Positions 1 to 64,000 of a stretch of DNA of 64,000 nt are shown in pieces. How positions within the stretch are numbered: the first letter of the stretch is position 1; every line of letters begins with the position of its first letter. Source of the DNA: Nesterenkonia sp. LB17 (GTDB taxonomy: Bacteria; Actinomycetota; Actinomycetes; Actinomycetales; Micrococcaceae). Made by a program: the position numbers and the translations under genes. The stretch lies in contig NZ_JAJOYX010000001.1 in assembly GCF_022565915.1 (NCBI RefSeq), positions 620,001 to 684,000 on the forward strand, written 5' to 3'. The notes beneath the pieces are model-generated. The model did no database searches. It saw nothing but the letters and a program-made list of their open reading frames with translations, and had not been told where the DNA came from.

Positions 1-2
1 CG

Positions 3-383
3 GTGCGCGACTACATCCATGTGCTCGACCTCGCCGAGGCGCACCTGCGCGCGCTGCAGGCCGCCGAACCCTCGACCCACGAGATCTACAACCTCGGCAC
101 CGGCACCGGCACCTCGGTGCGCCAGGTGATCGACGCCGTCCGCGAGGTCACCGGGGCTCCAGTTCCGGCGACGGAGGAGCCCCGCCGCGCCGGGGACCCG
201 GCGGTGCTGGTCGCCTCCGGAGCGCGCGCGCTCGAGCGGCTGGGCTGGAGCCCGACCCGCGAGGTCCGCGAGATGGTCGCCGACGCCTGGGCCGCCCTGG
301 GGCACGAGCCCGCCGCGACCCCCGACCCACAGACCGCCGGAACCCAGACCCCCGGAGACCAGGCCCGCGGAGGCGCCGCATGA
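3..383 (+). CDS. galE: UDP-glucose 4-epimerase, C-terminal part (5' end outside window)
   Basis: C-terminal portion of a short-chain dehydrogenase/reductase-type sugar-nucleotide epimerase that interconverts UDP-glucose and UDP-galactose in the Leloir pathway. The first readable residues, VRDYIHVLDLAEAHLRAL, are the conserved GalE block that precedes the C-terminal substrate-binding region, followed by EIYNLGTGTGTSV and the late ERLGWSP segment. The reading frame is open to the window edge, so the NAD-binding Rossmann half lies upstream. The stop overlaps the galK start (ATGA), so the two genes are translationally coupled. The last ~25 residues are a Pro/Thr-rich tail that is not needed for the fold. 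Identification is firm at family level; specificity for galactose is supported by the adjacent galK. Confidence 0.88.
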   Translation: MRDYIHVLDLAEAHLRALQAAEPSTHEIYNLGTGTGTSVRQVIDAVREVTGAPVPATEEPRRAGDPAVLVASGARALERLGWSPTREVREMVADAWAALGHEPAATPDPQTAGTQTPGDQARGGAA

Positions 384-1561
384 GCTCCGAGCACCTGGCG
401 CTCGCCGAGCACTTCCACGCCGCCTACGGCCGCGCCTGCACCGGGATCTGGGCCGCCCCGGGCAGGGTCAACCTGATCGGCGAGCACACCGACTACAACG
501 GCGGCTTCGTGCTGCCCTTCGCTCTGCCTCAGGTCAGCGAGGTGGCGGCCGCGGCCCGCGAGGACCGGATGGTCCATGTGCGCTCGCTGCTCAACGGCGA
601 GACCGCGGAGTTCAGCCTCGACGGGCTGGCCCCCGGCGTCGTCGCGGGCTGGGCCGCCTATGCCGCCGGGGTGCTCTGGTCACTGGAGCAGGCCGGACAC
701 CGGCTGCCCGGCCTGGACCTGCTCATCGACTCCACGGTGCCCATCGGCGCGGGACTGTCCTCCTCGGCCGCCCTGGAGTGCTCGGTGGTGCTGGCGGCCA
801 CCGACCTGGCCGGCGTCGACCTGCCCGCCGCGGAGCTGGCCCGGCTCGCGCAGCACGCGGAGAACGACTTCGTGGGCATGCCCTGCGGGATCATGGACCA
901 GATGGCCTCGGTCGCCGCCGAGGCCGAGCACGTGCTGCTGCTGGACACCCGCAGCATGAGCACCGAACAGGTCCCGTTCACCCTGGCCCCGGATGATCTC
1001 GCGCTGCTGGTCATCGACTCCCGCGCCGAGCACCGCCTCGTGGACGGCGAGTACGCCGCCCGCCGCGCCCAGTGCGAGGCCGGCGCCCGGACGCTGGGGG
1101 TGCAGAGTCTGCGCGAGCTCACCGACGACGGGGTCGCGCCCGAGGAGCTGCCGGCGCGGCTCCCCGACGAGGTCACCCTGCGACGGGTCCGGCACGTGCT
1201 CACCGAGAACGCGCGGGTGCTCGCCGCCCGGGAGGCGCTGCGCACCGGCGCCTACGCCCAGCTCGGTGAGATCCTTTCTGCATCCCACGCCTCTGCCCGC
1301 GATGACTTCGAGATCACCGTCGAAGAGACCGACACCATGGTGCAGACGCTGCTCTCGGTGCCGGCCTCCGATCACGTGCAGCCCGCGCTGGGGGCCAGGC
1401 AGGTGGGCGGCGGATTCGGTGGGTGCGTGATCGCGCTGATCCAGGCGGACTCCTTCGACGGGCTGCTCGCCGCGGTCCAGGACAATGCCCGCCGGCGCGG
1501 CTTCACCGAGCCCACCGGCTTCCTGGCGCACGCCTCCGCCGGAGCCCGCCGCCTCGCCTGA
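380..1561 (+). CDS. galK: Galactokinase
   Basis: GHMP-family kinase that phosphorylates galactose at C1 with ATP in the cytoplasm. All three family motifs are visible: the galactokinase signature GRVNLIGEHTDYNGG near residues 28-42, the ATP-binding loop PIGAGLSSSAALE near 118-130, and the C-terminal GGGFGGCVIAL near 343-353. Length (393 aa) is normal for the family. The ATG overlaps the galE stop codon by the ATGA arrangement, which fixes the start and indicates a gal operon. No obvious terminator separates it from the convergent membrane-protein gene 43 bases downstream. Confidence 0.95.
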   Translation: MSSEHLALAEHFHAAYGRACTGIWAAPGRVNLIGEHTDYNGGFVLPFALPQVSEVAAAAREDRMVHVRSLLNGETAEFSLDGLAPGVVAGWAAYAAGVLWSLEQAGHRLPGLDLLIDSTVPIGAGLSSSAALECSVVLAATDLAGVDLPAAELARLAQHAENDFVGMPCGIMDQMASVAAEAEHVLLLDTRSMSTEQVPFTLAPDDLALLVIDSRAEHRLVDGEYAARRAQCEAGARTLGVQSLRELTDDGVAPEELPARLPDEVTLRRVRHVLTENARVLAAREALRTGAYAQLGEILSASHASARDDFEITVEETDTMVQTLLSVPASDHVQPALGARQVGGGFGGCVIALIQADSFDGLLAAVQDNARRRGFTEPTGFLAHASAGARRLA

Positions 1562-1604
1562 GCGCCGTGCGGGAACCGCCGCCGTGCCTGCGCCGTGCGA
1601 GGGC

Positions 1605-2819
1605 CTAGCGGCCCGCGACGGCGTTTCCGGCCGCGTGGGCCAGCGCCTCCAGCGGGCCGCGACGGCGCAGGATGAAGCGCAGCAGACCCGCGCCCAGGGC
1701 GCCAATGATCAGGATCATCAGCATCTCCATCGGCGAATACTCGGTGAGGAAGGTCAGGAAGTCCGGCACCGGAGCCCCGCGCCAGAAGTGCAGCACCACG
1801 ATGTGGGCCACGTAGAGGGTCAGCGGCATCGCACCCGCGCCGATCAGCGGTGCCAGCAGCCAGCGCAGCTTCTCCGCGACCAGCAGGCACAGCCCCAGCA
1901 CCAGCATCGAGGTGCCGATGGTGTGGATCAGGTCCATGGTGGAGCCCTCATGGGGGGTGGCAAGCAGAAACCACAGATCCTCGGTGACCAGCGGAACCTG
2001 GAAGGTCCCGACCAGCAGCTCGGCGCGCATCTCGGCGCTGGACCAGCCATAGCGGGCCGCCAGTTCGGGGATCAGCGAGGACTGCCAGAGCATCCACAGG
2101 TGCACCGCGTAGCTCGCCGCGGCCAGCACGAGACCGATGCCGGCCAGCTTCAGCGCGGTGGGGGCGCGGTGCAGCTGCAGCCGGCCGATGGCCATGCCGG
2201 TGAAGAGGTAAGCCGGCCACAGCAGCAGCGGGTAGTACCCGGTCAGCGCCAGATCCATGCCCAGCACCGCCGGATTGGCCAGGTCGGCGACGCCGGGGGA
2301 GTGCCAGAGCCGCCAGATGTCGGGGAATCCCTCCCAGGAGCTGCGCAGATCGTTGTGCAGCCACCAGAACGCCACCGGGGCTGCGGCCACCCAGGCCCCG
2401 GCGAGCGCGAACAGCGGCACCGCGCCCAGACGCAGGAACGGCAGCGCGAGCAGGAAGAGCAGGCCGTAGTGCACCAGGATGATCGCCACTCCGGAGTTCA
2501 ACGAGGCCAACAGCAGCCCGATCACCACCACGACCAGCGCGCGCCCCGCCACAGCCTTGCGGTCCCCGGCGAGCTGCGCCCCGGAATGGGGTCGGCCGGC
2601 GCCGCCGCTGAGCAGCGAGAGCCCCACCCCGGCCAACATCGCGAACAGCGCGGAGGGCCGTCCGGTGAAGAGCAGCCCGGCCCAGCTCGCGTCCTGGCCG
2701 GTCTCAGAGATGGTGGGCAGCGCGTGGACGCTCATCATCCCCAGCAGCGCGAGACCGCGGGCGGCATCGACACCGGAGATGCGGCGCGGACGTACGGAGG
2801 TGGTGCCAGCTTTGATCAC
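1605..2819 (-). CDS. Multi-pass membrane protein, DUF1624/DUF418-like acyltransferase family
   Basis: Polytopic membrane protein with roughly nine to ten hydrophobic segments. Near its start it has the sequence GVDAARGLALLGMMSVH, characteristic of DUF1624/DUF418 proteins related to heparan-alpha-glucosaminide N-acetyltransferase. Such proteins are thought to move acyl groups across the cytoplasmic membrane onto extracellular sugars, but the substrate here cannot be read from sequence. The frame stays open upstream to 2984, but that extension is Ser/Arg-rich and unlike the family. I therefore prefer the GTG at 2819, some 10 residues before the first family motif; the exact start is uncertain. 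It converges on galK and is transcribed away from the DUF4397 gene. Confidence 0.7.
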   Translation of the reverse strand: MIKAGTTSVRPRRISGVDAARGLALLGMMSVHALPTISETGQDASWAGLLFTGRPSALFAMLAGVGLSLLSGGAGRPHSGAQLAGDRKAVAGRALVVVVIGLLLASLNSGVAIILVHYGLLFLLALPFLRLGAVPLFALAGAWVAAAPVAFWWLHNDLRSSWEGFPDIWRLWHSPGVADLANPAVLGMDLALTGYYPLLLWPAYLFTGMAIGRLQLHRAPTALKLAGIGLVLAAASYAVHLWMLWQSSLIPELAARYGWSSAEMRAELLVGTFQVPLVTEDLWFLLATPHEGSTMDLIHTIGTSMLVLGLCLLVAEKLRWLLAPLIGAGAMPLTLYVAHIVVLHFWRGAPVPDFLTFLTEYSPMEMLMILIIGALGAGLLRFILRRRGPLEALAHAAGNAVAGR

Positions 2820-3014
2820 CGTATGTACGTTACTGCTTTCTCGGGCCGACGATCGCCGAGCGCCTGGTGAGCGCGCCAGCGGACCACTTGAGCGGCCCGG
2901 GAGAAAAAAGTTTCGAATCCGCTGCAACCTTTTCGCGGCTCCGACGGTAGTCCTGATGTGAGCACAAAAAGTGATCACCATCACTGCCTTCAGGCACCCT
3001 GAAAGGACAACGCC

Positions 3015-3836
3015 ATGCGCAAGTCACTTCCACTCGCCACCACCGCTCTCGTCGGGATGGCCATCGCTGCCACCGCGGCCCCTGCCTACGCCGACGAGCA
3101 TGAGGCCTCCGCTCAGCTCTCCGTGCTGCACGCCGTGCCGGACCTTCCCGTCGACGTCTACGTCAACGGCGAGCTGACCCTCGATGACTTCAACCCAGGT
3201 GACCTGGCCGGGCCGCTGGAGCTGCCGGGCGGCGACTACGAGATCGCGATCACCGCCGCCGACGCCGCCGATGCCTCGGATCCGGTGCTCGGCCCCGTGG
3301 ACGTCTCCCTGGAGGGCGGCGGGAACTACACCGCAGCCGCCCACCTGGACGCCGACGGCAACCCGACCGTGACCGCGTTCGGCAACGACACCTCGGAGCT
3401 CGCGGCCGGTGAGGGTCGCCTCACGGTGCGCCACGTGGCCGCCGCCCCCGAGGTCGACATCTGGGCCAACGGCGAGGTCGCCGTCGAGTCGCTGGCGAAC
3501 CCGGACGAGGCCGCGCTGGAGCTGCCTGCCGGCACGCTTGAGGCCGCCGTGTCTCTGGCCGGCGAGTCTGACCCGGTCATCGGCCCGGCTGATGTCGACG
3601 TCGCCGAAGGCGTCAACACGATCGTCTACGCCTGGGGCTCCGCCGCGGACGGCAACCTGGCTCTGGCAACCCAGACGGTCGACGCCGCGCACTCCTCGCC
3701 AGACGGCGTGCCCACCGGCAACTTCGAGGTCGTCGCCGGCCAGTCCACTGCCGGCTGGGTCGCCGGCATCGGCGTGCTGGCCCTGATGGGCGTCGGAGCC
3801 GTGGCCATGGGTGCCCGCGCCAAGAGCCGCGCCTGA
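3015..3836 (+). CDS. Secreted DUF4397-domain surface protein
   Basis: 273-aa exported protein. It has a signal peptide (basic MRK, hydrophobic core, probable cleavage after AYA near residue 27), then DUF4397 repeats: SVLHAVPDLPVDVYVNGELT and the parallel block RHVAAAPEVDIWANGEVAVE. It ends with a hydrophobic segment (WVAGIGVLALMGVGAVAMG) and the basic tail ARAKSRA. DUF4397 proteins are extracellular beta-rich proteins of unknown role. In actinobacteria they often sit next to a sortase, as here. The C-terminus looks like a sorting signal (hydrophobic stretch plus basic tail), but no clear LPXTG is present; VPTGN about 20 residues before the hydrophobic stretch is the only vaguely similar string. 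The start has a good AAAGGA ribosome site. Confidence 0.8.
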   Translation: MRKSLPLATTALVGMAIAATAAPAYADEHEASAQLSVLHAVPDLPVDVYVNGELTLDDFNPGDLAGPLELPGGDYEIAITAADAADASDPVLGPVDVSLEGGGNYTAAAHLDADGNPTVTAFGNDTSELAAGEGRLTVRHVAAAPEVDIWANGEVAVESLANPDEAALELPAGTLEAAVSLAGESDPVIGPADVDVAEGVNTIVYAWGSAADGNLALATQTVDAAHSSPDGVPTGNFEVVAGQSTAGWVAGIGVLALMGVGAVAMGARAKSRA

Positions 3837-3837
3837 G

Positions 3838-4663
<826 letters not shown>

Positions 4664-4697
4664 GCAGGCGACAGCTCCGGTTGCGCCTGGCCTGCCC

Positions 4698-5255
4698 GTG
4701 CCCCCCGACCGAGGAGTCGCTCTGGATCATCAGCACCTTGCGATGCGCTTCGCGGCCGGGGAGCCCGCAGCCATGCACGACCTCTACCGCCAGCACGGTA
4801 GCTTCGTGTTCTCCCTGTGTATGGCCGCGCTCCGGCATCGTCAGGACGCGGAGGATGCCACCCAGCAGGTTTTCACCCGGGCCTGGCGTTCACGGGACAC
4901 CTATGACATCACCCATCCCACCGGCGCCTGGCTCACCGGGATCACCCGGCGCGTGATCGCCGATGTCTTCGCCCGGCGGGAGAAGGATCTGCAAGCCGCC
5001 GAGGCCGGGGCCGACGCGGCTGCGCGCGACGGTGCGCCGCAGCCGACCGACGCCGTGGTCGACCGAGTGGTGGTCCAGCAGAGCCTGAATCAGCTGGGAC
5101 CGCCGCAGAGTGAGATAATTCGTCTGGCCTACACCGAGGACCTTCCGCTCAAGATCATCGCGGAACGCCTGGAGATGCCGCTCGGCACCGTGAAATCCCA
5201 TGTCCACCGGGGACTGGCACGCATGAGACAAAGTCTGGAGGTGCATAGTGACTGA
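4698..5255 (+). CDS. ECF-type RNA polymerase sigma factor (SigK-like)
   Basis: Extracytoplasmic-function sigma factor that directs RNA polymerase to a small stress regulon. Region 2 is visible as HDLYRQHGSFVFSLCMAAL and DAEDATQQVFTRAW. The linker is short, and region 4 contains LGPPQSEIIRLAYTEDLPLK and the helix-turn-helix IAERLEMPLGTVKSHVHRG. The frame is open upstream into the sortase gene. GTG at 4698 and ATG at 4743 are the candidate starts after the sortase stop, and neither has a strong ribosome site. The 3' end overlaps the anti-sigma gene by 8 bases, so the pair is coupled. Its placement with an RskA-like partner supports a SigK-type regulator. Confidence 0.85.
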   Translation: MPPDRGVALDHQHLAMRFAAGEPAAMHDLYRQHGSFVFSLCMAALRHRQDAEDATQQVFTRAWRSRDTYDITHPTGAWLTGITRRVIADVFARREKDLQAAEAGADAAARDGAPQPTDAVVDRVVVQQSLNQLGPPQSEIIRLAYTEDLPLKIIAERLEMPLGTVKSHVHRGLARMRQSLEVHSD

Positions 5256-6135
5256 ACAGATTCCCGCGCGGAACGGTTTCGGCACCAACGGGCACCTGAC
5301 GGACGAGTACCTCGCGGTCCTGGCCGATCCGCGGCTCGCCCACACCGAGTCGGCCGCCGACCAGACTGATGATCAGACCTTGGACCAGATCCACCCGCCA
5401 CTCCCAGCTGCCCAGCGCGAGCACCTCGGACTCTGCGGGCCCTGCCACGCGGCCTTCGAGGCCACCGAGCGTGCCATGGAGGCGCTGCGGGATCCCGCCG
5501 CGCTGCACGAGCCCCCCGCCGGGCTCTGGGACCGGATCGCCGCCGAGATCGCAGCGACCCCGGAGCATGCCTCGGACCGGGGCGCCTCGATGGCCTCGGT
5601 CACCGAGCTGCGCCCCCGGACCAGTGACCGGAACAGCCGCCGGCAGAGCCAGCGGGAACCTTCCCGGCGCAGCCGCGCCTGGATCCCGCTCGCGGCAGCC
5701 GCCGCAGGGGCGTTGCTCGGCGGCGCGGCGGTGGCAGCTGTGCTCGGCCAGGGAGACGCCGCCGAGGTCGAGCTTCCCGTGGCCGTCCCCACCGTCGTCG
5801 GCGACGCCACCTTGGAACCGGTGGCCGCAGAGGACTTCACCGGCCGCGCCGAGATGGTCGAGACCGAGGCGGGGGCCCTGGAGCTCACCGTAGAGATCTC
5901 CGCGGCCCCGGACCCCGAGGCCGGATACTTCGAGGTGTGGCTGCGCGATGAGGACGGCACCCAGCTGATCTCCCTCGGCTCCGCCACCGCCGGCTCCACC
6001 ACCTTCACGGTGCCCGCCGGCATCGATCTGAGCCAGTACCCCGTGGTCGACGTCTCCCACGAGCACTTCGACGGGGACCCCGGGCACAGCGGCATCACCC
6101 TGGGCGCGGGTCCCATGGAGGAAGCCGACATCTGA
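5248..6135 (+). CDS. Anti-sigma factor, RskA family, membrane-anchored
   Basis: 295-aa single-pass membrane protein that should hold the upstream sigma factor inactive. The cytosolic N-terminal part carries the zinc-binding anti-sigma pattern HxxxCxxC (REHLGLCGPCHAAFE). One hydrophobic segment follows (WIPLAAAAAGALLGGAAVAA, about residues 150-170). The extracytoplasmic part matches the RskA/anti-sigma-K C-terminal domain: YFEVWLRDEDGTQLISLG and VDVSHEHFDGDPGHSG. GTG start overlaps the sigma gene stop. In this family, release of the sigma factor usually needs stepwise proteolysis of the anti-sigma protein; that is family knowledge and is not shown here. Confidence 0.87.
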   Translation: MTEQIPARNGFGTNGHLTDEYLAVLADPRLAHTESAADQTDDQTLDQIHPPLPAAQREHLGLCGPCHAAFEATERAMEALRDPAALHEPPAGLWDRIAAEIAATPEHASDRGASMASVTELRPRTSDRNSRRQSQREPSRRSRAWIPLAAAAAGALLGGAAVAAVLGQGDAAEVELPVAVPTVVGDATLEPVAAEDFTGRAEMVETEAGALELTVEISAAPDPEAGYFEVWLRDEDGTQLISLGSATAGSTTFTVPAGIDLSQYPVVDVSHEHFDGDPGHSGITLGAGPMEEADI

Positions 6136-6255
6136 CCCCGCGGCCGGGTCCCGGCCAGGATCCGGTCAGGTCTCGGCCCAGTCCCGGCCAGGTCCGCGCG
6201 GAGTTCCTGCCCGTCGCTGGCCCGTCGGCGGGGCCCACGCGGTAGGCTGTTGCTT

Positions 6256-7218
6256 ATGGCAAGCGACAACGAGCCCACACACGAATTCGATCCGCACCTC
6301 ATGGAGGGGCAGGTCCAGCACCCGGATCAGACCGACCCGTACTTCGGGCACCTGATCACGGCGATGGTGACGCCTTTCACCCCCGATGACAAGATCGATT
6401 TCGAGGCCTTCGAAGCGCTTGCCGTAAGGCTCGTCGAGGAGGGCAACGACTCCCTGGTGGTCTCGGGCACCACCGGTGAGACCTCCACGCTGGAGGACCA
6501 CGAGAAGGAATCCCTGGTCCGCGCGGCCAAGTCCGCCGTCGGAGACCGGGCGAAGGTCATCGCCGGCACCGCGACCAACCACACCGACCACGACCTGCTC
6601 ATGGCCAAGCGCGCCGAGCGCGCCGGGGCCGACGGCCAGCTGGTGGTCACCCCGTATTACAACAAGCCCAGCCAGGACGGAGTGTTCGCGCACTTCACCG
6701 CCGTGGCCAATGCCGCTGACCTGCCGCTGATGGTCTATGACATCCCCGGACGCACCGGCATCCCGATCGCCACCGAGACGATCCTCAAGCTCGCCGAGCA
6801 CCCGCACATCATGTCGCTCAAGGACGCCAAGAACGACATCACCGCCACCACCGAGGTGCTCACCAAGACCGACCTCGAGGTCTACTCCGGCGATGACCAG
6901 AATGTGCTCGCCTGGATGGCGATGGGCGCCGCCGGAGTCGTCTCGGTCACAGCCCATGTGGCGTCCCCGACCTTCCGACGGATGATCGACGCGGTGCTCA
7001 ACTACGAGCTGCGCGAGGCGCGCATCGCCCACGGCGAGCTTGGCCCCGTCATCCGCGCGATGATGACCCGCGTCCAGGGCGCAGTCTCCTGCAAGCAGGT
7101 GCTCAACTGGCTCGGCACCGGGATGCACCCCAGCGTCCGCCTGCCCCTGGTGCAGGCCAACGAACTCGAGAAACAACTGATCATCGCCGACCTGCGCGAG
7201 GCAGGCTGGCAGCTCTGA
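6256..7218 (+). CDS. dapA: 4-hydroxy-tetrahydrodipicolinate synthase
   Basis: Condenses pyruvate with aspartate semialdehyde in the diaminopimelate/lysine pathway. It is a TIM-barrel Schiff-base aldolase with the expected SGTTGETSTL pyruvate-binding loop, the catalytic Tyr in VVTPYYNKPSQDG, and the Schiff-base Lys in MSLKDAKND. Length 320 aa, about 20 residues longer than usual because of an N-terminal extension before LITAMVTPF. ATG at 6256 is chosen; ATG at 6301 is an alternative giving a more typical length. It is followed after ~95 bases by rnj, the common actinobacterial order. dapF, later in the same pathway, lies at 20.4 kb. Confidence 0.94.
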   Translation: MASDNEPTHEFDPHLMEGQVQHPDQTDPYFGHLITAMVTPFTPDDKIDFEAFEALAVRLVEEGNDSLVVSGTTGETSTLEDHEKESLVRAAKSAVGDRAKVIAGTATNHTDHDLLMAKRAERAGADGQLVVTPYYNKPSQDGVFAHFTAVANAADLPLMVYDIPGRTGIPIATETILKLAEHPHIMSLKDAKNDITATTEVLTKTDLEVYSGDDQNVLAWMAMGAAGVVSVTAHVASPTFRRMIDAVLNYELREARIAHGELGPVIRAMMTRVQGAVSCKQVLNWLGTGMHPSVRLPLVQANELEKQLIIADLREAGWQL

Positions 7219-7314
7219 GGGACCCGTTCGAAGAACGGGCTGCCAGCGGAGCAGAGAACGCAACCACTACACAATTGAGGTCCCCACCGGGATCTCTCGA
7301 GGAGGAATCTCACC

Positions 7315-8997
7315 TTGGCAGCACAGCGCCTCATCACTCCACCGAAACTCCGCCGCGGCACCCTGCGCACCGTCGCCCTTGGCGGCCTGGGGGAGGTCGG
7401 GCGCAACATGACGGTCTTCGAGATCGACGGCAAGCTGCTGATCGTCGACTGCGGCGTCCTCTTCCCCGAAGAGGAACAGCCCGGCGTGGACCTGATCCTT
7501 CCTGACTTCAGCTACATCGAGAACCGGCTCGACGACGTCGTCGGCCTGGTCCTGACCCACGGCCACGAGGACCACATCGGGGCCGTCCCGTACCTGTTGC
7601 GCAAGAAGCCCGACATCCCCCTGATCGGCTCCACGCTGACCCTGGCCTTCATCGAGGCCAAGCTGACCGAGCACCGGATCAAGCCCTACACGCTCGAGGT
7701 CAAAGAGGGCGACATCGAGGACTTCGGCCCCTTCCAGTGCGAGTTCATCGCGGTCAACCACTCCATCCCGGACGCGCTGGCCCTGTTCATCCGCACCGAG
7801 GCCGGCACCGTGCTTCACACCGGTGACTTCAAGATGGACCAGCTGCCCCTGGACGGGCGGATCACCGACCTGCGCCACTTCGCCAAGCTCGGCGAAGAGG
7901 GCGTGGACCTGTTCCTCACCGACTCCACCAACGCCGACGTCCCTGGCTTCACCACCCCGGAGAAGGAGATCGGTCCGACCCTGGACCAGCTCTTCGGCAC
8001 CTCCAACCGGCGGATCATCGTGGCGTCCTTCTCCTCCCACGTGCACCGCGTGCAGCAGGTGCTCAACGCCGCCCACGCGCACAACCGCAAAGTGGCCTTC
8101 GTCGGCCGCTCGATGGTGCGCAACATGGGCATCGCCTCGAAGCTCGGGTTCCTGGACGTGCCCGAGGGCATCCTGGTGGACATGAAGAAGGTGGACAACT
8201 ACCCCGACTCCGAGGTGGTGCTGATGTCCACCGGCTCGCAGGGCGAGCCGATGGCCGCGCTCTCGCGCATGGCCAACGGCGACCACCCGATCCAGGTGGG
8301 CGACGGCGACACCGTCATCCTGGCCTCCTCGCTGATCCCCGGCAACGAGAACGCGGTCTTCCGCGTGATCAACGGGCTGCTCAAGCTCGGCACCGACGTG
8401 ATCCACAAGGGCACCGCCAAGGTCCACGTCTCCGGACACGCCTCCGCCGGTGAGCTGCTCTACTGCTACAACATCGTCAAGCCCAAGAACGTCATGCCGG
8501 TCCACGGCGAGACCCGCCACCTGATCGCCAACGGCAAGCTCGCCGAGGACACCGGGGTCCCCAGCGACCGCGTCATCCTCGCCGATGACGGCTCCGTGGT
8601 GGACCTGCACAAGGGCGTCGCGCAGATCGTCGGCCAGGTCGAGTGCGGCTACGTCTACGTGGACGGCTCCTCGATCGGCGAGATCACCGACAACGACCTC
8701 AAGGACCGACGCGTCCTGGGCGAAGAGGGCTTCATCTCCGTGGTCGTGGTGGTCAACCGGCAGACCGGCAAGATCATCTCCGGACCAGACATCCACGCCC
8801 GCGGCGTCGCCGAGGAGGATCAGGTCTTCAAGGACATCAAGCCGAAGATCTCCCGCGCGCTGACCGAGGCGATCCAGGACAACAAGGAGCACACCACGCA
8901 TCAGCTGCAGCAGATCGTGCGCCGCACCATGGGCTCCTGGGTGGCGCGCAAGCTGCGCCGCAAGCCGATGATCGTCCCGGTGGTCGTCGAGACCTGA
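7315..8997 (+). CDS. rnj: Ribonuclease J
   Basis: Metallo-beta-lactamase/beta-CASP nuclease with 5'-to-3' exonuclease and endonuclease activity in rRNA maturation and mRNA decay. The zinc-binding motif is LTHGHEDHIGA near residue 78. The second metal block is VLHTGDFKMDQ. The beta-CASP part contains VASFSSHVHRVQQ and HVSGHASAGEL, followed by the C-terminal domain. Length 560 aa is typical. The start is TTG at 7315, supported by the strong GAGGAGG site about 8 bases upstream; no ATG lies in a suitable place. A small hairpin (cccgtt/aacggg around 7223-7238) sits between dapA and this gene. Confidence 0.95.
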   Translation: MAAQRLITPPKLRRGTLRTVALGGLGEVGRNMTVFEIDGKLLIVDCGVLFPEEEQPGVDLILPDFSYIENRLDDVVGLVLTHGHEDHIGAVPYLLRKKPDIPLIGSTLTLAFIEAKLTEHRIKPYTLEVKEGDIEDFGPFQCEFIAVNHSIPDALALFIRTEAGTVLHTGDFKMDQLPLDGRITDLRHFAKLGEEGVDLFLTDSTNADVPGFTTPEKEIGPTLDQLFGTSNRRIIVASFSSHVHRVQQVLNAAHAHNRKVAFVGRSMVRNMGIASKLGFLDVPEGILVDMKKVDNYPDSEVVLMSTGSQGEPMAALSRMANGDHPIQVGDGDTVILASSLIPGNENAVFRVINGLLKLGTDVIHKGTAKVHVSGHASAGELLYCYNIVKPKNVMPVHGETRHLIANGKLAEDTGVPSDRVILADDGSVVDLHKGVAQIVGQVECGYVYVDGSSIGEITDNDLKDRRVLGEEGFISVVVVVNRQTGKIISGPDIHARGVAEEDQVFKDIKPKISRALTEAIQDNKEHTTHQLQQIVRRTMGSWVARKLRRKPMIVPVVVET

Positions 8998-9056
8998 TCC
9001 ATCGGGTCGCCCCGCCCGGGTCAGCTCGACCTGCACCGGTCAGATCTGCACCATCA

Positions 9057-9093
9057 CGCCGCTGGGCCTCGCATCATGCGGGGCCCAGCGGCG
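9057..9093 (+). terminator. Strong hairpin after rnj, possible terminator
   Basis: A perfect 12-bp stem, cgccgctgggcc pairing with ggcccagcggcg, encloses a 13-base loop that can itself fold. There is no run of T after it, so it is a GC-hairpin of the type seen after actinobacterial genes rather than a canonical intrinsic terminator. It lies in the 176-base gap between rnj and ftsK. Confidence 0.5.
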
Positions 9094-9173
9094 CATCCGG
9101 CGCAAGGGTGTGACGGGGTCCAAAGGTGTGCCGATCGGTGACCGGACCCGGCATCGAGGGTAAGTTAGCCTCT

Positions 9174-12100
9174 ATGGCGACACGTACTTCCCCCTCGCGA
9201 GCCGCCAGCACCAAAGGAAGCAAGACCTCCAAAAGTGCATCCGGCCGCGCGACGACGTCGAAGAATCCCTCCAACCCACCGGCAGAGTCCCCCCGCGGGA
9301 ACCTGCTGGCCTCCGCCGCACGCGGCTTCTGGCTGGCCCTGGCCACGCCGGTGGCCTCTGCTGTGCGCGGGATCGGTCGGCAGGTGAAGGTTCACCCCGA
9401 TGATCGCCGCGACGGCGCCGGACTGGTGTTCTTCCTGCTCGCGCTGCTCACCGCGGTGGTCGACTGGTGGGGAGCCCGCACCCTGGATCACTGGGCGGTC
9501 AACCTGGTGCACACCTCCACGGCGGGGACCTTCGGCTGGGCCTCGGTGATCCTTCCGCTGATCCTGTTCATCGCCGCCGTGCGCTACTTCCGCGCACCCC
9601 AGGAGCATGCCGGCAACGCCCGGATCGCCGCAGGCAGCGCCATCATCCTGGTCGCCTCGGCCGGGGTCGTGCACCTGGCCAACGGTCTGCCCACGATCAA
9701 CGAGGCCTTCACCGTCGGCGACGACGGCACCTTCACCGCCCTGCTGAACTCCGGGGGAGTCATCGGCTACCTGGTCAGCGTCCCGCTGGCCTCCCTGGTG
9801 ACCCCCTACCCGGTCTGGGCGCTGCTGCTGCTCGCGCTGCTCGCCGGACTCCTGGTCATCACCGACACCCCGCTGCGGCGGGTCCCCGACCGTGTCGCGG
9901 TCGCCAAGGGCTTCATCGTCGGGGAGCGCCGCGAGCCGCTCAAGGATCCGAGTCTTCCCTCCGGCGGCTCGGCCCAGCAGTCGGCACCCGCGCAGAAGTC
10001 GGGCTCGAAGTCAGCGTCCAAGTCAGCGCCCGCATCACAGTCAAAGTCTCACGACGACGACGCCCAGGCCCGCCCGCGTCGCGCCGCCCGCCACGCCGAG
10101 GACGGCGGCGGCGAGGGCCGCACCAAGAAGTCCCTGCTGTCGAAGATCATGGGCACCAAGCAGGATACCGAGGACTCAGACACCGACTCCTTCGGCCACG
10201 AAGACCCCGAGGCCAGGCGCGCCACCGAGGGCGCCTACGAGGACCCGGTGTTCAACGAGTCCGAGCAGGACTCGTTCGGCTCTCCGGCAGTGCCTGCCGG
10301 GGTGCGCCGCCCCACCGCCCAGGAGCGCGCCATCCAGCGCGCCCGGGAGAAGGCCGCACCGGCAGCCGCAGCCCACGCGGCACCCGCTGCAGCGGCGGCG
10401 CCTGCCGTGCCGCCGTCGGGCGTTCCGTCCTCCGCGGGACTGAAGCGCAATCCCAACCCCGAGGCGCCCGCTCCGGCCGCCGCCATGCCGGTGCGCTCGG
10501 AGCAGCTCACCCTCGGTGGCGACGTCACCTACACGCTGCCCGAACAGGGGCTGCTGCCCTCGGGTCCGCCGGCCAAGGAGCACACCGCCGCCAACGATGA
10601 GATCGTCCACGCGCTGAACCAGACCTTCCAGCAGTTCAAGGTCGAAGCCCAGGTCACAGGGTTCTCCCGCGGCCCCACCGTCACCCGGTACGAGGTGGAG
10701 CTGGTTCCCGGCACCAAGGTGGAGAAGGTCACCGGGCTGGAGAAGAACATCTCCCTCGCCGTGGCCTCGAACGAGGTCCGGATCCTCTCGCCGATCCCGG
10801 GCAAGTCAGCCATCGGCATCGAGATCCCGAACAAGGACAAGGAAGTCGTCGCCCTGGGTGACGTGCTGCGCTCCAACGCGGCGCGGAAGACCGAGCACCC
10901 GATGGTCATGGGTGTGGGCAAGGACGTGGAGGGCGGCTTCGTCGTCGCCAACCTGGCCAAGATGCCGCACCTGCTCGTCGCCGGCGCCACCGGTGCGGGC
11001 AAGTCAGCGTTCGTGAACTCCATGGTCACCTCGATCCTGATGCGCGCCACCCCCGATGAGGTGCGCCTGGTCATGGTGGACCCCAAGCGGGTGGAGCTCA
11101 CCGCCTACGAAGGTGTCCCGCACCTGGTCACCCCGATCATCACGGACGCCAAGAAGGCCGCCGAGGCGCTGCAGTGGGTGGTCAAGGAGATGGACAACCG
11201 CTACGACGACCTCGCCCACTTCGGCTATAAGCACGTGGACGACTTCAACAAGGCCGTGCGCAGCGGAGCGATCCAGCTGCCGCCGGACTCCAAGCGCGAC
11301 CTGCGCCCCTACCCGTATCTGCTGGTGATCGTCGATGAGCTCGCCGACCTGATGATGGTCGCTCCGCGCGACGTCGAAGACTCGATCGTGCGCATCACCC
11401 AGCTCGCCCGCGCCGCCGGCATCCACCTGGTGCTGGCCACCCAGCGTCCCTCGGTCAACGTGGTCACCGGGCTGATCAAGGCGAACATCCCCTCCCGGAT
11501 GGCCTTCGCCACCTCTTCCTCCACCGACTCCCGCGTGGTGCTTGACTCGGTGGGCGCCGAGAAGCTGCTCGGACAGGGCGATGCGCTGTTCCTGCCGGCA
11601 GGTCGGCCCAACCCGATGCGCGTGCAGGGGGCCTGGGTCAACGACTCCGAGGTCCACGCCGTGGTCGAGCATGTGAAGTCCCAGCTCAAGGCCCAGTACC
11701 GCGAAGACGTGGTGCCGGAGAAGGTCTCGAAGAAGATCGACGAGGACATCGGCGACGATCTCGACGTGCTCCTTCAGGCCACCGAGCTGGTGGTCACCAC
11801 CCAGTTCGGCTCCACCTCGATGCTCCAGCGCAAGCTGCGCGTCGGCTTCGCCAAGGCCGGGCGACTGATGGACCTGATGGAATCCCGCGGTGTGGTCAGC
11901 GCCTCCGAGGGCTCCAAGGCCCGCGACGTGCTGGTCTCCCCGGAGGAGCTCCCCGGCCTGCTCGCCATGATGCGCGGCGAGGAGCCGCGGGCGGCGGCGC
12001 CCAGCGAGGCCGCACCGGAGGCGTACGACAACACCGGGATCGAATACGAGCCCGGCCAGTCGGTGCAGACCGCGCCCAGCGGCATCCTCGGGGTCGAAGA

Positions 12101-12515
12101 GCCTGCGCACAGTCCGACGTCAGCCGCAGGCGCCGGCTCCGCCTACTCGGCGGCCTCCGGTCACTCCGCCCACTCGGCCGCTTCCGGTCACTCCGCTCCG
12201 TCCGGTCACTCGGCGGTCTCCGCCGTCTCGGCGCCGGATCCGGCTGGCTATCCGACGACCCAGCCCACCCAGATCCAGCCGATCCAGCCGCGCGAGGGCA
12301 GCGACTATCCCGCTCGCGGCGAGGAGGAGCCCACGCAGACCGCACCCACCCAGGCTGTCGGGCAGCGCCAGGTCAGCCGCGCCTCGCTCTCCAGCGCCGA
12401 CCTGATCGCCCGTGATCTCGCCGAACGCACGGCGGCCCTGCCGCAGGCGAGGGACTATCATGACGGGCACGACTCCACATCCGGCGAGGATATGTGGGAA
12501 TTGACCGGACGTTGA
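9174..12515 (+). CDS. ftsK: DNA translocase FtsK/SpoIIIE
   Basis: Septum-associated DNA pump that clears chromosome termini during division. It has an N-terminal membrane domain of about four hydrophobic segments (residues ~80-245), a long Ala/Ser/Lys-rich linker, then the motor: alpha domain [20 protein letters not shown], Walker [11 protein letters not shown], Walker [14 protein letters not shown], and the gamma winged helix with [20 protein letters not shown] at 9174 is preferred because upstream residues are not conserved in type. After the gamma domain there is an unusual tail of ~165 residues with SASGHS-type repeats. Length 1113 aa. The gene is followed 7 bases later by pgsA. Confidence 0.95.
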
Positions 12516-12522
12516 GAGACTC

Positions 12523-13215
12523 ATGACTGACACACCGCGCGAACGAGACGCACAGACCGGGCAGCCGGCCGAACCGCCGCTGCTCAACATCGCCAACATC
12601 CTCACCATGGTGCGCATAGCGCTGGTCCCGGTCTTTATCTGGCTCCTGGTGCTCGACGCCCAGGGCGAGGTGTTCGGCGGGTCCGGCGAGGCCACCAACG
12701 GCGGATGGCGCTGGGCCGCCGCAGGGGTCTTCGCACTGGCGGTGCTCACCGACAAGATCGATGGCGACCTCGCCCGGTCCCGCAACCTGGTCACCGACTT
12801 CGGCAAGATCGCTGACCCCATCGCGGACAAGCTGCTGATCGGGGCCGGCCTGGTCATGCTCTCGCTGCTCGGTGAGCTTCCCTGGTGGGTGACCATCGTG
12901 ATCCTTGCCCGTGAGCTCGGCGTCACCGTGCTGCGCATGGTCGTGATCCGCTACGGCGTGATGCCGGCCTCCCGCGGCGGCAAGCTCAAGACGGTGCTGC
13001 AGTCCGCCGGCCTGCTGCTGATGCTGCTGCCCCTGGTGGTCATCGCGACCTGGCTGGCCGACGTCGCCTTCTGGATCATGATCCTCGCCCTGGCCGTCAC
13101 CGTGGTCACCGGAGTGGACTACCTGATCTCCGCGATCCGGATGCGCCGCCGGGTGCGCCAGGAGCGTGCAGACTCTGCCGCGGCCGATCACCCCAGGTCG
13201 CCCGACGATGACTGA
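12523..13215 (+). CDS. pgsA: CDP-diacylglycerol--glycerol-3-phosphate 3-phosphatidyltransferase
   Basis: Integral membrane enzyme that makes phosphatidylglycerol phosphate, the precursor of phosphatidylglycerol and cardiolipin. The CDP-alcohol phosphotransferase motif is visible as DGDLAR followed by FGKIADPIADK (pattern D-G-x2-A-R-x8-G-x3-D-x3-D, with the first Asp in DKID). About five membrane segments surround it. The first residues, NIANILTMVRIALVPVF, are typical of bacterial PgsA. Length 230 aa. The stop overlaps the cinA start by 8 bases, indicating coupled translation. Confidence 0.93.
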   Translation: MTDTPRERDAQTGQPAEPPLLNIANILTMVRIALVPVFIWLLVLDAQGEVFGGSGEATNGGWRWAAAGVFALAVLTDKIDGDLARSRNLVTDFGKIADPIADKLLIGAGLVMLSLLGELPWWVTIVILARELGVTVLRMVVIRYGVMPASRGGKLKTVLQSAGLLLMLLPLVVIATWLADVAFWIMILALAVTVVTGVDYLISAIRMRRRVRQERADSAAADHPRSPDDD

Positions 13216-13861
13216 TCTCTCCAGCGAGCCCGACCGGATCTCCGGACAGGCCGGAGAGGTCGCCCGCGCCGCGGAGCGCCGGACCGAGCCGCGCACCATC
13301 ATCCAGAGCCTGGGGCACCGGGGCCTCACCCTGGCCACCGCTGAATCGCTGACCGCCGGCGGTCTCTGCTCCCGCATCGCCGAGGTGCCCGGCACCTCGG
13401 TGGCTCTGCTTGGCGGCGTCGTCGCCTATTCCAGCGCCGTGAAACGTAATGTTCTCGACGTCGATGCGCAGCTGCTCGAGGATCGCGGCGCCGTGGATCC
13501 CGAGGTCGCGGCGGCCATGGCGCGCGGCGTCGCGTTCTGCACGGGAGCCGATATCGGCATCGCGACGACCGGCGTGGCCGGGCCCGAACCTCACGAGGGC
13601 AAGGACGTGGGCACGGTCTATCTGGGGCTGGCCTGCAGAGAGTCCTCAGCCGAGCGGCTCGGACTGCGCCTTCCCGCCGGCTGCGAACCGGTCTCGGCGG
13701 GACTCGCCCCCGAGACCGCTGAGACGTGGATCTCTGGATCCCTGCTGCTGGATCTGCACGGTGACCGCGCAGAGATCCGCGCCGCCTCGGTGGAGGGCGC
13801 ATTGAAGCTTGTCGAAGACTTCTTGCTCACCGAACCTCATGGCATCGGGGATCGGGACTAG
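13208..13861 (+). CDS. CinA C-terminal family nicotinamide-nucleotide amidohydrolase
   Basis: Single-domain CinA-C/PncC protein of 217 aa. The family deamidates nicotinamide mononucleotide in NAD salvage. Characteristic segments are LTLATAESLTAGGLCSRIAE, VALLGGVVAYSSAVKRNVL and GIATTGVAGPE. The start is ATG at 13208, overlapping the end of pgsA; the upstream in-frame extension lies inside pgsA and is not needed. The pgsA-cinA-XRE regulator order is a conserved actinobacterial block. The N-terminal molybdopterin-binding half found in full-length CinA is absent, which is normal for PncC-type proteins. Confidence 0.88.
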   Translation: MTDLSSEPDRISGQAGEVARAAERRTEPRTIIQSLGHRGLTLATAESLTAGGLCSRIAEVPGTSVALLGGVVAYSSAVKRNVLDVDAQLLEDRGAVDPEVAAAMARGVAFCTGADIGIATTGVAGPEPHEGKDVGTVYLGLACRESSAERLGLRLPAGCEPVSAGLAPETAETWISGSLLLDLHGDRAEIRAASVEGALKLVEDFLLTEPHGIGDRD

Positions 13862-13955
13862 AGTAGGCGTATAGGGACCTTCAGCCACCCCGGGAAGAAA
13901 ACACCTGCCAAGACCGTTGACGACAGGTGGAACATACCGAAAGAGGAGTGAGTCC

Positions 13956-14402
13956 ATGGTGAGACAACCAGTCACCGTCAACGGCGTGACCCGTTGGAAA
14001 GATATGGACGTCGAAGGCGTCGCCACGACCCAGCCCCGAGAGTCCAAGGGAGTGATCCTGCGCCAGGAGATCGGTGACGTCCTGCGCAGCATCCGGCAGG
14101 CCGAAGGCCGGACCCTGCGAGATGTCTCCCACGACGCGCGAGTGTCCCTGGGGTACCTCTCCGAGGTGGAACGCGGGCAGAAGGAAGCCTCTTCGGAGCT
14201 GCTCGCCTCGATCTGCTCCGCCCTCGAGGTGCCGCTCTCCACGATGCTCTCCCAGGTTGCGGAGCGCATCGCCACCGCCGAGGGACTCCAAGTCCCCGAC
14301 ACCGTCCCCACCGAGTTCCAGCGCGAGTTCGGCGGCGGAGTCGTCCCGGATCGCGTGCCCGACGCGCTGACCCGAGAAGAACTCGCCCGCAGCGGGTCCT
14401 GA
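13956..14402 (+). CDS. clgR: XRE-family transcription regulator, ClgR-like
   Basis: 148-aa DNA-binding protein with an XRE helix-turn-helix: [20 protein letters not shown], then [20 protein letters not shown] and [20 protein letters not shown]. The last two segments are the hallmark of ClgR, which activates clp protease and other proteostasis genes in actinobacteria. The start ATG at 13956 has a good AAGAGGAG site. The C-terminal tail contains two alanine-poor degradable-looking segments, in keeping with ClgR being turned over by Clp in other species (family knowledge). Position after pgsA-cinA is the standard one. Confidence 0.88.
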
Positions 14403-14528
14403 GACCGATGCCGGCCGCAAGGCATGGGCGTGTGCACCGACAGCCAGCCAGCCGCTGGCCAGACCGGCAACATCGTCGACGGATCAGCCGGATGAGATTC
14501 AGCACCGGAGCAGGCCAAAGATCAGTCT

Positions 14529-14557
14529 GGGAGGGCGCCCTATGGGGCGGCCCTCCC
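14529..14557 (+). terminator. Hairpin between clgR and marR-family gene
   Basis: Stem gggagggc paired with gccctccc, with an inner gccc/gggc pairing around a short loop. It lies 127 bases after the clgR stop and 23 before the next start. It could end the clgR transcript; the T-run is only two bases, so this is tentative. Confidence 0.45.
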
Positions 14558-14579
14558 TTGCTGTCCTAGACTGTTGCCC

Positions 14580-15164
14580 ATGGAAAGTTTTGATCGACGC
14601 GCCAAGGTCCACGAGCTGGAGCAGGAGTTCAACCGACTCTTCGTCCGGCGTCGATTCAACGCCCTGCAGCTGGCGCGTCAGATCGACTCCGAGATCGAGC
14701 CGGCCTCTTATTCCGTGCTCGCCACGCTCCAGCAGATGGGACCGCAGCGGATGACTGCGATCGCCCGTCACCTGGGGATCGGCAAGCCCACACTCTCGCG
14801 GCAGCTCAGCACGCTGGAGCACCGCGGCTTCGTGGAGAAGGCCACCGACCCTGCCGACGGCCGGGCCCAGATGGTCTCGCTGACCGAGGAGGGCCGCGCC
14901 CGGCTGGAATCCGCCCAGGGGGACCGAGCCGAGCGATACCTGCAGATGCTCACGCCCTGGCAGGAGCAGGAGATCGAGACGCTCTCGAAGCTGCTGGCCA
15001 AGCTCAACAAGGCCTACACCGAGTTCGACGCCGAGCACGATCCCTCGCTCGCGCAGGAGTCCACCGTCCCCGGAGCCGTCAACATCGCCGACCCGGTGCA
15101 GCGCTCCGCAGGATCAGCGGTGCGGCATTCGACAGACAACGGCACAGACAAGAGGGTTTCGTGA
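14580..15164 (+). CDS. MarR-family transcription regulator
   Basis: 194-aa winged-helix regulator. The core reads EIEPASYSVLATLQQMGPQ, MTAIARHLGIGKPTLSRQLS, then LEHRGFVEKATDPADGRAQM with the DxR wing typical of MarR. The C-terminal dimerisation helix and a ~35-residue disordered tail follow. The regulated genes and ligand are unknown. It overlaps the next gene (GTGA), so it is co-transcribed with the DUF3046 gene that precedes recA. ATG at 14580 chosen. Confidence 0.85.
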   Translation: MESFDRRAKVHELEQEFNRLFVRRRFNALQLARQIDSEIEPASYSVLATLQQMGPQRMTAIARHLGIGKPTLSRQLSTLEHRGFVEKATDPADGRAQMVSLTEEGRARLESAQGDRAERYLQMLTPWQEQEIETLSKLLAKLNKAYTEFDAEHDPSLAQESTVPGAVNIADPVQRSAGSAVRHSTDNGTDKRVS

Positions 15165-15379
15165 GAGAAAGCCGGTTCTGGTTCCTCATGGAGGGTGAGT
15201 TCGGGGCCAACTACGCCCACGTCCTCGCCGACTCGTTGGTGCTCAGCGAATACCAGCTGACGGTGAAGTCCTCGCTGGAGGCGGGCGTGAGTGCGCGCGA
15301 TGTCTGGGACGCCGTGTGTGAGCAGCAGGATGTCCCCGCTGATCGACGCCTCGGACGAGACATCTCGCCGAAGAGCTGA
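15161..15379 (+). CDS. DUF3046 protein
   Basis: 72-aa small protein beginning MRESRFWFLMEGEFG and containing ANYAHVLADSLVL and SARDVWDAVCEQQDVP, which matches the DUF3046 family found immediately upstream of recA in many actinobacteria. Function unknown. The GTG start overlaps the stop of the MarR gene. The recA SOS box lies ~100 bases after its stop, so it is not in the recA transcript. Confidence 0.85.
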   Translation: MRESRFWFLMEGEFGANYAHVLADSLVLSEYQLTVKSSLEAGVSARDVWDAVCEQQDVPADRRLGRDISPKS

Positions 15380-15475
15380 GCTGGACCGGACACACCCGAT
15401 CAGCACCATGGGTGGAGCGGCCCGCGGCTTCGGCGGCGGCGGGCGAATCAGCCGCGCGGACACGCCGGGCGACAG

Positions 15476-15491
15476 TCGAAGATATGTTCGA
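15476..15491 (+). promoter_or_regulatory. LexA operator (SOS box) of recA
   Basis: TCGAAGATATGTTCGA is a near-perfect palindrome close to the actinobacterial/Gram-positive LexA box TCGAACATATGTTCGA (two mismatches). It lies 146 bases upstream of the recA ATG, consistent with LexA repression of recA. Confidence 0.85.
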
Positions 15492-15636
15492 CTGGATGAG
15501 TTAGAGTTTTCCTCAGAAGGCCCGTACTGCGGGGTCGACCCGGTTGGATGCACATCGTCTGCCCGTGCACGAGGGCATGTCAGAGGGTCCGCCTAATCTG
15601 GCACCACATACATACAACGAGTCATCGAGGTGAATC

Positions 15637-16680
15637 ATGGCAGTCAGCAAAGATCGTGAGAAGGCGCTTGAAGCAGCGCTGGCGCAGATCGACAAGCAGT
15701 TCGGCAAAGGTTCGGTCATGCGTCTGGGTGATGAAACCCGGGCGCCGATCGAGACCATCCCGACCTCATCGATCGCCATGGACGCCGCACTCGGCATCGG
15801 CGGCTTCCCCCGCGGCCGCGTCGTGGAGATCTACGGCCCGGAGTCCTCGGGCAAGACGACCGTGGCCCTCCATGCAGTGGCCAACGCGCAGAAGATGGGC
15901 GGCATCGCCGCCTTCATCGACGCCGAGCACGCGCTCGATCCGGTGTACGCCCAGAAGCTGGGCGTGGACACCGACGCGCTGCTGGTCTCCCAGCCGGACA
16001 CCGGTGAGCAGGCGCTGGAGATCATGGACATGCTGGTCTCCTCGGGCTCCATCGACATCGTCGTGATCGACTCCGTCGCCGCGCTGGTGCCCCGCGCCGA
16101 GATCGAAGGCGAGATGGGCGACTCCCACGTCGGCCTCCAGGCCCGCCTGATGTCGCAGGCGCTGCGCAAGATCGCCGGTCGGCTCTCGCAGACCAAGACC
16201 ACTGCGATCTTCATCAACCAGCTCCGCGAGAAGATCGGCGTCTTCTTCGGCTCCCCGGAGACCACCTCGGGCGGCAAGGCGCTGAAGTTCTATGCCTCGG
16301 TCCGTGTCGACGTGCGCCGCATCGAGACCCTCAAGGAGGGCACCAACGCGGTGGGCAACCGGACCCGCGCCAAGATCGTGAAGAACAAGATGGCCCCGCC
16401 GTTCAAGCAGGCCGAGTTCGACATCATCTATGGCGAGGGAATCTCCCGTGAAGGCGGCCTCATCGACGTCGGCGTCGAGAACGGCCTCGTGAAGAAGTCC
16501 GGCGCCTGGTTCACCTATGACGGGGACCAGCTGGGCCAGGGCAAGGAGAAGGCGCGCACATTCCTCAAGGACAATCCCGACCTTGCCGATGAGATCGAGC
16601 GTCGCATCCGGGAGAAGCTCGGTCTGATCGCCCCGCTGGAAGACGAAGGTGGACCCGCCCTCAAGGCGGTCGACGGCTGA
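15637..16680 (+). CDS. recA: Recombinase RecA
   Basis: DNA-dependent ATPase for homologous recombination and for triggering LexA self-cleavage. Visible features: [13 protein letters not shown] at the N-terminus, Walker [10 protein letters not shown] near residue 68, Walker [21 protein letters not shown] with the L1 segment, L2 region [20 protein letters not shown], and the C-terminal KTGxW-like AGSW equivalent [19 protein letters not shown]. 347 aa, no intein. A LexA box is upstream and recX follows after 12 bases. Confidence 0.98.
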
Positions 16681-16692
16681 TAGGAGGCCTCT

Positions 16693-17721
16693 ATGGGTGA
16701 CCAGCAGCAGAAGATCGACGCCCTGCGGGCGGCCATGACGAGAATCCAGGAGCGGGACCCGGACGAGCCGGTTCCCGACTTCCTGGTGGTGGACACCTCC
16801 CTGCCCGCTCCGCCTGCCGACCCTCCGCCTGCCGACGCTGGGACTGCCGGGTCTGCCCCGGGCGAAACCGTCCCGGGCGACGCCCTGGGCGCGGAGGCCG
16901 ACTCCGCCGGCCCCGAACTCGCTGACTCCGAACTCGCTGGCCCCGAACTCGCTGACATCGAGTCGGGAGACCTCGAGTTCGAGGCATCAGCCGCGGCCCG
17001 TCCGCTGGTGGACCCTGGCGGGCTCCCCGGCCCCACGGCGCCGTTGGAGGCTGAGGATCGCCGCGAAGATCGGGCCGAGGACGCCCCCGCGTTCGATGCC
17101 CCCGAAGTCAATGCCCCCGAAGTCGATGCCCCTGAAGCTGAAGCTGAAGCTGAAGCTGAAGCTGAGGCCGACGACGGGGAGGCCGAGACCTCCATGGGCG
17201 CCATCGCCGAGCTCAGTCCTGAGGAGCAGTACGAGAAGGCCCGTGCCGTGGTGCTGCGCCGACTTACCGGGTCCCCGAAGTCCCGGCACCAGCTCGCCGT
17301 GGCGTTGAAGGAGAAGGAGTTCCACCCGGAGATCATCACCCGGGTGCTGGATCGGATGGAAGAGGTCCACCTGGTCAATGACACGGAATTCGCCCGCACC
17401 TGGGTGAGGGGTCGTCATGAGCTCAAGAACCTCGGAAAGTCCGCGCTGCGCCGGGAGCTGCGTGAGAAGGGCATCAGCGAGCCGGTGGCAGCTGACGCGC
17501 TGGAGCAGATCAGCGCCGAGGACGAGGGTGAGGCCGCGCGCGAGCTCGTGCGGCGCAAGCTTCAGGGCAAGGCCGTGCCCACCGGGCCCAGTCCGGAGGA
17601 GCGCGCCGAGCGGGACAAGGTCACCCGTCGACTGGTCTCGATGCTGGCCCGCAGAGGCCACGCCCCGGGAGCAGCCTTTCAGATCGTGCGTGAAGTGATC
17701 GAGGATCACTCAAACGCGTAG
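16693..17721 (+). CDS. recX: Regulatory protein RecX with long acidic N-terminal extension
   Basis: RecX binds and limits RecA filaments. The C-terminal half holds the three-helix tandem repeats: [56 protein letters not shown] and [19 protein letters not shown]. The first ~170 residues are a low-complexity Ala/Pro/Glu/Asp region with [14 protein letters not shown] and [13 protein letters not shown] repeats, making the protein about twice the usual RecX length. The start ATG has a TAGGAGG site 7 bases upstream, so the extension is probably translated. It is 12 bases after recA. Confidence 0.9.
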
Positions 17722-17732
17722 AATTCCCTGCA

Positions 17733-19310
17733 ATGAGTGATGCACTGATGGACCGCGCCGAGACCACTGCACCGGACCCCGCCCTGGCGGAGGGTTCTGC
17801 CGTCGATGCGCACCCGGCAGCGGCGGGTCCGCGCACCTACGAGGTGCGCACCTTCGGCTGTCAGATGAACGTCCACGACTCCGAGCGGATGTCAGGACTC
17901 CTGGAGGACGCCGGCTACGGGCCCGTCGCAGCGGGCGCCACCCCGGACCTCGTCGTCTTCAACACCTGCGCGGTGCGTGAGAACGCCGACAACAAGCTCT
18001 ACGGACATCTGGGGATGCTCCGCCAGACCAAGGCCGCGCATGACGGCATGCAGATCGCCGTCGGCGGCTGCCTGGCGCAGAAGGATCAGGAGACCGTCCA
18101 GAAGAAGGCACCCTGGGTGGACGTGGTCTTCGGGACCCACAACATCGGGTCGCTGCCGGCACTGCTGGAGCGCTCCCGCCACAACGCCGAGGCCGAGATC
18201 GAGATCCTCGAGGCTCTCGAGACCTTCCCGTCGACGCTGCCGACCAAACGCGAGTCCGTGCATTCCGGGTGGGTGTCCATCTCGGTGGGCTGCAACAACA
18301 CCTGCACCTTCTGCATCGTGCCCTCGCTGCGCGGCAAAGAGCGCGACCGGCGTCCGGGCGAGATCCTCGCCGAGGTCCGCGCGCTCGTCGCCGACGGCGC
18401 AGTGGAAGTCACCCTGCTGGGCCAGAACGTGAACACCTACGGAGTCGAGTTCGGCGACCGCGGCGCCTTCGCCAAACTGCTGCGCGCCTGCGGAGAGATC
18501 GAAGGGCTCGAGCGTGTCCGGTTCACCAGCCCCCACCCGGCCTCCTTCACCGACGACGTCATCCATGCCATGGCCGAAACTCCCAATGTCATGCCCCAGC
18601 TGCACATGCCGCTGCAGTCCGGGTCCGACAAGGTGCTCAAAGACATGCGACGCTCCTACCGTTCCAAGAAGTTCCTCGGGATCCTGGAGAAGGTGCGTGA
18701 AGCCATGCCGCGTGCGGCGGTCACCACCGACATCATCGTGGGCTTCCCCGGGGAGACCGAGGCGGACTTCGAGGACACCATGCGGGTGGTCGAGGCCTCA
18801 CGCTTCGCCTCGGCCTACACCTTCCAATACTCACCACGTCCAGGCACCCCCGCCGCCACCATGGAGGATCAGATCCCCAAGGCGATCGTGCAGGAGCGGT
18901 TCGAACGCCTGTGCGCCCTGCAGGACCGCATCGGCGCCGAAGAGAACGCGAAACTTGTGGGCACCTCCCAGGAGCTTCTCGTCACCGCCGACTCCGGTGC
19001 GAAAGCCACCGAGACCGGACGGCTCAGCGGGCGCGCGCGGGACAACCGGCTCGTGCACTTCGCCGTGCCGGCCGGAGCCTCCGCGCCGCGTCCCGGTGAC
19101 TTCGTGACCGTGACCATCACCGAGGCCGCCGGATTCCACCTGCTGGCCGATCCGACGGGCCCCGCGGACTACGAGCTTCGTCGGTCCTCCGCCGGCGAAG
19201 CCTGGGACCGCTGGCAGGCTGACTCCTGCGGCGTGGGCACCACTCAGGTAACCGGATCCACTCCTGCGGCGGTCTCCCTCGGCATGCCGACTCTGCGCCC
19301 CGTCTCCTGA
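17733..19310 (+). CDS. miaB: tRNA-2-methylthio-N6-dimethylallyladenosine synthase
   Basis: Radical-SAM methylthiotransferase that adds the 2-methylthio group at A37 of tRNAs. The UPF0004 domain contributes three cluster cysteines ([34 protein letters not shown]). The radical-SAM triad is in [22 protein letters not shown]-terminal TRAM domain follows, and there is an extra ~60-residue C-terminal tail. 525 aa. Its substrate is made by miaA, which begins on the last base of the miaB stop (TGATG), so both enzymes of the pathway are in one unit. Confidence 0.95.
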
Positions 19311-20281
19311 TGACCGCTGATCATCTGACACAGCAGGTGTCCTCCGCAAGATCGGATGCTGCCCGGCAGACGGCTCCGCTGATCGTGCTGGTCGGCCCCA
19401 CGGCCTCCGGCAAGTCAGCGCTGGGCATCGACCTCGCCGAGCGCCTCGACGGGGAGATCATCAACGCCGACTCGATGCAGCTCTACCGAGGCATGGACAT
19501 CGGCACCGCCAAGGTCACCCAGGACGAGGCCGGCGCCGTGCCGCACCACCTCCTCGACGTCCTCGACGTGACCGAGGAGGCCTCGGTCGCGGACTTCCAG
19601 GACCAGGCACGCCGGATCATCGGGGAGATCAGAGCCCGCGGCAAGACCCCCATCATGGTCGGCGGCTCAGGGCTCTACGTGCGCGCCGTCATCGACGTGA
19701 TCGAATTCCCGCCCACCGACGCAGAGCTGCGCAGCCGCCTGACCCTGCGACTCGACGACGAGGGTGCAGCCCCGCTGCGCCAGGAGCTGCGCGAGCTGGA
19801 CCCCGAGTCTGCCGCCGTCATCAAAGACGACCGACGCCTGATCCGTGCCCTGGAGGTCGTGCTGCTCACCGGCCGGACCTTCTCCTCCTACATGCCGCAG
19901 CGGCGCCATGAACCAGGCCTGGAACCGGTGGTGCAGATCGGACTCGACGTGGACCGGCCCCTGCTCCACGAACGCATCGCACACCGCGTCCAGCGCATGG
20001 CCGACCAAGACCTGCTCGAGGAGGTGCGCCAGCTCGACGACGCCGGACTGCGTCGAGGACGCACCGCCTCCCGGGCCATCGGCTACCAGCAGTTCCTCCA
20101 AGTCCTCGATGGCGAACTGACCCCGGGGGAGGCGATCGAGTCCACCACGGTGGCCACGCGCAGGTTCGCCCGGAGACAGGAGACCTGGTTCCGCGCTGAT
20201 CCCCGCGTGACCTGGCTCCCGGCGCCGTCCCAAGACCTCACCCAGCAGGCCCAGGAAGCGATCCACCGCGCGCTGCGTTGA
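19310..20281 (+). CDS. miaA: tRNA dimethylallyltransferase
   Basis: Transfers dimethylallyl to N6 of A37 in tRNAs reading U-starting codons. P-loop [18 protein letters not shown] is near residue 28; the [15 protein letters not shown] block and [13 protein letters not shown] are signature segments. The tRNA-binding C-terminal region contains [11 protein letters not shown]. 323 aa. It overlaps miaB by one base and precedes dapF by ~75 bases. Confidence 0.95.
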
Positions 20282-20356
20282 ACATCTCGACAGCGGCGCG
20301 CCCCCAAGCAGCAGCTCAGAAGATCAGGACCCGAAGCATCAATGAAGGAGAACCGC

Positions 20357-21331
20357 GTGGCTCACCACCTCACCGGCCTGGACGCCCTCACCGGCACCTC
20401 GATCACCAAGGCCCACGCCACCGGCAATGACTTCGTCATGATCGCCGACCCCACCGGGGAGCAGACTCTGGAAGCGCACCAGGTGGCAGCGCTCTGCGAC
20501 CGTCACCTGGGCATCGGCGGCGACGGGGTCATCCGTGCAGTCCCCGCACACCTGGTCATCGGCGACGCCATGGTGTCACGGGTGCTGGCCGAGACGCCTG
20601 AGCTCAGCAGCACCGACGAAGCGCCCCTGTGGTTCATGGACTACCGGAACTCCGACGGTTCGGTGTCCGAGATGTGCGGCAACGGCGTGCGCGCCTTCGC
20701 CCACTTCCTGATCGCCGAAGACCTGGTGCAGCTGGCCGAGGGCCAGGAGCTTCCCGTCCTGACCCGGGCCGGGCTGCGCACCGTGCGCAAGGTCCCCGAG
20801 GGCTACGCCATCGGCATGGGCGTATGGTCCTTCCTGGACCCCGAGCAGGCCGCGTCAAACGCCTCGGACGCGCTGGTGATCGCCGCCGGACTCGATGAGC
20901 CCCGCCCAGCCCTGAGCATCTCGATGGGCAATCCGCATACCGTCGTCGCTCTCTCTGACGAGACCACGCTGCAGGACCTGAACCTTCACGAGGCACCCAA
21001 GGTGGACCCGGTCCCGCCCGCAGGGACCAACGTGGAGTTCGTGGTCCCGGCCGAGCCGCTGGTGACTCAGGGCGAGGACGGCCAGCCGGTGGGTCGGGTA
21101 CGGATGCGCGTGCATGAACGCGGGGTCGGCGAGACCATGTCCTGCGGGACCGGCGCCTGCGCCGCCGCAGCCGCGGTCCGGGTCTGGGCCGCAGATGACA
21201 GCGTGAACCTCTGGAAGGTCGACGTCCCCGGCGGACAGGTCACTGTACGGTTCACCGCCCGCGCCGACGGGGCCGAGGACGTGGAGCTGGCGGGACCCGC
21301 GGAGCTGGTGCTCACCGGGACACTCGCCTGA
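20357..21331 (+). CDS. dapF: Diaminopimelate epimerase
   Basis: Converts LL- to meso-diaminopimelate for peptidoglycan and lysine. Both catalytic cysteines are seen in SDGSVSEMCGNGVRAFAH and ETMSCGTGACAAA, and GNDFVMIADPTG marks the N-terminal half. The upstream in-frame ATG at 20342 encodes the AAGGAG ribosome site itself, so GTG at 20357 is the likelier start, giving 324 aa. Slight N-terminal extension before ITKAHATGNDF. It ends ~35 bases before a convergent methyltransferase gene. Confidence 0.94.
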   Translation: MAHHLTGLDALTGTSITKAHATGNDFVMIADPTGEQTLEAHQVAALCDRHLGIGGDGVIRAVPAHLVIGDAMVSRVLAETPELSSTDEAPLWFMDYRNSDGSVSEMCGNGVRAFAHFLIAEDLVQLAEGQELPVLTRAGLRTVRKVPEGYAIGMGVWSFLDPEQAASNASDALVIAAGLDEPRPALSISMGNPHTVVALSDETTLQDLNLHEAPKVDPVPPAGTNVEFVVPAEPLVTQGEDGQPVGRVRMRVHERGVGETMSCGTGACAAAAAVRVWAADDSVNLWKVDVPGGQVTVRFTARADGAEDVELAGPAELVLTGTLA

Positions 21332-21365
21332 GCCGCTGAGCCGCTGAGCCGTCGACGCCGCCTGC

Positions 21366-22022
21366 TCAGCCGCGGCTGATCCGAAGCAGTCGGAAGCCCT
21401 TCGCGGTCTCCGCGCGCCCGCTGTGGAACTCGCTCGCTGAGCCGGAGAGCATCGTGGTGATCCAGGCGAGCAGCGAGTCCGCGCCGAGGTTCTTCTGCAC
21501 CACCAGCCAGGCCTCGCCGCCGGGGCCCAGCCGCGGCAGCCAATGCTCAAGCAGTCCGTGCAGCACCTCTTTGCCCACACGGATCGGGGGATTGGACCAG
21601 ATCGTGTCGAATTCGATCTCAGCCGGCACCTCTTCAGGTGCCACGACCCGCACATTGGTCAGTCCCAGTGCAGCCGCGTTCTCCGCACACAGGATGCGGG
21701 AGCGTTCGTTGACATCCACCGCCCAGACCGTGGCCGCCGGTGAGCGCATCGCCAGGGTGAGCGCCAACGGGCCCCAGCCGCAGCCGATGTCGAGCAGGTG
21801 GCCCTGGCTCGCCGGATCGGGCGCGTGCTTGAGCAGCACCGCAGTGCCCTTGTCCACTCCGTCGGGGGAGAAGATGCCCCCGGCGGTGGAGACCGAGACC
21901 TCTCTGCGGTCCAGGGTGACGCTGACGGTTCGGCGGGTGAAGGGCCCCTCAGGGGACGCGGAGAAATAATGCTGGGAGTTCACACGGTGAATCGTAGTAG
22001 ACTCCTCCCTATGTGGATTCAC
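21366..22022 (-). CDS. Class I SAM-dependent methyltransferase, RsmC-like
   Basis: 218-aa methyltransferase. It has the SAM-binding glycine motif HLLDIGCGWGPLALTLA, the acidic strand VWAVDVNERS, and the catalytic motif IWSNPPIRVGKEVLHGLL, which is the NPP-type motif of the RsmC/RlmG family that methylates guanines in rRNA. The N-terminal pseudo-methyltransferase domain of enterobacterial RsmC is missing, as in the short actinobacterial forms. A Shine-Dalgarno-like AGGGAGGAG lies inside the annotated N-terminus, so the true start may be up to 14 codons downstream. Convergent with dapF. Confidence 0.82.
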   Translation of the reverse strand: MNPHREESTTIHRVNSQHYFSASPEGPFTRRTVSVTLDRREVSVSTAGGIFSPDGVDKGTAVLLKHAPDPASQGHLLDIGCGWGPLALTLAMRSPAATVWAVDVNERSRILCAENAAALGLTNVRVVAPEEVPAEIEFDTIWSNPPIRVGKEVLHGLLEHWLPRLGPGGEAWLVVQKNLGADSLLAWITTMLSGSASEFHSGRAETAKGFRLLRISRG

Positions 22023-22305
22023 CTGACGTACTCCCGCCCGCGCGGTTGAGTCACCCCTTCACCACCTGGCCGGCCCGCTGAGCCGGCAGTGTCGTTCGCC
22101 CGGCACCAGCGCGGTCCTCGCGGACTGCGCCACCTCGGTTCCCGGTGCGGATCCGGAAGCTGGCCGAACCAAAGTATCCACACCCCCGAACAAGCCCCGC
22201 TCGATCTCCACAGCGGACCCGCGCACTTAACCATGTCCAGGGTCGAACGTAGGATGGAGATCCACGGCGGGCAGGGCCAGGCCGAAAACTGGTCCTAAGG
22301 AGATC

Positions 22306-23931
22306 ATGACCAAGCAGAATCACACGCCCGAACCTTCAGGCGAGACCCCCGAGGACTCCACGGCGCCAGCCGCAGAGCAGTCCTCCGTCGATGCGACCAT
22401 CGAGCGGATCCTGGCCGCTGATCGAGCCCGCGAAGACGCACCGAAGCGGACCACCCGGTTTGAGGCGGATTCGAGCTTCAAACGCCGCGGCATCCTCGGT
22501 GAACAGGCACGTGAGCTCGCCGGTGATACCTCACACTCCGAGTCCGACGGCGAACAGTTCGAACTCATGGAACGCCGCTCCCTGCGCCGGGTCGACGGGC
22601 TCTCCACCGAGCTGGAAGACGTCTCCGAGGTGGAGTACCGCCAGCTGCGCCTGGAGCGCGTGGTCCTCGCCGGGCTCTGGGGCGAGGGCACCGTCGCAGA
22701 GGCGGAATACTCGCTGCGTGAGCTCTCCGCGCTCGCCGAGACCGCAGGCTCCACCGTGCTCGACGGCTTCCTGCAGCGCCGGGCCAAGCCGGACCCCGGC
22801 ACCTTCTTCGGCTCCGGCAAGGCCGAAGAGATCCGCGTCGCAGTGGCCGAGCTCGGCGCCGACACCGTCGTGGTCGACTCCGAGCTCGCACCCTCCCAGC
22901 GCCGCGGCCTGGAGGACATCGTGAAGGTCAAGGTCATCGACCGGACCGGCCTGATCCTCGACATCTTCGCGCAGCACGCGAAGTCCCGGGAGGGCAAGGC
23001 CCAGGTGGAGCTGGCCCAGATGGAATACATGCTCCCGCGCCTGCGCGGCTGGGGCGAGTCGCTGTCCCGCCAGGCCGGCGGCCAGGTCGGTGGCGCGAGT
23101 GCCGGCATCGGGTCACGCGGTCCAGGTGAGACCAAGATCGAGCTGGACCGTCGGCGGATCAACGCGCGCATGGCCAAGCTCCGCAAGGACATCGCCGCGA
23201 TGAAACCGGCGCGGGACGCGAAGCGGGCCAACCGCAAACGCAACGCCGTGCCCTCCGTCGCGATCGCCGGATACACCAACGCGGGCAAGTCCTCGTTGCT
23301 GAACCGGCTCACCGACGCCGGGGTCCTGGTGGAGAACGCCCTGTTCGCCACCCTGGACCCCACCACCCGCAAGGCGGTCACCCCGGACGGGATCGGCTAC
23401 ACGCTCTCGGACACGGTCGGCTTCGTCCGACAGCTGCCCACCCAGCTGATCGAGGCGTTCCGCTCCACGCTGGAGGAGGTGGCCGACGCCGACCTCATCC
23501 TGCACGTGGTCGACGCCTCCCACCCCGAGCCCGAGGGCCAGATCAGCGCGGTCCGCACGGTGCTGGCCGAGGTCGACGCCGACGAGGTGGACGAGGTCAT
23601 CGTGCTGAACAAGGCCGACGTCGCAGACTGGGACGTGGTGGAACGGATCCGCCGTCGTGAGCCGCACACCATCGTGGTCTCGGCGCACACCGGGGAGGGG
23701 ATCGAGGAGCTGCGCGAACTGATCAGCCGCTCCATCCCGCGTCCCAGCGTCCCGCTGCAGCTCATGGTGCCCTATGACCAGGGTGACATCGTCTCCAGGC
23801 TCCACGCGGAGGACGCCGAGATCCTCTCCACCGAGTACCTGGAGGAGGGCACGCTGCTGAAGGTGCTGGTCCGCCGGGAACTCGTCGGGGACCTCGCCGA
23901 GTTCCAGGTCCAGGCAGAGCCGACGCCTTGA
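22306..23931 (+). CDS. hflX: GTPase HflX
   Basis: Ribosome-splitting/rescue GTPase, 541 aa. The HflX N-terminal domain includes FFGSGKAEEIRVAVAE, VVDSELAPSQRRGLED and DRTGLILDIFAQHAKSREGK. A glycine-rich linker GAGxGSRGPGETKIE-type segment follows. The G domain contains G1 AGYTNAGKSSLLNRL, G3 DTVGFVRQLP and G4 NKAD. The ~90-residue N-terminal extension is acidic. The ATG has a TAAGGAG site 7 bases upstream. It overlaps the downstream helicase gene (TTGA), indicating coupling. Confidence 0.94.
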   Translation: MTKQNHTPEPSGETPEDSTAPAAEQSSVDATIERILAADRAREDAPKRTTRFEADSSFKRRGILGEQARELAGDTSHSESDGEQFELMERRSLRRVDGLSTELEDVSEVEYRQLRLERVVLAGLWGEGTVAEAEYSLRELSALAETAGSTVLDGFLQRRAKPDPGTFFGSGKAEEIRVAVAELGADTVVVDSELAPSQRRGLEDIVKVKVIDRTGLILDIFAQHAKSREGKAQVELAQMEYMLPRLRGWGESLSRQAGGQVGGASAGIGSRGPGETKIELDRRRINARMAKLRKDIAAMKPARDAKRANRKRNAVPSVAIAGYTNAGKSSLLNRLTDAGVLVENALFATLDPTTRKAVTPDGIGYTLSDTVGFVRQLPTQLIEAFRSTLEEVADADLILHVVDASHPEPEGQISAVRTVLAEVDADEVDEVIVLNKADVADWDVVERIRRREPHTIVVSAHTGEGIEELRELISRSIPRPSVPLQLMVPYDQGDIVSRLHAEDAEILSTEYLEEGTLLKVLVRRELVGDLAEFQVQAEPTP

Positions 23932-25961
23932 GCGTGAGCACCAGCCGGTCCACGGGATACCAGGAGACCACGGACCTGCTCGAGCGCGCCGTCACCGCCA
24001 TGGGCGGAGTCAAGCGCGAGGGGCAGGTGACCATGGCCGAACATGTGGCCATGGCGCTGCGCAAGCGCCGTCACCTCCTGGTCCAGGCCGGCACCGGCAC
24101 GGGCAAGTCACTGGCCTATCTGGTGCCGGCGGTGGTCCACGCACTGGACGCGGAGAAGCCGGTGCTGATCTCCACCGCCACGCTGGCGCTTCAGGCCCAG
24201 ATCATGGGCCGTGATCTTCCGCGCCTGCTGGAGAACATCGCCGAGCACGTGGACCGACCGGTCGACGTGGCCCTGGTCAAAGGCCGCGCGAACTACGCCT
24301 GCAAGCACAAGATGGACGGCGGCTTCCCCGAGGACGACGACGAACAGGCCCTCTTCGCCTTCGCCGACGAACCCACCGGCGGGGTCACCGCCTTCGAACC
24401 CGGCTCTCAGCTGGGCAAGGAGATCGTGGCGCTGCGCGAGTGGGCCGAGGTCACCGAGACCGGGGACCGGGATGACCTGCCCAACGGGGTGACCGACCGG
24501 GCCTGGCGGCAGATCTCGGTGAACGCCGTGGACTGCATCGGCCCGCGCAAATGCCCGATGGCGGCAGAGTGCTTCTCCGAGCGAGCCCGGGAGAAGGCCA
24601 AGGACGCCGACCTGGTGATCACGAATCACGCCATGCTGGCCATCGATGCCTTCGAGGGGCTCGACGTGCTGCCGGACCATGACGCCGTCATCGTCGATGA
24701 GGCCCATGAACTGGCCGACCGGGTGACCTCCGCGGTGACCGCGCAGCTCTCCGCACAGATGATCAAGGCCGCGGCCTCCTCCGCTCGGCGGCACACCGCC
24801 ATCAACGTCGAAGCGCTGCAGAGCTCCGCGGTCGCCGTGGAGGCGGCCTTCCACCGGATCGACTCAGGCCTGCTAGCGCGCGGCCTGAACCCGCAGCAGC
24901 GCGAGGCGGTCGAGCTGGCCCGCAACGCCGCACGGACCGCACTTTCGGACTCGAAGCCGACCGGTGACGCCGAGGCCGATCCCGGGCGCAGCACCGCCAG
25001 GTCCCGGATGCAGGCCGTGCTCGACACCGCCAACCGGATCCTGGACTCCCCGGACACCCCCGACGTGGTCTGGCTCAACAGGCCCGGAGCGTTCGTGCCG
25101 GGTCGGGGCTACCAGGAGGCAGATCTGGATGAGTCCCCACTCATCTACGTCGCACCCACCTCGGTGGCCGGGCGGCTGCGTGAAGGCCTCTTCGGTGATC
25201 GCACCGTGGTGCTGACCTCCGCGACGCTGACCATCGGCGACAGCTTCGACCCCGTGGCCGGGTCACTGGGCCTGGCGGGGGAGAAGGCCCCGGCCTGGGA
25301 CGCCGTGGATGTGGGCAGCCCCTTCGACTACCCCAAACAGGGGGTGCTCTATGTGGCCAAGCACCTGCCGCCGCCGTCGATGAAGACCGCCCAGGCCCAG
25401 CGTGATGAGCTGGCCGGTCTCATCGAGGCCTCCAAGGGTGCGACCCTCGCGCTGTTCTCCTCTCGCCGCGCCGCCGAGGAGGCGGCCGAGGATCTGCGGC
25501 AGCGCCTTGATATCCCTATCCTCTGCCAGGGCGACTCGACGATGTCCGCGCTGGTGCGCGCCTTCGCTGAGGATGAGGAGACCTGCCTGTTCGGCACCAT
25601 GAGCCTCTGGCAGGGCGTGGATGTGCCCGGCCGGTCCTGCCGGCTGGTGGCCATCGACCGGATCCCGTTCCCACGACCGGATGATCCACTGGTCAGTGCG
25701 CGCAGCCAGGAGGTCACCAAGCATGGCGGCAACGGGTTCATGCAGGTCGCCGCCACCCACGCCGCCACCCGGCTGGCCCAGGGTGCTGGACGGCTGATCC
25801 GCACCTCGGAGGACAAGGGGGTGCTGGCCATATTGGACTCACGCCTGGCCAATGCGCGTTACGGCGGCTTCCTGAAGCAATCGATGCCAGATTTCTGGCC
25901 CACCGTCAACGGGGATCTGGCCCGCGGGGCGCTGGCCCGGCTGGCCGAGTCAGACGGCTAG
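23928..25961 (+). CDS. DinG/XPD-like ATP-dependent DNA helicase
   Basis: Superfamily 2 iron-sulfur helicase, 677 aa. Walker A is VQAGTGTGKSLAYLVP, and the DEAH box is IVDEAHELADRV. The four-cysteine cluster region is spread over ANYACKHKMDG and DCIGPRKCPMAAECFSE. C-terminal helicase motifs include VVLTSATLTIG, LFGTMSLWQGVDVPG and QGAGRLIRTSEDKG. This domain set is that of DinG, which unwinds D-loops and R-loops after DNA damage. Start is TTG at 23928 (overlapping hflX) or GTG at 23934. Its neighbours recA, recX and lexA fit a DNA-repair role. Confidence 0.9.
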   Translation: MSVSTSRSTGYQETTDLLERAVTAMGGVKREGQVTMAEHVAMALRKRRHLLVQAGTGTGKSLAYLVPAVVHALDAEKPVLISTATLALQAQIMGRDLPRLLENIAEHVDRPVDVALVKGRANYACKHKMDGGFPEDDDEQALFAFADEPTGGVTAFEPGSQLGKEIVALREWAEVTETGDRDDLPNGVTDRAWRQISVNAVDCIGPRKCPMAAECFSERAREKAKDADLVITNHAMLAIDAFEGLDVLPDHDAVIVDEAHELADRVTSAVTAQLSAQMIKAAASSARRHTAINVEALQSSAVAVEAAFHRIDSGLLARGLNPQQREAVELARNAARTALSDSKPTGDAEADPGRSTARSRMQAVLDTANRILDSPDTPDVVWLNRPGAFVPGRGYQEADLDESPLIYVAPTSVAGRLREGLFGDRTVVLTSATLTIGDSFDPVAGSLGLAGEKAPAWDAVDVGSPFDYPKQGVLYVAKHLPPPSMKTAQAQRDELAGLIEASKGATLALFSSRRAAEEAAEDLRQRLDIPILCQGDSTMSALVRAFAEDEETCLFGTMSLWQGVDVPGRSCRLVAIDRIPFPRPDDPLVSARSQEVTKHGGNGFMQVAATHAATRLAQGAGRLIRTSEDKGVLAILDSRLANARYGGFLKQSMPDFWPTVNGDLARGALARLAESDG

Positions 25962-26075
25962 CTCGACGTGTGAGGTGAGTCGGGTGCTGCGAGCTGGGCT
26001 CAGTGCGCTTCCCGGGTGAGGCTGCAGAAGAGAATCAATCCCACATGATGGGTGACCACGGGAGGCTCACAGACG

Positions 26076-27395
26076 ATGTCGGATCCAAGACGCACCACAG
26101 GCTCAGGCCCCATGACCTGCTTCTGGGTGCTGGCGGCAGCGCTCACCCTGGCCGGCTGCGCCGAAGGCGTTGGGGATGACGACGCCGCGCCCGCTGTGCC
26201 GACCGATGCGCACAGCGATACTGACACCGCGCGGCCCGACATCGACGACGATGAAGCCGATCAGGCGGAGACTGACGAACCTCAGCCGGAGCAGTTCACC
26301 ATCGCCGGCACGGGGGACATGCTTCTCCATGGCCCCATCATTGACGAGGCAGCTGCGCTCGCCGACGGCGCAGACTACTCGTTTGCGCCGCTGATGGGCG
26401 GGGTTGAAGATCTCATCAGTGGTGCTGATCTTGCCCTGTGCGGGCTGGAGGTGCCGATCGCCCCAGAGGGTGTGGAGCCGGCCGGTTATCCGGTGTTCGC
26501 GGCCCCGCCGGAACTCGCCGGGGATCTCGCCTCGGTGGGTTTCCACGGCTGCTCCACAGCAAACAACCATTCCTTCGACCAGGGAACGGCCGGGCAGGAG
26601 CGCACGCTCGACGTCTTCGACGACGCTGGCCTGGGACATGCGGGAACCGCGCGAACTGAAGCCGAAGCCGCCCAGCCCCAGCTCTACACGCTGGAACGCG
26701 GCGGACAAGAGGTGACGGTGGCGCATGTGGCCACCACCATGCTCCACAACCAGGCATATCCACCGCCGGAGGATGAACTGTGGCGCGTCGCCGATGTCAC
26801 TCCCGAGGAGCTCACAGACCAGGCGGCCCAGGCGCGCGAGGACGGCGCCGACGTCGTCGTCGCCTCTGTGCACTGGGGTGAGGAGTATGTCCACCAGCCC
26901 GCTGAAGAGCAGCGGGACTATGGCGAGCAGCTGGCAGCCGGTGGTGAGATCGACGTGGTGTTCGGCAGCCATTCGCACACGCCCCAGCCGCTGGAACACC
27001 TCGAGGGCGGCCCGTCAGGTGAGGGCATGTGGGTGGTGTGGTCCATGGGCAATTTCCTCTCCAACCAGGACGAGGCCTGTTGCATCCCAGAAACTGCCAG
27101 CGGAACAGTGGTCTACGCAACGGTCGAGGTCAGCGACGAGGACGCCGAGGTCATCTCCATGGACTGGCTGCCCGTCACCGTGGATCGCGGCCCGACCGAT
27201 GATGAGCCTCACCGAGGGATCTGGCCGCTGCGCGACCTCGCCGAGGGGAACATTCCGCCTGGGGTCGAACTCAGCGCGGAAACCGTTGAAGACCGGTGGT
27301 CGCGGGTCCTCGACGTCATGACGGAGCAGGAGCTCCGCGAGGATCCACCGTCACCCACGGGGGAGGAACCCACGGTGGTGCCGCGCCGGGACTAG
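26076..27395 (+). CDS. CapA-like metallophosphatase-family lipoprotein
   Basis: 439-aa lipoprotein with lipobox LTLAGC near residue 28, then an acidic linker. The CapA/PgsA poly-gamma-glutamate-type domain has the metal-binding segments AGTGDMLLHGP, LEVPIAPEG, TANNHSFDQG, VVASVHWGEEYVHQP and VFGSHSHTPQP. CapA-family proteins are membrane-attached phosphoesterase-like enzymes linked to capsule polymer anchoring, but no pgsB or pgsC genes lie nearby, so the role here is open. The chosen ATG has GGGAGG 10 bases upstream. It converges with lexA. Confidence 0.85.
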   Translation: MSDPRRTTGSGPMTCFWVLAAALTLAGCAEGVGDDDAAPAVPTDAHSDTDTARPDIDDDEADQAETDEPQPEQFTIAGTGDMLLHGPIIDEAAALADGADYSFAPLMGGVEDLISGADLALCGLEVPIAPEGVEPAGYPVFAAPPELAGDLASVGFHGCSTANNHSFDQGTAGQERTLDVFDDAGLGHAGTARTEAEAAQPQLYTLERGGQEVTVAHVATTMLHNQAYPPPEDELWRVADVTPEELTDQAAQAREDGADVVVASVHWGEEYVHQPAEEQRDYGEQLAAGGEIDVVFGSHSHTPQPLEHLEGGPSGEGMWVVWSMGNFLSNQDEACCIPETASGTVVYATVEVSDEDAEVISMDWLPVTVDRGPTDDEPHRGIWPLRDLAEGNIPPGVELSAETVEDRWSRVLDVMTEQELREDPPSPTGEEPTVVPRRD

Positions 27396-27465
27396 GACGC
27401 CGGGTCTCGGAGGGCCGGGAAGAGCTGGGGGCACCGCGGCGTGTGTGGGGGGACCTGCAGCTGCC

Positions 27466-28185
27466 TCAGAGGCTGCGCAGCACCGTGACGACCTTGCCCA
27501 TGATGGTGGACTCGTCGCCGAGGATCGGCTCATACTGCCGGTTCTGCGGGAGCAGCCAGACGTGGCCGTCGCGGCGCTTGAGCGTCTTCACGGTCGCCTC
27601 GTCGTCGAGCAGGGCGGCGACGATGTCGCCGTTCTCTGCGGTGTTCTGCCGACGCACCACGACCCAGTCGCCTTCGAAGATGCCGGCCTCGATCATGGAG
27701 TCACCGCGGACCTGAAGCATGAACAGCTCGCCCTCGCCGGTGAGCTGCCGCGGCAGCGGCATGATGTCTTCGACCTGCTGATCGGCCAGGATCGGTCCAC
27801 CGGCCGCGATCTGACCCACCATGGGAATCTCAGAGATCCGGCTGTCGGACTGGGTGCGGTAGCCCTGCAGCTCCACCACTGCGTCACGTGCCGCAGATTC
27901 GGCCTCCTGGGCCTGTTCGCTGAGCACGGGGGCGCCGGCAGAGTCACGCAGCACCTCCATGGCGCGCGGTCGCCCGGGCACCCGTCTGAGGTAGCCCAGC
28001 TCCTGGAGCCGCGCCAGCTGGTGAGTCACCGAGGAGAGTGAGGCCAGCCCGCAGGCGTCGCCGATCTCACGCATGGAGGGAGGGTAGCTGCGCTCGGCCA
28101 GCGACTCCTGGATGACATCGACGATCTGCCGCTGCCGATCCGTCAGTCGCGGCGCTGCCGATGAGTCCCTGGTGTTCCGCGCCAT
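27466..28185 (-). CDS. lexA: SOS repressor LexA
   Basis: 239-aa repressor of the DNA-damage response. N-terminal winged helix: [36 protein letters not shown]. The self-cleavage Ala-Gly bond is in [11 protein letters not shown]. The catalytic Ser is in [16 protein letters not shown] and the Lys in [11 protein letters not shown]. The start ATG at 28185 has a GGAGG site at ideal spacing; the longer upstream frame is not used. A strong LexA box lies 182 bases upstream of this start, so autoregulation is likely. Divergent from the LysM gene, the standard actinobacterial arrangement. Confidence 0.96.
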
Positions 28186-28366
28186 TGCTGCCTCCGTAGT
28201 TGTGCTGAGCGTTCTGCGTCCCGATGAAGCAGTGCCGGACCCGAGCGGACCGAGCTCCGAGCGGACCGAGATTCGACCCTGTACCGAAGCGGGGCTGACC
28301 CCGCCGGGACCCGTGTCAGCATCCATGTCAGACCCTGCTGGTGGACTGTTCACCGTGAGATTCGCT

Positions 28367-28382
28367 TCGAAGATCACTTCGA
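28367..28382 (+). promoter_or_regulatory. LexA operator in the lexA/LysM divergent region
   Basis: TCGAAGATCACTTCGA, an inverted repeat with TCGAA/TTCGA half-sites, matching the LexA consensus in both halves. It is 182 bases from the lexA start and 122 from the LysM gene start, so it could serve either promoter. The 318-base intergenic region holds no gene that I can support. Confidence 0.75.
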
Positions 28383-28450
28383 ACTTGGCGCTCAGGTTAC
28401 TCGAAATCGTAGAGAGATTCCATTGATTCTGCGGCGAGTCTGGTCAAGAT

Positions 28451-28486
28451 TCGAAACTATGTGCTAGAAATAGTACACACGTTCGA
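28451..28486 (+). promoter_or_regulatory. Two weaker LexA-like boxes before the LysM gene
   Basis: TCGAAACTATGTGCTA (28451-28466) and TAGTACACACGTTCGA (28471-28486) each match the LexA consensus TCGAACATATGTTCGA at 12 of 16 positions, each with one intact half. They end 17 bases before the LysM start and lie where they could block its promoter. Confidence 0.5.
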
Positions 28487-28503
28487 ATGAGAGGTTCTTC
28501 CCC

Positions 28504-28869
28504 ATGAGTACAGCACCGCTTGCACTTGCACCTGTTGACTCCGCACCGGCTCCGGCAGTGCACCTCACTCGCCGCGGTCGCTTCCTCCTGTTGGGCCTGC
28601 CCGCGTTGGCAGTCCTGGCGGTCGCACTGTTGGGTGCGCTCATGCTGGCCACCTCGCTGCTGAACCAGGCGCAGGCCTCCTCGGGCGACGTCCCAGGCGT
28701 GGACGCACAGGTGGTCACGGTCGGCGCGGGGGACACGCTGTGGAGCGTCGCGGCCTCCGTGGACTCCGAGGAGCACGCCCAGGTCCTCATCGGGCAGATC
28801 GCTGAGCTCAACGGTCTCAACGGCTCCGAGCTCACCCCGGGCCAGGAACTGTTCGTCCCAAGAGACTGA
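28504..28869 (+). CDS. LysM-domain membrane protein, probable SOS division inhibitor (YneA/DivS-like)
   Basis: 121-aa protein with one membrane helix (FLLLGLPALAVLAVALLGAL, residues ~30-50) and an extracytoplasmic LysM domain VVTVGAGDTLWSVAAS ... LNGLNGSELTPGQELFVP. Divergent partners of lexA with this layout (YneA in Bacillus, DivS in Corynebacterium, Rv2719c in Mycobacterium) delay division during DNA damage. The position and the LexA-like boxes upstream support the same role; direct function is inferred. Start ATG with GAGG-type site. Confidence 0.78.
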   Translation: MSTAPLALAPVDSAPAPAVHLTRRGRFLLLGLPALAVLAVALLGALMLATSLLNQAQASSGDVPGVDAQVVTVGAGDTLWSVAASVDSEEHAQVLIGQIAELNGLNGSELTPGQELFVPRD

Positions 28870-28921
28870 GCAGACCGCGGGAAGCTGAAGTCGGTGCGCA
28901 TCACCCGGCTAGAATGTCCCG

Positions 28922-30061
28922 GTGACTTCATCCCGTGCCAGGAACCTGTCCCGACTGCCGCTGCGCGAGGAGCTCCAGGGTCAAGAACCCTACGGAGCCC
29001 CGCAGCTGAGCGTGAAGGCGATGCTCAATGTCAACGAGACCACCTATGACGTTCCGGCCGATGTGGTCGATGCCATCGGCAAAGAGGTCCGCGCCGCGGC
29101 CGCCCAGCTCAATCGCTACCCGGACCGCGAGTTCTCGGTCCTGCGACAGAAGCTCGCCGAATACCTGAACCGAGACCTCGCCTCCGAGGGAGAGCCGGCC
29201 GAGCTGACGGCCGAGCACATCTGGGCCGCCAACGGCTCCAACGAGATCATGCAGCACATCCTTCAGGCCTTCGCCGGCCCGGGCCGCTCGGTGCTCTCCT
29301 TCCCGCCGACCTACTCGATGTACCCGCTCTACGCCCGCGGCACCTACAGCGAGTACATCGCCGGGACCCGCGCGGCTGACTTCACCCAGACCCCTGACGA
29401 CGTCGCCGCGCAGATCCGTGAGCACCGTCCCCACGTGGTGATCCTGTGTTCGCCGAACAACCCCACCGGCACCGCACTCTCGCTGGAGACCGTGGAGGCC
29501 GCCTATGCCGCCGCCGAGGAATCTCAGACCATGGTCGTGGTGGACGAGGCCTACGGCGAGTTCCGCCAGTCCGGAACCGGCTCGGCGCTGGCGCTGCTGC
29601 CCGGGCGGGAACGGCTGATCGTCTCGCGCACCATGAGCAAGGCCTTCGCGCTGGCGGGTGGCCGACTGGGCTACCTGGCCGCGGCCCCCGAGGTCACCGA
29701 CGCCATGCGACTGGTGCGGCTGCCGTACCACCTCTCCGCGGTGACGCAGGCGACCGCCGTCGCCGCCCTGGACCACTCGAGAACCCTGATGGCCAATGTG
29801 GAACGGATCAAGGAGCAGCGCGACAGGATCGTCACCGCGCTGGAGCAGATGGGTCTGCACCCGGCGCCGTCGGACGCCAACTTCGTCTTCTTCGGCGGCC
29901 TCACCGACGAGAAGGCCGCCTGGCAGCACCTGCTCGAGGACGGGATCCTGATCCGAGACGTCGGCATCCCCGGGCATCTGCGCGTGACCGCCGGCACCGA
30001 GGAGGAGACCGGCGACTTCCTGGCCTCGCTGCAGCGATTCATCACCAGCACCACCGCGTAG
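28922..30061 (+). CDS. hisC: Histidinol-phosphate aminotransferase
   Basis: PLP-dependent fold-type I aminotransferase for the seventh step of histidine synthesis. The PLP Lys is in SRTMSKAFALAGGRLGYLA; the substrate/PLP-binding segments are CSPNNPTGTALS, VVDEAYGEF and NGSNEIMQHILQAFAG. 379 aa, GTG start at 28922. It opens a his cluster with hisB 38 bases downstream; hisD, hisF and others are not in the window. Confidence 0.94.
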   Translation: MTSSRARNLSRLPLREELQGQEPYGAPQLSVKAMLNVNETTYDVPADVVDAIGKEVRAAAAQLNRYPDREFSVLRQKLAEYLNRDLASEGEPAELTAEHIWAANGSNEIMQHILQAFAGPGRSVLSFPPTYSMYPLYARGTYSEYIAGTRAADFTQTPDDVAAQIREHRPHVVILCSPNNPTGTALSLETVEAAYAAAEESQTMVVVDEAYGEFRQSGTGSALALLPGRERLIVSRTMSKAFALAGGRLGYLAAAPEVTDAMRLVRLPYHLSAVTQATAVAALDHSRTLMANVERIKEQRDRIVTALEQMGLHPAPSDANFVFFGGLTDEKAAWQHLLEDGILIRDVGIPGHLRVTAGTEEETGDFLASLQRFITSTTA

Positions 30062-30099
30062 ACTGAAGCGTTGGCGTACCCCACCACCAAGCAGGAGTT

Positions 30100-30717
30100 A
30101 TGGGAGCAGAATTGATCTCCGGGCGCATCGCCCAGATGGAACGTGTCACCAGCGAGTCCAGCGTCAAGGTCCGGATGGACCTCGACGGGACCGGCACCTC
30201 GAACATCAGCACCGGTGTGCCGTTCTATGACCACATGCTCACCGCACTGTCCCGGCACTCCCTCATCGACCTCGACGTCGAAGCCTCCGGCGACACCCAC
30301 ATCGACGTGCACCACACGGTCGAGGACACCGCCATCGTGCTCGGCGAGGTCTTGCGCCTCGCCCTGGGAGACAAGCGGGGCATCCGACGATTCGGCAATG
30401 CCACCATCCCGCTGGATGAGGCGCTCGCCCAGGCCGTGGTCGATGTCTCCGGCAGGCCCTACCTGGTCCACTCCGGGGAGCCCGAGGGTCAGCAGTACCA
30501 CCTCATCGGTGGGCACTTCACCGGTTCCATGACCCGCCATGTCTTCGAGGCGATCACGTACCACTCCGGGATCTGCCTGCACATGACCCTGCTCGGCGGA
30601 CGCGACCCGCACCACATCGCCGAGGCCCAGTTCAAGGCCTTCGCCCGCGCGCTGCGCGAAGCAGTGGAGTCCGACCCGCGCACCGACGAGATCCCCTCCA
30701 CCAAGGGTGCCCTGTGA
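30100..30717 (+). CDS. hisB: Imidazoleglycerol-phosphate dehydratase
   Basis: Manganese-dependent dehydratase in histidine synthesis, 205 aa, the monofunctional form. The histidine-rich metal sites are clear: [56 protein letters not shown] (ligands split across the two repeats). The ATG at 30100 has AGGAG 5 bases upstream. It overlaps hisH by 4 bases (GTGA). Confidence 0.96.
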
Positions 30718-31355
30718 CCGGCAAGCCCGACGTCGTCGTCCTGGACTACGGCTCCGGCAACACCCACTCCGCGGTCCGTGCGCTTGAGCGCGCCGGCGCG
30801 GACGTGACCCTGACCAAAGACACCGACGCGGTGCTCAACGCCTCCGGGCTGGTGGTGCCCGGTGTGGGCGCCTTCGCGGCGGTGATGGCTGCGCTGCGTG
30901 AGATCGACGGACCCCGCTGGATCGGCCGCCGGATCGCCGGGTCCCGCCCGGTGCTCGGCATCTGCGTCGGGCATCAGGTGATGTTCGACCGCGGAGTCGA
31001 ACACGGCATTCCCGCCGAAGGCCTGGGGGAGTGGCCCGGTGAGGTCACAGCCCTGCCCGAAGATGCCGTGGTCCCGCATATGGGCTGGAACACCGTGCGT
31101 CCGCCCGAGGACAGCGTGCTCTTCGACGGGCTCAGGGATGAGCGGTTCTACTTCGTGCACTCCTACGCCGTGCAGTCCTGGGACTTCGATCAGTCCATCG
31201 AGACCATGAACCCACCGAAGGTCACCTGGAGCCACCACGGCGCCGACTTCATCGCCGCGGTGGAGAACGGTCCGCTCTCGGCCACCCAGTTCCACCCGGA
31301 GAAGTCCGGTGACGCGGGGATGCAGCTGCTGCGCAACTGGATCCTGAGCCTCTGA
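30714..31355 (+). CDS. hisH: Imidazole glycerol phosphate synthase, glutaminase subunit
   Basis: Class I glutamine amidotransferase that feeds ammonia to HisF. The nucleophile is in [16 protein letters not shown] (Cys of GxCxG), and the His-Glu pair is in [13 protein letters not shown]. 213 aa. GTG start overlaps the hisB stop. The partner hisF is not found downstream in this window and must be elsewhere. Confidence 0.95.
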
Positions 31356-31454
31356 CCGCTGTCCTTCGGCGTGACCTGAGGGTCCGCCGCCCGAGAACCT
31401 GACCCACCCAGCCAGACATTCCGACCAGCCGTACATCCAGCCGAAAGTAGATCC

Positions 31455-32216
31455 ATGACTGAGCCCTCCGCGCCCACTGCCACCGTTCCCGCCCTGGAGC
31501 TGCTGCCCGCCGTCGACGTGGCCGACGGCCAGGCCGTGCGACTGGTCCAGGGAGAGGCCGGATCTGAGACCGGCTACGGGGATCCGCTGGAAGCTGCCCT
31601 GAACTGGCAGCAGCAGGGCGCCGAGTGGATCCACCTGGTGGACCTCGACGCCGCCTTCGGCCGCGGCGACAACCGCGACATCATGGCCCGCGTGGTCAAG
31701 GAGCTCGGTGTGAAGATCGAACTCTCCGGCGGCATCCGCGACGACGAATCCCTGGACCGGGCCCTGGAGCTCGGCGCCACCCGCGTCAACCTCGGCACCG
31801 CCGCACTGGAAGACCCGGAGTGGACCGCCCGCGCCATCGAACGCCACGGCGACGCCATCGCCGTGGGCCTGGATGTGCGCGGAGAGACCCTCGCCGCCCG
31901 CGGCTGGACCCGCGAGGGCGGCAACATCTGGGAGGTGCTGCAGCGCCTCGAAGACGCCGGCTGCCCCCGCTACGTGGTCACCGATGTCACCAAGGACGGC
32001 ACCCTGCGCGGCCCCAACACCGAGCTGCTCGCCCAGGTCTGCGCCAAGACGAAGAAGCCTGTGGTCGCCTCCGGCGGCATCTCCTCCCTGGAGGACGTCG
32101 CGGCCCTGGCCAAGATGGTCTCCCTCGGGGTCGAGGGCGCCATCATGGGCAAGGCCCTCTACGCCGGGAAGTTCGAGTTCCCCGAGGCGCTGAAGGTGGC
32201 CTCAGCCTCCGCATGA
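31455..32216 (+). CDS. priA: HisA/PriA phosphoribosyl isomerase
   Basis: Beta/alpha-barrel isomerase acting on ProFAR in histidine synthesis. In many actinobacteria this protein (PriA) also replaces TrpF in tryptophan synthesis. Signature segments: [63 protein letters not shown] and [15 protein letters not shown]. The [15 protein letters not shown] region is PriA-like. 253 aa. Dual function is inferred from the lineage. The stop overlaps the next gene by 4 bases. Confidence 0.92.
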
Positions 32217-33121
32217 ACCAGGACTCCGCCCCCAGCAGGGACCTGCCCGGTCATATCGCTGCCCTGCTGCAGCGTGCACCCCGGGACGCCGAGGGCCGCC
32301 CCGCGGACTCCGCCGGGATCCCCTGGGCGGACCGCGACCTCTCCGGCGACGGCAACCCGCTGCACACCTTCGACGGCGACGACGGCCTCGCCGCCGCCGC
32401 GGTCCGGTCCGCCCGGGAGCAGCTGCTCGCCGGCGAGCTCGATGAGGCGGGATTCGTCAACGCCCTGGCCGGGCAGCGGCTCTTCGTCCCGGTGCTCGCC
32501 GAGCTGGCCGAGGAGGCCGCGCCCGCCCCGGGTAGCTCGACCGAACCGGGCCATGGCGGCGCGCCGGTGGGAGACAAGCAGGCCGACATCACCTTGATCA
32601 GTGTCACCAGCCGCGATGGACGCCAGACGATGCCGGTGTTCACCTCCGTGCAGGCACTCACCGCCTGGCACGACAAGGCCCGGCCGGTGGCGGCCGAGAC
32701 CGAACGGATCATGCTCGCGGCCCTGGCCGAGGGCGCCGAGCTCGCGGTGCTGGACCCCGGAGCGGAGCTGACCTTCGTGCTGCGCCGCCCCGCGGTGGAG
32801 GCGTTGGCGCAGGCCACCCGATGGGTGCCCTCGTATCAGGACCCCGAGCTGGCCGAGTCGCTGGCGGGGATCCTGGATCTGTGCCCCGGAGTCGCCCAGC
32901 TGCAGCTGCAGCCCGGCGACGGCGTGGCGACCCGCACCGTGGCAGGAGATGCGGTGGTGGGCGGCGGCAGCGGACCGGAGCTGAGCATCGGCGTCGTGCT
33001 GGCGCCCGGAGCCGATGAGGTGGATGCCCGGCTGGCGCTGGCCAGCGTGCAGGCGGCCCTGTCGGAGTTTGAGATGCTGCGCCATCGGGCGGACTCGGTG
33101 CAGCTGAAACTGGTCCGCTGA
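32213..33121 (+). CDS. SseB-family protein
   Basis: 302-aa soluble protein. The C-terminal two thirds match the SseB N-terminal domain: [19 protein letters not shown], then [20 protein letters not shown] and [20 protein letters not shown]. Function of actinobacterial SseB-like proteins is unknown; they frequently follow priA. ATG at 32213 overlaps the priA stop (ATGA). An in-frame extension far upstream runs antisense-like through priA in another frame and is not the gene. Confidence 0.82.
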
Positions 33122-33148
33122 GCGGAGGTCGTCGCTCAGACTCTGGGC

Positions 33149-33730
33149 TCAGGCCCGGTCTGCCGCAGCGACGGTGTCCTTGATCTGCTCGCAGATCTGG
33201 CGCAGCGTGTCGGCCTCGGCGTCATCCAGCGCGGGGTGGAAGAGCTGCTTGATATGCGTGGCGTGCAGCCGGGAGGCCTGCTCGAAGACGCGATGCCCCT
33301 CTTCGGTGAGCTGGGCGGTCATGCCGCGCCGGTCCTCGGCGTCGGCGAAGCGATCGATCAGACCGCGCTTCTGCAGCGACTTGACCTGGTAGGAGAGTCG
33401 GGAGGGGGAGAAGACCATGCCCTCGGCGAGTTCCCCCATGCGCAGCTGGTTGTCCTCGGCCTCGGCCAGGAGCAGCATCAGGTTGTAATCGGTGAGCCGC
33501 AGCCCGGTGCTGGAGTGCAGCCGCTTCTCCATGCGATCGCTGATGATCGCGGAGGTCTCGAAGAAGGACCGCCAAGCCCGAGCCTTCGGAGAGAAGCCGG
33601 TGAGGTCGTGACGGCCGCGTTGATCATCGACCGTGCCTGCCTCGACGGCGTCCCGGGAGGCCTCGCCGACGGCCTCCTGCGCGGTCGGGTTCACGTTGTC
33701 ACTGGTGGTGTCGCTGTGGCTGGCCGTCAC
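33149..33730 (-). CDS. MarR-family transcription regulator
   Basis: 193-aa winged-helix regulator: LTDYNLMLLLAEAEDNQLRM, GELAEGMVFSPSRLSYQVKS, LQKRGLIDRFADAEDRRGM (wing with DRR), then the dimer helix. A ~50-residue polar N-terminal segment precedes the fold. The GTG at 33730 has a GAAGAGGTGAGG site upstream. Ligand and target unknown; the downstream neighbour on the same strand is a PepSY protein 55 bases beyond its start, so it may be in the same region of regulation. Confidence 0.84.
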   Translation of the reverse strand: MTASHSDTTSDNVNPTAQEAVGEASRDAVEAGTVDDQRGRHDLTGFSPKARAWRSFFETSAIISDRMEKRLHSSTGLRLTDYNLMLLLAEAEDNQLRMGELAEGMVFSPSRLSYQVKSLQKRGLIDRFADAEDRRGMTAQLTEEGHRVFEQASRLHATHIKQLFHPALDDAEADTLRQICEQIKDTVAAADRA

Positions 33731-33785
33731 GACCTCACCTCTTCCCTGCCCTAGTCGGCTGATTCTCAAGTCAGCCCATTCTATG

Positions 33786-34478
33786 TCAGCTGTCCACGTT
33801 GACGACCTCGCCGGTGGCCACATCCACATAGACCTCGGTGCCGTTGTCCAGGTCGATCTCCCAGACCACCGCGCCGTTGTCGTCGTCGAGATCGGCCTCG
33901 GCGGCAACGCCGTCGCCCTCCTCAGCGGCGGTGCGCAGCGCCTCAGCGAAGTCGATCTCCACCGACTCCGACTTGCGCTGGTCATCGGAGTCCACGTCGT
34001 CCTCCTCCGCATCGATGATCTCGAGGCTGTCACGGTCCACTTCGAGCTCCCACTCGACCTCGCCGTCGTAGATCGTGAACTCGTAGTAGAAGCCTTCGGT
34101 GTCGAAGTCCAGCACGATCGCATCCGGGTATTCGGCCATGACGGCGTCTACGGCGTCATAGGGCTCCTGCGGACCATCGCCGTCCGAGGTCTCGTCCGTC
34201 TGTTGCGTATCCGCATCCTCCGGATCAGCTGCAGCATCCTCATCCGCATCGGTCCCCGCCGCGTCCTCCTCGGCTGTGGCGTCCTCCGTCGTGTCCTCGG
34301 TCCCGGTGTCGGCGGTCTCGGTGTCATCGGTCTCAGCGGTCTCGGTCTGCGCAGTGTCTTCGTCCTCGGCGGGATCCTCTGCGCCGAGTTCATCACTGGC
34401 GCAGGCGCTCAGCGCCAGTGTCGAGATGGCGGCCATCGAGAGAAAAGCGTTGCGTGTGCTCATGCGGGTGTGGGACAT
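33786..34478 (-). CDS. PepSY-domain lipoprotein with acidic linker
   Basis: 230-aa lipoprotein: signal with lipobox LALSAC, then a ~90-residue Asp/Glu/Thr-rich linker, then two PepSY-like repeats ending EIDLDNGTEVYVDVATGEVV and VEWELEVDRDSLEI. PepSY domains are small extracytoplasmic folds, often protease-inhibitory or ion-binding; the acidic linker might bind cations, but that is inference. An ATG at 34493 is in frame but the GGAAGGAG ribosome site lies between it and the ATG at 34478, which I take as the start. Confidence 0.8.
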   Translation of the reverse strand: MSHTRMSTRNAFLSMAAISTLALSACASDELGAEDPAEDEDTAQTETAETDDTETADTGTEDTTEDATAEEDAAGTDADEDAAADPEDADTQQTDETSDGDGPQEPYDAVDAVMAEYPDAIVLDFDTEGFYYEFTIYDGEVEWELEVDRDSLEIIDAEEDDVDSDDQRKSESVEIDFAEALRTAAEEGDGVAAEADLDDDNGAVVWEIDLDNGTEVYVDVATGEVVNVDS

Positions 34479-34650
34479 CGGATCTCCTTCCACAAGCGGC
34501 TATGGGCTGACTCCCAGAGAGGCGGTGCGACTGGCCTCCAGCCTCCTGGGATGCTGCGTGCAGCAGGGCCTTGCTGCATCCTTGGAGAATAGTTGCCCGC
34601 GCTGATCTGCGTCTACCTTGGATCCAGGCCAGACGCTGAGCGGATGGGGC

Positions 34651-34965
34651 TCAATGTTCGTGCTGACTCCTTGAGGGACTCCCGGGACGACCCTTCGACC
34701 GATTTCCGGGCTGCTGCCCCGGTTCGACGACGACGAACTGGCCGATCATGCCCAGATCCTCGTGACAAAGCAGGTGAGAGTGGAGCACCTGGGCCAGATC
34801 CGGGTTGGTGTGGCCGTGGAGGTTGCGCGGGAGGTTGCCTGAGTTCGAGACCTCCCAGACCTCCGTGACCTCCCAGACCTCCGTGGTGTCGACCTCCACG
34901 ACCTCATCGATACGTTCCAGGTCCATCGCCAGACCATTGATGAGCCAGGTGGCTAAACTGGGAAG
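34651..34965 (-). pseudogene. Remnant of multicopper oxidase C-terminus
   Basis: The minus strand reads LINGLAMDLERIDEVVEVDT, then SNSGNLPRNLHGH, then LHSHLLCHEDLGMIGQFVVV. These are the cupredoxin-3 segments of a multicopper oxidase, but the ~50-60 residues normally between NLPHNFHVH and the final copper motif are deleted. The His-Cys-His motif has Ser instead of the type-1 copper Cys. An 18-base tandem duplication (34851-34868 / 34869-34886) adds repeated EVWEVT residues. No start or upstream domains remain. A decayed gene. Confidence 0.7.
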
Positions 34966-36129
34966 GTGCCTTTCACCTTCTGGCGCGGCATTCCTCTGGA
35001 CCTCGCGGCTGCAGCACTGGTCACCGTGGTCATGATCATCGCCGCCTCGGAGTCAGCAGATCAGCCGGCTCGGCAGGTCGATGCGGCGGTGGTCGCGATC
35101 CTCCTGTTCACCGGGGCCTGGACCGCTATTGCGCGACGAGCCCCGCGGGCCGCCCTGATCGGCGCCAGCGTCAGCTTCTACGCCGCCGTCAGCGTCGGCA
35201 TTCCCGACTTCTCGCCAGCCCTGGCCATCGGCGTGCCGGTCTTGATCGCCGCGTGGAAGGGGCACCTCTGGTGGGCGCTCGCGGTCCTCGCGCTGACCGG
35301 TCTCATCAGCGTGCCCTACCGGCTCAGCGGTCCCGAGGCGGAGCCGCTGGGTCAGGTGGCGCTGAGCACGCTCTTCGACATCTCGCTGCTGGGGGTGTTG
35401 CTGCTGTTGGGGGAGGCGCTGCGCAGCCGGCGCACGATCCGTGAGGAGGCCTCCCTGCGACTGCTGCTGGCGGATCAGCAGCATCAGCGCCAGCTCACCG
35501 AGGAGCGACTGCGTGCCGCTCGTGAACTCCACGATGTCCTGGCCCACACGGTGGCCGTGGTGGGCATCCAGGCAAGCGTGGCGGCGGAGACCATCGACAG
35601 CGACCCGGAGACCGCGAAACAGGCCGTGGCGAGGGTCCGTACCGCCAGTCAGGAAGCCACCGTGGATCTGCGCAGCACCATCGCGGTGCTGCGCGAAGAC
35701 GGCACCGGGGCCGCGCAAGAGTCCGCACTCGCAGAACATCAGCTCGCTGAGCTCATCGACGCCGTCAGGACCTCGGGACTGGACGTCTCGTTGACCGTCC
35801 ACGGGGACCTCTCCACGGTCCGTCCCTCTGTGGAGCTGGTCATCTACCGGATCGTGCAGGAATCACTGACCAATGTGCTGCGCCACTCGACGGCGGAGAG
35901 CGTGGATGTCGGTCTGGACCTGCAGGCCGATGTGGTCAACGTGATCATCCGTGACCATGGCAGCCCGCGGGAGCCCACCCCGGTCCGGCCTGACCGGCAC
36001 GGATCGGAGCTGCAGGGGATGGCCGAGCGGATCGCTGTGGCCGGGGGTCGGTTGGACTACGGACCAGCCGACGACGGAGAGCCCGGTTACCGCGTCCGGG
36101 CCCGGCTCCCCACCCGGGGTCCCCAGTGA
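34966..36129 (+). CDS. NarL-type sensor histidine kinase
   Basis: 387-aa two-component kinase with about five or six membrane segments (residues 1-150), a HisKA_3 dimerisation domain with the phospho-acceptor in RAARELHDVLAHTVAVVGIQ, and a HATPase domain with IVQESLTNVLRHS (N box) and ELQGMAERIAVAGGRL (G box). GTG start at 34966 after GGGAAG. The stop overlaps the start of a response-regulator gene (GTGA) that is now truncated, so this kinase is probably orphaned. Confidence 0.88.
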   Translation: MPFTFWRGIPLDLAAAALVTVVMIIAASESADQPARQVDAAVVAILLFTGAWTAIARRAPRAALIGASVSFYAAVSVGIPDFSPALAIGVPVLIAAWKGHLWWALAVLALTGLISVPYRLSGPEAEPLGQVALSTLFDISLLGVLLLLGEALRSRRTIREEASLRLLLADQQHQRQLTEERLRAARELHDVLAHTVAVVGIQASVAAETIDSDPETAKQAVARVRTASQEATVDLRSTIAVLREDGTGAAQESALAEHQLAELIDAVRTSGLDVSLTVHGDLSTVRPSVELVIYRIVQESLTNVLRHSTAESVDVGLDLQADVVNVIIRDHGSPREPTPVRPDRHGSELQGMAERIAVAGGRLDYGPADDGEPGYRVRARLPTRGPQ

Positions 36130-36341
36130 CGCTGCGGGTACTGCTCGTCGATGACCAGGAACTCGTCCACACCGGGCTGCGCCCTGGAGCTCGGACGCTT
36201 CGGCGATGAGATCGCAGGTGCGCTGTTCCTCAGCACAGCGGCGGTGAGGCCGACGTCAACCGTCCTTGGACAAGTGTGATGTCGGGACCGGGCGCAGCTG
36301 GTGGTGGTCGCCTACGAGTCGGGGCGGGTCCGACCGGGTGA
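36126..36341 (+). pseudogene. Decayed LuxR/NarL-type response regulator
   Basis: The gene begins normally (GTG overlapping the kinase stop): MTLRVLLVDDQELVHTGLR, with the acidic pair of a receiver domain. It then jumps directly into remnants of the DNA-binding domain in other frames: EIAGALFLSTAAVRPTSTV (helix-turn-helix) and RDRAQLVVVAYESGRVRPG followed by a stop at 36339. More than 100 codons of receiver/linker are missing and at least two frame changes are present. No functional regulator remains. Confidence 0.8.
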
Positions 36342-36438
36342 GGCTGACGCGCCGGAGGGGCCCTTGCCATCGATCCTCCCAGTGGCCAAGCCGCCAAGTC
36401 TTGGGAGCCGCCCTGTCTCTCGGCAACCAGCGTGTGTC

Positions 36439-39400
36439 TCAGCGGTCGGCACAGGGTGTCCGCGGGTGCCTCCACCATTGGATGACCCGGGGCCCCTCGG
36501 ATGCCGTCCACACTGCACGTCCCGGAATGAGTCTCGGCAGGATGGGAATGGAGCTTCCGAGGGCGTCCCCCTGCGAGCGGCTCAGCGGACTGAGCACGAA
36601 GTTCGCTGAGCCTCCACGTGCCCGGTAGGACCAGGGAAACTGACCGACGACGTTCAGGTTTGGCCGTGCCGTCGCCAGCACCTTTCCCCCAGAGTCCAGC
36701 CACGCCTCAATACTCTGGTGCTGCGCGGGGGTGCACCGGTCGGCGTCGTCGACCAGGAGCAGCCGGTGGGCCGCAGCCTCGGTGACCCCGTGCTCGCAGG
36801 TCTTGGAAAGATCGCCGAGAGTCCAACACCCCCGCTGGGCGGCGACCACGCGCAGGGCGTTGGTCTTCCCGGTCTGCGCGGTTCCGAGGATGAGCCCGAC
36901 CTGCCAGGAGTCGTCCTCGAGCAGGGCGGGTGCGTGCGTGAACTGGCGCAGGCCCAACAGCAGCGCCTCCGAGCGGGGTTTCAACACAGGGAGGTCTATC
37001 GCTTCTGGCAGCGGGTGCACCCGGAGCATGGGACGGTTCGTCGATTCTTCACCGCCGATCACCTGGCTCCGAGGTTGCTGCACGCGGACGCCGGTCACAA
37101 GCTGGACGGTCAGGCCTGGGGGCGGAACATCGGCCGTGACGAGGACTCCGCGCCCGAGCAGGCGATCTGTGACGCGCAGCTTCGGCCACAGCAGCCGCAC
37201 GTCCTCGGAGACGCCGTAGGGGAGGTAGATCCTGGACGGGAGCCGCGAACCCAGCTTCCCCAGGGCGAGCTCGCGGCCTCCTGCGACCACCGCGCTGACA
37301 CCGAAGCCGGCTCCCTCACCGATGAGGACGCCCAGGTCATGCTCCAGGCCTCCAAGGCCGAGCAGGTGACTCAACCCATGCCACTGCGGGTGCCCAGAGA
37401 CGATGAGGACCACCGGGATGCGCTCCTGAGGCGGGGCGGTGCGCCGTCGGACCACCAGGCGGTGAAGCTCGCTGACCAGGTGTTGAGCCTCCTGAGGGTG
37501 TTCCGTGGTGACCCAGGACCCGACTCGTGGGTGACTCCGGAACTGTTCCAAGGAGTGGTCGCCGTCCAGGAGGTACACGTGGACCTCTGCGGGGAGCTCC
37601 AGGAGCTGGTGGACCAGCGATACCAAGGCTGCGGTGCCGCCAGACCCGGTCTCGCCCAGCAGGGCGGTGCCCAGACCCTCGTTCAGGTCGAGGCGAAGCG
37701 GACGCTGCGCCTGCCGGGCGGGATCGTCGATGAGGCCGAGGAGGACCTCGTGGGCCTGGAGTGGCGTTCGCAGGATCTCGGGCAGCGGAGGGCACAGCGG
37801 AGTGTGGGGTCTGCGAATCCGCTGCCGGCGCATATGCGCCCCCAGCGTCTCGACCAGGTGCGGGGTGGTCTCTCGCCACCCGGCCGCCGGCGGCATCGGG
37901 GACCTTTCCGGACGCGCCCGGAGCTTCGCCGAACGGTCCAGCAGCTGCACCGCATGAAACGCCACCGCTGGTTCTCCTGGGCGTTGGATGATTGCTCGGC
38001 CCGGCAGGTGCCGAGGGATATGTGCGGGCGCTGTGGTTCCCACCAGTTCGCGTGCCTCGTCATCGCTGCGCAGACGCAGACAGATCGTGGTTCCGATGTT
38101 GGCCCGGATCTCTGCTGTGACCACTCCCTGTGGGCGCTGGGTCGCGAGGATCAGATGGAGGCCCAGCGATCGACCCAGGGTGGCAAGGCGCATCAGTTCA
38201 CCCATCGCTGCCGGAAGCTCCTGCGTGAAGATCCGGAACTCATCGAAGACCACCAGGATCCGAGCCAGCGGCCGGTCGGGCTGTGCTCGTCGGAAATCTG
38301 CGTAGTCGGTGGCCTCGGACTCGAGGAAGAGCCGTTCCCGCCGGGTGAGCTCAGATCGGACGCCTTCCAGCGCGCGATCGGCCTGTGCCTGTGTGAGGTC
38401 CGTGACCAGACCCACCGTGTGCTCCAGTCGCGCCAGGTGTTGGAAGCTCGACCCGCCCTTGAAGTCGAAGAGCAGGAAGTTCAGCTCGCGGGGACTGTAT
38501 CTGGCCGCCCAGCCGAGCAGCATCGACTTCAGAAGCTCCGATTTACCCGCTCCAGTCGTTCCTGCCAGCAGGATATGGGGACCGTCCTCCACCAGGTCCA
38601 GAAGCTCCGCGTCGGCGGCCCCACGGCCGAGCAGCGTCTCCAGCCGCAGGTGGGCGCTGCGCGTCATCAGGGGGTCGGGCAGGGCCGCGGTGAACTGCGC
38701 GGGGACCTCGGGAGTCGTCGCCGTCCTTGAGATCCGCGCGAGCCCCAGCCTGAGGTGTTCGTGGAGCGTCCGTCGCGACAGTCCGTCAGGAACCAGCTCT
38801 GTTGCGACCCGCAGCGCGGCTCCTGACTCGATCCGGTGGATCTCGCCCGATTCGAGGTTCACCTGCCAGCCATCGGCTGCCGGGGGAAGCCCCTGCTCCT
38901 CCGGTGGCTTCCCCGGCAGTGTTTGGAGGGCAGGGGACCCGGCCGGGGAGATGACGTGCCACCCGGCGTGCAGCGCTGCCCGAATGTGTGCGGGGTCCAG
39001 CGAAACAGGGGTGATCAGCACCGGTGCCGATGAGATAGGGGACCTGGCCTGTCTGAGCTGCAGCGCGTCGGGGAGACTGCGCCGCTGCACGACGCTCACG
39101 TGGGGATAGTCGCGCAGCTCCGTGATGTCGAGAAGCTCACCTGACCGGGATCCGCCGCTCTCCTCGGGACCTGCTGCGAGCATGACTTCGGGAGTTGTTC
39201 GGCAATGGTGGGTCAGCTGCGCGAGAATCCAACGCAGGACGCTGAGCTGGTCTCGAGGTGGGCCCGAGAGTGCGGTGTGTTCAGACGCGCGAAGTGTCAG
39301 CGCCGTCGCTGTGCAGACCGAGAGTTCCGGCAGGTCAACCGGCGGTCCAGTATCACCCGGGCAGTCCAGATCAGCATCGATTCTCGCCTCACCCACTGTC

Positions 39401-40422
39401 ACGACGACGCCCTCGGCGTCCGTGGGGGTGAGCGAGCTCCGCGGGTGAGCCCGCGCTCGCAGGGCTCTGATGGAGCGTCCTGGTGGGGTCAGCAGGTCTC
39501 TGCGCTGCCGGGCCCATGCGGTGGCGGCCGCGCGAACGGCCCGGCGGAAGCGCTGGCGCTGCCGGTGCGCGACGACGAGTGTGACCACAGCAAGGAGTGC
39601 AGAGGCGGCGCTGAACATCAGGAAGATCCACATTCCGGTGACGAGCACCAGCACGATCCCGACGATCAGCGGGGCCAAGGACATGAGCAGCGTCGTGCGG
39701 TGGCGTCCGGACGGTGGCTGTTCCGCGACGCTTGCGCGTGGCAGGGGCCAGATCGCTGCGGGGGCAGCCGCCGGCGCGTTCTGGACCAGCTCCACGCGCG
39801 ACCCGCCGACGGAGACCGGGACCTCGATGGCGAGCAGCTGTGAAGCTGTGCCTGAGCGAGTCAGCTTCACCTGTGTCGCACTGACATGGATCGAAGCATG
39901 CACGGGCTCCAGACGAGGGTCATTGATCCGGATGTCTGCGGTGCCGCGATGCGCAGTGCCCCGCCCCAGCAGGTGGACACCTCGCGGGACCTTCACCATC
40001 CATCCGGAGTCCGGCCCGGCGCTGATGCACAGTCGCAGCGGTGACGGGTCCGACCTGGTTCGCTGCGCCGCATGGGCTCGGGGATGCAGCACCACGACCA
40101 TTCCGTGATGGATCGAAGAGGAGTCCGCGGCGTGGTCCTTCAACGGCGTATGGTCCAGGACTGCGACCCAGGCGGGTCCGACTGGGCCGGCCAGGACCCC
40201 AGTGCGGGAAGAACAGTCGCTCCGGAAGCTCTGGACCCATGCGGACAGCGCTTCATCGATCTGCGCCCCCGAGGGGATGGCGGTGCCGTCGAGGACGATC
40301 CTCAGCTCGTGGACGTGCGCACCGCCCGCTGCGAGACGCATCAGGGTCCACAAGGACTCAGGAACGGACCCTGGCGCGTGGACGACTGTGAAGGCCAGGG
40401 TCATCGGTGCTGCCGTGGTCAC
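36439..40422 (-). CDS. FHA-domain FtsK/SpoIIIE (EssC/EccC-like) ATPase
   Basis: 1327-aa membrane ATPase. An N-terminal FHA-like domain (GVHLLGRGTAHRGTADIRI, then RLEPVHASIHVS; the usual Ser-Arg before the His is Glu-Pro) precedes two adjacent membrane helices (LAPLIVGIVLVLVTGMWIFL region). Three P-loop modules follow. The first has AGTTGAGKSELLKSM and ILVVFDEFRIF and looks active. The second has GETGSGGTAAL, lacking the Walker Lys. The third has LGTAQTGKTNALRV. This is the layout of type VII secretion motor ATPases, yet no WXG100, EccB/D or mycosin genes are near. GTG at 40422 has GGAGGGA 5 bases upstream. Divergent from the Tad locus. Confidence 0.85.
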   Translation of the reverse strand: MTTAAPMTLAFTVVHAPGSVPESLWTLMRLAAGGAHVHELRIVLDGTAIPSGAQIDEALSAWVQSFRSDCSSRTGVLAGPVGPAWVAVLDHTPLKDHAADSSSIHHGMVVVLHPRAHAAQRTRSDPSPLRLCISAGPDSGWMVKVPRGVHLLGRGTAHRGTADIRINDPRLEPVHASIHVSATQVKLTRSGTASQLLAIEVPVSVGGSRVELVQNAPAAAPAAIWPLPRASVAEQPPSGRHRTTLLMSLAPLIVGIVLVLVTGMWIFLMFSAASALLAVVTLVVAHRQRQRFRRAVRAAATAWARQRRDLLTPPGRSIRALRARAHPRSSLTPTDAEGVVVTVGEARIDADLDCPGDTGPPVDLPELSVCTATALTLRASEHTALSGPPRDQLSVLRWILAQLTHHCRTTPEVMLAAGPEESGGSRSGELLDITELRDYPHVSVVQRRSLPDALQLRQARSPISSAPVLITPVSLDPAHIRAALHAGWHVISPAGSPALQTLPGKPPEEQGLPPAADGWQVNLESGEIHRIESGAALRVATELVPDGLSRRTLHEHLRLGLARISRTATTPEVPAQFTAALPDPLMTRSAHLRLETLLGRGAADAELLDLVEDGPHILLAGTTGAGKSELLKSMLLGWAARYSPRELNFLLFDFKGGSSFQHLARLEHTVGLVTDLTQAQADRALEGVRSELTRRERLFLESEATDYADFRRAQPDRPLARILVVFDEFRIFTQELPAAMGELMRLATLGRSLGLHLILATQRPQGVVTAEIRANIGTTICLRLRSDDEARELVGTTAPAHIPRHLPGRAIIQRPGEPAVAFHAVQLLDRSAKLRARPERSPMPPAAGWRETTPHLVETLGAHMRRQRIRRPHTPLCPPLPEILRTPLQAHEVLLGLIDDPARQAQRPLRLDLNEGLGTALLGETGSGGTAALVSLVHQLLELPAEVHVYLLDGDHSLEQFRSHPRVGSWVTTEHPQEAQHLVSELHRLVVRRRTAPPQERIPVVLIVSGHPQWHGLSHLLGLGGLEHDLGVLIGEGAGFGVSAVVAGGRELALGKLGSRLPSRIYLPYGVSEDVRLLWPKLRVTDRLLGRGVLVTADVPPPGLTVQLVTGVRVQQPRSQVIGGEESTNRPMLRVHPLPEAIDLPVLKPRSEALLLGLRQFTHAPALLEDDSWQVGLILGTAQTGKTNALRVVAAQRGCWTLGDLSKTCEHGVTEAAAHRLLLVDDADRCTPAQHQSIEAWLDSGGKVLATARPNLNVVGQFPWSYRARGGSANFVLSPLSRSQGDALGSSIPILPRLIPGRAVWTASEGPRVIQWWRHPRTPCADR

Positions 40423-40533
40423 GCGTGTCCCTCCTGATCCTCGGGTGCCGAGACGTCCGCGAGAGCGCTTCGCGGCGTCCGCTTTCCCTGAGGTTATGCC
40501 CCCACGATTCGGCGGCCGCGGGCAGATGGCGAG

Positions 40534-40570
40534 CTGTGGAGAACCTGTGATCATCGCCTATTTTCCACAG
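40534..40570. promoter_or_regulatory. Inverted ctgtggagaa / ttttccacag pair between FtsK-like and tadA genes
   Basis: Two 10-base near-complementary arms (one mismatch), 17 bases apart, in the 230-base divergent promoter region. Each contains a 9-mer one base from the actinobacterial DnaA box TTGTCCACA. It may be an operator for the divergent genes; the binding protein is unknown. Confidence 0.35.
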
Positions 40571-40652
40571 GGTTTGAACAATCGCTGGTCAGTCACTGCG
40601 CAGCTGGCTATCGTGATCTCACCACACTGGAATCAGGGACGAGGCCGAGCCT

Positions 40653-41879
40653 GTGGATGCTTTGACGATCGTTGAAGATGAGGTGCGGGAACAGATCCGA
40701 CACCGCGGGCTCGACCCTGCAGAGAATCCGCGCGGCGTTCGAGAGCTGGTCGAGGCCGCCGTCGTCGAGTACGACCGGCGGTCGATGGTGACCGCGTTGC
40801 CGCTGATCGGCCCCGTGGAGCAAGCGGTCAAGCATGTCGTCGATGCCGTCGCCGGCTTCGGGGAGCTTCAGCCGCTTCTTGATGACGCCTCGGTGGAGGA
40901 GGTCTGGGTCAACGGACCCAGCGCCGTGTTCGTGGCTCGCGCGGGCCGTTCCGAACTCACCTCGATCACGTTGAGTGAATCCCGCATCCGGGACCTCGTG
41001 GAACGGATGCTCAAGAGTTCAGGACGTCGACTTGACCTGTCCTCACCGTTTGTCGACGCGACGCTGCCCGATGGGTCCCGTCTCCACGTCGTGATTCCGG
41101 ACATCACCCGACGCCACTGGGCCGTCAATATCCGCAAGTTCATTGCGCGAGCCCATACGCTCGACGACCTGGTCCGCAACGGCTCCCTGACCGCAGCGGC
41201 CGCGGAGTTCCTGGCCGGGTGTGTGGACAGCGGAATGAATATCCTGGTGTCAGGCTCGACCCAGTCTGGAAAGACGACGCTGTTGAATTGCCTCTCGGCT
41301 GCGATCGGTCCGCGAGAGCGGGTCGTCACGGTGGAGGAGATCTTCGAGCTGCAGCTGCCGCTTCGCGATGTGGTCGGACTGCAGTGTCGCCAGTCCAACC
41401 TCGAGGGGGAGGGAGAGATCCCGCTCCGGCGGCTGGTGAAAGAGGCGCTGCGAATGCGCCCTGACCGGCTCATCGTCGGGGAGGTCCGGGAAGCCGAGAG
41501 CTTAGACATGCTCATCGCTCTGAATGCAGGACTTCCTGGGATGGCGACCGTGCATGCCAACAGCGCCCAAGACGCTGTCACCAAGATCTGCACCCTTCCG
41601 CTGCTGGCCGGTGAGAACATTTCGCGCAGCTTCATCCTGCCCACCGTCGCCTCCTGCTTCGACCTGGTCGTCCATTGCGTGCGCGAGCGGGACGGCAGCC
41701 GCCACGTAGGGCAGATCCTGGCCGTGGGGAGCCGGGTCGAGGCCGACACCATCGAGACGACCATGCTCTTCGACGCACCGGAGGGCGAGCTGGAGGTCAC
41801 GGAGTCTGCAGTCTTCGATCTGCCGAAGCTCTCACCGCAGTACCAGATCCGACTGGCCAGGGCGGGGATGCTGGGATGA
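40653..41879 (+). CDS. tadA: Tad pilus secretion ATPase TadA/CpaF
   Basis: 408-aa secretion ATPase that powers assembly of Flp/Tad pili. N-terminal helical region, then FGELQPLLDDASVEEVWVNG, Walker A SGSTQSGKTTLLNCL, Asp box and Walker B MRPDRLIVGEVREAE, His box MATVHANSAQDAVTK. GTG start at 40653. The stop overlaps tadB (ATGA), so the Tad genes form an operon. No tadZ/ssd or prepilin peptidase gene is present in the cluster. Confidence 0.92.
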   Translation: MDALTIVEDEVREQIRHRGLDPAENPRGVRELVEAAVVEYDRRSMVTALPLIGPVEQAVKHVVDAVAGFGELQPLLDDASVEEVWVNGPSAVFVARAGRSELTSITLSESRIRDLVERMLKSSGRRLDLSSPFVDATLPDGSRLHVVIPDITRRHWAVNIRKFIARAHTLDDLVRNGSLTAAAAEFLAGCVDSGMNILVSGSTQSGKTTLLNCLSAAIGPRERVVTVEEIFELQLPLRDVVGLQCRQSNLEGEGEIPLRRLVKEALRMRPDRLIVGEVREAESLDMLIALNAGLPGMATVHANSAQDAVTKICTLPLLAGENISRSFILPTVASCFDLVVHCVRERDGSRHVGQILAVGSRVEADTIETTMLFDAPEGELEVTESAVFDLPKLSPQYQIRLARAGMLG

Positions 41880-42736
41880 GTCTGCTGCTGGGATTGGGGC
41901 TCGGATTCGGACTGCTGCTGATCTACGCGTCCTTCTGGCCGCGTCCCTCCACCGCGGGTCGTCCCAACCGACCGCGTCGGCGGAGGCTGCGCAAGCTTCT
42001 CGATGAGGCCGGGCACCCCAGAATCCCGGTCACGGGGGTCCTCACCGCAGTCCTGGTCTGCGCCGTCGCAGCGTTTCTGGTCGTCCTGGTGCTCACCGCT
42101 GCGGTCCCGGTGGCGCTGTGTTTCGCGTTCTTCGCCGGGATGGTCCCGGTCCTGGCGCTGCGCTGGCAGGCCGGGAAGCGTCGCGCACTGCTGCGACACA
42201 TCTGGCCTGATGCGGTGGATCATCTGCGCTCGGCGGTCAGGTCGGGGATGTCGCTGCCTGAGGGGCTGATTCAACTCGGCACCTCAGGTCCAGAGCCGCT
42301 GCGTGAACCGTTTGTGGAGTTCGCCAAGGACTACCGCGCGGGACAGACCCTCGGTGTCGCGCTGGAGAGGCTGAAGCTGCGTCTCGCCGATCCGGTGGGG
42401 GACCGGATCGTGGCGGCGCTCCTGATCACTCGCGAGGTGGGTGGTTCTGACCTGGGTCGGCTGTTGAGCACCTTGGCGGAGTTCCTGCGCGAGAACGCCA
42501 GGACGCGAAGCGAACTTGAGGCGCGGCAATCCTGGACGGTCAACGCCGCCAAGCTCGCGGTAGCCGCTCCTTGGATCGTGGTTCTGCTGCTCTCGTTGCA
42601 GCGGGATGCCGCCGAGGCATACCGAGGCGCGACCGGCATGCTTGTGCTTGGTGCCGGACTCCTCGTGTCCCTGGTGTGCTATCGACTCATGCTGCGCATC
42701 GGCGCTTTGCCGCGGGAAGTACGGGTGCTGGCGTGA
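41876..42736 (+). CDS. tadB: Tad pilus inner-membrane platform protein TadB
   Basis: 286-aa type II secretion system F-domain protein. Two N-terminal membrane helices, then the cytoplasmic T2SSF fold (LRSAVRSGMSLPEGLIQLG, FVEFAKDYRAGQTLGVAL, LLITREVGGSDLGRLLSTLA), then two C-terminal helices. It forms the pilus assembly platform with TadC. ATG overlaps the tadA stop; its own stop overlaps tadC (GTGA). Confidence 0.88.
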   Translation: MSLLLGLGLGFGLLLIYASFWPRPSTAGRPNRPRRRRLRKLLDEAGHPRIPVTGVLTAVLVCAVAAFLVVLVLTAAVPVALCFAFFAGMVPVLALRWQAGKRRALLRHIWPDAVDHLRSAVRSGMSLPEGLIQLGTSGPEPLREPFVEFAKDYRAGQTLGVALERLKLRLADPVGDRIVAALLITREVGGSDLGRLLSTLAEFLRENARTRSELEARQSWTVNAAKLAVAAPWIVVLLLSLQRDAAEAYRGATGMLVLGAGLLVSLVCYRLMLRIGALPREVRVLA

Positions 42737-43678
42737 ATGAGGCGGTCATCGGATGGGCGATGATCTGTGGGCTGGTCCTGGGACTTGGCCTGGTCATCAT
42801 CCTGCGAGCGCTGCCGGTGAACAATCAGCCCAGCTTCTCAGCACGGGTGGCTCCCTACCTGCGTTCCACGGACTCGCGGTTCGCCCTCTCCGATTCTGGT
42901 GTCGAGCACACCCTGCCCCTGGGAGTACTGGCGAAGATCCTCACACCGGTGCTGCACCAGGCGGCACGCCAATTCGATCGGTTCAGTCTCGACACCCAAC
43001 AGCTTCGTCACCGGTTGGGACAGGCGAACTCACGACTCGGTCCTAATGACTACCGCCTTCAGCAGCTCGGCCTCGGAGTCCTCGGCGCCCTGCTGGGAAC
43101 CGGGCTCAGTCTGCTCGGCGTCTGGGCGGGCAGCCTCAACGGGTTCTCCGCCGCGGTCATCGTGCTCGGGCTTGCAGGATTGGGCGTGGCCCTGCGTGAC
43201 AACCTGCTCACCAGCCAGATTCGGCGCCGACAGGCGCGCATGCTCACAGAGTTTCCCACCATCGCAGAGATGATCGCGTTTGGCGGTCAGCGCCGGTGAG
43301 GGGGCTCCCGGTGCGTTCTCCCGCGTGGGAAGGCTGGCGCGCGGAGAGCTGGCCCTCGAGCTGACCCGGGTGCTGCACCAGACCCAAGCCGGCACCAGCT
43401 TCTCGACAGCGTTGAAACAGATGTCCACCCGGGTGGGGTCGGCGCCGATCTCCCGGTTCCTCGAGGGCATCATCGTGGCGATGGAGCGCGGCACGCCCCT
43501 GGCCGAGGTCATGCACGCCCAGGCCCAGGACGTCCGCGAACTCGCTCGTCGCGAACTGATCGAAACGGCGGGGAAGAAGGAGATCGGGATGCTGGTGCCG
43601 CTGGTGTTCGGCGTGCTGCCGCTGACGGTGCTCTTCGCGATCTACCCGGGTCTCTCGCTGCTGGAGATCGGCATCTGA
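42733..43678 (+). pseudogene. tadC: Tad platform protein TadC, frameshifted
   Basis: T2SSF-family protein split by a single-base frameshift. The first frame gives two membrane helices and EFPTIAEMIAFGGQRR, then a stop at 43297-43299. The second frame, open from 43280, continues the family sequence: AVSAGEGAPGAFSRVGRLAR, LHQTQAGTSFSTALKQM and the final helices. Dropping one T of the TTT at 43279-43281 gives ...AEMIALAVSAGEGAPG, restoring one ~314-aa TadC. This is either a real inactivating mutation or a sequence error. GTG start overlaps tadB. Confidence 0.85.
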
Positions 43679-43723
43679 ACCACCGCTCACAACACAACCA
43701 CACCACCGGAGAAGGGGAAGAAC

Positions 43724-43918
43724 ATGCCGCACACGGAAAGACTCGTCCACCAGGCGGCCTGCGCCGCGGTCTGTTTGAAAGAGGAGGAGCGCGGTGATGT
43801 GCCGGGCTGGGTGATGATCACCTTGATGAGCGCCGTGCTGGTGGCCGGGCTGCTCGCGATCGCTCAGCCAGCCCTGCAAGGACTGTTCAACGATGCCATC
43901 AATCAGGTCTCGCGCTGA
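43724..43918 (+). CDS. Small Flp-type pilin (DUF4244-like)
   Basis: 64-aa protein with a short basic/acidic leader, then RGDVPGWVMITLMSAVLVAG and an amphipathic end, resembling the DUF4244/Flp-like small pilins located between tadC and tadE in actinobacteria. It is probably the major pilus subunit. The ATG has a GGAGAAGGGGAAG region upstream. Its end overlaps the next start by 26 bases. Confidence 0.75.
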   Translation: MPHTERLVHQAACAAVCLKEEERGDVPGWVMITLMSAVLVAGLLAIAQPALQGLFNDAINQVSR

Positions 43919-44327
43919 CCCGCACCGGGCCCATCGATTCGCGCGCATCCGGTCGCCGGGGAAGGACAGGGGTGCCGCCACCGCTGAATTCACCATGGTC
44001 TCCGCGCTCCTGGTCCTGCTGACCTTCGCGATCCTCCAGCTGACACTCATGGTGCACGTGCGCAACACCCTGATCGACGCGGCGTCCACGGGGGCTCGCT
44101 TCGGCGTGCTGGAGGACCGCACCGCCGGGGACGGGGTCCAGCGCACCCGGACTCTGATCGAGTCCTCGATCTCCTCCCGATACGCCCAGGACGTGGGCTA
44201 TGAGTACCTGGCCCAACCGGAGGGCCAGACCCTTCAGATCACGGTCCAGGCTCAGGTCCCGGTATTGGGGCTGTTTCCGGGGGTCGGCAGCCTCGAGGTG
44301 ACGGGCAGCGCGTATGACTTTGACTGA
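43893..44327 (+). CDS. TadE-like pilus protein
   Basis: 144-aa pseudopilin-like protein: basic N-terminus, then RGAATAEFTMVSALLVLLTF with the Glu typical of TadE-family prepilin-like helices, then an extracytoplasmic domain. Likely a minor pilin. It overlaps the pilin gene upstream and the next gene downstream, indicating one operon. Confidence 0.8.
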   Translation: MPSIRSRADPHRAHRFARIRSPGKDRGAATAEFTMVSALLVLLTFAILQLTLMVHVRNTLIDAASTGARFGVLEDRTAGDGVQRTRTLIESSISSRYAQDVGYEYLAQPEGQTLQITVQAQVPVLGLFPGVGSLEVTGSAYDFD

Positions 44328-44784
44328 GCGACTGACTGAGCGGCTGACCCAGCGGCTGCGGCAGGGCCAGGATGAGTCAGGTTCCACACTGGTCGAATTC
44401 ATCATGCTCGCCGTGCTGGTGCTGATTCCGGTCATCTATCTCATCCTCGGCGTCGCGACCGTCCAGGCCGCGGCCTACGCGAGCCTCGGCGCTTCCGATC
44501 AGGCTGCCCGGATGTACGTCCTCGGAGGGGAGGACCTCGGCGCGGGGGAACGGGCAGCACGAAGCCAGGCTGCGGCGTCGGCGGCGCTCGCCGACTTCGG
44601 GATCAGCACCGAGCAGGCGGAGATCACCATGTCCTGCCCCAAGGGTGGCTGCGAGGATGACGGCGACGTGGTCGCCTTCACCGTGGAAGTCCGGGTACCG
44701 GTGCCGCTGATCCCGGACCTCGGTGGCTGGCGCTCCACCTTGGTCACCGTCTCCTCCACCTCAGCGCAGGTCCAGGCGGGGTGA
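44314..44784 (+). CDS. TadE/TadG-like pilus protein
   Basis: 156-aa protein with N-terminal DESGSTLVEFIMLAVLVLIP pilin-like helix carrying the conserved Glu, and a secreted domain with one Cys pair (MSCPKGGCED). A repeated ERLTERLTQRL leader precedes the helix. Probable minor pilin of the Tad apparatus. ATG overlaps the end of the previous gene by 14 bases. Confidence 0.78.
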   Translation: MTLTERLTERLTQRLRQGQDESGSTLVEFIMLAVLVLIPVIYLILGVATVQAAAYASLGASDQAARMYVLGGEDLGAGERAARSQAAASAALADFGISTEQAEITMSCPKGGCEDDGDVVAFTVEVRVPVPLIPDLGGWRSTLVTVSSTSAQVQAG

Positions 44785-44785
44785 G

Positions 44786-45280
44786 ATGTACACGACACGG
44801 ACCCTGCTCCCGACTCGGCTCCCGCAGAGAGGCGCGACCAAGGCGGCGCTGCGGCGGCTGCAGACTGAGGACGCGGGACAGTCCAGCGTCCTGATCCTGG
44901 GGATGCTGCTGGTGGTGCTGCTGCTCGTCGCCGTGATGGCAGGCGCCACGGCGGTCAATCTGGAGGCGCGCAAGCTGCTCTCCGCCGCCGATGGTGCCGC
45001 CTCGGCCGCCGCCCAGGCCGCAGAACAGGGCGCCTCCGGGCCGACCCCGCGGGTCAGCAGCGACCAGGTGCGCGCCCAGGCGCAGAACTACCTCACCGTC
45101 TCCGGCGCCCACGGCCGGTTCGATGACCTGGTCGTGTCGCGGACCTGGGTCACCGATGCGGGGGAGACGGCGCACGTGGAACTGGCCGCCGTCGTCGACC
45201 TGCCGATGGTCTCGGTGATCCTGCCGGCTCAGGTCCCGATCAGCGTGGAGTCCCACGCTCGAGTGAGCCTCAACCGATGA
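44786..45280 (+). CDS. TadG-like Flp pilus-assembly protein
   Basis: 164-aa protein: basic N-terminus, then DAGQSSVLILGMLLVVLLLV helix and an Ala-rich extracytoplasmic region (LLSAADGAASAAAQAAEQG) ending with a beta-rich part. Matches the putative Flp pilus-assembly TadE/G-like family that closes actinobacterial tad clusters. Start ATG at 44786, one base after the previous stop. Confidence 0.78.
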   Translation: MYTTRTLLPTRLPQRGATKAALRRLQTEDAGQSSVLILGMLLVVLLLVAVMAGATAVNLEARKLLSAADGAASAAAQAAEQGASGPTPRVSSDQVRAQAQNYLTVSGAHGRFDDLVVSRTWVTDAGETAHVELAAVVDLPMVSVILPAQVPISVESHARVSLNR

Positions 45281-45361
45281 GCGGCCCACTCTTCCCGCCG
45301 GGATCAGCAGGCGCGACGATAGTCCTCTCCGACGAATCAACTCCGGGGAGGGGCCCCTGAC

Positions 45362-46285
45362 ATGGACACCACATTGACCGAGCGGTATGTCACCGCCGCC
45401 ACCAGACACCTGGCTCCGAAGGTGCGCGAGGAATCCCGGACCGACCTGGAGCAGTCCATCGCCGAGGCGATCGCCCGCCGGGTCAGCATGGGAGAGGAAC
45501 CGGCTGCGGCCGAACGCGCCACGCTGATCGACCTGGGCGACCCAGCCGTCCTGGCCGCCGGCTACTCGCACCAGCCGCTGCACCTGATCGGACCGCCCTA
45601 CTACCTGACCTGGTGGCGCCTGCTCAGGAAGCTGCTCGCGATCGTACCGATCTGTGCGGCCGGCGGCGTCGCGCTCGGACAGACCCTCGACGGCGCCGAT
45701 ATCGGCGAGATCCTCAGCGCCTCGATCACCGTGGGACTCTCACTGATCGTGCATCTCTGCTTCTGGGTCACCCTGGTCTTCTTCATCATCGAGCGATCCG
45801 GTGTCGAGATCGACGCCGGCTGGGACCCCGAAGAACTCCCCGTGCCGGGGGCGGACAGCGCGAAATCCGAGCTCATCGCCACCCTCGTCTTCCTCGGGCT
45901 GGCCGCCGGTGCTGTGCTGTGGGACCGATTCGGCGGCTCCATGCGGGTCGACGGCGAGACCATGCCGATCCTCAACACCACCCTCTGGCCGTGGCTGCTG
46001 GTGCTGATCGGGCTGCACGCGGTCTTCGCGGTGGTCCTTCAGCGGCGTGGCCGGTGGGATGCGGGTCTCGCGGTCGCCAACACCGTGCTCGCGGTGGTGT
46101 TCGTGAGTCTGATCCTGAACCTGCTGGTGCGCGGGGCCCTGGTGAGCCCGGAGTTCCTCGACTCCGGGGTGTTCGAAGCCGAGACGCTGCGCATCCTGGG
46201 GATCCTGCTCGGCTTCGGGGTCGTCGCGCTCTGGGGATGGTCCATCCTCGACGGCTGGCTCAAGCGCCGCCGAGATGCCCGCTGA
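45362..46285 (+). CDS. Membrane protein with HAAS/permease-prefix-like N-terminus
   Basis: 307-aa protein. The first ~80 residues are a soluble helical domain (ERYVTAATRHLAPKVREESR, RATLIDLGDPAVLAAGY) like the HAAS/DUF1700 signalling domain, followed by six to seven membrane helices. Proteins of this type are usually paired with a PadR regulator; none is adjacent here. Function unknown. ATG start with GGGGAGGGG about 10 bases upstream. Confidence 0.75.
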   Translation: MDTTLTERYVTAATRHLAPKVREESRTDLEQSIAEAIARRVSMGEEPAAAERATLIDLGDPAVLAAGYSHQPLHLIGPPYYLTWWRLLRKLLAIVPICAAGGVALGQTLDGADIGEILSASITVGLSLIVHLCFWVTLVFFIIERSGVEIDAGWDPEELPVPGADSAKSELIATLVFLGLAAGAVLWDRFGGSMRVDGETMPILNTTLWPWLLVLIGLHAVFAVVLQRRGRWDAGLAVANTVLAVVFVSLILNLLVRGALVSPEFLDSGVFEAETLRILGILLGFGVVALWGWSILDGWLKRRRDAR

Positions 46286-46423
46286 GACCTGGCCCGACGC
46301 CGGGTCCCTCTGCCCGGCACCTTCGCGTCAGTCCCTTCCTCGATGGGGTGAAGATCAGCGCGAGCATGCCCCCGGGTGAGTCTCAACCGGTGAATCCCCA
46401 GACGACGGTACTGTAGTGCTGTT

Positions 46424-47539
46424 ATGGCTGAGACAGATTTCCCCACCGCACTTCGTGACCTGCGCAATACGCTGCGCCGTATCACGGAGGTCACCGACGT
46501 TGAAAAGCTCAAGGCGCAGGTCGTCGAGCTCAGTGATATGGCCGTCGCGCCGGACCTCTGGGACGACCAGGCCAACGCGCAGAGGGTCACCTCTCAGCTG
46601 AGTCACCGACAGACCGAGCTGGAGCGCCTTGAGCGGCTCGAGACCCGGATCGACGACGTCGAGATGATGGTCGAGATGGCCAAGGAGGAGGGCGACGACG
46701 AGGTCCTCGACGACGCCGTCCGTGAGGTCGCCTCCATCCACAAGGCGCTGGAGTCCCTGGAGATCACGACCCTGCTGTCCGGGGAGTACGACGAGTACGA
46801 CGCCGTGATGACCATCCGCTCCGGAGCCGGCGGCGTGGACGCCGCGGACTTCGCCGAGATGCTTCTGCGCATGTACACCCGCTGGGCCGAGCGCCGCGGC
46901 TGGAACGTCAAGGTGCTCGACACCTCCTACGCCGAGGAGGCCGGACTGAAGTCCGCCACCATCGAGATCAACGCGCCCTACGCGTTCGGCACCCTTTCGG
47001 TCGAGGCCGGCACCCACCGGCTGGTCCGGATCAGCCCCTTCGACAACCAGGGCCGCCGACAGACCTCCTTCGCCGCGGTCGAGATCATCCCGCTGCTCGA
47101 AGGCACCGAGAGCATCGACATCGACGAGAACGACCTCAAGATCGACGTCTTCCGCTCCTCCGGGCCCGGCGGACAGTCGGTGAACACCACCGACTCGGCC
47201 GTGCGCATCACCCACCTTCCCACCGGCACCGTGGTCTCGATGCAGAACGAGAAGTCCCAGATCCAGAACCGCGCCGCCGCGATGCGCGTGCTGCAGTCCC
47301 GGCTGCTGGTGCTGAAGAAGGCCGAGGAGTCCGCCGAGAAGAAGGCGCTCGCCGGAGACATCAAGGCCTCCTGGGGCGACCAGATCCGCTCCTACGTGCT
47401 GCACCCGTACCAGATGGTCAAGGACCTGCGCACCGAGCACGAGGTCGGCAACACCCAGGCCGTCCTCGACGGAGACATCGACGGCTTCATCGACACCGGC
47501 ATCCGCTGGCGCAACGAGACTGCGGCCGAGGACGACTGA
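46424..47539 (+). CDS. prfB: Peptide chain release factor 2
   Basis: RF2 recognises UAA and UGA and triggers peptide release. Visible: the recognition tripeptide in [12 protein letters not shown], the catalytic GGQ in [17 protein letters not shown], and the coiled-coil N-terminal domain. 371 aa in one frame: the programmed +1 frameshift with an internal UGA seen in E. coli prfB is absent. It is followed by ftsE after 3 bases, the conserved actinobacterial order prfB-ftsE-ftsX-smpB. Confidence 0.96.
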
Positions 47540-47542
47540 TCC

Positions 47543-49554
<2,012 letters not shown>

Positions 49555-49558
<4 letters not shown>

Positions 49559-50472
49559 ACCGCCTCCTCTATATGCTCAGCGAGACCTTCAGCTCGCTGC
49601 GCCGCAATGTCGCCATGGTCGCCTCCGTCATCCTGGTCACCTTCATCTCGCTGACCTTCGTGGGCTCCGCCGCGCTGATGCAGACCCAGGTCAACCAGAT
49701 GACCGACGACTTCTATGATCGCCTTGAGCTCTCGGTGTTCCTGTGCACCGAGAGCTCCCCGCAGTCAGCGTGTCCCACCGGTGCGGTGAGCACGGATCAG
49801 CGCGATTCCCTGGAACACACGCTCTCCGATGGTGCGGCCAGCCAGTACGTGGCCAGCTACCGCCACGAGACGCAGCAGGAAGCCCTGGACGACTTCCTGG
49901 ACACCCGTGGGGAGAACTCGCGCACCGCGGCGCTGACCGCCTCCGACATGCCGGAGTCCTACCGAGTGCTGCTCCACGAGCCGGAGGAGTTCCCGGTGGT
50001 CACCGAGCTCTTCGGGTCTGCCCCCGGGGTGGAGTCCGTGGCGGATCAGCAGGAGGTCCTCGATCAGATCTTCGGCATCCTCAACGGGCTGACCATGGTC
50101 GCGCTGATCATCGCCGGGGTGATGATCGTCTGCGCGCTGCTGCTGGTGGCGACCACCATCAGGCTCTCCGCGTTCAGCCGTCGCCGCGAGACCGGGATCA
50201 TGCGTCTGGTCGGCGCCTCCAAATCGATGATCCGGATGCCCTTCGTCTTCGAAGGCGTGATCGCTGCCCTGATCGGCGGTCTGCTCGCCTGTGCGGCCAC
50301 CTGGGTGGTCGCGGAGTTCGTGCTGGGACAGTGGATGGCCCAGCAGGTGCCGAGCATCCACTTCATCGACTCCGCCGAAGCCTGGATCATCATGCCGGGC
50401 CTTCTGGCGATCGCCGTGGTCCTGGCGATCATCGCCTCCTGGGTCACGGTGCGCCGATACCTGCGTGTATGA
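49555..50472 (+). CDS. ftsX: Cell-division protein FtsX
   Basis: 305-aa membrane partner of FtsE. N-terminal helix (VAMVASVILVTFISLTFVGS), a ~130-residue extracellular loop with two Cys (LCTESSPQSACPTG), and three C-terminal helices with the FtsX permease segment TGIMRLVGASKSMIRMPF. It transmits ATP hydrolysis to cell-wall hydrolases outside. ATG overlaps the ftsE stop (ATGA). Confidence 0.95.
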
Positions 50473-50541
50473 TCGAAGGTCGGCTCTTCTGGCCACTGCA
50501 GAAGAACGCCGAGATCAGCGATCCAGCGCGGAGGTGACACG

Positions 50542-51045
50542 GTGGCGAAGAAGAAGGGCGCGAAGAAAGAGCGCGATCCCAACAACAGCATCGTGGCGAC
50601 GAACCGTCGCGCGCGGCATGACTACGAGATCCTCGACAAGTACGAGGCCGGACTGGTGCTCACCGGCACCGAGGTGAAGTCGCTGCGCGAAGGCACCGCC
50701 AACCTCACCGACGGCTTCGGCGGCTTCTCCAGCGGCGGCGAGCTCTGGCTCGAACAGGTCACCATCCCCGAGTACCTCAACGGCACCTGGACCAATCATT
50801 CAGCCCGCCGGAAACGCAAGCTTCTGCTCCACCAGAAAGAGCTGGTGAAGATCTCCCGCCAGATCGAGGACCCGGGCCTGACCATCGTCCCGCTCTCGCT
50901 CTACTTCAAGGGCGGCCGGGCCAAGGTCGAGATCGGCATCGCCCGCGGCAAGCGCGAGTTCGACAAGCGGCAGACCCTCCGAGAAAAGCAGGACAACCGC
51001 GAGGCCCAGCGCGCCATGCGCTACCGGAACCTGCGGTCGTCCTGA
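50542..51045 (+). CDS. smpB: SsrA-binding protein SmpB
   Basis: Binds tmRNA and brings it to stalled ribosomes. Core: [76 protein letters not shown]. 167 aa. GTG start at 50542 after GGAGG. Its RNA partner ssrA lies ~9.4 kb further on; without the integrated element the distance would be about 1.8 kb. Confidence 0.96.
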
Positions 51046-51101
51046 GTCTCCGCTGAGCCGATCTCAACTGAGTCGTGCTCAGCCCTCGGTCATCCCTTGG
51101 C

Positions 51102-51491
51102 TCAGTCGAGCAGTCCCGCGATGTAACCGACGAAGATCAGCAGCACCACGACGATGATCGCGATGATCGCCACGGTCATGACCAGGTTGGACTTCGGGGG
51201 CTTCGTCGGCGAAGCCTGCTTGGGTGAGGCGGTCGCGGAGTTCGAATCGGGCGGAGTATCGCCAGGCTGCACGCCGCCGCCGTCTTCCAGCCCCGGAGTC
51301 TCGGTCGGTTCGGGATCCAGCCCCGGGTTGCGCGCAGCCTCGTCGCGGTGATGCTCGCCGTGGGTGTGCTGATTCCCGCCGTCACGCTGGTGCGGGGGAG
51401 TGTCCAGCGGCTGGCCGCCGTTCACATCGGCGGAGCTGTGGTCCGCGCTGGGCCTCTTCGCCTCTTCAGGTCTGTTCTGTTCGGTAGTCAT
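51102..51491 (-). CDS. DUF6480-like small membrane protein
   Basis: 129-aa protein. The central segment NPGLDPEPTETPGLEDGGG and QPGDTPPDS matches the DUF6480 pattern seen in many actinobacteria, followed by one membrane helix (VMTVAIIAIIVVVLLIFVGY). The N-terminal half is polar and His/Gln-rich. Function unknown. ATG at 51491 with a GAGGTG site; the longer frame upstream is not needed. Confidence 0.75.
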   Translation of the reverse strand: MTTEQNRPEEAKRPSADHSSADVNGGQPLDTPPHQRDGGNQHTHGEHHRDEAARNPGLDPEPTETPGLEDGGGVQPGDTPPDSNSATASPKQASPTKPPKSNLVMTVAIIAIIVVVLLIFVGYIAGLLD

Positions 51492-51578
51492 CTGACACCT
51501 CAATCTGTTGTGGTCGTCTGTCTCCACCATAGTCAGACCACCATCGGGCCCTGTCCGTGCGAGCTGAACGTCAGCTGA

Positions 51579-52676
51579 CTACTCGCCGATCTTCTCGGCG
51601 ATCTCCCGCTTGGTGGTCGCCATGATCGACACATCCGCGGCGCTCATGCGTTCGCTGGCCATATCGGCCTGGTGCCAGAACGGGTAGGCCAGGGTCGGCC
51701 GGCCGACGTCGTCGATGGCCTGAGAGTCCGCCGCGTCCAGGGAGACCTCAAAGGTGCCCAGCAGATCGTTCCACTGCTCCAGGCTGCGCGCGCCCACGGC
51801 CAGGTTGGTCACCCCGGGGCGCTCCAGCAGCCAGGCGAGCAGGACCTGCGGGATGGTGGCGTCGTTGCGCTGAGCGACCTCATCGAGCACATCGACGACG
51901 CTGTGGAGCTTCTCCCAGTCCGCCACGCGCATCTCGGAGCCATCCCCGTCGACCATGCGAGCACCTGACTCCGGGCGCTGGTCCCGGCGGTACTTGCCGC
52001 TGAGCAGCCCCATGCCCAGCGGGCTCCACGCCTGGGTGCCGATGCCCTGATCGATCCCGGCGGGGATCATCTCGTATTCGGCCTCGCGGGAGAACGGTGA
52101 GTAGTGGATCTGCTGCACCACAGGCTTGATGAAGCCGTTGACCTCACAGACCTTCAGCGCCTTCATCAGCTGCCAGGCGGTGTAGTTCGAGACCCCGTAG
52201 TACCGGATCTTGCCCGCCCGGACCAGCCCGTCCATGGTCTGCAGCGTCTCCTCCAGCGGGGTCTCGCCGTCCCAGTGGTGGAGGTAGAACAGGTCGATGT
52301 GATCACGGCCCAGCCGGTGCAGAGACGTCTCGACCTCCTTGAGCAGGTGCCAGCGGGAGGCGCCGCCGTCGTTGGGGCCGTCACCGACAACCATCCGGGC
52401 CTTGGTGGCGATCAGGAACTCGTCATAGCGGCCGCTGCGCGCCAGGGTCTGCCCCAGCACCTCCTCGGCGACACCGAGCGAGTAGAGGTTCGCGGTGTCC
52501 AGCAGGTTGACCCCTGCTTCGAGGGAGCGATCCAGCAGCACGGCGGCATCGTCGGGGCCCAGGCTGCCCATATGACCCATGCCGTTGGCGCCGCCGAAGG
52601 GCAGCGTTCCCAGCGCGAGCGGGGAGACCCGCAGGCCGCAGGTGGGGGAGAGCGGGCGGTAGAAGGGGATGCTCAT
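51579..52676 (-). CDS. Aldo/keto reductase
   Basis: 365-aa NADPH-dependent oxidoreductase of the AKR fold. Catalytic tetrad residues are visible in NLLDTANLYSLGVAEE (Asp and Tyr), LIATKARM (Lys) and FYLHHWDGETP (His); NADP-binding residues in LAVGARSLEQWNDLLGTF. The C-terminal ~35 residues extend beyond the usual barrel end. Substrate unknown. It is the last host gene before the integrated element. Confidence 0.88.
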   Translation of the reverse strand: MSIPFYRPLSPTCGLRVSPLALGTLPFGGANGMGHMGSLGPDDAAVLLDRSLEAGVNLLDTANLYSLGVAEEVLGQTLARSGRYDEFLIATKARMVVGDGPNDGGASRWHLLKEVETSLHRLGRDHIDLFYLHHWDGETPLEETLQTMDGLVRAGKIRYYGVSNYTAWQLMKALKVCEVNGFIKPVVQQIHYSPFSREAEYEMIPAGIDQGIGTQAWSPLGMGLLSGKYRRDQRPESGARMVDGDGSEMRVADWEKLHSVVDVLDEVAQRNDATIPQVLLAWLLERPGVTNLAVGARSLEQWNDLLGTFEVSLDAADSQAIDDVGRPTLAYPFWHQADMASERMSAADVSIMATTKREIAEKIGE

Positions 52677-52805
52677 CAGGCTCCTTCACGTAGATTTCGC
52701 ACAGTCAACGAGACCTTCCGGATACTACTCCGACTCCCGAGGGGCGGGCTGAGCAACGCGGCCTTCCGGGGCCCTTCGAGCTGGGGCTTCCCGGCTTCAG
52801 GGCAC

Positions 52806-52838
52806 AAAAAAGCCCGAGCAGGCTGAGCCTGCTCGGGC
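52806..52838 (-). terminator. Original host ssrA terminator, displaced by integration
   Basis: On the minus strand a perfect 12-bp stem (gcccgagcaggc with gcctgctcgggc, 3-base loop) is followed by TTTTTTG. It sits just beyond the left att copy, exactly where the ssrA terminator would be if the element were absent. It now lies 7.6 kb away from ssrA. Confidence 0.88.
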
Positions 52839-52841
52839 GAT

Positions 52842-52860
52842 CTGTGGAGACGGCGGGAAT
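52842..52860. repeat. att direct repeat, left end
   Basis: ctgtggagacggcgggaat is identical to 60441-60459. It is the complement of the tmRNA T-arm and acceptor 3' strand. The flanking bases differ on both sides, which sets the repeat at 19 bp. Confidence 0.92.
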
Positions 52861-52920
52861 GTAGCCCGATAGCCGTCTGACCTGTGGTTTTAAGGATTAC
52901 GTGAGTGAGACTCACTCGAC

Positions 52921-52935
52921 GTGCACTCTACGTGC
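52921..52935. promoter_or_regulatory. Candidate integrase arm-type site, left
   Basis: gtgcactctacgtgc lies 61 bases inside the left att repeat and matches 14 of 15 bases at 60289-60303 inside the right end. Paired sites of this kind near both ends are expected for arm-binding by a tyrosine integrase. Confidence 0.5.
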
Positions 52936-52936
52936 G

Positions 52937-53338
52937 TTAATTGATCTCAGATTTCAAAGCGTCCATGTAGGCGTCTATCGCGGGGCCTAGCGCAACTAGA
53001 GGATCCCCTCTGAGCTTGTTCATTGCATCGTCGTAGAGTCTTACTGCACGAACTGCCACGTGGACCGAACTGAGAATCTGTACCTGTGCCAGGGAGCTAG
53101 ACAGCTTCGCCCTTAGCTCGACAAATTCAGGGTCTTGAGATTCACGCGTGACGGACACCCGCATTACGTTCTTCAGCGTCGCGCCGAGTCGCATGGCTTG
53201 ATAGATCTCGCCCAGGAACTTTGCGTGGGCTTCTCTACGTCGGTCCGTCAGGCTGCTCTTGCGGTCCCACTTCGACTTGAATAGTTGTCCAAGGAACGCG
53301 GCACCGGCACCAGCCAGCACGAGTAGTAGTTCGAACAT
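52937..53338 (-). CDS. Hypothetical membrane-anchored helical protein (element cargo)
   Basis: 133 aa. An N-terminal membrane helix (MFELLLVLAGAGAAFLG) is followed by a basic stop-transfer and a wholly alpha-helical cytosolic domain (REAHAKFLGEIYQAMRLGAT ... AKLSSSLAQVQILSSVHVAV). I do not recognise the family. The layout is shared with the divergent gene at 53411, which suggests that the two work together. It ends 76 bases from the att repeat, a typical cargo position in genomic islands. Codon use is less GC-biased than in host genes. Confidence 0.65.
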   Translation of the reverse strand: MFELLLVLAGAGAAFLGQLFKSKWDRKSSLTDRRREAHAKFLGEIYQAMRLGATLKNVMRVSVTRESQDPEFVELRAKLSSSLAQVQILSSVHVAVRAVRLYDDAMNKLRGDPLVALGPAIDAYMDALKSEIN

Positions 53339-53410
53339 GTGCAGACTCCTTTATCTCGGACTCAGCATAGGCGAGTTGAATGGCGCCTAATGCGCTAGGG
53401 TCTTGTCACT

Positions 53411-54079
53411 ATGGAGACAGGAGAGCTGACGAGTGGGGACATCGCGGTCATCGCTGCTGGGTCTGCCTTGCTCACAGCTTTGGTGACTAACCTCGTCACG
53501 CACTTGTCAGCCGCGAGTCGGGAAGCGCGCGCTAGAAACTCTGAGCACCTTGCCAAACTAGTCATTGAGTTTGACCAAGACTTCAAATCATTTCAGAAAG
53601 CATTCTACTCTTGGATACATGCCCAGAATTTCAAAATACGGATCTTGAATGACTCCGATCTAACAGGTGGCCCTAAACCACTTAATGTCGAATCATATAA
53701 AAAGACATCAGACGAAGTAGAATCTAGATTTACGGTTTTGATAAATGAATCCAACAAGCTCGACAAGTATAAGTCTTCACTCGAGATATACGCACCCTCG
53801 GCTGTACGGGATGCCTACATATCGGTGAATGATTCTGTTGATAAAGCTATTAATCTGGCTCACGGCAGCACCTCGGATATTTCTGATGAAATTGAAGCTA
53901 TGGAGGTGAAGCTGGAAGACCAGCGCAGACGCATCGCCGAAGCCACAAGGCGTGAGCTTTACGTTAAGTCCCGCCGTCAACGACTTCGTGACTATCGTCT
54001 GTTCAAGTGGCTTCGTGATCATCGTCCGTTTAATTGGCCGCCCCGAACTAAGCCCTCAGCTCCAACCCCAGGGACTTAA
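53411..54079 (+). CDS. Hypothetical membrane-anchored coiled-coil protein (element cargo)
   Basis: 222 aa. N-terminal helix (DIAVIAAGSALLTALVTNLV) then a long charged, largely helical domain (REARARNSEHLAKLVIEFDQ ... EAMEVKLEDQRRRIAEATRR), ending in a very basic tail with RLRDYRLFKWLRDHRPFNWP. Not recognised. It is the only rightward gene in the element and is divergent from the 133-aa gene, sharing a 72-base promoter region. Its 3' end overlaps the serine recombinase by 32 bases tail-to-tail. The interior (53.6-53.9 kb) is the most AT-rich coding part of the window. Confidence 0.65.
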   Translation: METGELTSGDIAVIAAGSALLTALVTNLVTHLSAASREARARNSEHLAKLVIEFDQDFKSFQKAFYSWIHAQNFKIRILNDSDLTGGPKPLNVESYKKTSDEVESRFTVLINESNKLDKYKSSLEIYAPSAVRDAYISVNDSVDKAINLAHGSTSDISDEIEAMEVKLEDQRRRIAEATRRELYVKSRRQRLRDYRLFKWLRDHRPFNWPPRTKPSAPTPGT

Positions 54080-54632
54080 TGCGCTTGTAGAAGCCCTGCC
54101 GAGACATAGCCAGTCGGTGACACTCATCGGTGACTGACGACGATCCATCTCGCACCCGTGTAGCCGCCTGTGTGATCCTCAGATCAGAGACGACGGGTTT
54201 CCGTCCACCGATCTTCTGTCCGCTCGCCTGAGCCCTGCGTATGCCAGCCTGAGCCCGTTCACGCTTGATGTTGGCTTCCATTACAGCAAGTGCACTGAGG
54301 ATGTGGAACACAGCGCGTCCCATCTCTGTACCTGTGTTCACGTCTCCTGCCGTGGTGCGCATAGTGATGCCCCGTTCGGTCAGCTCTTCCACTAGTTCGA
54401 GCATTCCCTTCATGGTGCGCCCTGCCCGGTCGAGAGCCGTGACAAGTACGGTGTCTCCCGACTCCATGCGACCTAATAGGCGTGTCAGTCCGTCACGCTC
54501 CATAGTGCGCCCGGTGATCCCGTGGTCTTCTTCGATGTGCTCAGGCTCAACGCCGTGCGCTTCAAGCTCTCTGCGCTGCTCCGATGTGTCTTGCCTGGCA
54601 GTCGAGACCCGCACGTATCCCCATTTAGTCAT
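54048..54632 (-). CDS. Serine recombinase, resolvase/invertase family
   Basis: 194-aa small serine recombinase. Catalytic Ser in WGYVRVSTARQDTSEQR; further active-site residues in LVTALDRAGRTMKGMLELVE and GRAVFHILSALAVMEANIKR; C-terminal helix-turn-helix SSVTDECHRLAMSRQGFYKR. Such proteins resolve cointegrates or invert DNA. The element already has a tyrosine integrase, so this one may resolve multimers or flip a segment; no inverted target sites were identified. Confidence 0.9.
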   Translation of the reverse strand: MTKWGYVRVSTARQDTSEQRRELEAHGVEPEHIEEDHGITGRTMERDGLTRLLGRMESGDTVLVTALDRAGRTMKGMLELVEELTERGITMRTTAGDVNTGTEMGRAVFHILSALAVMEANIKRERAQAGIRRAQASGQKIGGRKPVVSDLRITQAATRVRDGSSSVTDECHRLAMSRQGFYKRIKSLGLELRA

Positions 54633-54751
54633 GGCTTCAACCTCACCTAATTAGTTGTCAGATTAGTTTACACACGCTGAGCGGCGCGAGATAGGGAAAC
54701 TGTCAACCTTGTGCATGTCACCTTGGACTATGGTCCAGGGTTACACGTAAA

Positions 54752-54787
54752 GAGACCCCCAGACCTCGGAAGGAGTCTGGGGGTCTC
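54752..54787. terminator. Hairpin terminator ending the small-gene operon
   Basis: A perfect 13-bp stem (gagacccccagac with gtctgggggtctc, 10-base loop), with TTT following on the minus strand. It lies 45 bases past the end of the leftward operon and probably isolates it from the serine recombinase gene. Confidence 0.75.
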
Positions 54788-54831
54788 ATGCCGTGAAGCG
54801 CGGCATCTTCCGCGTGAGCGGGGAGGGAGGT

Positions 54832-55476
54832 TTACTTATCGCCACCGAACATGGAGTCGAAGACCTCAGCGGAGTTCAGTGAATTGCGCGTGACGTTTCC
54901 TTTGGCCACGAGCTGGGCATCATATGACAGGTGGGCCTCTTCAGGATTGACACTGAGCGCACGCAGGGCAAGTGACTCTGTATGGTCCAGCTCGCCGAGA
55001 ACATCGTCCACAGCCGGTGCCATGATCTGAGTGCCAGGGGTCGAGTCGTCCATAAGCTCAGCCTGAATGAGTCGCTGCGCGAGGTAGCTATCTGCATAGG
55101 TCCGCTGAAGCGCCTCGACCTCCGTCGGAGTCGCGCCGAGCTGCTTCATCGTGGCAATCTGCTCACGGACACCACTAGGCATTGGCTTAGCAATTGAGCG
55201 GCGGACCTTCTCACGGGCGGTGTCGTACTGGGCGCGGATCACCTTCTCAGCGGCCTGACGTTCCTTCATCACCTTCAGTTCAGCGTCTGCTTTGGTGGTG
55301 GTGCCATTGAGCCACACACGCTCGCCTGTCTTCACGTCTCGCAGTTCGCGGTCATCCACGCGTGAATATTCGTACTGGGCCTTCTCCATGTACTTAGCGA
55401 CGGCTGCGCCAGGCTCCATGCCCTCATACCAGGGGCCGAGAGGGATGTGCGACGGCGGGAAACTGGTCTTGCTCAT
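54832..55476 (-). CDS. Hypothetical protein (element), highly helical
   Basis: 214 aa, unrecognised. Polar and mostly helical: KADAELKVMKERQAAEKVIR, EKVRRSIAKPMPSG, TPTEVEALQRTYADSYLAQR; no membrane segment or signal. Last gene of the leftward set begun by the 73-aa gene. A helical, acidic, soluble protein after a terminase-small-subunit-like gene might be a scaffold-like or capsid-redirecting factor in a phage satellite, but that is only positional reasoning. The start ATG follows an AAGGAAAA site. Confidence 0.6.
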   Translation of the reverse strand: MSKTSFPPSHIPLGPWYEGMEPGAAVAKYMEKAQYEYSRVDDRELRDVKTGERVWLNGTTTKADAELKVMKERQAAEKVIRAQYDTAREKVRRSIAKPMPSGVREQIATMKQLGATPTEVEALQRTYADSYLAQRLIQAELMDDSTPGTQIMAPAVDDVLGELDHTESLALRALSVNPEEAHLSYDAQLVAKGNVTRNSLNSAEVFDSMFGGDK

Positions 55477-55502
55477 ATGGTTTTCCTTACTTTGTGGTGT
55501 GG

Positions 55503-55736
55503 TTATTCGGGAAGTTCGTCCGCGATGATGACCGTCATGCGACCGTCACCGTCTTGGAACTGGTCTAGGTATTCGTCCAGATCGTGGACGCGCACCTTCA
55601 CGTTTTCTGATCTGCCGGGAATGCCGTCCCACCACATCTCGCTCGCTATGCCGTCTTCAATCAGGATTAGTGAGGGTCGGGGCTGTGGTGCCGATATTCG
55701 CCGTTCGGCTTCATTGAGGAACTGAAGCGTTCTCAC
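55503..55736 (-). CDS. Hypothetical 77-aa protein (element)
   Basis: Small acidic protein (MRTLQFLNEAERRISAPQ ... VRVHDLDEYLDQFQDGDGRM). No recognisable domain. ATG overlaps the stop of the upstream 134-aa gene (ATGA), so it is translated in the same operon, which is the main evidence that it is real. Function unknown. Confidence 0.6.
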   Translation of the reverse strand: MRTLQFLNEAERRISAPQPRPSLILIEDGIASEMWWDGIPGRSENVKVRVHDLDEYLDQFQDGDGRMTVIIADELPE

Positions 55737-56137
55737 GGGATAACCTCGCCGCCACGACGCGTGGACGGTGCCCGTGTGGCCTTGAGAGCGTCTTCCAGGA
55801 CTGTCAGGCGTTCCTGTACCTCGAGCTGTTCTGCCAGGCTCTCAACGCGACTCAGGATGCTATTAGCGGCCTGGACGCGTGCAGTCGAGGGTGCGGCCTG
55901 ATCGTTTTGAATCTCTGCCAGCGTTGCCACGGACTTGAGTACGTGAACCTCGAGAGTGCTGAGCACCTTCGTCAGAAGTCCTCGCCTCGCATCTCTGATG
56001 ATTTCCAGCGTCTCTGGCTCATTGAGTCGGCGGCTTGCTGTTGAGAGTGAGACCCCGGCGATCTGTGCCGCGCGAGTCATACTCCCTTCTGCGATATACG
56101 CCGTGGCAAGGGTCTCGCGGTCAAGTGCGCCGGTCAT
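55733..56137 (-). CDS. HTH protein resembling phage terminase small subunit
   Basis: 134 aa. N-terminal helix-turn-helix: AYIAEGSMTRAAQIAGVSLS, TASRRLNEPETLEIIRDARR. It is followed by long helices with LKSVATLAEIQNDQAAPSTA and RVQAANSILSRVESLAEQLE. This pattern (HTH, then a repeat-like helical segment with 'D..AP...R..AA..IL') is common in phage small proteins annotated as terminase small subunit or phBC6A51-type HTH. It could recognise packaging sites or act as a regulator. 4-base overlaps with both neighbours. Confidence 0.65.
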   Translation of the reverse strand: MTGALDRETLATAYIAEGSMTRAAQIAGVSLSTASRRLNEPETLEIIRDARRGLLTKVLSTLEVHVLKSVATLAEIQNDQAAPSTARVQAANSILSRVESLAEQLEVQERLTVLEDALKATRAPSTRRGGEVIP

Positions 56138-56355
56138 ACGTCGATGCCCCGACTGCGCAGAAGCTCGCGAGACTCTTCATCACGGGCGTGCTCTGCCGCC
56201 GCGAGATCGTCCAAGAACTGGCGATACCAGAATGCTCGAGCGTACTCAGTGGATTTACCGGGATTCCTTTTGACCCATGCACGCTGATAAGCGCGACGCT
56301 TCTCACGCTTTCTTTCAACCACTTCCTCCGGCGTTAAACTATTTGTTGTATCCAT
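56134..56355 (-). CDS. Hypothetical 73-aa basic protein (element)
   Basis: Small basic protein with KREKRRAYQRAWVKRNPGKS and TEYARAFWYRQFLDDLAAAE, resembling the short Arg/Tyr-rich segments that precede HNH or DNA-binding phage proteins. It opens the four-gene leftward operon and overlaps the next gene by 4 bases. Start region has no strong ribosome site (attaaagt...), so initiation could be weak. Confidence 0.55.
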   Translation of the reverse strand: MDTTNSLTPEEVVERKREKRRAYQRAWVKRNPGKSTEYARAFWYRQFLDDLAAAEHARDEESRELLRSRGIDV

Positions 56356-56500
56356 GATTAAAGTATCCCATAAAGGGGTGAACTTATCAAAGAAATTCCG
56401 GATACATTTATCATTCTTTTCGTCACGCCGTTTTAGCTGATTAACCCCAAGTCACCGAGAATCGCCCACGTTGTTAGTTTTGCTCACAACCCCTACTTCT

Positions 56501-56670
56501 GAGCTATCCCCAACCAGTTACTGTCCCTGAAATATCTACCCCCGCTACTTCGTAGCTTGGGGATAGATAGGGATAGTTCGCAAAAACCGCTAAAACCCCA
56601 GGTCAGAGCGATATCAACTATCCCTCTAACTCTCCCTGAGCTATCTCTCGGGGAGAGTTGAAGAGGGGAG
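56501..56670. other. Repeat-rich noncoding region, candidate replication origin
   Basis: Part of a 315-base gap (56356-56670) with no supportable gene. It contains the motif aactatccct (56616-56625) and its inverse agggatagtt (56569-56578), further ctatccc/ggatag copies at 56504-56510 and 56561-56566, gagctatc at 56501 and 56638, an imperfect palindrome around gctac-ttc-gtagc (56534-56567), and inverted ctctaactctcc/ggggagttagag. It directly follows the PrimPol-helicase gene. The adjoining 56356-56500 is AT-rich with nothing clear in it. Origins of known satellites lie 3' of their replication gene; origin function here is inferred. Confidence 0.5.
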
Positions 56671-58554
56671 TTAGAGCGCGTAGAACGTGTGCTTGCGCCC
56701 GTCCCGCCGCATCTCGATCAGGCTCTGACTCAGCAGCGACTCTTTAGCTGTGTGTTTTGCGTCGGTCTGTCCTGGAAGGTTGCCGATCCCGCAGCCGGGG
56801 TGCTTCTTGATGTAGTCGAGTACCTTGCGCTCAAGCTCTACCAGCGCGTCCACCTCATCGGCAAAATGCTCACCGTCCATGCTCGCGGTGAGTAGCTGTG
56901 TCATCGGATCGAACGTGAGCCCGGTGTCAGGGATATCTTCATCGTGTCGGCCCTTGGTCGAGAACTTCCGCTTACCCGCTGACTCTTTGATGTAGAGCAG
57001 GTTGTCAGGGTCATCTTCCTGAACGCTCGAGCCTCGAGGGCTGTGGTCAGCGTGACCCTTCCCGGCGTGCATGACGATGATCTGTTCAGACGCCCCACAC
57101 TCGATACGCAGGTCATTGACCAGGTTGAGAAAGCGCCGCATCTCTCCGGCGTTGTCTTGGCTGTTGAAGGGGAACGCGTTGGAAAGTGGATCGAGGATCA
57201 GAACCTCCACACCGTGAGCCTTGAAGTCCTCAGCGATCACGCGCCACTGCTCCGGGTGCGTGAAGGGGTTGAACCCTTCGCGCCCGTGGAACACTCGCAC
57301 CTTGTTCAGGTCGATACCCATACGGCGCGCGTTCTCCTGAAACTTACGCTTCGGCATCTCGTAGTTGAGATATCCCACCGTGCCTTGCACCGGTACAGTC
57401 TCGAACTCGCCGAGGAACGGCTCACCAGTGGTCAGGGAGCGCACCAGGTTCATAGTGAACGTGGTCTTACCTGCCTTGGCCTTGGCGCTGATGCCGAGCT
57501 TGCCGCCAGTGAACAGGATTCCTTCAATACGCTCCGCTGGACCTTCCTCTACCTCATCGTCCAGTGACACCGGTGCCAGCAGTTTGCCACTTGTCGCAGC
57601 GTCCTCCCGCTCGAGTGCTTCCCGTGCGTCCCTGACGACTCGCTGTCTGAGCTGTTCTGTGTCGAGGTCTCGCTGATACCTCGGACTGTCCTCAGGCTTG
57701 AAACCACCGTTGAGCATCTTGCCCACTGCGCCCATGAGCGCGGTATCCCAGTCGTGAACCCATTTGCCGTCGATAGATTCACCGTCAGCCGGACGGATAT
57801 AGACCTCGCGCAGCGCGTCGAGCAGAAGCATCGTTGCATCACCGGGGACAGACCCGGCGATCATAGCGACCTGAACGCGCAGCATGAAGTCACGGTTCAG
57901 GGTGCCCTGCTCGCGCTCGGCAATGAACCGGTTCAGCAGGTCTGCACGGGTGGCTTCCTGTGCATCGTCATAGCGTCCGACGTGGTCCGCGATGAAGGTA
58001 AGAAACTGTGCACGTGTCGCGGGGTCTCCATAGATGCCCAGACTCTCGAGGAACGTCACCGACTCTGGCAGTGCTGGCAGTGTCTCCGGTGGCGCGTAGG
58101 GAGCGACCACGTAGCCAGCAGAAGAGCGCACGTCCACTAGTGGCACGGGCATACCGTCGAGGTCTGACACCCCCACGTTGCGCACCTCTTCAGTCGCGGC
58201 GTACCAATAGTGCTTGCCCACACGTGAGAGTGAGTGGAACCCGTCAGCCGGGTCCAGGGTGACACCTGCGACGGTCAACCCGTCGTGACCATCGCGACCT
58301 TCCTTATGGTCAACGTCGATCACCACTGCACCGCCTGAGAACGGCACGACTCCGACCAACGCTTCAGGGTGTCGCAGCCACCACCGCTTGATCTGGTCGG
58401 GGCTGTTAGAAGCCACCAGAAACCCTCGCTCACCGTTAAGCGGCTCTTTATCGGAGTTGCACGGCAGGATTGAATAACCTGCATTTACCCATTCGAGGGC
58501 AAGTTCAGCGCCTGTCTTTACGGTGTCAACGATGGTAGAATAGGGGTTAGGCAT
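56671..58554 (-). CDS. Bifunctional primase-polymerase/helicase replication protein (element)
   Basis: 627-aa replication protein. N-terminal archaeo-eukaryotic-type PrimPol domain: ALEWVNAGYSILPCNSDKEP, GAVVIDVDHKEGRDG (DxD metal site) and VGKHYWYA (His). C-terminal RepA/AAA_25 helicase: LGISAKAKAGKTTFTMNLV (Walker A), VEVLILDPLSNAF (Walker B), SEQIIVMHAGKGHADHS. A winged-helix-like end (LDYIKKHPGCGIGNLPGQTD) follows. ATG at 58554 has an AGAAAG site. The frame stays open to 58647 through a hairpin, but that extension is unlike protein. It probably starts replication of the element from the adjacent repeats. Confidence 0.85.
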   Translation of the reverse strand: MPNPYSTIVDTVKTGAELALEWVNAGYSILPCNSDKEPLNGERGFLVASNSPDQIKRWWLRHPEALVGVVPFSGGAVVIDVDHKEGRDGHDGLTVAGVTLDPADGFHSLSRVGKHYWYAATEEVRNVGVSDLDGMPVPLVDVRSSAGYVVAPYAPPETLPALPESVTFLESLGIYGDPATRAQFLTFIADHVGRYDDAQEATRADLLNRFIAEREQGTLNRDFMLRVQVAMIAGSVPGDATMLLLDALREVYIRPADGESIDGKWVHDWDTALMGAVGKMLNGGFKPEDSPRYQRDLDTEQLRQRVVRDAREALEREDAATSGKLLAPVSLDDEVEEGPAERIEGILFTGGKLGISAKAKAGKTTFTMNLVRSLTTGEPFLGEFETVPVQGTVGYLNYEMPKRKFQENARRMGIDLNKVRVFHGREGFNPFTHPEQWRVIAEDFKAHGVEVLILDPLSNAFPFNSQDNAGEMRRFLNLVNDLRIECGASEQIIVMHAGKGHADHSPRGSSVQEDDPDNLLYIKESAGKRKFSTKGRHDEDIPDTGLTFDPMTQLLTASMDGEHFADEVDALVELERKVLDYIKKHPGCGIGNLPGQTDAKHTAKESLLSQSLIEMRRDGRKHTFYAL

Positions 58555-58613
58555 AATAGTCTTTCTGGTCGATTGTTGATTGTGTCGATGGTTCTCCTCT
58601 CCTGTGGTGGTAT

Positions 58614-58643
58614 CTAAGGCCCGGTCTCCCAACCGGGCCTTAG
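58614..58643. promoter_or_regulatory. 12-bp perfect hairpin between excisionase and PrimPol genes
   Basis: ctaaggcccggt pairs with accgggccttag around a 6-base loop. It starts one base beyond the excisionase stop and lies 60 bases before the PrimPol start. There is no T-run on either strand, so it may be an attenuator or a messenger-processing/stability element rather than a terminator. Confidence 0.5.
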
Positions 58644-58817
58644 TCATGAGGTCACCGGCTCGAGTAGAGCCTCAATGTCGGCGACTTTGATTCTGAGTAG
58701 GTGTCCGTGAATACGGAATGCGGGAAGACTCCCGTCGTCAATCCAGCGGCGGACGCTGCGAGTACTTACGCCGAGCATTTCGGCGGTCTGATCGACGGTT
58801 GCGACTGTAAAGGGCAT
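58644..58817 (-). CDS. Excisionase-like HTH protein (MerR-type HTH_17)
   Basis: 57-aa protein: TVDQTAEMLGVSTRSVRRWI, then DDGSLPAFRIHGHLLRI and KVADIEALL. This is the excisionase/AlpA-type winged helix (HTH_17) that binds att DNA and biases the integrase toward excision, or acts as an activator. It is too short for many gene callers. ATG at 58817 preceded on its strand by aggccctgct. It sits between the integrase and the replication gene, as in many islands. Confidence 0.8.
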   Translation of the reverse strand: MPFTVATVDQTAEMLGVSTRSVRRWIDDGSLPAFRIHGHLLRIKVADIEALLEPVTS

Positions 58818-58925
58818 AGCAGGGCCTATCTATTGATACAAAATAGGACGTTACGCTTTTTTACGGTTCAGCTACCCCGATGATCACTTCTCAGAAAGAC
58901 TCCGCGCCCGAGTGACAAGAAAAGC

Positions 58926-58953
58926 TTATCAAGTATTGTCTTAGTCTGTCAAT
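58926..58953 (-). promoter_or_regulatory. Candidate promoter of the excisionase/replication operon
   Basis: On the minus strand a perfect -35 TTGACA (58948-58953) is followed after 16 bases by GATAAG (58926-58931), 4 of 6 matches to TATAAT. It is ~110 bases upstream of the excisionase start in an AT-rich 197-base gap. Reasonable but unproven. Confidence 0.4.
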
Positions 58954-59014
58954 AAATGGCCGTACAGCGAACATGTGTAAATAGATTTATCCATTTCTAC
59001 TCACACTTTAATAG

Positions 59015-60277
59015 CTAAAACTGAGGCATCTCGTTACTCATGAGCTGCACTAGCTTCAACTGTCGATCCTGGGTCGAGTGTTGATAGCGCATCACTACCT
59101 TGTGGTCGGAGTGTCCACCTCGGTACATGAGTTCTTTCAGGGTCGCGCCCTGCTGGGCGTAGAGAGTCAGCCCCGTGTGCCGTAGATCGTGAAAGCGGAA
59201 CCCCTCCATGTTGAGAGAGTCCCTGACCTCTCTCCAAGTACGGTCAAACACTGACGATGAAGCTATCTCACCCTTGGAGCGCTTCGAGGGGGTCAGGGAT
59301 CGCAGGATAAGCGCGTTTGGGTGTTCCTCTACGTGGGAGTCCATGTGGTCCCGAAGAGTTGGCAGTATGCCGCTAGGGATGAACAGGTTTCGCTCACCGC
59401 TGGTGCTCTTCACGTCTCCATCGTCGGTGAGTTTGCCAGTCTTGGTGTTGAGCTGTCGCCTGACCTTCACCAGTGCACGGGTGCTGTCGTCTAGGTGTTC
59501 AAAGTCCCGGCGCTGAAGTCCTAGGGTTTCGCCTAGGCGCGTCTGGCAGTACGCGGCTAACAGGACGGCTATCCGCCACTGTTCTGGCATGGCTTCATGG
59601 AGCGCTTTGACCTGCTCCTGCGTCGCTACGTCTGAGTCCTCGCGTCGAGCCCGTACCGGCTTGTTTGCGGGTAGGTACATGTGGGGGAGTGAAGCTATAT
59701 ACCCTTCCCGCTCGGCGTCGCTTAGAAGGGCTTTCAGTGTTCTACCGACTGGCAGGGCTACGCCGTTGCCCCGGCCTTGAGGGTTCACCTTCGACGGTTG
59801 TAGGGCAAGATCATCGAGCAGCTTGCCTACGTTCTTGTCGTTGAGTTCGCTCATGCGTAGATCCCCTAGCACCGGCAACACGTCGTGCTCGAGTCTGCTC
59901 CGGTAGGTGCTGATCGTAGAAGTTTTGACCTCGCGTGCGCCTCGGCCTGAAACAGTCTTGCCACTGGCTTTCGCTGTGAGCCATAGCTGAGTGAACGCGG
60001 TCAGCGTCATATCCCGCTCCAAGGCTTCTGCCTCGAGCTGTGCCTTTTCGTCCGCAAGCCTCTGAGTCTCAGCTTCACGCTGAGCTTTTTCTTCTGGACT
60101 GACCCACGCCTCACGGTCAATGTCTGCTTTGACTCGACCTAGATAGCTGGTCGCGGCACCCTTGGTGTCGAACGTGGTGTGTGCTTTATGGCGCTGATGG
60201 TCGGGACCGATGTACGTGGCCTGAAACTTACCGCTGGGCAGTTTGCGGACAGTTCCGAAGTCTCGACGCTTCGCCAT
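59015..60277 (-). CDS. int: Tyrosine-recombinase integrase
   Basis: 420-aa phage-type integrase. N-terminal arm-binding domain (GTVRKLPSGKFQATYIGPDH), core-binding domain (LTAFTQLWLTAKASGKTVSG, VKTSTISTYRSRLEHDVLPV), and catalytic domain with Arg in CQTRLGETLGLQ, HxxR in FRFHDLRHTGLTLYAQQG, the His of RGGHSDHKVVMRY, and the nucleophile Tyr in MRYQHSTQDRQ. ATG at 60277 is 164 bases from the right att repeat and transcribed away from ssrA, the usual order at att sites. It carries out site-specific integration into ssrA. Confidence 0.94.
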   Translation of the reverse strand: MAKRRDFGTVRKLPSGKFQATYIGPDHQRHKAHTTFDTKGAATSYLGRVKADIDREAWVSPEEKAQREAETQRLADEKAQLEAEALERDMTLTAFTQLWLTAKASGKTVSGRGAREVKTSTISTYRSRLEHDVLPVLGDLRMSELNDKNVGKLLDDLALQPSKVNPQGRGNGVALPVGRTLKALLSDAEREGYIASLPHMYLPANKPVRARREDSDVATQEQVKALHEAMPEQWRIAVLLAAYCQTRLGETLGLQRRDFEHLDDSTRALVKVRRQLNTKTGKLTDDGDVKSTSGERNLFIPSGILPTLRDHMDSHVEEHPNALILRSLTPSKRSKGEIASSSVFDRTWREVRDSLNMEGFRFHDLRHTGLTLYAQQGATLKELMYRGGHSDHKVVMRYQHSTQDRQLKLVQLMSNEMPQF

Positions 60278-60288
60278 GTGTGCCTTTC

Positions 60289-60303
60289 GTGCGCTCTACG
60301 TGC
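60289..60303. promoter_or_regulatory. Candidate integrase arm-type site, right
   Basis: gtgcgctctacgtgc, 14 of 15 identical to the left copy. The adjacent gtgcac at 60314-60319 is a further partial copy in inverted sense. It lies between the integrase start and the right att repeat. Confidence 0.5.
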
Positions 60304-60405
60304 ACTAAGGAGAGTGCACGCGGGTCCAATGGTGTCTACTTCTGTGTACAGCGTAATTCTGTAGCTAGTAGACCACATCCCAGTGATGGCGCGGAAAAAG
60401 GGCAC

Positions 60406-60438
60406 AAAAAAGGGCCAGACACGATGTGTCTGGCCCTT
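60406..60438 (-). terminator. Element-supplied ssrA terminator
   Basis: On the minus strand agggccagacac pairs with gtgtctggccct (3-base loop), followed by TTTTTTG. It lies just inside the right att repeat, so it came with the element and now ends ssrA. The tail CTTTTTTGTGCCC is identical, at nearly the same distance, to the tail after the displaced host terminator. Confidence 0.88.
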
Positions 60439-60440
60439 CA

Positions 60441-60459
60441 CTGTGGAGACGGCGGGAAT
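60441..60459. repeat. att direct repeat, right end (ssrA 3' end)
   Basis: ctgtggagacggcgggaat, identical to 52842-52860. It encodes the end of the tmRNA T-arm and acceptor stem, so recombination here leaves tmRNA intact. Confidence 0.92.
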
Positions 60460-60813
60460 CGAACCCGCGTCCGATCTGGATTCACATGGGCTTCTCCGGG
60501 TGCAGTCTGCTGATAGATTTTCTCGGCCCCAGCCGTCACGCAGACAGGCGGCTGACGGGCCCAGTCGTGTGAATTGTCGACCCAACTCCCCACGACGAGG
60601 AGTTGGAACCAGTGGCTATCTAGCTGATGCCAGGAGCTGGGTCGATAGCAGACCCAGGCTGACAGACTCGCGTCGCTGCTTAGGCAGCGAGGGCGAAGTC
60701 AGTGCGCTTAGTTTCGGCACTTATTGTTTTGCAGAGAGGTATTTACGAGGTCACTCTGCATCCTCGACCCGCTTCACCATGATCAACTCAGATCGTCGAA
60801 ACCGATCGTCCCC
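60444..60813 (-). ncRNA. ssrA: Transfer-messenger RNA (tmRNA)
   Basis: About 370 nt. The 5' end GGGGACG pairs with the 3' CGUCUCC to make the acceptor stem. A T-arm (GGGTTCGATTCCC) precedes the 3' end, and 5' GGTTTCGACGATC is the usual tmRNA start. The resume region encodes AETKRTDFALAA followed by UAA (60680-60718), a typical actinobacterial degradation tag. The CCA is not fully encoded (ACAG follows the acceptor), so it must be added. It acts with SmpB to rescue stalled ribosomes. The last ~16 nt of its 3' end are supplied by the integrated element. Confidence 0.95.
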
Positions 60814-60877
60814 ATATTGTGTTGTCAACGAGGCTTATCAGCCCCTGTCTCTCGCCACGTGCTCGCGAGCTGACTTT

Positions 60878-61282
60878 TCAGTATAGCCCCGACATCCGGG
60901 ACAGCGCAATCCCCAACGCTGCGGCTGCGAACCCGCACCCCACGTGCGCCGTCCAGATCCCGACCGCCCGCAGTCGTCGACCCGACACCCAGGTCTGCGC
61001 CACCCGCACTGAGACGGTTGCGAAGGTGCTCAGCGCACCGAGGACCCCGAAGATCAGCACCGTGGACACCGGGCCGGGCAGCACGCCTTCGGGCTCAGCC
61101 GCGCCGTTCCCGCTCAGCCAGGTGAGTTCGCCGAGGAGATACCCCAGCAGGAAGCACCCGAGCGTGTTCGCCAGCAGCAGGCCCACGCGCAGGTATCGGT
61201 CCAGGAGGAAGCGCGCCACCGCGCCCACCGAGCCGCCGAGCGCGACGCCCAGCGCAATGGCGATGCTGAATTCAGGATTCAT
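60878..61282 (-). CDS. crcB: Fluoride channel FluC/CrcB, first subunit
   Basis: 134-aa four-helix membrane protein exporting fluoride. Motifs: GGSVGAVARFLLDRYL, LLANTLGCFLLGYLLG (Asn-loop segment), GVLGALSTFATVSV. CrcB proteins work as dual-topology dimers; this organism has two adjacent genes, so a heterodimer is likely. The N-terminus overlaps the second crcB gene by 11 bases. Confidence 0.88.
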   Translation of the reverse strand: MNPEFSIAIALGVALGGSVGAVARFLLDRYLRVGLLLANTLGCFLLGYLLGELTWLSGNGAAEPEGVLPGPVSTVLIFGVLGALSTFATVSVRVAQTWVSGRRLRAVGIWTAHVGCGFAAAALGIALSRMSGLY

Positions 61283-61811
61283 GGCGGCCCTCGCTGCTCA
61301 CGCCGAGATCCGCGGAGGCGGCGCCGAGCTGGCCGAACAGCGCACGGCTGATGGTCAGTCCGGCCGCGGCAGCAGCGGTGCAGCCCAGGATGCTGATGAT
61401 GAGGTAGGTGAGCATCTCCATCGCCCCCGGGCTGACATAGGTCACGGCCGCGAGTCCTTCATAGGCGGATCCGGGCATCGAGGGCATCACGGCGAGGATC
61501 ACCGCAGAGAAGGTCGTGTAGGAGGCCAGCAGTCCGGTGCCGAAGGTCGGCACCACCCAGTCCGGGGTGCTCGGGCGGGCGCGTGCGACGCCGATGAGCA
61601 GGCCCAGCAGCCCTGATCCGCTGAGATTGATCACCAGCGTGGTCCACGGGAACTTCATCCCCTGCTCCGGGATCAGCTCGCCGACCAGAAGTCGCAGCAG
61701 CGCGCCACCGGCGCCGGCCAGCGCCACCAGGAGGATCAGCACCGTCAGCGAGGTCGCCTGCCGCTTCGGGCGTGGGCGCCTGCTGGAGGCACGCGGTTCG
61801 GGAGAAGACAC
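61272..61811 (-). CDS. crcB: Fluoride channel FluC/CrcB, second subunit
   Basis: 179-aa CrcB-family protein with a ~30-residue basic N-terminal extension. Motifs: AGAGGALLRLLVGELIPEQG, TLVINLSGSGLLGLLIGV, FGTGLLASYTTFSAVILA. Pairs with the downstream crcB. No fluoride riboswitch was recognised in the short gap upstream. Confidence 0.88.
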   Translation of the reverse strand: MSSPEPRASSRRPRPKRQATSLTVLILLVALAGAGGALLRLLVGELIPEQGMKFPWTTLVINLSGSGLLGLLIGVARARPSTPDWVVPTFGTGLLASYTTFSAVILAVMPSMPGSAYEGLAAVTYVSPGAMEMLTYLIISILGCTAAAAAGLTISRALFGQLGAASADLGVSSEGRHES

Positions 61812-61841
61812 CAGTACAGGATACGTCGGGGCCGGGCGGCC

Positions 61842-62600
61842 TCAGCGGACCACGCTTACGCGCATGGCGTGGGCCACCTCATGGGCGAGCCGGATGCTCC
61901 CGGCCGCCGCCGACTGATCGTCCTGCGTCGGGGGAGCTCCCGGGCTGTCCTGCCCTCCGGGGGTGAGCGGGGTCAGGACGACGGCGCCGCGGTCGGTGGC
62001 CTGGACCGTGACCTGCGCACCGATGGGCACCCGGTGGGTGTCCAGGGCGGAGAGCGCATCCGGCACGGCGTCGTCGACCTGCTCCAGGCGCACCTTCATC
62101 GCGGCCGGCACCCGGCAGAGCAGCAGGGTCTCGGGGTAGTCCAGCTGCAGGTCTGGACCGGGGATCGGATCACCGTGAGGGTCCACGCGTGGGTGGCCCA
62201 GCCGCACATCGAGACGGTCCACGAAGGTCTCCGAGACGGCGTGTTCGAGCCGTTCGGCCTCCTCATGGACCTCCTCCCAGCCGTATCCGAGCTCGCGCAC
62301 CAGCCAGGTCTCGATCAGACGGTGCCGGCGGACCATTGCCAGGGCGAGCTGGCGTCCGGCGGGGGTCAGCGCGATCGGCGCGTAGGGGCGGTGCTCCACC
62401 AGCCCCAGGTCGGCCATCTTGCGCATCATCAGCGAGACCGAGGGGTTGGAGACGCCCAGGGTCCTGGCCAGCGCGGACGCGGTCACCGAGGCGCCGTCCC
62501 ATTCGGCGAGGCCATAGATGGTCTTGGCGTAGTCCTCCACGGAGGTGGTGGCAGCCTCGATCGCGGTGGAACGGCCCTGAGCTGAGGTGCGCGGAGTCAT
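61842..62600 (-). CDS. DtxR/MntR-family metal-dependent repressor
   Basis: 252-aa regulator. Winged helix: VEDYAKTIYGLAEWDGASVT, ALARTLGVSNPSVSLMMRKM, GLVEHRPYAPIALTPAG. Metal-binding/dimerisation domain: VHEEAERLEHAVSETFVDRL, LGHPRVDPHGDPIPGPD. A C-terminal FeoA/SH3-like domain ends in a divergent tail. Its neighbours are an ABC metal transporter, so it probably represses manganese, zinc or iron uptake when the metal is plentiful. Metal identity is inferred. Confidence 0.88.
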   Translation of the reverse strand: MTPRTSAQGRSTAIEAATTSVEDYAKTIYGLAEWDGASVTASALARTLGVSNPSVSLMMRKMADLGLVEHRPYAPIALTPAGRQLALAMVRRHRLIETWLVRELGYGWEEVHEEAERLEHAVSETFVDRLDVRLGHPRVDPHGDPIPGPDLQLDYPETLLLCRVPAAMKVRLEQVDDAVPDALSALDTHRVPIGAQVTVQATDRGAVVLTPLTPGGQDSPGAPPTQDDQSAAAGSIRLAHEVAHAMRVSVVR

Positions 62601-63512
62601 CTAGGCGGGATCCTTCACGTCGAGGAGCGTATCGATCGAGCGGGTCGGCCTCGCCTGCTCGGAGGGTGGGCGCTGACGTCGCTGGCGCAGCCGCGGGATC
62701 ATCCCTTTCACCGGGGCGAAGAGGTAGGCCAGCGCGAACTGGCCCGACTGTGCCAGCACGATCGAGCCTCCGGTGGAGATGTCGAGCCAGTAGCTGGCAT
62801 AGACGCCGATCACCGCGGAGGCTGCCGCGCTGGACGCGGCGACCGCGAGCATCGGCCCGAAGCGGCGGCACAGCAGCAGTGCGGTGGCGCCGGGCACCAC
62901 CAGCATAGCGACCACCAGAAGGATCCCCAGGGTCTGCAGCGCGGTCACGGTGGTCAGCGCGAGCAGGGCCAGCAGCAAGATGGACAGGGCGCCGGTGGAG
63001 AGTCCGATCGTGTGGGCGTGGACCTTGTCGAAGGCCAGCAGCACGAAGCTGCGCCGCAGCGTCAACAGCACCGCCACGGTGGCCAACCCCAGACCGGCGG
63101 TCTGCAGCAGGTCCTGCTGCGAGATGCCCAGCACATTGCCGAAGAGGATGTGGGTCAGGTGCGTCTCGCTGGGGGTCCTGGAGACCAGGACCAGGCCCAG
63201 CGCGAAGAGCGAGGTGAACACCACGCCGATGGAGGTGTCATGCTTCAGCGTCGAGCCTCCGCTGATCCCGCCGATGAGCAGCACCGCGAGCATCCCGAAG
63301 ACGAAGGCGCCCAGCGCCATGGGCAGACCGAAGATGTGCGCCAGCACGATCCCGGGCAGGATCGAGTGCGCCACGGCGTCACCCATCAGGGACCAGCCCA
63401 TGAGCACCAGCCAGCAGGAGAGCAGGGCGCAGACCACCGAGGAGATGATCGCCGCCGTCAGGGCGTGCTGCATGAAGGCGAACTCCATCGGTTGGACCAG
63501 CAGCTCCCACAT
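62601..63512 (-). CDS. Metal ABC transporter permease (ABC-3 family)
   Basis: 303-aa membrane permease of the ZnuB/MntB/SitC type with eight to nine helices. Family segments: VVCALLSCWLVLMGWSLMGD, VAHSILPGIVLAHIFG, LLVVAMLVVPGATALLLCRR, TGGSIVLAQSGQFALAYLF. The ATG at 63512 has a GGGAGG site 7 bases upstream; in-frame sequence before it belongs to the overlapping ATPase region. It follows the ATPase and precedes the regulator in one leftward unit. Confidence 0.9.
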   Translation of the reverse strand: MWELLVQPMEFAFMQHALTAAIISSVVCALLSCWLVLMGWSLMGDAVAHSILPGIVLAHIFGLPMALGAFVFGMLAVLLIGGISGGSTLKHDTSIGVVFTSLFALGLVLVSRTPSETHLTHILFGNVLGISQQDLLQTAGLGLATVAVLLTLRRSFVLLAFDKVHAHTIGLSTGALSILLLALLALTTVTALQTLGILLVVAMLVVPGATALLLCRRFGPMLAVAASSAAASAVIGVYASYWLDISTGGSIVLAQSGQFALAYLFAPVKGMIPRLRQRRQRPPSEQARPTRSIDTLLDVKDPA

Positions 63513-63528
63513 CAGCTTGCCTCCCTCA

Positions 63529-64000
63529 TCAGTTCGTCTCGCGCAGCACGGCGCCGAAGCTGCGGCCGAGCTGTTCCTCGGTGAGCACCTCGCCCGGAAG
63601 TCCCGCGGCGAGCACCCGCTGGTGCAGCAGCACCACCTCATCTGCGAGGTCCTCCACGCCGGCGAGGTGGTGGGTGGAGATCAGCACGGTGGTGCCCGTG
63701 GTGTCGCGCAGCGTCTTGAGCACCGAGCTGATCAGCTCCTCCGAACCGCGGTCCACGCCGGCGAACGGCTCATCGAGCAGCATCAGAGGCGCCTGCTGGG
63801 CGATCGCACGGGCCAGGAAGGCGCGCTTGCGCTGGCCTCCGGAGAGCTCACCGATCCCGCGCCGGCGCAGCTGGCTCAGGCCCACCTGGTCCAGCGCCTG
63901 GTCGCAGGCCTGCCGGTCCGCAGGGCGGGTGCGGCGGGTGAAGCCCATGTGCCCGTAGCGACCCATCATGACCACCTGCTCCACGCTGATCGGAAAGCTG
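63529..64000 (-). CDS. Metal ABC transporter ATP-binding protein, C-terminal part (5' end outside window)
   Basis: Partial ABC ATPase. Visible: VVMMGRYGHMGFTRR Q-loop region typical of ZnuC/MntA-type ATPases, signature ELSGGQRKRAFLARAIAQ, Walker B LMLLDEPFAGVD, H-switch VLISTHHLAGVEDLAD. The Walker A half lies beyond the window edge; the frame is open to base 64000. It drives uptake with the permease. The substrate-binding protein gene is probably further upstream outside the window. Confidence 0.9.
   Translation of the reverse strand, partial: SFPISVEQVVMMGRYGHMGFTRRTRPADRQACDQALDQVGLSQLRRRGIGELSGGQRKRAFLARAIAQQAPLMLLDEPFAGVDRGSEELISSVLKTLRDTTGTTVLISTHHLAGVEDLADEVVLLHQRVLAAGLPGEVLTEEQLGRSFGAVLRETN

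Follow-up and report, generated by a model that had tools for sequence, protein, structure and literature searches.

A compact ssrA-integrated island of Nesterenkonia sp. LB17 as a likely phage satellite with relatives in other Micrococcaceae

We found that the tmRNA gene (ssrA) of Nesterenkonia sp. LB17 hosts a 7.6-kb island, measured between its att cores, which is quite likely an integrated phage satellite working like a PICI; it probably spreads in a borrowed virus shell. The features below are numbered by position in the window, that is, the whole stretch of 64,000 nucleotides that was analysed.

52842..52860, plus strand: attL core, a 19-bp direct repeat, exact copy of 60441-60459; congeners have the unoccupied site
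52937..53338, minus strand: 133-aa accessory protein (p133) with an N-terminal hydrophobic segment; own genome only among 197 family genomes
53411..54079, plus strand: 222-aa accessory protein (p222) with an N-terminal hydrophobic segment; own genome only among 245 family genomes
54048..54632, minus strand: small serine recombinase (resolvase/invertase type), 194 aa; Resolvase PF00239, 6.6e-34
54744..54795, minus strand: hairpin 3' of the four-gene block, probable terminator; inverted repeat I4, terminator-like site 54772-54756
54832..55476, minus strand: 214-aa protein (p214); in 1 of 396 order genomes (its own); AF2 pLDDT 61
55503..55736, minus strand: 77-aa protein (p77); no family at E < 0.01; own genome only among 197 family genomes
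55733..56137, minus strand: 134-aa terminase-small-subunit-like HTH protein (p134); satellite-phage relatives, and relatives match TerS PHROGs
56134..56355, minus strand: 73-aa protein (p73), first of the four-gene block; no family at E < 0.01; 4-bp overlap with the next gene
56356..56671, no strand: noncoding stretch, 316 bp, 46% GC, candidate origin with GGGATA/TATCCC words; weak word count
56671..58647, minus strand: Prim-Pol and AAA_25 helicase fusion, 658 aa, presumed replication protein; PF09250, 2.2e-16; PF13481 (AAA_25), 6.9e-24
58644..58817, minus strand: AlpA/excisionase-type HTH_17 protein, 57 aa; PF12728, 2.7e-14; TIGR01764 (excise), 8.2e-12, over cut-off
59015..60277, minus strand: tyrosine integrase, 420 aa; Phage_integrase PF00589, 1.8e-14
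60403..60445, minus strand: island-borne hairpin adjoining the ssrA 3' end, putative replacement terminator; inverted repeat I8
60441..60459, plus strand: attR core within the ssrA 3' end, second copy of the 19-bp direct repeat
60443..60813, minus strand: ssrA (tmRNA), the target gene, left complete by the att core; ARAGORN; Rfam RF00023, 172.6 bits

The 19-bp repeat has two exact occurrences in the window, at 52842 and 60441, and the right copy forms the 3' end of the tmRNA gene (minus strand), which the integrase gene adjoins. GC content is 0.560 in the island and 0.681 in the window outside it, with a range of 0.665-0.704 in 98 windows of the same size elsewhere. These observations, together with unoccupied sites in congeners, bear out an earlier note on this DNA, which had described att repeats at the tmRNA 3' end and an ssrA-integrated element of about 7.6 kb. 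The hairpin at 60403..60445 possibly acts as a replacement terminator for ssrA; the native hairpin (52812-52838, with a terminator-like site at 52838-52812) now lies beyond attL, and it adjoins ssrA in the congener loci L032 and L033. Terminator-like sites numbered 9, as compared to 6.0 in shuffles.

The left flank up to and including the core was joined to ssrA, and the resulting sequence was checked against 12 congener loci that have no second copy of the core. At seven of them (L021, L023, L024, L026, L027, L032, and L033), the unbroken match, 80.1-96.8% over 431-474 bp, reaches 41-43 bp left of the core and so covers the hairpin now outside attL; the 42 bp left of the core are identical in L033. 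The match extends 10 bp left of the core in L031 and starts within the core at four loci (L019, L020, L025, and L028), and flanks farther left diverge in L030-L033. Of 30 genus genomes, 25 have the 17-base core, two of them (LB17 and the sister species G178) in two copies and 23 in one; five lack it. G178, whose contig matches Nesterenkonia aurantiaca, carries at ssrA a 2.26-kb remnant (L030) of a decayed sister island, with a 230-aa integrase fragment 86% identical to the island integrase and with both island ends (left, 103 bp at 75%; right, 887 bp at 81%) retained around different genes. Presence and absence of the island are seen across the genus, in the unoccupied sites as well as in the sister remnant; the earlier note had counted a lack of such variation at ssrA, coupled with no circular form under any condition, against its reading.

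The tyrosine integrase, 57-aa excisionase, PrimPol-helicase, and serine recombinase proposed from the letters alone were all recovered by family profiles, and all ten island reading frames are open, with key motif strings found. The integrase contains the strings TRLGE, HDLRH, and MRYQH, associated with catalysis, and the replication protein contains VIDVDH, GKHYWY, KAGKT, and LILDP, presumably functional motifs. Integrase relatives occur in 255 phage records, with a best identity of 37%, while the closest non-sister integrases in the genus are 41-42% identical. The 57-aa protein also has weak small-terminase PHROG matches (0.0014 and 0.0028), below its excisionase match. Among 15 PrimPol/helicase loci that were mapped, TerS-bearing islands stand at only two. 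The noncoding stretch 3' of the Prim-Pol gene is present as the earlier note had it, but its repeat richness is weak: GGGATA/TATCCC occurs 5 times in 56356-56671, shuffled sequences average 2.9 copies with 12 of 1000 having as many as 5, and in other stretches of the island another word likewise comes to 5 copies. The stretch, which holds a promoter-like site (56390-56362) flanked by an inverted repeat (56354-56368/56400-56414), is a weak candidate for the replication origin.

The four linked small genes were found as described (p73, p134, p77, and p214, all on the minus strand), and the terminase-like character of p134 could be upheld in part. In its favor, a search of 50,697 phage records found 7 that match p134 at E up to 0.1; the best (E 1e-3) is a Streptococcus satellite phage, as are three of the others. 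For each of the six aligned relatives, the match to the TerS family phrog_2538 (E 1.1e-7 to 1.1e-3) spans the greater part of the protein; one, in MT836267, overlaps a large terminase by 4 bp, and another, from bajarodcaudo virus 2, is found two genes ahead of a gene named "large terminase". However, p134 itself has no match to phrog_2538 or directly to any terminase profile; its best PHROG is a "DNA binding protein" (0.014), and its Pfam match, LacI HTH (3.9e-4), is below the cut-off. The AF2 model shows an HTH with two long helices, for which Foldseek gave no match at E < 0.001 in PDB (generic HTH regulators) or BFVD, with 11 named terminase small subunit among the 50 BFVD matches listed. 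Short HTH-only TerS matches prove little, because non-terminase HTH proteins, such as the 57-aa excisionase and the serine recombinase of the related island L072 (5.5e-5), match TerS profiles. The intermediate relatives and their gene neighborhood indirectly support a predicted kinship of p134 with TerS. By its position, p214 is a candidate capsid or packaging modifier.

At the far end, the serine recombinase resembles, at 32% identity, one encoded close to the far end of the G073 ssrA island. Two proteins are indeed present where a membrane-protein pair had been proposed, but the membrane character is weaker than stated, with one N-terminal hydrophobic segment in each; p222 has only weak PADLOC matches (JetA, 0.005; LeoB, 0.012). 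Pfam, PHROGs, and NCBIfam assigned none of the ten island proteins to a capsid, portal, large terminase, tail, lysis, relaxase, or FtsK/TraSA family, in agreement with the absences listed earlier. We found no resident helper with two Pfam models, since neither TerL_ATPase (PF03354) nor Phage_capsid (PF05065) matched in the LB17 genome; the models matched in 3 and 4 of 14 control genomes, respectively.

In other genera of the family we found four further islands that are bounded by att repeats and carry an integrase and a TerS-like gene; they lie at three kinds of site and measure 5.7-9.7 kb. L035 (genome G003; ssrA, 9.36 kb) matches phrog_1496 TerS at 1.2e-21 and 1e-16, and L039 (tRNA-Ser, 9.44 kb) matches it at 4.7e-16. 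L071 (glutamine synthetase gene, 5.66 kb) has a full-length match to the p134 profile (8.6e-13) and also matches phrog_4044 (1.9e-5), and L072 (G073; ssrA, 9.73 kb) matches phrog_10899 TerS at 8e-7, its best match being phrog_3678, of unknown function (1.6e-8). All 11 picked ORFs of at least 250 aa in these islands were scanned or have integrase kinship, and no TerL, portal, or capsid was recognized among them. L072 is ordered int, xis, presumed replication ATPase, terS-like, MmeI-type restriction enzyme, and serine recombinase; it and L035 share with the LB17 island the ssrA target and the int, xis, presumed replication ATPase, and TerS-like sequence, and L072 also has the small serine recombinase near the far end. 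They differ in the ATPase (DUF3631 in L072, AAA_25 without Prim-Pol in L035) and in the MmeI-type cargo of L072, and the proteins compared are 27-42% identical. The recurrence at ssrA with different cargo that had been proposed as a check was borne out in part: this layout recurs in two other genera, but the exact p134-p214 block did not, p214 being confined to its own genome among 396. The five compact islands, in which no capsid gene was recognized, are testable satellite candidates.

It is unlikely that the island is what remains of a prophage after loss of its structural, lysis, and large-terminase genes, with int, xis, primase, and small terminase surviving by chance. Phages and prophage-looking loci contain relatives of the integrase and helicase, the G178 sister island is decayed, and one int-xis-helicase island of the family, L037, carries large terminase, portal, and capsid; longer prophages with structural genes between the island's own genes, which the earlier note would have taken as a refutation, were not seen. 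Against decay, the frames are open with key motif strings present, the best phage-record match of the integrase is 37%, and four islands sharing int and a TerS-like gene without recognized TerL, portal, or capsid are not predicted by repeated chance decay.

We also consider it improbable that the island is an integrative mobilizable element or AICE-like island conjugating with the help of an ICE, with p134 as a DNA-binding regulator. AICEs combine int, xis, and a Prim-Pol replication module in actinomycetes, and such modules belong to conjugative elements there; the island has this likeness, and an integrase 42% identical to its own is found in L050, an island with a T4SS coupling protein. The direct family matches of p134 are HTH/DNA-binding, and HTH proteins cross-match TerS profiles. 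However, an FtsK-type TraSA translocase defines AICEs, and no such family, nor a relaxase, was found in the ten proteins by the searches above, so that AICE was rejected; moreover, relatives of p134 are encoded by satellite phages or next to TerL genes, and their matches to the TerS profile cover the greater part of each protein. An integrated replicon or defence island that is static, with no transfer route at present, appears very unlikely: p214, p222, p77, and p133 are in the own genome only (among 396, 245, 197, and 197 genomes), but the integrase and excisionase frames are open, both att cores are in place, and presence/absence varies across the genus, all of which speaks against it.

A helper-dependent satellite remains the best-supported reading, with islands bearing a TerS-like gene recurring in the family. 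Weighing against it are the many integrase relatives in phages and the L050 integrase beside a T4SS coupling protein, the mere two TerS-bearing islands among 15 mapped PrimPol/helicase loci, the lack of a direct terminase match for p134, the Stl-like repressor that was not recognized, and the resident helper not found with the two Pfam models. The earlier suggestion of an undescribed family is disfavored because candidate PICIs of actinobacteria have been published (PMC10654092, PMC10690885) and because the integrase, helicase, and Prim-Pol each have relatives in prophage-looking or conjugative/plasmid-like loci. PICIs are described by a gene organization comprising an integrase, a replication module, and a master transcriptional regulator, by an att site never occupied by prophages, by genes from PICI-specific orthologue sets, by a small terminase or another redirector of packaging, by induction that depends on a phage, with interference and packaging into particles, and by a typical size of 12-15 kb (PMC6092414), with a mean of 9.5 kb given elsewhere (PMC10803314); at 7.6 kb, the island is under the former range and near the latter mean. 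Like PICIs and SaPIs, it has an integrase at one end, an HTH regulator/excisionase (HTH_17, AlpA-type), a replication protein, a TerS-like gene in the late block, and then accessory genes, and structural and lysis genes were not recognized in it. As for PICI-specific orthologue sets, p134 alone shows a likeness, and a distant one (E 1e-3), to proteins of the Streptococcus satellite phages Javan328, 147, 152, and 176. In contrast to PICIs and SaPIs, no Stl-like repressor was recognized in the island, its replication protein is a PrimPol-AAA_25 fusion, and p73, p214, and p222 are unmatched in phage records.

Assignment to the cf-PICIs was rejected, as Pfam and PHROGs showed no capsid, portal, or large terminase genes in the island (L037 has them). 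PICMIs resemble it in their minimal int, AlpA (PF12728 is among their AlpA models), and primase, but require a fis site and a DUF3987/DUF5906 primase, whereas the island has ssrA and Prim-Pol/AAA_25, and this class was likewise rejected (PMC10803314). The Streptomyces satellites MulchRoom and MiniFlayer are actinobacterial phage satellites with observed particles; MulchRoom, like the island, has a tyrosine integrase, but as described the two satellites carry genes for capsid, portal, and both terminase subunits and have no recognized primase, while the island is the reverse (PMC10690885). Mycobacterium candidate PICIs and phiRv-like elements are likewise integrated islands of actinobacteria for which dependence on phages has been proposed. 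Induction and transduction of the Mycobacterium candidates are stated to remain to be determined; these candidates are defined by an integrase plus a major capsid gene, a criterion that would miss the island because no capsid gene was recognized in it (PMC10654092). More generally, small actinobacterial elements may be satellites, and experimental validation is said to lag (PMC10023795).

As a satellite, the island would be inserted as a circle at the ssrA 3' end by its tyrosine integrase, rebuilding the gene end with the new hairpin. Upon helper infection, the AlpA-type protein, judging from its family, would make the integrase excise the circle, which the PrimPol-helicase would replicate, perhaps from an origin 3' of its own gene. 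p134 would then bring the large terminase of the helper to a packaging site within the island DNA; p73, p77, and p214 may adjust packaging or head assembly, and the far-end genes might be cargo, perhaps for phage interference, both as guesses.

More tentatively, capsid-less TerS-bearing satellites might be an unrecognized and widespread group in Micrococcaceae, with an int, xis, replication ATPase, terS, and cargo layout, interchangeable replication and TerS modules, one TerS lineage common to Streptococcus satellites, ssrA as a recurrent home, and phage-defence cargo. The island and its four relatives show that capsid-based searches would miss such candidates. If packaging were shown, these islands would offer defence genes and other cargo a path through a phylum whose satellites of this kind are little studied.

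Sequence comparison within the window showed that the 7.6-kb island is enclosed by a perfect 19-bp direct repeat, with one copy at 52842-52860 and the other at 60441-60459, and tmRNA gene prediction placed the right-hand repeat at the 3′ end of ssrA. Together with a GC content of 0.560 in the island as compared to 0.681 in the rest of the window, these results bear out the earlier note, which had proposed an ssrA-integrated element with 19-bp att repeats. When the joined flanks were compared with unbroken DNA at 12 congener loci that have no second core copy (L030 was left out because it is occupied, and L019 and L020 were compared at the ssrA junction only), the match extended 41-43 bp to the left of the core in seven loci and 10 bp in one, while it started inside the core in the remaining four; leftward beyond that stretch, the intergenic DNA of the congeners diverges. 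A hairpin at 52812-52838 lies in the left flank, and its counterpart directly adjoins ssrA at the loci L032 and L033. A second hairpin, at 60403-60445, was brought by the island and adjoins ssrA, where it may replace the ssrA terminator. L033:2200-5000 (genome G042) also holds about 2.7 kb of extra DNA of typical GC between an aldo/keto-reductase-like gene and ssrA, with no second exact att core. The 17-base core is present in 25 of the 30 genomes of the genus, with two copies in two of them, including G178, in which the integrase of a 2.26-kb ssrA remnant (L030:4744-7020) is truncated; alongside it, two genes of low GC encode a 212-aa protein (lipoprotein-like by eye) and a 138-aa protein, neither matching anything in the island.

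From ssrA inward to the far end, the island genes are ordered as follows:

minus strand, tyrosine integrase
minus strand, AlpA-type excisionase (57 aa)
56671..58647, minus strand, PrimPol-AAA_25 fusion (658 aa)
minus strand, 73-aa protein
55733..56137, minus strand, 134-aa protein (p134)
minus strand, 77-aa protein (p77)
minus strand, 214-aa protein (p214)
minus strand, small serine recombinase
plus strand, 222-aa protein (p222)
minus strand, 133-aa protein (p133)

The 73/134 and 134/77 gene pairs each overlap by 4 bp. No capsid, portal, large terminase (TerL), tail, lysis, relaxase or translocase family was found among the island proteins in Pfam, PHROGs and NCBIfam, in agreement with the absences claimed earlier. 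The proposal that repeat-rich DNA 3′ of the PrimPol gene is an origin fared less well; by a shuffle test, the repeats are not outstanding within the island, and an origin there is poorly supported. At 56354-56414, a 15-bp inverted repeat brackets a promoter-like site ahead of the 73-aa gene, and promoter-like matches are no commoner than in shuffles. Matches to PADLOC were dropped as weak, as were below-cut-off Pfam matches of p222 (CAMSAP, Mer2).

p134 is probably, though not certainly, a small terminase (TerS). Its direct family matches in Pfam and PHROGs are weak, and none is to a terminase. A search of 50,697 phage records gave seven matches (E up to 0.1), with Streptococcus satellite phages accounting for four of them (best E 1e-3). 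Proteins from six of the seven records (Javan152 was excluded) were aligned and scanned, and each of them matches the small-terminase profile phrog_2538 along most of its length (E 1.1e-7 to 1.1e-3). In MT836267, the gene of the p134 relative and a clear large terminase (1.3e-48) share a 4-bp overlap; in bajarodcaudo virus 2, one small gene comes after the relative, and a “large terminase” lies next, on the other side of the circular record's start. The earlier description of p134 as terminase-small-subunit-like is thus sustained by the profile matches and TerL neighbours of its relatives, but not by any direct match to a terminase. In controls for HTH cross-matching, the 57-aa excisionase matches TerS profiles at 0.0014 and the serine recombinase of the related island L072 at 5.5e-5, both through their HTH. 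An AlphaFold2 model of p134 (six sequences; pLDDT 79, pTM 0.52) consists of an HTH and two long helices. Foldseek returned nothing at E < 0.001 in PDB or BFVD; in BFVD, “terminase small subunit” is the name of the best named match (E 4e-3) and of 11 of the 50 rows listed, and neither fold nor sequence searches of PDB gave a usable match. A p134 relative also lies near a DnaB-like helicase gene on a 7-kb gut scaffold (MT837364), with no TerL recognised in its ORF list.

Three of 245 family genomes are matched by a profile built from p134 and its relatives, namely its own, G035 (8.6e-13) and G073 (1.8e-4). The G035 relative lies in a 5.66-kb island (L071) with 28-bp repeats at the 3′ end of a glutamine synthetase gene, together with an integrase and an XRE-type repressor. 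The G073 locus, L072, is a complete ssrA island of 9.73 kb (L072:41-9783; core copies at 41 and 9769) that encodes an integrase, an excisionase (42% identical to that of the window over 50 aa), a DUF3631 protein, an 80-aa protein, a TerS-like protein, an MmeI-type restriction-modification protein as cargo, and a serine recombinase (32% identical to the window's). The PrimPol search added a third ssrA island, L035 (common 18-bp core, 9.36 kb; integrase, excisionase, AAA_25 ATPase, two TerS genes), and a tRNA-Ser island, L039 (9.44 kb; integrase, excisionase, AAA_25 ATPase, HNH, TerS); these two are akin in integrase (62%), excisionase (48%), helicase (37%) and one TerS pair (40%). An ORF picker called 57 ORFs in the four islands, and 41 were profile-scanned (15 of 19 in L035, 12 of 17 in L039, 9 of 9 in L071, 5 of 12 in L072). 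Of the 11 ORFs of at least 250 aa, three have no match; the rest are integrases, ATPases and the MmeI-type protein, and no TerL, portal or capsid was recognised among the 11. Recurrence at ssrA with other cargo, part of a check named in the earlier note, is seen in L035 and L072, but p214 occurs in no other of 396 genomes.

In 197 family genomes, PrimPol matched 16 places besides its own. Fifteen were mapped (L053 was left out), with labels read from ORF lists and some profile-tested:

TerS-bearing islands: L035, L039
capsid-bearing: L029, L036, L037
prophage-like: L038, L040
serine-integrase, conjugative or plasmid-like: the other eight

With TerS-bearing islands at only two of the 15, carrying this helicase does not mark a locus as a satellite. 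From a further set of nine loci, L091, L092 and L093 were mapped and play no part in the comparison. The relatives were found through helicase and TerS-profile searches, so the presence of one such gene is partly a selection effect; the integrase at att repeats alongside, and the absence of TerL, portal and capsid, are not products of selection. Genome G035, which carries L071, also holds an 11.1-kb tRNA-Val island (L037:1470-12580) with integrase, excisionase, helicase, HNH, TerL, portal, capsid and head-closure protein and no recognised tail gene, which looks like a capsid-forming PICI. In two islands of the same genus, L029:2215-8911 (G138) and L036:3678-10211 (G165), an HK97-type major capsid gene (PHROG 7e-30 and 1.6e-16) stands alone beside an AAA_25-type relative of the helicase and a serine recombinase/integrase gene, by a scan that covered the smaller part of the neighbouring ORFs. 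Integrases 41-42% identical to that of the window occur at L049 and L050 (G199, G208), preceded by genes that we take to be class Ib ribonucleotide reductase-like; L050 has a T4SS coupling protein.

The island is likely an integrated phage satellite predicted to work like a PICI, a likeness that does not establish PICI membership. Several results count against this reading: two Pfam models (TerL, capsid) found no resident helper in its own genome, no Stl-like repressor was recognised in the island, integrase relatives are frequent in phages (255 records), and p77, p214, p222 and p133 occur in their own genome only, among 197, 396, 245 and 197 genomes, respectively. Phage records likewise gave no match to p214; a 41-aa match in L060, antisense to a long ParB-looking frame, was set aside as chance, and the AlphaFold2 model was too low in quality for a fold search. 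Viral contigs searched singly with p134, p214 and the integrase gave no match, and PrimPol matched one, of 4.4 kb; PrimPol had no match in genome contigs and no usable one by PDB sequence search.

The literature was drawn on for PICI criteria (PMC6092414), mean sizes and PF12728 as the AlpA model (PMC10803314), and general background (PMC11389934). PICIs predicted in Actinomycetota come up in PMC10690885, a paper that describes satellites from Streptomyces, and PMC10023795 has validation in actinobacteria as missing. Candidate PICIs of Mycobacterium are defined by a capsid gene in PMC10654092, whereas the island has no recognised capsid. No satellite of its kind came up among the literature listed, which falls short of proving that none is described, with the PICI list of the SatelliteFinder survey (PMC10085698) outside the comparison. 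Our verdict is that the island is probably a variant of already known PICI-like satellites, and would be new as a variant.
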